Source: Terramyces sp. JEL0728 (lineage: Eukaryota; Chytridiomycota; Chytridiomycetes; Rhizophydiales; Terramycetaceae). From it: 14,081 bases of DNA. A model generated the notes under the pieces. The model did no database searches. It was not told where the DNA came from and worked only from the letters and a program-made list of their open reading frames with translations. The translations under genes and the position numbers were made by a program. Location: contig JADIIU010000211.1 in NCBI GenBank assembly GCA_027603945.1, forward strand, positions 1 through 14,081, read 5' to 3'. Below, piece after piece: positions 1 through 14,081 of the stretch (the first letter of the stretch is position 1; every line of letters starts with the position of its first letter).

Positions 1-35
1 ACTGTATGGATCCAAGCGGTCAATATAGAAATATT

Positions 36-41
36 TTTATT
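36..41 (-). terminator. AATAAA polyadenylation-like signal of F-box/LRR copy 1
   Basis: Reads AATAAA on the minus strand, starting 8 nt past the TAA stop. Very short stop-to-signal spacing also occurs at several other genes in this window. Confidence 0.45.
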
Positions 42-48
42 AAAACAA

Positions 49-1491
49 TTACAGTGCTACTGCAAGCTTGATATTTCCTTCCAATAATAACCTGATTTCT
101 TTCCTTGTTTGTTCACATAGAACTTTACTTTCTATAGTATTTTCAAACCCTAGAAACTGCAAATTGGATTCCTTTACTGCTTCCACAAATTCTAGTATCC
201 CCTCAGCTGTAAACTTGTTGTTGTTCAAAACCAGCTTTCTGATTTTTGTTGATTTCATAGCTGGGATAAAAGCATGCAGTGTATCGTCCTTCAAGTTAGA
301 ACCCATAATAGACAATGATTTTATGCTTGTTGTTTTCAAAAACGGGGTAATATTGTCGACTTGGCCAACCATGCCTGCAACAAAACACACATGTTTAATT
401 TTTGTATTTTTGATAGATGAAATGATTCGGACAACATCAAAGCAGCCTCCCAGGGAAAATGCTTTCGTTGACAGGACATTAATATACTTGCAGATCAAAT
501 CATCTCTATTGGTTCCGAATGGACTTCCGTGCAACTTGAATAATTCCAGTGGATTATCTTTTACACCTTTGAGCAATTGTTCCAGAATATTTGATGTACA
601 TTCTACCTCTAATCTCTTGAAATTTGAGTCTGCTAGTCGATCAAGTACAATTTGCAAAAGCTCTGGACGTGGAATAACAAGTTTCCTTGTTTCGAGTGTT
701 GCAATAGGCAAGTATCGATATAGAACTTGCAAGTGTTGATCGAATACCTGAAAATTAAATTGTATATTGTAATATCTGATGTTCGATCCTTTCATTGCCA
801 GAAAGAAGTCTTGAAGGTCTCTGGGTGATAAACGGTGGAATGGAAATCTAAAATCAGCAATGTTGGTTTGTGGTAATGTTTTGGTTAACGCTTGAATTGC
901 TGCACCTGAAAAATCACCTTTTGAAAGATCCAAAGTCGTTAACGATGAACCAGGCAGGACTCTGGCAAAGTTCAATACATCTTGATCTGTTAGATGGCAA
1001 AAGCACATTACCAGCGAGTTTAATTTTGTATCTCTTACAATTTCAGCCAACCTATTTATCATTACCTGGTCCATATCGTATAATACAGTGATTTCATCAA
1101 TACCCTGCAGATTCGCCAAATCATCAACTGAAGATTTTTGATCTATCCATAATTTACGTTTTTCTGTGGAAGGTAGAAATTGCGCTAGTTTATGGTAAAT
1201 TGAGGCATAAATCGACACTATGCGAAATCTAAATCCGCAACGTTGCATTTCTTGCAACTCTAGATAAAACTTTTGTAAATTTTCTGCTCTGAATTTAGTT
1301 GTTTCCGTAACATGCAAGTCGGGCCAAAACTTTGATTTTGTAGTGAAATGAAATACTCTGGCTATTGCTCGGAATGGAGATAGCAATTCGAAATAGAATT
1401 TGTTAACAAGTGCAAGATTAAGGATATCGTTGCCGGTTATATGATTTATTATTGCGTGGTGAATTTCAAGTGGGAACTTTTCCAAGTCCAT
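49..1491 (-). CDS. F-box/leucine-rich-repeat protein, copy 1 (480 aa)
   Basis: A single uninterrupted frame from ATG at 1491 to TAA at 49. Residues 4-45 look like an F-box: FPLEIHHAIINHI, then DILNLALVNKFYFELLSPFR. A family-specific linker follows, with FWPDL near residue 56 and CGFRFRIVSIY near 85-95, also seen in the neighbouring copies. Degenerate RNase-inhibitor-like leucine-rich repeats occupy roughly residues 130-465; the clearest are LTTLDLSKGDFS (about 184-195) and IRKLVLNNNKFTAEGILEF near the C-terminus. F-box proteins of this layout usually bind Skp1 through the F-box and recruit substrates to an SCF ubiquitin ligase through the LRRs; that role and the substrate are inferred here. 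It is the most downstream member of a minus-strand tandem array. No intron is needed. The family is clear; the precise function is unknown. Confidence 0.88.
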   Translation of the reverse strand: MDLEKFPLEIHHAIINHITGNDILNLALVNKFYFELLSPFRAIARVFHFTTKSKFWPDLHVTETTKFRAENLQKFYLELQEMQRCGFRFRIVSIYASIYHKLAQFLPSTEKRKLWIDQKSSVDDLANLQGIDEITVLYDMDQVMINRLAEIVRDTKLNSLVMCFCHLTDQDVLNFARVLPGSSLTTLDLSKGDFSGAAIQALTKTLPQTNIADFRFPFHRLSPRDLQDFFLAMKGSNIRYYNIQFNFQVFDQHLQVLYRYLPIATLETRKLVIPRPELLQIVLDRLADSNFKRLEVECTSNILEQLLKGVKDNPLELFKLHGSPFGTNRDDLICKYINVLSTKAFSLGGCFDVVRIISSIKNTKIKHVCFVAGMVGQVDNITPFLKTTSIKSLSIMGSNLKDDTLHAFIPAMKSTKIRKLVLNNNKFTAEGILEFVEAVKESNLQFLGFENTIESKVLCEQTRKEIRLLLEGNIKLAVAL

Positions 1492-1625
1492 TCAGATTCG
1501 GCAAGAAATAGCTGCAAATTGTGGTACTCATTTTTATGCAGCTGCGTTTGCCCAAGACTAATAGAACTAAATGACAAATATATTTCAGTGATTTCTTAGA
1601 TACTAGGCGATAGAAAATTCCAACG

Positions 1626-3185
1626 TTACATTATTTCTATACTATGTCTATCAACAATTTGCGGCATTGATGCACATACCTTTAGATGATGGTTTCCTTC
1701 CAAAATCATCCCAATTCTTTTAAACAGTCGCTTCTCCTTTCTGTACTGTCCTGGTGAAGACGGCAAAACCAATTTGCATAGTTTTGCTTTCTTTATCCCA
1801 TCCACAAACCCAAGGATTCCTTCCTCTGTAAAATTGTTATTTCCAGTCAAATCCAAAGTCCTTAATTTGGAGCAGTTAATGGCGGGGACCAGACATTCCA
1901 GAGCTGTATCATTCAATGTGGGTAAATTCAGAGATAGCGAAATCAAGTTGGAGGTGGGAAGCAAACGGGCAACCGTTGTTAAATCGAAATCAACTATCGA
2001 AATCACTGTTATCGAAAAACACTTGATGTTTGGATTTTCAGATATTTTTTGAAATAGCAGGGATAATTCACGAGTATCTATTTTTTTCAGCTGCAATGCC
2101 AGTTCATCCACAGTAAGATACTTGGAATGATTTGCCAATGAATGCACAAACTCTTCTGTATAATTTGCACTATAATTTAATGTCAACGATTCGAGGGTGG
2201 ATCCAATAGCAGACAAAAAACAAGACAGCATCAGGTGTGGAAGTGTAATTTTCAGAGTTTTCAAACGTGACTTTTTGAAATTATCCCCAACCGTTGTTGA
2301 AATTGAAATACTTTGTAGGTCTGAAATCAAGTAGCCTTGAACGTTCAATATCGCCACCTTTGAGTGTGCAATTGCTTTTGAGAGATTTTCCAGTCCAGTA
2401 TATGTAAATTGATTGTATTGCAAGTTCAAATAATTTAAATTGGACCCTCCCAATACATTCGCTATTCTTTCCAGTCCAATATCTGTGATATGATTATAAG
2501 ATAAATCCAAAAAAGCAATTTTACTTTTCCAAATCAGCTGAGAAATGACTGTCATTGAATCATCGTCCAGCTGGCAGCTTAATAAAGTAATCGATGAGAC
2601 TGATGATAGTTGGATATATTCTGCAAAAGCAGCAAGATTTTCAACTGGATGTTGTAAAAATCGAATGCGCGATATTTTGGTCTGTGCCAATATTTTCCAC
2701 ATCTTTAATCCATTGTAGAGAACATTATCGTATATGATTAGTGTTTTGAGTCTCGGCATATTTAAAAGATCGTAAAATCCATCACTTTCATTCACGATTA
2801 ACGTGTTTACATCAATAAGATCGCCAACTAACGCTGTAACTCCAGGGGTATCTTTAAATACAAGGTTCTTTGTTGGGGGCAAGTCATTTTTGAAGTCGCG
2901 ATAAGATATAGAATCCAGCATAATTACTTCAAACTGAAATGGGCAGCTTCGTAGCTTTTCAAGCTGAGCTGTCGATTCCAATTTCGTCCCATTCCTTGTA
3001 TATTCACTGATCTCTATATTTGGCCATATATTTGCTTGATTCTGATTTGTCAACAAATTCGATAGCATTCGAAATGGTTCCAACAAAGCATAAAAATACT
3101 TGTTTGTAAGTGAAAGAAATAGTAGATCTGCCCCGTCCAATCTAATTATGACTGCCTGGTGTAAATCAAAAGGAAGCTTGTCCAT
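1626..3185 (-). CDS. F-box/leucine-rich-repeat protein, copy 2 (519 aa)
   Basis: Open from ATG at 3185 to TAA at 1626. The N-terminal F-box-like segment (about residues 3-45) reads LPFDLHQAVIIRL, then LLFLSLTNKYFYALLEPFR. The linker has NIWPNIEISEYT at about 52-63 and CPFQFEVIML at about 81-90, matching the other copies. The cleanest RNase-inhibitor-type repeats are at about 222-275 (IAFLDLSYNHITDIGLERIA, then LNYLNLQYNQFTYTGLENL), with another pair near 425-485 (LRTLDLTGNNNFTEEGIL). It is probably an SCF-type substrate receptor (inferred). It ends with about 20 residues (VCASMPQIVDRHSIEIM) that the other copies lack; these stop soon after a residue matching their LKV or KLAV ends, so stop-codon drift is a plausible source. 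The gap to copy 1 is 134 nt and to copy 3 is 429 nt. Confidence 0.88.
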   Translation of the reverse strand: MDKLPFDLHQAVIIRLDGADLLFLSLTNKYFYALLEPFRMLSNLLTNQNQANIWPNIEISEYTRNGTKLESTAQLEKLRSCPFQFEVIMLDSISYRDFKNDLPPTKNLVFKDTPGVTALVGDLIDVNTLIVNESDGFYDLLNMPRLKTLIIYDNVLYNGLKMWKILAQTKISRIRFLQHPVENLAAFAEYIQLSSVSSITLLSCQLDDDSMTVISQLIWKSKIAFLDLSYNHITDIGLERIANVLGGSNLNYLNLQYNQFTYTGLENLSKAIAHSKVAILNVQGYLISDLQSISISTTVGDNFKKSRLKTLKITLPHLMLSCFLSAIGSTLESLTLNYSANYTEEFVHSLANHSKYLTVDELALQLKKIDTRELSLLFQKISENPNIKCFSITVISIVDFDLTTVARLLPTSNLISLSLNLPTLNDTALECLVPAINCSKLRTLDLTGNNNFTEEGILGFVDGIKKAKLCKLVLPSSPGQYRKEKRLFKRIGMILEGNHHLKVCASMPQIVDRHSIEIM

Positions 3186-3614
3186 TGCTTTGCATGCAGA
3201 TTACCCTTGAAAAATTTGGATTACTTTATAATTCTTTTTGGTCGTTCTTCAAGCCGGTTTTAATATTGCAGTACTTTACATGAAAGGGCTGCAATATCTA
3301 TCTCTATCGGTTAACTCGTAATTATCGATATGCCAACCACTTTGACATTGGTAAAATTCAAAAATAACAGTAATCTATTGACAAACTTCATAGTGTTGAT
3401 CCCGCGGGCAGGATACGCAGCTGATTACAATTCAACCACAAGCCTGCTTCTGGCCAGCATTTTCTCCAAATCAAGGTCTTGACAGGCGATTTGATTGTAA
3501 CTATACTAGCAGATCAAATACTTGCATAAACGAGATTCAGAATATTTGGAAATATGAATGGCATTTTATTGCTTGGTCGAGGAATGATATATACACCAAG
3601 GATACACTCCAGTC
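3186..3614. other. Intergenic region between F-box/LRR copies 2 and 3
   Basis: 429 nt holding the 3' end of copy 3 and the upstream region of copy 2. An AATAAA on the minus strand lies at 3565-3570, about 45 nt past the stop of copy 3. A 9-bp perfect inverted repeat (ATATTGCAG at 3263-3271, CTGCAATAT at 3289-3297) and a GC palindrome CCCGCGGG at 3401-3408 stand out in the AT-rich background. I see no credible gene. Confidence 0.6.
3263..3297. repeat. 9-bp inverted repeat upstream of F-box/LRR copy 2
   Basis: The arms 3263-3271 (ATATTGCAG) and 3289-3297 (CTGCAATAT) are exact inverse complements with a 17-nt spacer. They lie 78-112 nt upstream of the ATG at 3185. It could be a protein-binding site; a regulatory role is unproven. 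Confidence 0.4.
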
Positions 3615-5045
3615 TTATCCATAGATATTCAGGGATCGGTTATCTGTTTTGATATCCGCGGTTTTTCCGTCTATCAGAGATCCCTGCACATTGATAGTAT
3701 CCAAGCTGGAGTACTTGACACTGTCAGCAAAATTTTGGACACCTAGAATTGTAAAAGTATTTCGTGTAAAATCCAGGAACCGCATTCTAGCATCCTTGAT
3801 TCCTTTTTGGATATCAAAGAGAAATTCATCATCCAAGGTACAATTCCTTAGTGTAATGTACTCTAAATTAGTATGCACGAAATGGTTTCCTATTTGACCA
3901 TCAATTTGGCCAACTGACTTGCCATCAATGTGAATTTCGGTTAATTTACTTTCTTGCCCGATATTACTAAACAGGAGTAGAGATGCTGACTTGCTAATTG
4001 CGCAATTATCAAAATTGAGAGTCCGGATTGGAAGTTTATCAATATACTTTGATAAAATCGAGCAACTCTCATCATCAAATAACATATCATCTCCTCCTAA
4101 AGAAAGCGATTCCACTTTTGAAAAACACACAGCGTTCAAAATATCATCCATGAATGCTGGAAGAATGTCGACATCCATTTTTATAAGATTAGATTTGCTG
4201 ATAGCACCTGATAATGCACTCGCAATGATTTCAGTATCTATTGTACAATAAAGCTCTTGGATTTGAGTGTAGGCTAAATTCTCGTATAGTACATGATACT
4301 CCTCCATCTCAATTTCATTTGCGTCTATTGAAAAGTGTTGAATTTTTGAAAACTGTAGATTTGTAGCCAACTCTTGTAATCCAACAACTGTAACATCGTT
4401 ATAATTCAATTCTAGTTTGATCAAAGAGCTGCCTGGGATATAAATTGCGATTTCTTTTGCTGCATTATCCGTTAAATTGTTTCCGATAAGCGTCAATTCA
4501 GTAAGACACGTTTTCGATATCCCAGACAACACTTGGCTAACTGTCGAATCTCCTACTTCACACGAATATATATATAAACTGGAAATTTGCTTTAAATCTA
4601 CCATTTCAAGGACCTTTGAACAAGCTGGTTGGTTTTGGACAATTCTAAGCTGATCGACGAACGGTATACAAGAAAGACTATCCAAGTCAGCAGCAGTGGA
4701 ATGTTGGTTGATTTCCAGCAACACCGAGTCTGGTGGTGGAATTTTGAATGGCTGCTTTGAAAAGTCTGGCAAAATTACCCTTACAAATGTAAATTTAAAG
4801 ATCCAGTCAATAGAATTTAATTGCTGGATAACTGATTGGCGAATATTCTGTCTAATTGTATTATCGGACAACAGCAAATGTGGGAAACTTAGCCAGTGAT
4901 TGTGCAAACAGCATCCGAGTAATCTGAATTCTTGTAGAAAATTGTAAAAGTACTTGTTGGTCTGCGATAGGTACAGTATATTTGTTCCTCTGAGGGAATA
5001 AATAATCCTGATCAGAATATCAGTCGGAAGCGAACAAAGATTCAT
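3615..5045 (-). CDS. F-box/leucine-rich-repeat protein, copy 3 (476 aa)
   Basis: Open from ATG at 5045 to TAA at 3615. The F-box-like N-terminus (about 4-45) reads LPTDILIRIIYSL, then ILYLSQTNKYFYNFLQEFR. The usual linker IWP motif is replaced by LSFPHLLLSD, so this copy has diverged more in the linker. The repeats are clearest at about residues 178-255: LTELTLIGNNLTDNAAKEIA, LIKLELNYNDVTVVGLQELA, then a weaker unit with HFSIDANEIEMEEYHVLY. C-terminal repeats include LEYITLRNCTLDDEFLFDI and MRFLDFTRNTFTILGVQNF. Like its neighbours it is a candidate SCF substrate receptor. No intron is needed. The intergenic gap to copy 4 is 111 nt, and the four array members all face the same way, as expected from tandem duplication. 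Confidence 0.88.
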   Translation of the reverse strand: MNLCSLPTDILIRIIYSLRGTNILYLSQTNKYFYNFLQEFRLLGCCLHNHWLSFPHLLLSDNTIRQNIRQSVIQQLNSIDWIFKFTFVRVILPDFSKQPFKIPPPDSVLLEINQHSTAADLDSLSCIPFVDQLRIVQNQPACSKVLEMVDLKQISSLYIYSCEVGDSTVSQVLSGISKTCLTELTLIGNNLTDNAAKEIAIYIPGSSLIKLELNYNDVTVVGLQELATNLQFSKIQHFSIDANEIEMEEYHVLYENLAYTQIQELYCTIDTEIIASALSGAISKSNLIKMDVDILPAFMDDILNAVCFSKVESLSLGGDDMLFDDESCSILSKYIDKLPIRTLNFDNCAISKSASLLLFSNIGQESKLTEIHIDGKSVGQIDGQIGNHFVHTNLEYITLRNCTLDDEFLFDIQKGIKDARMRFLDFTRNTFTILGVQNFADSVKYSSLDTINVQGSLIDGKTADIKTDNRSLNIYG

Positions 5046-5156
5046 TTAAATTTTGTGGATTAAAATTGCATTTACTTTACAAACATTAAGATACCATCAA
5101 TATCTAAATTTATAATATATATTTTCATTCTAAAAAGTTGTGTGATCGTAGGATCT

Positions 5157-6511
5157 TTAGAGCTTGATTTCTTTTAATTTCGAACATTGGATAGCGGTAA
5201 TAAACTGTTCTTTTCCCAAGGTGGTGAATTCATTCCACAAAAGATCCAGCCTTTCTAGGCAACTTATCTTTACAGGTTCAATCATGTTGTAAAGGAACTC
5301 GTCCGTCAATTCACATCCCCATAAAGTTAAGGATTTCAAAGGGGATTTCCACAAGTAGCTTGAAATATCCGGAAGCGTATTGTAAGTGATCTTCAAGGAT
5401 CGAACATTGGATTTGTGCGTAATGCTTTGAAATACCTGCTCTGATATTTCTTTGGATATCACACAGTCGTACAGATTCAGTTCTCTGATTGGTAACCTCT
5501 CCACATATTTCACAAGAATTCTAGCACATTGATCGTCAAAGGCGGGCGATACATCCTCAAACCCGTCCAACTGTCCGTAGAATGAAAGAATTTGCAATTT
5601 ACTTTTTGTTACTGCATCCAACAGACTTTCCAAATACTCACATTTAATTTCTAGCTCGAGTTTAGTGAGATTTCCCAGGCTGTTGTTTAATGCTTCTGAA
5701 ATCACCAAAGTCATCACAACTGCGTGCAATTCTTTGATTTTGCTGTGACCCAGGCCTTCAAACAGTATAGTATATCCATCATTTTCAATACAGTTTTCAT
5801 ATATATTCAATTTTTGTAGTTTACAATTTGGTAGTTGCTTTACAATATATTTCAATCCTACGACGGATATTTTGTTCTGAAATAAATCCAGATGTATCAA
5901 ATTGCTTTTTGCTAGCATATTCGCAATCGCTATTGCTCCATCGTCTGTTATTCCGTTATTTGGTATAAGCAATATCGCAAGTGTTTCCATAGACAAATAC
6001 TCCACAAATTGAATTATCTGATCCCCCAAATTACATTTATCCAATGACAATTGCTCCAGTCGCAGCTGTCTAATATTTCGGAGTAAATCCATGTCAATCA
6101 GCGAGGTTTAAGATTAACGCTGGTGATCCTCTTGACATTGAATATCCGTTCAAAATCGCTATTCGGCAGTAACTTTCCTTCTATTGAAACTTGAGCAGCC
6201 CGTGGAATATTGTAATTTAATTTTTGACAGACCATTGGCGATATAATGATTTTATGAAAATTAAATCTGCAATCCGCTAGATTGTGCATAGTCGGAGAAG
6301 TGATTTCCCTTTTCAGTACAAACGCTGTCAATTGAAGTACTGGCCAGATATCCTTTCGGGATCCCACCATCATTAACGAGGATATCAGTCTGAATGGCGA
6401 GAGAAACTGGTAAAAGTGTCGGCTAGTCAGTGAGAGCCTGAGAACATCTATTCCTGAAATGTAATTTAGAATCAAATGGTGAATTTCAGCTGGCAACGAA
6501 TCTAATTTCAT
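5157..6511 (-). pseudogene. F-box/LRR copy 4, split by a frameshift
   Basis: Two adjoining minus-strand frames together make one family member of about 450 aa. The 5' part (6511 to 6098, 137 aa) has the F-box-like MKLDSLPAEIHHLILNYI, then LSLTSRHFYQFLSPFR, and the linker DIWPVLQLTA and CRFNFHKIII; it ends at TGA 6098-6100. The 3' part (to TAA at 5157) carries the LRRs, for example LRLEQLSLDKCNLGDQII and LIHLDLFQNKISVVGLKYIV. The frames overlap only between a TAA at 6108-6110 and that TGA, so a one-base loss (or an equivalent indel) must lie there. With it repaired, the spacing from FNVKRI to CNLGD is about 40 residues, against 41 and 42 in copies 3 and 5. I chose 6511 as start because it aligns with the other copies; an in-frame ATG at 6631 would add 40 unrelated hydrophobic residues. 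It is either a young pseudogene or an assembly error. Confidence 0.8.
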
Positions 6512-6627
6512 GAAAGCTGGTAATTTTGGTTGAAAAATAATTTTCGGTAAACAAAGCAAAAGTAACCAAAAGTAACTTGTTTGGAGATGCTTTTCATCTT
6601 TAAAATTATAAAAAGTTCGGCTAGGCG

Positions 6628-6888
6628 TCATTTGGATTTCTCCACTGTTCTGGCAAATCGATAGATTGCATCCTTTGTGAAATAGGGTTTCCCAGGTTAT
6701 AGCTTTTCTAACGACGAGCCATTTATCCCATCAACCAACCCGTCAAGTGATTCGTCATTCAAATTGAAGCAGTTCAAGGTTAACCATGAATGATTTGATG
6801 GTTTTGCAGTTTTGAAACTAAAAGTTGAATGAAATATCCAAGTATGAAAAAACCATAACCAAAAGGCAACAGTTTCCTCCAACAGCAT
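6628..6888 (-). pseudogene. Relic C-terminal fragment of another F-box/LRR gene
   Basis: The frame from about 6888 down contains WLTLNCFNLNDESLDGL and VDGINGSSLEKL, which match the penultimate repeat of the family (for example LNDTALECLVPAINCSKLRTL in copy 2). It meets TAA at 6697-6699, yet the same frame continues past the stop as PGKPYFTKDAIYRF, ARTVEKSK to a TGA at 6628-6630. That matches the next repeat of the family (NNKFTAEGILEFVEAVKES in copy 1). Upstream residues (KPSNHSW) still resemble LPTSNLIS of copy 2; beyond them I see no F-box or linker. So this is an old, 5'-truncated copy with an in-frame stop, lying directly upstream of copy 4. Confidence 0.7.
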
Positions 6889-6938
6889 TCACCCCATCTT
6901 TCAATTTGCTAATTAAAATTCGTTAAATTAAAAAGTGG

Positions 6939-6944
6939 TTTATT
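6939..6944 (-). terminator. AATAAA polyadenylation-like signal of the F-BAR/SH3 gene
   Basis: AATAAA on the minus strand starts 3 nt beyond the TAG stop at 6948-6950. Confidence 0.45.
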
Positions 6945-6947
6945 GTT

Positions 6948-8253
6948 CTAACAAGGCTCAGTAAAATTGGAAGGGAACAATCCGCGTCTTCGTATTCCAT
7001 TCTCATATCCCAATCCTACAGTTAATAAAAATCACCTTCCCACCATCCATCCTCGTTCTTTGCAAGCACCGGAATTACATCATCTTTTACAATACTCAGT
7101 TCTTCCTTTGCTTGCGATTCATAACTGTACAAACATCGCACGTTAAACAAGATTTTAATATGATCTGTATCGTAAGGATCGTATTGGAATGTAGAATCCA
7201 TACGGGAATCTTCTTGTTCTTGCCTGATAATCTCTTCAAGCTTTGGGACTTTGGTGAACTGGAATTGTGGGGTAGAGTTGTTTAGGCTTGCACCAGAGCT
7301 GATTTGTGACGACATTTCACTTGGCATTCGATTATGTTTCGGATATGAAGCAGGACGAGGAATTTCAGTGCCTGTTGCACACTCATCGATAAATAATTGA
7401 ATATCAAAATCCAAATTACATTTTTCTAAAGCTACACGAATGTTTTCACAAGACTGGTTAGCAAATAGTTACTTCATCGTTGGATACACACACGCTTGAC
7501 AAGAAATTGGTGTAATTCCACACAGTTCCTCTGATAAAGTGAAACCGGTCTTGTTCAAGTTTTTGAAAATCCACACACGCAGCTAAAAAGTCTTGCTGCC
7601 AGTTGCTATGGGTCTCTTCTAATTTTAAACACGATTGCTCGTAATCCTGATCGCAAAATACGACTGTTTGTTTTAGTTTGTCCAACTTGACTCGAAGCTA
7701 AAATTAGCTGGAATTACTTTTTCGTTCTGTGGTTGAGTCTTTGCCAGTTGCTGCATTTGTAAATACTCTGCGGATTTCTGCTCATATTTTTCCTTGTTTT
7801 TCGTTACCAAAGTCTCTTGACTGCTTTTTTGTTGAATATTGCGTTCGTTTATCCGTTGGTGATTCTTTCTGATACTCGTTTGACTAGCAACAAACTCAAC
7901 CATTGGCCGTTCCAGTTTGACTTTAAGGTCTGAAGCAAGATCCAAGTGAGCTCGCGCGGTTTTTTCCAGTTCAATTCGAATAACATCAAGAGATTCGCGC
8001 AAAGTGCTATATTAATTATTATTACCCTATTTCATCCTTTGGCGAAAAGTTTTTAGCTAGTTTTGCTAATCTCTTTCCGTATTCTTCCTCAATCGCCGAA
8101 CGTTCTTTTAGTAGGACAGTAATTTCCTCAGAGACATGTTTCGATCTTTTCATCCTTTGGAGAAGCGCATCCCTACGTTAGTGATATTTACCATCCCTTG
8201 TCATCGTGTCCCCAGAAAGAGTTTGCAAATGTTTTTTCAGACACCATTTCCAT
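6948..8253 (-). CDS. F-BAR and SH3 domain protein, six exons (402 aa), Cdc15/Imp2/PSTPIP type
   Basis: Exons on the minus strand: 8192-8253, 8026-8172, 7718-8006, 7473-7697, 7036-7453 and 6948-7015. They sum to 1209 nt (403 codons, TAG stop), with splice phases 2, 2, 0, 0 and 1 all consistent. The N-terminus KTFANSFWGHDDKGW, DALLQRMKRSK, then ERSAIEEEYGKRLAKLAK is the start of an F-BAR domain, and GTLRESLDVIRIELEKT continues it. The F-BAR end is SCENIRVALEKCN, then TGTEIPRPASY, as in the Cdc15/Imp2/PSTPIP group. A C-terminal SH3 domain (about residues 345-400) has CLYSYESQAKEELS, EDGWWEG and GLFPSNFTE. Such proteins bend membranes and scaffold the cytokinetic ring or actin patches, the SH3 binding proline-rich partners. 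At 402 aa it is far shorter than yeast Cdc15 because the middle linker is short. The assignment within the F-BAR group is inferred. Confidence 0.9.
7016..7035 (-). other. Intron 5 of the F-BAR/SH3 gene, 20 nt
   Basis: GTGATTTTTATTAACTGTAG, phase 1. It joins EDGWWEG to the segment ending RRRGLFPSNFTE and so completes the SH3 domain. Without it the frame stops five codons into the intron. Branch-like TTAAC ends 5 nt before the 3' end. Confidence 0.86.
7454..7472 (-). other. Intron 4 of the F-BAR/SH3 gene, 19 nt
   Basis: GTAACTATTTGCTAACCAG, phase 0. It joins CVSNDE to SCENIRVALEKC, the conserved last helix of the F-BAR domain. CTAAC ends 3 nt before the 3' end. Confidence 0.9.
7698..7717 (-). 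other. Intron 3 of the F-BAR/SH3 gene, 20 nt
   Basis: GTAATTCCAGCTAATTTTAG, phase 0. It joins QPQNEK to LRVKLDKLKQ, continuing the coiled-coil register. Branch-like CTAAT ends 5 nt before the 3' end. Confidence 0.87.
8007..8025 (-). other. Intron 2 of the F-BAR/SH3 gene, 19 nt
   Basis: GTAATAATAATTAATATAG. It splits a Gly codon (phase 2) and creates KDEIGTLRESLDV, a characteristic F-BAR segment. Branch-like TTAAT ends 4 nt before the 3' end. Confidence 0.88.
8173..8191 (-). other. Intron 1 of the F-BAR/SH3 gene, 19 nt
   Basis: GTAAATATCACTAACGTAG. It splits the TGG codon of KGW (phase 2) and joins HDDKG to DALLQRMK, the expected F-BAR N-terminus. Branch-like CTAAC ends 4 nt before the 3' end. 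Confidence 0.88.
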
Positions 8254-8285
8254 TTACAAAGAGATTAGTTAAAAATTGCGCACGG

Positions 8286-8543
8286 TTATTTTGAGATCTG
8301 GGCTGTGATGACCAGTGTGGTTTTAAAAGGCCAGTCATCACAGATCCTCTTGTGGACTTGAGCAGCTCCTTGCATGAGTTGGTGTTTGTTTATGACCAGA
8401 GTATTAATACGAATATCATTTTGATTGTCTGTGCTTTTGCTTGCGTCGACAGAATCTAGTGTCTCCTTGTTAACACCTTTAGATTGAGGACCAACTCGCC
8501 TTGGAGGTATTGAAACTAAAAGTTGGCTGCGAATTAGATCCTG
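8286..8543 (-). CDS. Possible C-terminal exon of an unrecognised protein
   Basis: 85 codons open to a TAA at 8286-8288, with no ATG at the upstream end. The translation includes QDLIRSQLLVSIPPRRVGPQ and HQLMQGAAQVHKRICDDWPF. The same frame continues above a TGA (8544-8546) as a 36-codon piece with DAFKRCDITMWKLLKGNF. GT-AG introns of 51 or 69 nt ending in TTTTAG would bypass the TGA in frame, but they do not fit the 19-21 nt geometry. A plus-strand frame also runs through much of the same bases. The stop is only about 30 nt from the F-BAR start. I do not recognise the product; it may be a real small gene, a decayed one, or chance. Confidence 0.25.
   Translation of the reverse strand, partial: QDLIRSQLLVSIPPRRVGPQSKGVNKETLDSVDASKSTDNQNDIRINTLVINKHQLMQGAAQVHKRICDDWPFKTTLVITAQISK
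8303..8343. repeat. 10-bp perfect inverted repeat (hairpin)
   Basis: CTGTGATGAC at 8303-8312 and GTCATCACAG at 8334-8343 are exact inverse complements separated by 21 nt, which contain TTTTAAAA. It lies about 50 nt upstream of the F-BAR start. Function unknown. Confidence 0.5.
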
Positions 8544-8853
8544 TCAGTCATTTCTAGCTCGCTCACATTGCCGCATAAAGTTACCTTTTAGGAGTTTCCA
8601 CATTGTGATATCACATCGTTTGAAGGCATCTAGTAGTCAGTCACAAAGAAATATTACTACTGCGAAGCTGAATCCTTCCTCGAAAGCAGGTTCATAATTA
8701 GAAGGCAAAGCTCAATATCAAGCCATGTTATTATCGAAAAGTGAATCACCATTGTAACCAGGATCAAGGAATTCGTTTACTCAAAGCGATTCTCCAATCA
8801 TTGGCGCAGAATTCCATGAGGAGCCGAGTTGGCCCTTTTAACTTTGACTTTTT

Positions 8854-10437
8854 ATGCAATTGCACAGTATTCCTCTGGATATTCAGCATGAAATTTATGA
8901 ATTCATTACAGGCGAGGATATTTTGTTTCTCTCACTGACAAACAAATATTTTTATTCGGCACTTGCTCCATTCCGACAGCTGTCAACAATGATGATAGCC
9001 AGTAAAAAATTCAGCGTCTGGCCGTCGATAGAAATATCAGATTGCTCATTAAAGGATTTTGACCAATGCAATTATGGCCACTTTGCTGCACTCAAGGATT
9101 CCTTCTCCGGATTTAGGTTTCACACAATTCAAACTTCTCCACTTGTGTATTCGAAATTAAAAGGGATTCTTCCATGCTCTAAAAGGATACAAATAGACGT
9201 TGAATTCGATACTAAAATGCAGGATTTTAATGAAATGTTTAATTATGGAAGAATTTCCTCAATCTGGATCAACGACACTCATGCAAGTCAAATATTCAAC
9301 AGCAACTTGACCAAATTTCAAAACATTCAGCAATTACAATTCCATGGCTGCTGTTTTGGAGATTACAAAATAATCAGTAAAATGTTGTCCGAGTATTCGA
9401 TACAGCAATTGGAAATTGTCAAAAATTTGGACTACAAGAGCATAGCACTAGAGAATGTTTTTTCAGTCCTTCACCAGACTGCGCTGGAAAAACTAGTACT
9501 GAAGAATTGTTTCCTTGCGGATGATATTTTGCTCAAATTAGCTAGAAATTTGCCAGACAGCAAAGTCAAATATCTCGATTTATCTTTTAATATGATCAGT
9601 GATATAGGAGCTATTGCTTTGGCAAATGTGCTTCCAAATAGCAAACTACAGCATTTGAATTTAAATGGAAACCAGATTTCGACTTTTGGAGTCAAGCATC
9701 TCTCGCTAGGATTGCCGCAATCTGATATTGAATTCTTTGATATTAATACAAACAGGTTTCGCCCGGATGATTGGCATTTGCTGTACGAGCAATTACCAAA
9801 ATGTAAAATTAGGACTCTAGCTGGAAGAATATACGGGCAAAAGTCCTTGGACGCAATGGCACTTGCTCTACCTAGATCGAAAATGAACACCTTGGAAATA
9901 GACATCCATGAAGAATATATTGAAAGGTTTCTCGAAGCCGTCTCATCATCTACTTTGGACAAGCTGACATTTATAGGCTATGCACCAGTTCAGGGGGCAG
10001 CTCTCCCTCGTTTAATTCCAGCTTTACCGGTTGAAACTTTGGAATTAATGTTTGCCAACTTGGGAAATGATTTGCCACTCTTGTTTGCCAACTTGAAATA
10101 CTCTAATTTGAAATACCTTCATATACGGGACTACTCTTTAGGAGATTTTGATTTCAGAAATACGAATTTAGGTAATCTGCAAAAGTTGACGTTTGGATTG
10201 AGTGAATTCCAAGAGGATTTCTTGGAAAAGTTTGGTAAAGTCGTCGTAAATTCTGAATTGAAGGAGTTGGAATTTGTCAGTAATAGATTCGGCAAAGTAA
10301 AAGTACTTCAATTTGTCAATGAAATCAAGAATTCCAATTTGCGGCATTTAAAGGTTGGAATTTCGGATTTGGATGTGAAAGAAGAGCTCAAACTCATACT
10401 TGGGGATTCCCAGCTAAAAGTAGTAATAAAGTTGTAA
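8854..10437 (+). CDS. F-box/leucine-rich-repeat protein, copy 5 (527 aa)
   Basis: Open from ATG at 8854 to TAA at 10435-10437. The F-box-like N-terminus (about 4-45) reads IPLDIQHEIYEFI, then ILFLSLTNKYFYSALAPFR. The linker has SVWPSIEISD (about 54-63) and SGFRFHTIQTSPLVYSKL (about 85-102). RNase-inhibitor-like repeats are clearest at about 209-320: LEKLVLKNCFLADDILLKLA, VKYLDLSFNMISDIGAIALA, LQHLNLNGNQISTFGVKHL. The C-terminus, SQLKVVIKL, aligns with NIKLAVAL of copy 1. It is the only plus-strand member, separated from the array by the F-BAR gene, so it was inverted or is the older copy. It is convergent with the repeat-protein gene downstream. The role as an SCF substrate receptor is inferred from architecture. 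Confidence 0.88.
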   Translation: MQLHSIPLDIQHEIYEFITGEDILFLSLTNKYFYSALAPFRQLSTMMIASKKFSVWPSIEISDCSLKDFDQCNYGHFAALKDSFSGFRFHTIQTSPLVYSKLKGILPCSKRIQIDVEFDTKMQDFNEMFNYGRISSIWINDTHASQIFNSNLTKFQNIQQLQFHGCCFGDYKIISKMLSEYSIQQLEIVKNLDYKSIALENVFSVLHQTALEKLVLKNCFLADDILLKLARNLPDSKVKYLDLSFNMISDIGAIALANVLPNSKLQHLNLNGNQISTFGVKHLSLGLPQSDIEFFDINTNRFRPDDWHLLYEQLPKCKIRTLAGRIYGQKSLDAMALALPRSKMNTLEIDIHEEYIERFLEAVSSSTLDKLTFIGYAPVQGAALPRLIPALPVETLELMFANLGNDLPLLFANLKYSNLKYLHIRDYSLGDFDFRNTNLGNLQKLTFGLSEFQEDFLEKFGKVVVNSELKELEFVSNRFGKVKVLQFVNEIKNSNLRHLKVGISDLDVKEELKLILGDSQLKVVIKL

Positions 10438-10489
10438 CATAAATGCTGATAAATTTACATCCATTACCCATTTTGCATTGACTTTAAGT

Positions 10490-10495
10490 AATAAA
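10490..10495 (+). terminator. AATAAA polyadenylation-like signal of F-box/LRR copy 5
   Basis: AATAAA on the plus strand starts 53 nt past the stop, inside the 109-nt gap between two convergent genes. Confidence 0.4.
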
Positions 10496-10541
10496 CTTGG
10501 AATTCTAAATTTAGACAATGGTGGATTTCATTGCGATTCGA

Positions 10542-10547
10542 TTTATT
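10542..10547 (-). terminator. AATAAA polyadenylation-like signal overlapping the stop of repeat protein A
   Basis: AATAAA on the minus strand begins at the last A of the TAA stop codon. Confidence 0.4.
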
Positions 10548-11707
10548 TAATATTCAAAGTTAACAGTGACACTCCCTGCACTAGAATGCGCTTTTACGTA
10601 TCCAGGTCCAGGAAGAACGTCATTAGTTGGGGTAACCTTTTCGCCATTTCTTCTAATTATGGCTGAACCAACCGAAGCTTTACATTTATATGTACCATGG
10701 AAATCTTTGATGTTGGCAGTAACGCTTCCTGCAGACGAAACTAGCTTGGTATCTGATTTTTTGAGTGGCATCAAATCTGCTTTCACACTTCCAGCACTTG
10801 ATTTTATACTTGTATCATTGTATCCGGTAACTATCGCTTGCACCGAACCAGCAGATGTGTGGATGTCTGCTTCTCCTTTTGCGCCAGGGATGAAATCAAT
10901 ATGTGCTTTTATGGAACCTCCAGATGCTTTGATTTCAGCTTCATTTGTGACTTTGTACTCTGTACATTCAATTTCACCTGCTGAGCATTTTATTCGCACA
11001 TTATCTGCAGTAACGTTGTACGATTTAATTGTCCCACCAGATGATTTCAACACAATCTTTGAACTTGTTGAGTTGCTGAACGCGATTCCACCTGCAGATG
11101 AGTGAACTTCAATGTCGGTTGCATACATTTTGTCAATTCTAACGATGCCATAACTTGATTTGATATCTACATCTTGCAACAACGATGGACCTCCATTCCA
11201 AATCAACTCTCCACAGACTTTGAAATCAACATTGATTCTAAAGTGCGTTGGTATCCTTACAATAACTTGACCAGGCTTTCCCGAGAACCAGTTCACGAAT
11301 CGGCCTTTTGTTGTAATTTCCGCAACATACTTTCCTCGCTTAAGATCTTGACAATGGTTGATGATTGTTTTGGATTCAATTTTGTAGTCAATTTGAATAG
11401 CTTGGATTTCTTCAAAGAATACATGTACAGCTGCAAACTATAATTAGGCCGAGCTTACTGGTTGAACTACTAGTTTTAAAGTCTCGACCGATCCAGTAGA
11501 ATTGAGTGTCCCGGTATATTCTGTACTAGGCGCGGTTAGTCCAAAGAAATTGAATGAAGATCCCATTTCATTTCCCTTTGTACTAGTGCTAAAACTGGAG
11601 CCAATGTCGCCTTGTGGTGGAAATGGCTTCTTTTCCAGTTCGTCAACATCAACTATATTTTCAACAACGGCTTCGTAAGTTGGTAGCTGTTCGTCCTTAT
11701 TATCCAT
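10547..11707 (-). CDS. Adhesin-like (DUF4097-type) repeat protein A, two exons (379 aa)
   Basis: Exons 11459-11707 (83 codons) and 10547-11437 (297 codons with TAA), joined by a 21-nt phase-0 intron. The N-terminus, DEQLPTYEAVVENIVDVDEL, is charged and has no signal peptide, so the protein is probably cytosolic. LPTYEAV resembles the PPxY-like motifs bound by WW domains. A segment ending VETLKLVVQP then FAAVHVFFEEIQ leads into GQVIVRIPTHFRINVDF, the usual entry to DUF4097-type domains. About nine repeats of roughly 20 residues follow (SSAGGIAF, SSGGTIKS, SSAGSVKADL, SSAGSVTANI and a last SSAGSVTVNFEY), as in a right-handed beta-helix. Its function in fungi is unknown to me. It is a tandem paralog of the next gene upstream; exon 2 is exactly 891 nt in both. 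Confidence 0.85.
11438..11458 (-). other. Intron of repeat protein A, 21 nt
   Basis: It begins GTAAGC, has CTAAT starting 11 nt from the 5' end, and ends TATAG. Phase 0, after KLVVQP. It occupies the same codon position as the intron of paralog B. Confidence 0.88.
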
Positions 11708-12023
11708 TCGTTGTGTTAGCTGCAGGATTGTGCCATTTTATATCACTGCGGCGCAGTCGCCTAAATACTTTGAAATTATCCGAAATTTCTCCTTGTAATG
11801 TGCTGGCTCCAATTCAATAACAGGAGAGAAGAGGGCTGAAAGACAAACAGGAGCTCTTATTTTGGCGTCCTGTGGCCAACTCTTATTGGACATGACAATT
11901 AAATTTTGATTACGTGTTGACAAATTGAATTCAAATCTAGGCATGTAGCCTCTTCAGAGTTGCCTAAAGCATTGCGTTTATCATTCGAATTCTTAAATGT
12001 CGACTGTCTGAGAATGGTATTTA
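11708..12023. other. Intergenic region between the tandem repeat-protein genes
   Basis: 316 nt. Near the start of gene A it has the GC-rich box CTGCGCC (minus strand, 11750-11756) followed by GATATAAAA. It also contains a 68-codon minus-strand frame (11738-11944) with no recognisable features, treated here as chance. Nothing else supported. Confidence 0.5.
11750..11756 (-). promoter_or_regulatory. Shared CTGCGCC upstream box, gene A
   Basis: CTGCGCC on the minus strand, with its near edge 43 nt upstream of the ATG at 11707 and an A/T-rich TATA-like stretch just after it. The paralog has the same heptamer at almost the same distance. The role is inferred. Confidence 0.4.
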
Positions 12024-12025
12024 TT
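12020..12025 (-). terminator. AATAAA polyadenylation-like signal overlapping the stop of repeat protein B
   Basis: Minus-strand sequence TAATAAA: the stop codon at 12024-12026 overlaps the AATAAA hexamer by two bases. Confidence 0.4.
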
Positions 12026-13169
12026 AATATTCAAAGTTTAGAGTGACGCTACCAGCACTAGAGTTTGCTTTGACAGTCCCATTTCCAGGCAACACGTCAA
12101 AATCACGGGTAACCTTTTCTCCGTTTCTTCTTACTCGAGAGCTTCCTGCTGAAGTAGAACACTCATACGTTCCCATAAAGTTTTTAATATTGGCGGTAAC
12201 GCTTCCGGCAGATGAACTTAACTTGGAATGAGAGATTTCATGAGGTGCCAAATCTGCTTTGATACTTCCTGCGCTTGAATTGAGACTCAACTCTTTGTAC
12301 CCTGTAACAATAGCTTGAACGGAGCCAGCTGAAGTGTAGATATCAGCCTTGCCTTTTGAATTTTGGACAAAATCAATATGTGCTTTGATTGAACCTGCGG
12401 AGCTTTGGATATCTGCTACATTCGTAATTTTGTACTCTGTACATTCGATACCTCCAGCAGCGGAATCGATAAGTAAATCATCAGCGGTAACACTGTGAGT
12501 TTTAATTGATCCACCGGATGATTTCAAAATAATCTTTGAACTAGTTGCATTGCTGAATTTTATACCCCCTGCCATCGACTCAATTTCGATTGAGGAAGCG
12601 TACATGTTGTCAATAGAAATAGCACCAGCAAGTGAAATAATGTGTACATTTTGGAGTAGAGTTGTTCCACCATTCCAACTGACTTCCCCGCACAAATGGA
12701 AATCAATATTGAGGTTAAAGAAAGTCGGTATCCTAACAACAACTTGGCCAGTATTTCCAAAGAACCAATTAAACATTTTCCCCTTTGACGTAATTCGTGC
12801 TTCAAACGTAGTGCCGCTCATCTCACAATGATGAGTGATTACATTTTTCCACTGGATCTCGTATTCAATTTGAATTTCTTTAATATCTTCAAAATACACT
12901 TGGACCTTTGCATGCTAAAATTAGATTGGGATTACTGGCTCGACGACTAATTTGAAAGTTTCAACTATCCCGGTGGAATTTAGAGTCCCGGAGTATTCTG
13001 TAGCAGAACCCATTAGTCCAAAAAAGTTGAATGAGGATTTCTTGTCATTCTTGCTAGATTCAACTTGGTTCTTTGGAGGGGCTGGAAGAGGTTTCTTTTC
13101 CAATTCATCAACATCAACAATATTTTCAACAACGGCTTCGTAAGTTGGCAGTTCGTCTTTTTTGTCCAT
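12024..13169 (-). CDS. Adhesin-like (DUF4097-type) repeat protein B, two exons (374 aa)
   Basis: Exons 12936-13169 (78 codons) and 12024-12914 (297 codons with TAA), joined by a 21-nt phase-0 intron. I chose ATG 13169 because MDKKDELPTYEAVVEN aligns with the start of paralog A; an in-frame ATG at 13223 would add 18 residues. Exon 1 has a proline-lysine stretch (KPLPAPPK) and FNFFG shared with A. After the intron, HAKVQVYFEDIKEIQIEYEI leads into GQVVVRIPTFFNLNIDF and about nine adhesin-like repeats (SMAGGIKF, SSGGSIKTH, SSAGSIKAHI, TSAGSVQAIV, SSAGSIKADL, ending SSAGSVTLNFEY). No signal peptide or membrane segment. Most sequence change between A and B lies in the exon 1 linker; the repeats keep exact length. 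A soluble beta-helical scaffold is likely; the role is unknown. Confidence 0.86.
12915..12935 (-). other. Intron of repeat protein B, 21 nt
   Basis: It begins GTAATCCC, has CTAAT starting 11 nt from the 5' end, and ends TTTAG. Phase 0, after KLVVEP, at the same site as in paralog A. Confidence 0.88.
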
Positions 13170-13596
13170 TACTGCAGTTGGACTTTTAAAGTTGCTTAAA
13201 TATTTCCGTGGCGCAGGCGGCAAAACCTATACCCCACATATCCGAAACTTAACCGGTTGAATAATATAATGTGATTGACAAATAGATTAACGTTGTCCTG
13301 TCAAAATACCAACGGTGAGACAGATGGTTATCGGATCCTTCCAGTCTAAATTTCTGTGCGATAACAATTTTGACAACTATTTTGGAAAATTACCACGAGA
13401 AACCTACTAAACGACAAGAAATATAACTTGCCATCAAGCAAGGTTGGGCAGATCTGTTTTGCTCCGGAATATAGATTTTCAGTTAGGAAATAGAGTTTTA
13501 TGTGAAACAATCTTTTCACACAACATTCCCGGAGGCTTAGACGATAGCGGGTAAAGCAATACTATTAGGATGATGTCAAAGTAAAATCTTTCCTCA
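13170..13596. other. Divergent intergenic region between repeat protein B and the RTA1-like gene
   Basis: 427 nt expected to hold both promoters. Besides the CTGCGCC box at 13210-13216 I note only the palindrome AACCGGTT at 13251-13258. No credible open frame or RNA gene seen. Confidence 0.5.
13210..13216 (-). promoter_or_regulatory. Shared CTGCGCC upstream box, gene B
   Basis: CTGCGCC on the minus strand with its near edge 41 nt upstream of the ATG at 13169, followed by an A/T stretch (ATATTTAA). It matches the box of paralog A. Confidence 0.4.
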
Positions 13597-14081
13597 ATGA
13601 CTCCAGTCTATAACAGTGATGGCTCAATCAACTATGCTTATACTGCATATGGCAAAGAACCAAACAAGAATCTGGCAATAATGGCAAGTGGTATCTACTT
13701 TATCCTTGGCTTTATCCATCTATACTTGGGCATCAGATTCAAAGCCAAGTTTATGATTTCTCTTATTGTCGGTGCTTTGCTTGAAGCTGTGGGGTTTGGC
13801 ACTAGAATTGGGTCAATCAGCAGACCATTTGAAACTGGTTTGTATGCTGGACAGCAAAGTCTGATTGTTATTTCTCCTGTATTTATCTGTGCCACTCAGT
13901 ATGTGATTCTAGGCAAACTTATCAACATAGTTGATCCTAAACAGTCTCCTATTCCTCCAAACTGGATTGCGCGACTATTTGTCTCCAGCGATATTCTTTC
14001 GTTTATTATCCAAGCCACTGGTTCTGGACTTTTAGTAAGTTCCAACTCCAACTTGGAAACTGGAACTAATATCCTTATTGC
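13597..14081 (+). CDS. RTA1-like multi-pass membrane protein, 3'-truncated by the window edge
   Basis: Open from ATG at 13597 to the window end (161 codons and two bases), no stop. INYAYTAYGKEPNKNLAIMA at the N-terminus is the typical RTA1 entry (Y-x-Y-x-P-x-K-x-x-N). Hydrophobic segments lie at about residues 25-46, 50-70, 85-110 and 125-147. The family signatures LIVGALLEAVGFGTR, ISPVFICATQYVILGKLI and SSDILSFIIQATGSGLL are all present. RTA1/RSB1 proteins are fungal seven-helix membrane proteins linked to sterol-drug (7-aminocholesterol) resistance and sphingoid-base translocation; which role applies here cannot be said. The missing C-terminal part should carry the remaining helices. A GTAAGT at 14035 is read through because the protein stays on family pattern after it (LETGTNILIA). 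Confidence 0.9.
   Translation, partial: MTPVYNSDGSINYAYTAYGKEPNKNLAIMASGIYFILGFIHLYLGIRFKAKFMISLIVGALLEAVGFGTRIGSISRPFETGLYAGQQSLIVISPVFICATQYVILGKLINIVDPKQSPIPPNWIARLFVSSDILSFIIQATGSGLLVSSNSNLETGTNILI

Follow-up and report, generated by a model that had tools for sequence, protein, structure and literature searches.

What does it take to read a gene whose protein emerges only after five segments of 19 or 20 nt have been removed, and is such a gene alone in its genome? The question is raised by an F-BAR/SH3 gene (Cdc15/Imp2/PSTPIP-like; 6948..8253, minus strand) in the window, i.e. the whole stretch of 14,081 nucleotides analysed here, which is contig 211 of the Terramyces sp. JEL0728 assembly (15.0 Mb, 231 contigs). 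Terramyces is a chytrid genus (Terramycetaceae, Rhizophydiales, Chytridiomycota). An earlier note on this DNA had taken the segments for ultrashort spliceosomal introns, which we consider the right reading, with their removal from RNA inferred from sequence. More specifically, we estimate a probability of about 95% that they are U2-type spliceosomal introns of a genome-wide class of 19-22 nt, the predominant class in this species and the only one that our tests revealed. The finding exceeds the single gene of the earlier note, since it concerns a fungal genome in which, as far as tested, nearly all introns measure 19-22 nt, a size that ranks with the shortest recorded for any organism.

The gene was delimited from its spliced reading, Pfam matches, a structure match and a homolog alignment, and comprises six exons on the minus strand (8253-8192, 8172-8026, 8006-7718, 7697-7473, 7453-7036, and 7015-6948). 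Unspliced, all three frames are closed and none is open through the gene, whereas cutting out the five segments gives a single frame of 402 aa, from the ATG at 8253 to the TAG at 6948. The claim that the gene cannot be read as one protein without these removals therefore stands, and the segments of 19, 19, 20, 19, and 20 nt are all present exactly where they had been placed. Intron 1 (8173..8191, 19 nt, GTAAATATCACTAACGTAG) has its branch A at nt 14, followed by 5 nt, and its removal gives the junction KGW|DALLQRMK. Intron 2 (8007..8025, 19 nt, GTAATAATAATTAATATAG) shows the same spacing, A at nt 14 and then 5 nt, with the junction DEIG|TLRESLDV. In intron 3 (7698..7717, 20 nt, GTAATTCCAGCTAATTTTAG; junction QNEK|LRVKLDK) and intron 5 (7016..7035, 20 nt, GTGATTTTTATTAACTGTAG; junction WWEG|LGYENGIRRRGLFPSNF), the A at nt 14 is followed by 6 nt, and in intron 4 (7454..7472, 19 nt, GTAACTATTTGCTAACCAG; junction SNDE|SCENIRV) an A at nt 15 is followed by 4 nt. 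All five lie on the minus strand and share the form GTRA...YTAAY...AG.

The spliced product matches the Pfam families FCH (7.4e-19) and SH3_1 (1.9e-10), so that both the N-terminal F-BAR and the C-terminal SH3 of Cdc15/Imp2/PSTPIP proteins are present. Among solved structures, those closest to it in sequence are the F-BAR domains of Imp2 from S. pombe, of PSTPIP1, and of Cdc15; the match to S. pombe Imp2 (PDB 5c1f) covers residues 6-280 (8.5e-48). The 402-aa product is identical, letter for letter, to GenBank HDV01_003203 (P0001) of Terramyces sp. JEL0728, which means that the public gene model already includes the five introns; the GenBank model of this gene with these introns is thus prior knowledge.

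An alignment with Cdc15-type homologs, proposed in the earlier note, was run with nine chytrid proteins (gene models), and no insertion in Terramyces is needed at any of the five junctions, which are continuous with the relatives. Distant chytrid proteins (e.g. P0007, P0008, P0012, P0013) show 41-49% identity over 98-100% of the spliced product. The removals had been said to rebuild conserved stretches, and indeed the Pfam, Imp2, and chytrid matches all run on across the junctions. Two Boothiomyces models (P0002 and P0003), 94 and 93% identical to the product, terminate after WWEGE, i.e. at junction 5. One of them begins only in exon 2, the other skips the exon flanked by junctions 3 and 4, and part of exon 3 is missing from both. 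These breaks may reflect the same tiny introns mishandled by gene prediction, the models stopping at what appears to be an unspliced 5' splice site. Two F-BAR proteins ending at an apparent donor suggest, in turn, that public gene models of related chytrids are faulty.

We searched the whole window on both strands for further segments of 19-22 nt by a strict test that combines frame joining with a branch motif. With frames of 20 codons, eight segments are found, namely the five F-BAR introns, 11438-11458, 12915-12935, and 9045-9063, the last being antisense to an LRR gene; with 40 codons, five segments remain, all among the five F-BAR introns and the two that fall in DUF4097 genes. A looser scan had given 68 segments of 15-25 nt, most of them chance matches, and the stricter frame and branch test was used to choose among them. 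The window carries tandem paralogs with a DUF4097 (toastrack) domain at 10547-11737 and 12024-13226 on the minus strand, with one 21-nt intron each. The first intron (11438..11458, minus strand, GTAAGCTCGGCCTAATTATAG) joins frames of 93 and 296 codons and the second (12915..12935, minus strand, GTAATCCCAATCTAATTTTAG) frames of 97 and 296 codons, both in phase 0 and both, by reading, with an in-frame TAA inside. They occupy the same place in the two paralogs and differ at 6 of 21 bases, none of which lies in the donor GTAA, the branch CTAAT, or the TAG, and in both 6 nt follow the branch A. The F-BAR gene itself is flanked on both sides by about five F-box/LRR-like genes (49-6730, minus strand, and 8848-10437, plus strand), a run which looks like a local gene family expansion. 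LRR matches were obtained in the three long flanking frames that were scanned, one of them below the cut-off, and the F-box start of these genes is presumed from the look of the motif.

The length spectrum was determined from DNA alone, with no annotation, in bases 1-200000 of contig 1, a single stretch that makes up 1.3% of the assembly. The motif pattern GTA[AT]...[CT]TAA[CT].{0,8}[CT]AG, applied at lengths of 12-70 nt, gives 36, 39, 19, and 7 matches at 19, 20, 21, and 22 nt, respectively, against 1-8 (about 4) at each other length. When the donor, the acceptor, or the branch was scrambled as a control, 1-8 matches were left at these four lengths; the largest count in any of the three controls is 16, from the scrambled branch at 17 nt. 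A similar pattern gave 105 motif-bearing candidates of 19-22 nt, and 97 of them have frames of 20 codons or more open on either side, vs 83 of 188 random GT sites; at 40 codons or more the figures are 75/105 vs 17/188. Segments of 12-18 nt under this pattern reach 21/37 and 7/37 for the two thresholds, and those of 23-70 nt reach 80/193 and 26/193.

The reverse order of filters leads to the same lengths. In this frame-first test, GT..AG pairs of 13-160 nt were retained if they connected two frames that each stay open for 40 codons or more, with read-through closed from either side, and only afterwards was YTRAY required 1-5 nt before the AG. This yields 41, 71, 24, and 19 segments at 19, 20, 21, and 22 nt, with z values of 19, 26, 11, and 8, over background means of 4.4-5.8 by length class; the next highest count is 11, at 53 nt. 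No motif excess occurs at 13-18 nt, nor at any length from 23 to 160 nt, and the length histogram that the earlier note had called for, as run here over 200 kb and 13-160 nt, accordingly peaks at 19-22 nt. Without the branch filter, z is 5.9 at 20 nt, 3.2 at 19, 2.0 at 22, and 0.3 at 21, as measured against the full-range background. The excess of filtered segments at 19-22 nt amounts to about 136 per 200 kb; if contig 1 is representative, this extrapolates to about 10,000 introns in 15 Mb.

We also ran a free-length gene finder that uses only codon statistics and GT/AG, at four penalties and with TG-GA decoys. At 19-22 nt it returns 21-39 GT-AG introns, depending on the penalty, vs 7-11 decoys; GT-AG introns of 24-100 nt do not outnumber the decoys in any bin, and those of 101-300 nt are about as frequent as the decoys. 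At 10-18 nt there are 7-10 GT-AG introns vs 2-4 decoys, inseparable from misplaced boundaries, so that the lower edge of the class is not clean. This program replaced a first Viterbi gene finder with a whole-sequence background, which discriminated weakly (13 of 53 GT-AG introns at 19-22 nt vs 4 of 51 decoys).

At the scale of the 15-Mb genome, the pattern GTAAGTN{1,28}CTAACN{1,4}AG, whose possible lengths are 15-45 nt, has 70 matches, 56 of which measure 19-22 nt (19 at 19, 26 at 20, 7 at 21, and 4 at 22), while the other 14 are spread over ten-odd lengths; some of the matches are copies on other contigs. A longer-range scan for GTAAGT..CTAAC..AG at 43-75 nt finds 29 matches of 46-73 nt, with no cluster except copies of one 71-nt sequence, and one of these matches starts with an apparent 19-nt intron. 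The same pattern read backward is commoner in total (133 vs 70 at 15-45 nt and 151 vs 29 in the longer range), so only the clustering of lengths, and not the totals, counts as evidence. Intron lengths are therefore narrowly distributed, at or below about 25 nt and with no longer class, in the 200 kb up to 160 nt and, genome-wide, for one donor/branch combination.

The splice signals of this class were described from the 155 segments of 19-22 nt that pass both the frame test and the motif filter. Chance would account for about 20 of them, and the filter allowed 4-8 nt after the A. The branch A lies at nt 14 in 73 and at nt 15 in 60 (together 133/155), and is followed by 5 nt in 62 and by 6 nt in 68 (together 130/155); the F-BAR introns have 5-6 nt after the A in four of five cases and 4 nt in intron 4. 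Branch motifs are TTAAT (51), TTAAC (30), CTAAT (26), CTAAC (14), and YTGAY forms (34), and acceptors are TAG (93), CAG (34), AAG (26), and GAG (2). Between donor and branch, T makes up 43% of the bases vs about 30% in the sample. Two features of U2-type introns are thus found: GT-AG (or GC-AG) ends whose removal restores the frame, and a branch motif complementary to the GUAGUA of U2 at a functional distance, YTRAY being enriched only at 19-22 nt within the range of 13-160 nt.

Conserved genes provide a further view of the junctions. Gene models of the 200 kb, in which an intron had to measure 17-23 nt and carry a branch motif, comprise 101 genes; 30 of these are intron-bearing, with 46 introns in all. 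The neighbourhoods of 20 of the 46 junctions, chosen for recognised proteins, were compared with Pfam, and 16 of the 20 lie inside a domain match: eIF-3c_N (two), PCI, GTP_EFTU (two), DEAD (two), Helicase_C, Peptidase_M16_M, AMP-binding, Carboxyl_trans, Asp, Peptidase_M14, ADH_N, KH_1, and Pkinase. Of the other four, the one in DNA polymerase lambda sits at the edge of a domain, and the remaining three are outside or without a Pfam match. Two apparent 17-nt introns in these models are better read as 20 nt, the one in eIF3c because its acceptor is TAGTAG and a 20-nt cut recovers NN|EYDKL, the second because of an upstream GTAG donor. The 19-22-nt class is directly visible in its sequence anatomy, its length spectrum, the rescue of reading frames, and the continuity of conserved domains.

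Some genes occur in near-identical second copies, on other contigs or on the same one, which are either separate haplotypes or recent duplications; identical intron pairs are seen on contigs 44, 55, 115, and 184. Aligned as far as the stop codon (762 columns), the copies on contigs 199 and 111 show five substitutions and one indel. This sole indel is a single base inside an intron (21 vs 20 nt), and the copies have the same protein end only when the whole intron is removed. Soon 3' of the stop codon there are indels of 1, 2, and 9 bases.

Regarding the machinery, a canonical U2 snRNA was found (140 bits) with its branch-recognition sequence GUAGUA intact, and Slu7, Prp8, and Prp18 are encoded, each scoring over the family cut-off. 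A U2-type spliceosome is therefore represented by its U2 snRNA, Prp8, and step-2 factors. A U2AF-large-like gene reaches 251.7 bits when scored exon by exon and so falls short of the family cut-off (310.3); its frames are joined by segments of 20, 19, and 19 nt. Prp18 contains a GC-AG intron of exactly 20 nt (L045, 1790-1809) whose removal gives GVDSVGIHER; the same stretch was considered as a 24-nt GT-AG intron, but it reads better as the 20-nt GC-AG intron. Thus, splicing-factor genes carry such introns themselves. The PROCN domain of Prp8 lies within an uninterrupted frame of 1409 codons and hence provides no intron sample. U1 and U6 snRNA were not found in the whole genome by Rfam models, a pattern, and a consensus search, and since these searches had no positive control, divergence, interruption by introns, or an assembly gap may explain the non-detection. 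Matches to U6 at 27 bits proved to be coding sequence with 21-nt and 20-nt introns.

We propose that a standard spliceosome would remove these segments from the pre-mRNA by intron definition, in ordinary two-step splicing. Three signals are closely packed in each intron: a donor that is usually GTA, a YTRAY branch with its A usually at nt 14 or 15, and an AG usually ending 5-6 nt later. The U2 snRNA GUAGUA would pair with the branch motif, and the intron would be just long enough for a donor duplex at about 1-6 and a branch duplex at about 9-15, the AG close behind the branch then serving as acceptor. The needs of the two duplexes might set the floor on length, while selection or deletion bias might prevent growth. 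There is no space for a polypyrimidine tract 3' of the branch, so U2AF, if bound, might use the U-rich upstream stretch, or another factor might take its place. In humans, SPF45/RBM17, Smu1, and RED are associated with the splicing of short introns. SPF45/RBM17 has been reported to substitute for U2AF on short human introns (cited in PMC11913375).

Could the 19-22-nt class, however large, coexist with ordinary fungal introns of 50-100 nt in appreciable number? We consider such a mixed population unlikely. It gains some room from the detailed sample, which covers 200 kb, the YTRAY branch motif, and lengths up to 160 nt, and from the 29 whole-genome matches at 46-73 nt, which are pattern matches taken without a reading-frame filter. 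Nevertheless, these matches are scattered over their range and clustered only as copies of one 71-nt sequence, the frame-first test has no motif-bearing excess at any length from 23 to 160 nt, and the gene finder sees GT-AG introns no more often than decoys at 24-100 nt.

The remaining explanations deny that the segments are introns. That they are indel errors or short spurious insertions in a draft assembly of 231 contigs is scarcely credible: GT, YTRAY, and AG are common to the segments at near-fixed spacing, segments of 19-22 nt recur across the genome, the two DUF4097 paralogs keep an intron at the same place with diverged sequence, and the Boothiomyces gene models break off at the same junction. 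The earlier note had already judged sequencing error very unlikely, and the shared splice and branch signals, together with the genome-wide recurrence, lead us to the same judgement. Elimination at the DNA level, as with the IES of ciliates, or bypass in translation appears very improbable, given the GT-AG ends, the branch motif complementary to U2, and the presence of spliceosomal genes; as for elimination, the segments are still in the assembled DNA. Equally hard to sustain is a decaying gene family in which the gaps are pseudogene frameshifts, as the spliced product is intact, with its similarity to distant chytrid proteins extending over 98-100% of its length, and the same type of gap occurs in eIF3c, IF2, Prp18, and U2AF-like genes. 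Spliceosomal introns of 19-22 nt thus remain the preferred reading. RNA-seq mappers with a minimum intron length of at least 20 nt would miss 19-nt junctions.

If all introns of this genome are of this size, they would mark the geometric minimum for a spliceosome that recognises a conserved branch motif, and would show that introns can be compressed to an extreme without loss of the second-step factors Slu7 and Prp18. Terramyces would be a test case for the smallest intron that the splicing machinery can process, one that belongs to the same kingdom as the yeasts from which spliceosome structures were obtained, and the minimal donor-branch-acceptor geometry would be directly testable. We think it rather likely that Terramyces, which we take to be free-living, and probably Boothiomyces as well, is the first fungus known to have narrowed all its spliceosomal introns, perhaps ten thousand in number, to 19-22 nt. 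The branch A would stand 13-14 nt from the first base of the intron, at a distance of 5-6 nt from its end, even though Slu7 and Prp18 are retained. The earlier note knew of no fungus described in this way, and we find no report of a fungal 19-22-nt class among the open-access matches listed, a weak absence given that preprints and most subscription papers lie outside them. A survey of 644 fungal genomes gives example means from 63 nt (Cryptococcus) to more than 400 nt, and none near 20 nt is mentioned in the available part of that paper (PMC8476143); the available part of a chytrid genome paper gives intron counts without lengths (PMC5364385). Cryptococcus neoformans has been called rich in ultra-short introns, but there the term means less than 60 nt, with an average of 56 nt, and its introns below 40 nt are few and poorly spliced, according to excerpts of PMC11913375.

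Outside the fungi, introns measure 18-21 nt in chlorarachniophyte nucleomorphs, 15-16 nt in heterotrich ciliates, and 16-17 nt in mikrocytids (PMC10245619), and the comparison of the earlier note with the Bigelowiella nucleomorph and some ciliates is apt (18-21 nt; 15-16 nt in Stentor and about 25 nt in Paramecium). The Bigelowiella natans nucleomorph resembles Terramyces in its narrow range of 18-21 nt (PMC10245619), but it is a relic endosymbiont nucleus with a donor cut to GT(A) and, in the passages available, no branch-point signature (PMC2483917), whereas Terramyces has a clear branch motif in a fungal nuclear genome of 15 Mb. Paramecium has only ultrashort introns, like Terramyces as far as tested, at about 25 nt (PMC5014332) and in numbers above 90,000 per genome (PMC10245619), and differs in that length and in its branch signature, absent there and in the nucleomorph according to the available text of a 2008 survey (PMC2483917). 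The weak or absent branch motif of the nucleomorph and Paramecium type is thus not what Terramyces shows.

Stentor coeruleus has tiny introns genome-wide, as Terramyces does, with the branch A at position 10 of 15 (PMC9505925), hence the 5-nt 3' spacing that is common in Terramyces. Unlike in Terramyces, its introns measure 15-16 nt and lack a strong consensus at the branch. The same source, in the portion at hand, records both Slu7 and Prp18 as undetected in Stentor (PMC9505925); both are found in Terramyces, which departs from the Stentor type in this respect. Mikrocytos mackini and Paramikrocytos share the extremely narrow size range and conserved sequence (PMC10245619), but at 16-17 nt, with 224 introns in M. 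mackini, a reduced spliceosome, and the life of an intracellular parasite, vs about ten thousand introns in Terramyces, as extrapolated from 200 kb. Yarrowia lipolytica and Trichomonas vaginalis have, like Terramyces, a locked branch-to-AG distance and no 3' polypyrimidine tract, as described in passages of PMC2483917; unlike Terramyces, they are intron-poor species with a strong branch consensus and longer introns, many of about 25 nt in Trichomonas and rather long ones in Yarrowia. Genomes with only ultrashort introns are so far known from a relic nucleus, from ciliates, and from a reduced rhizarian parasite, to which a fungus that has clear branch motifs as well as Slu7 and Prp18 would add an independent origin.
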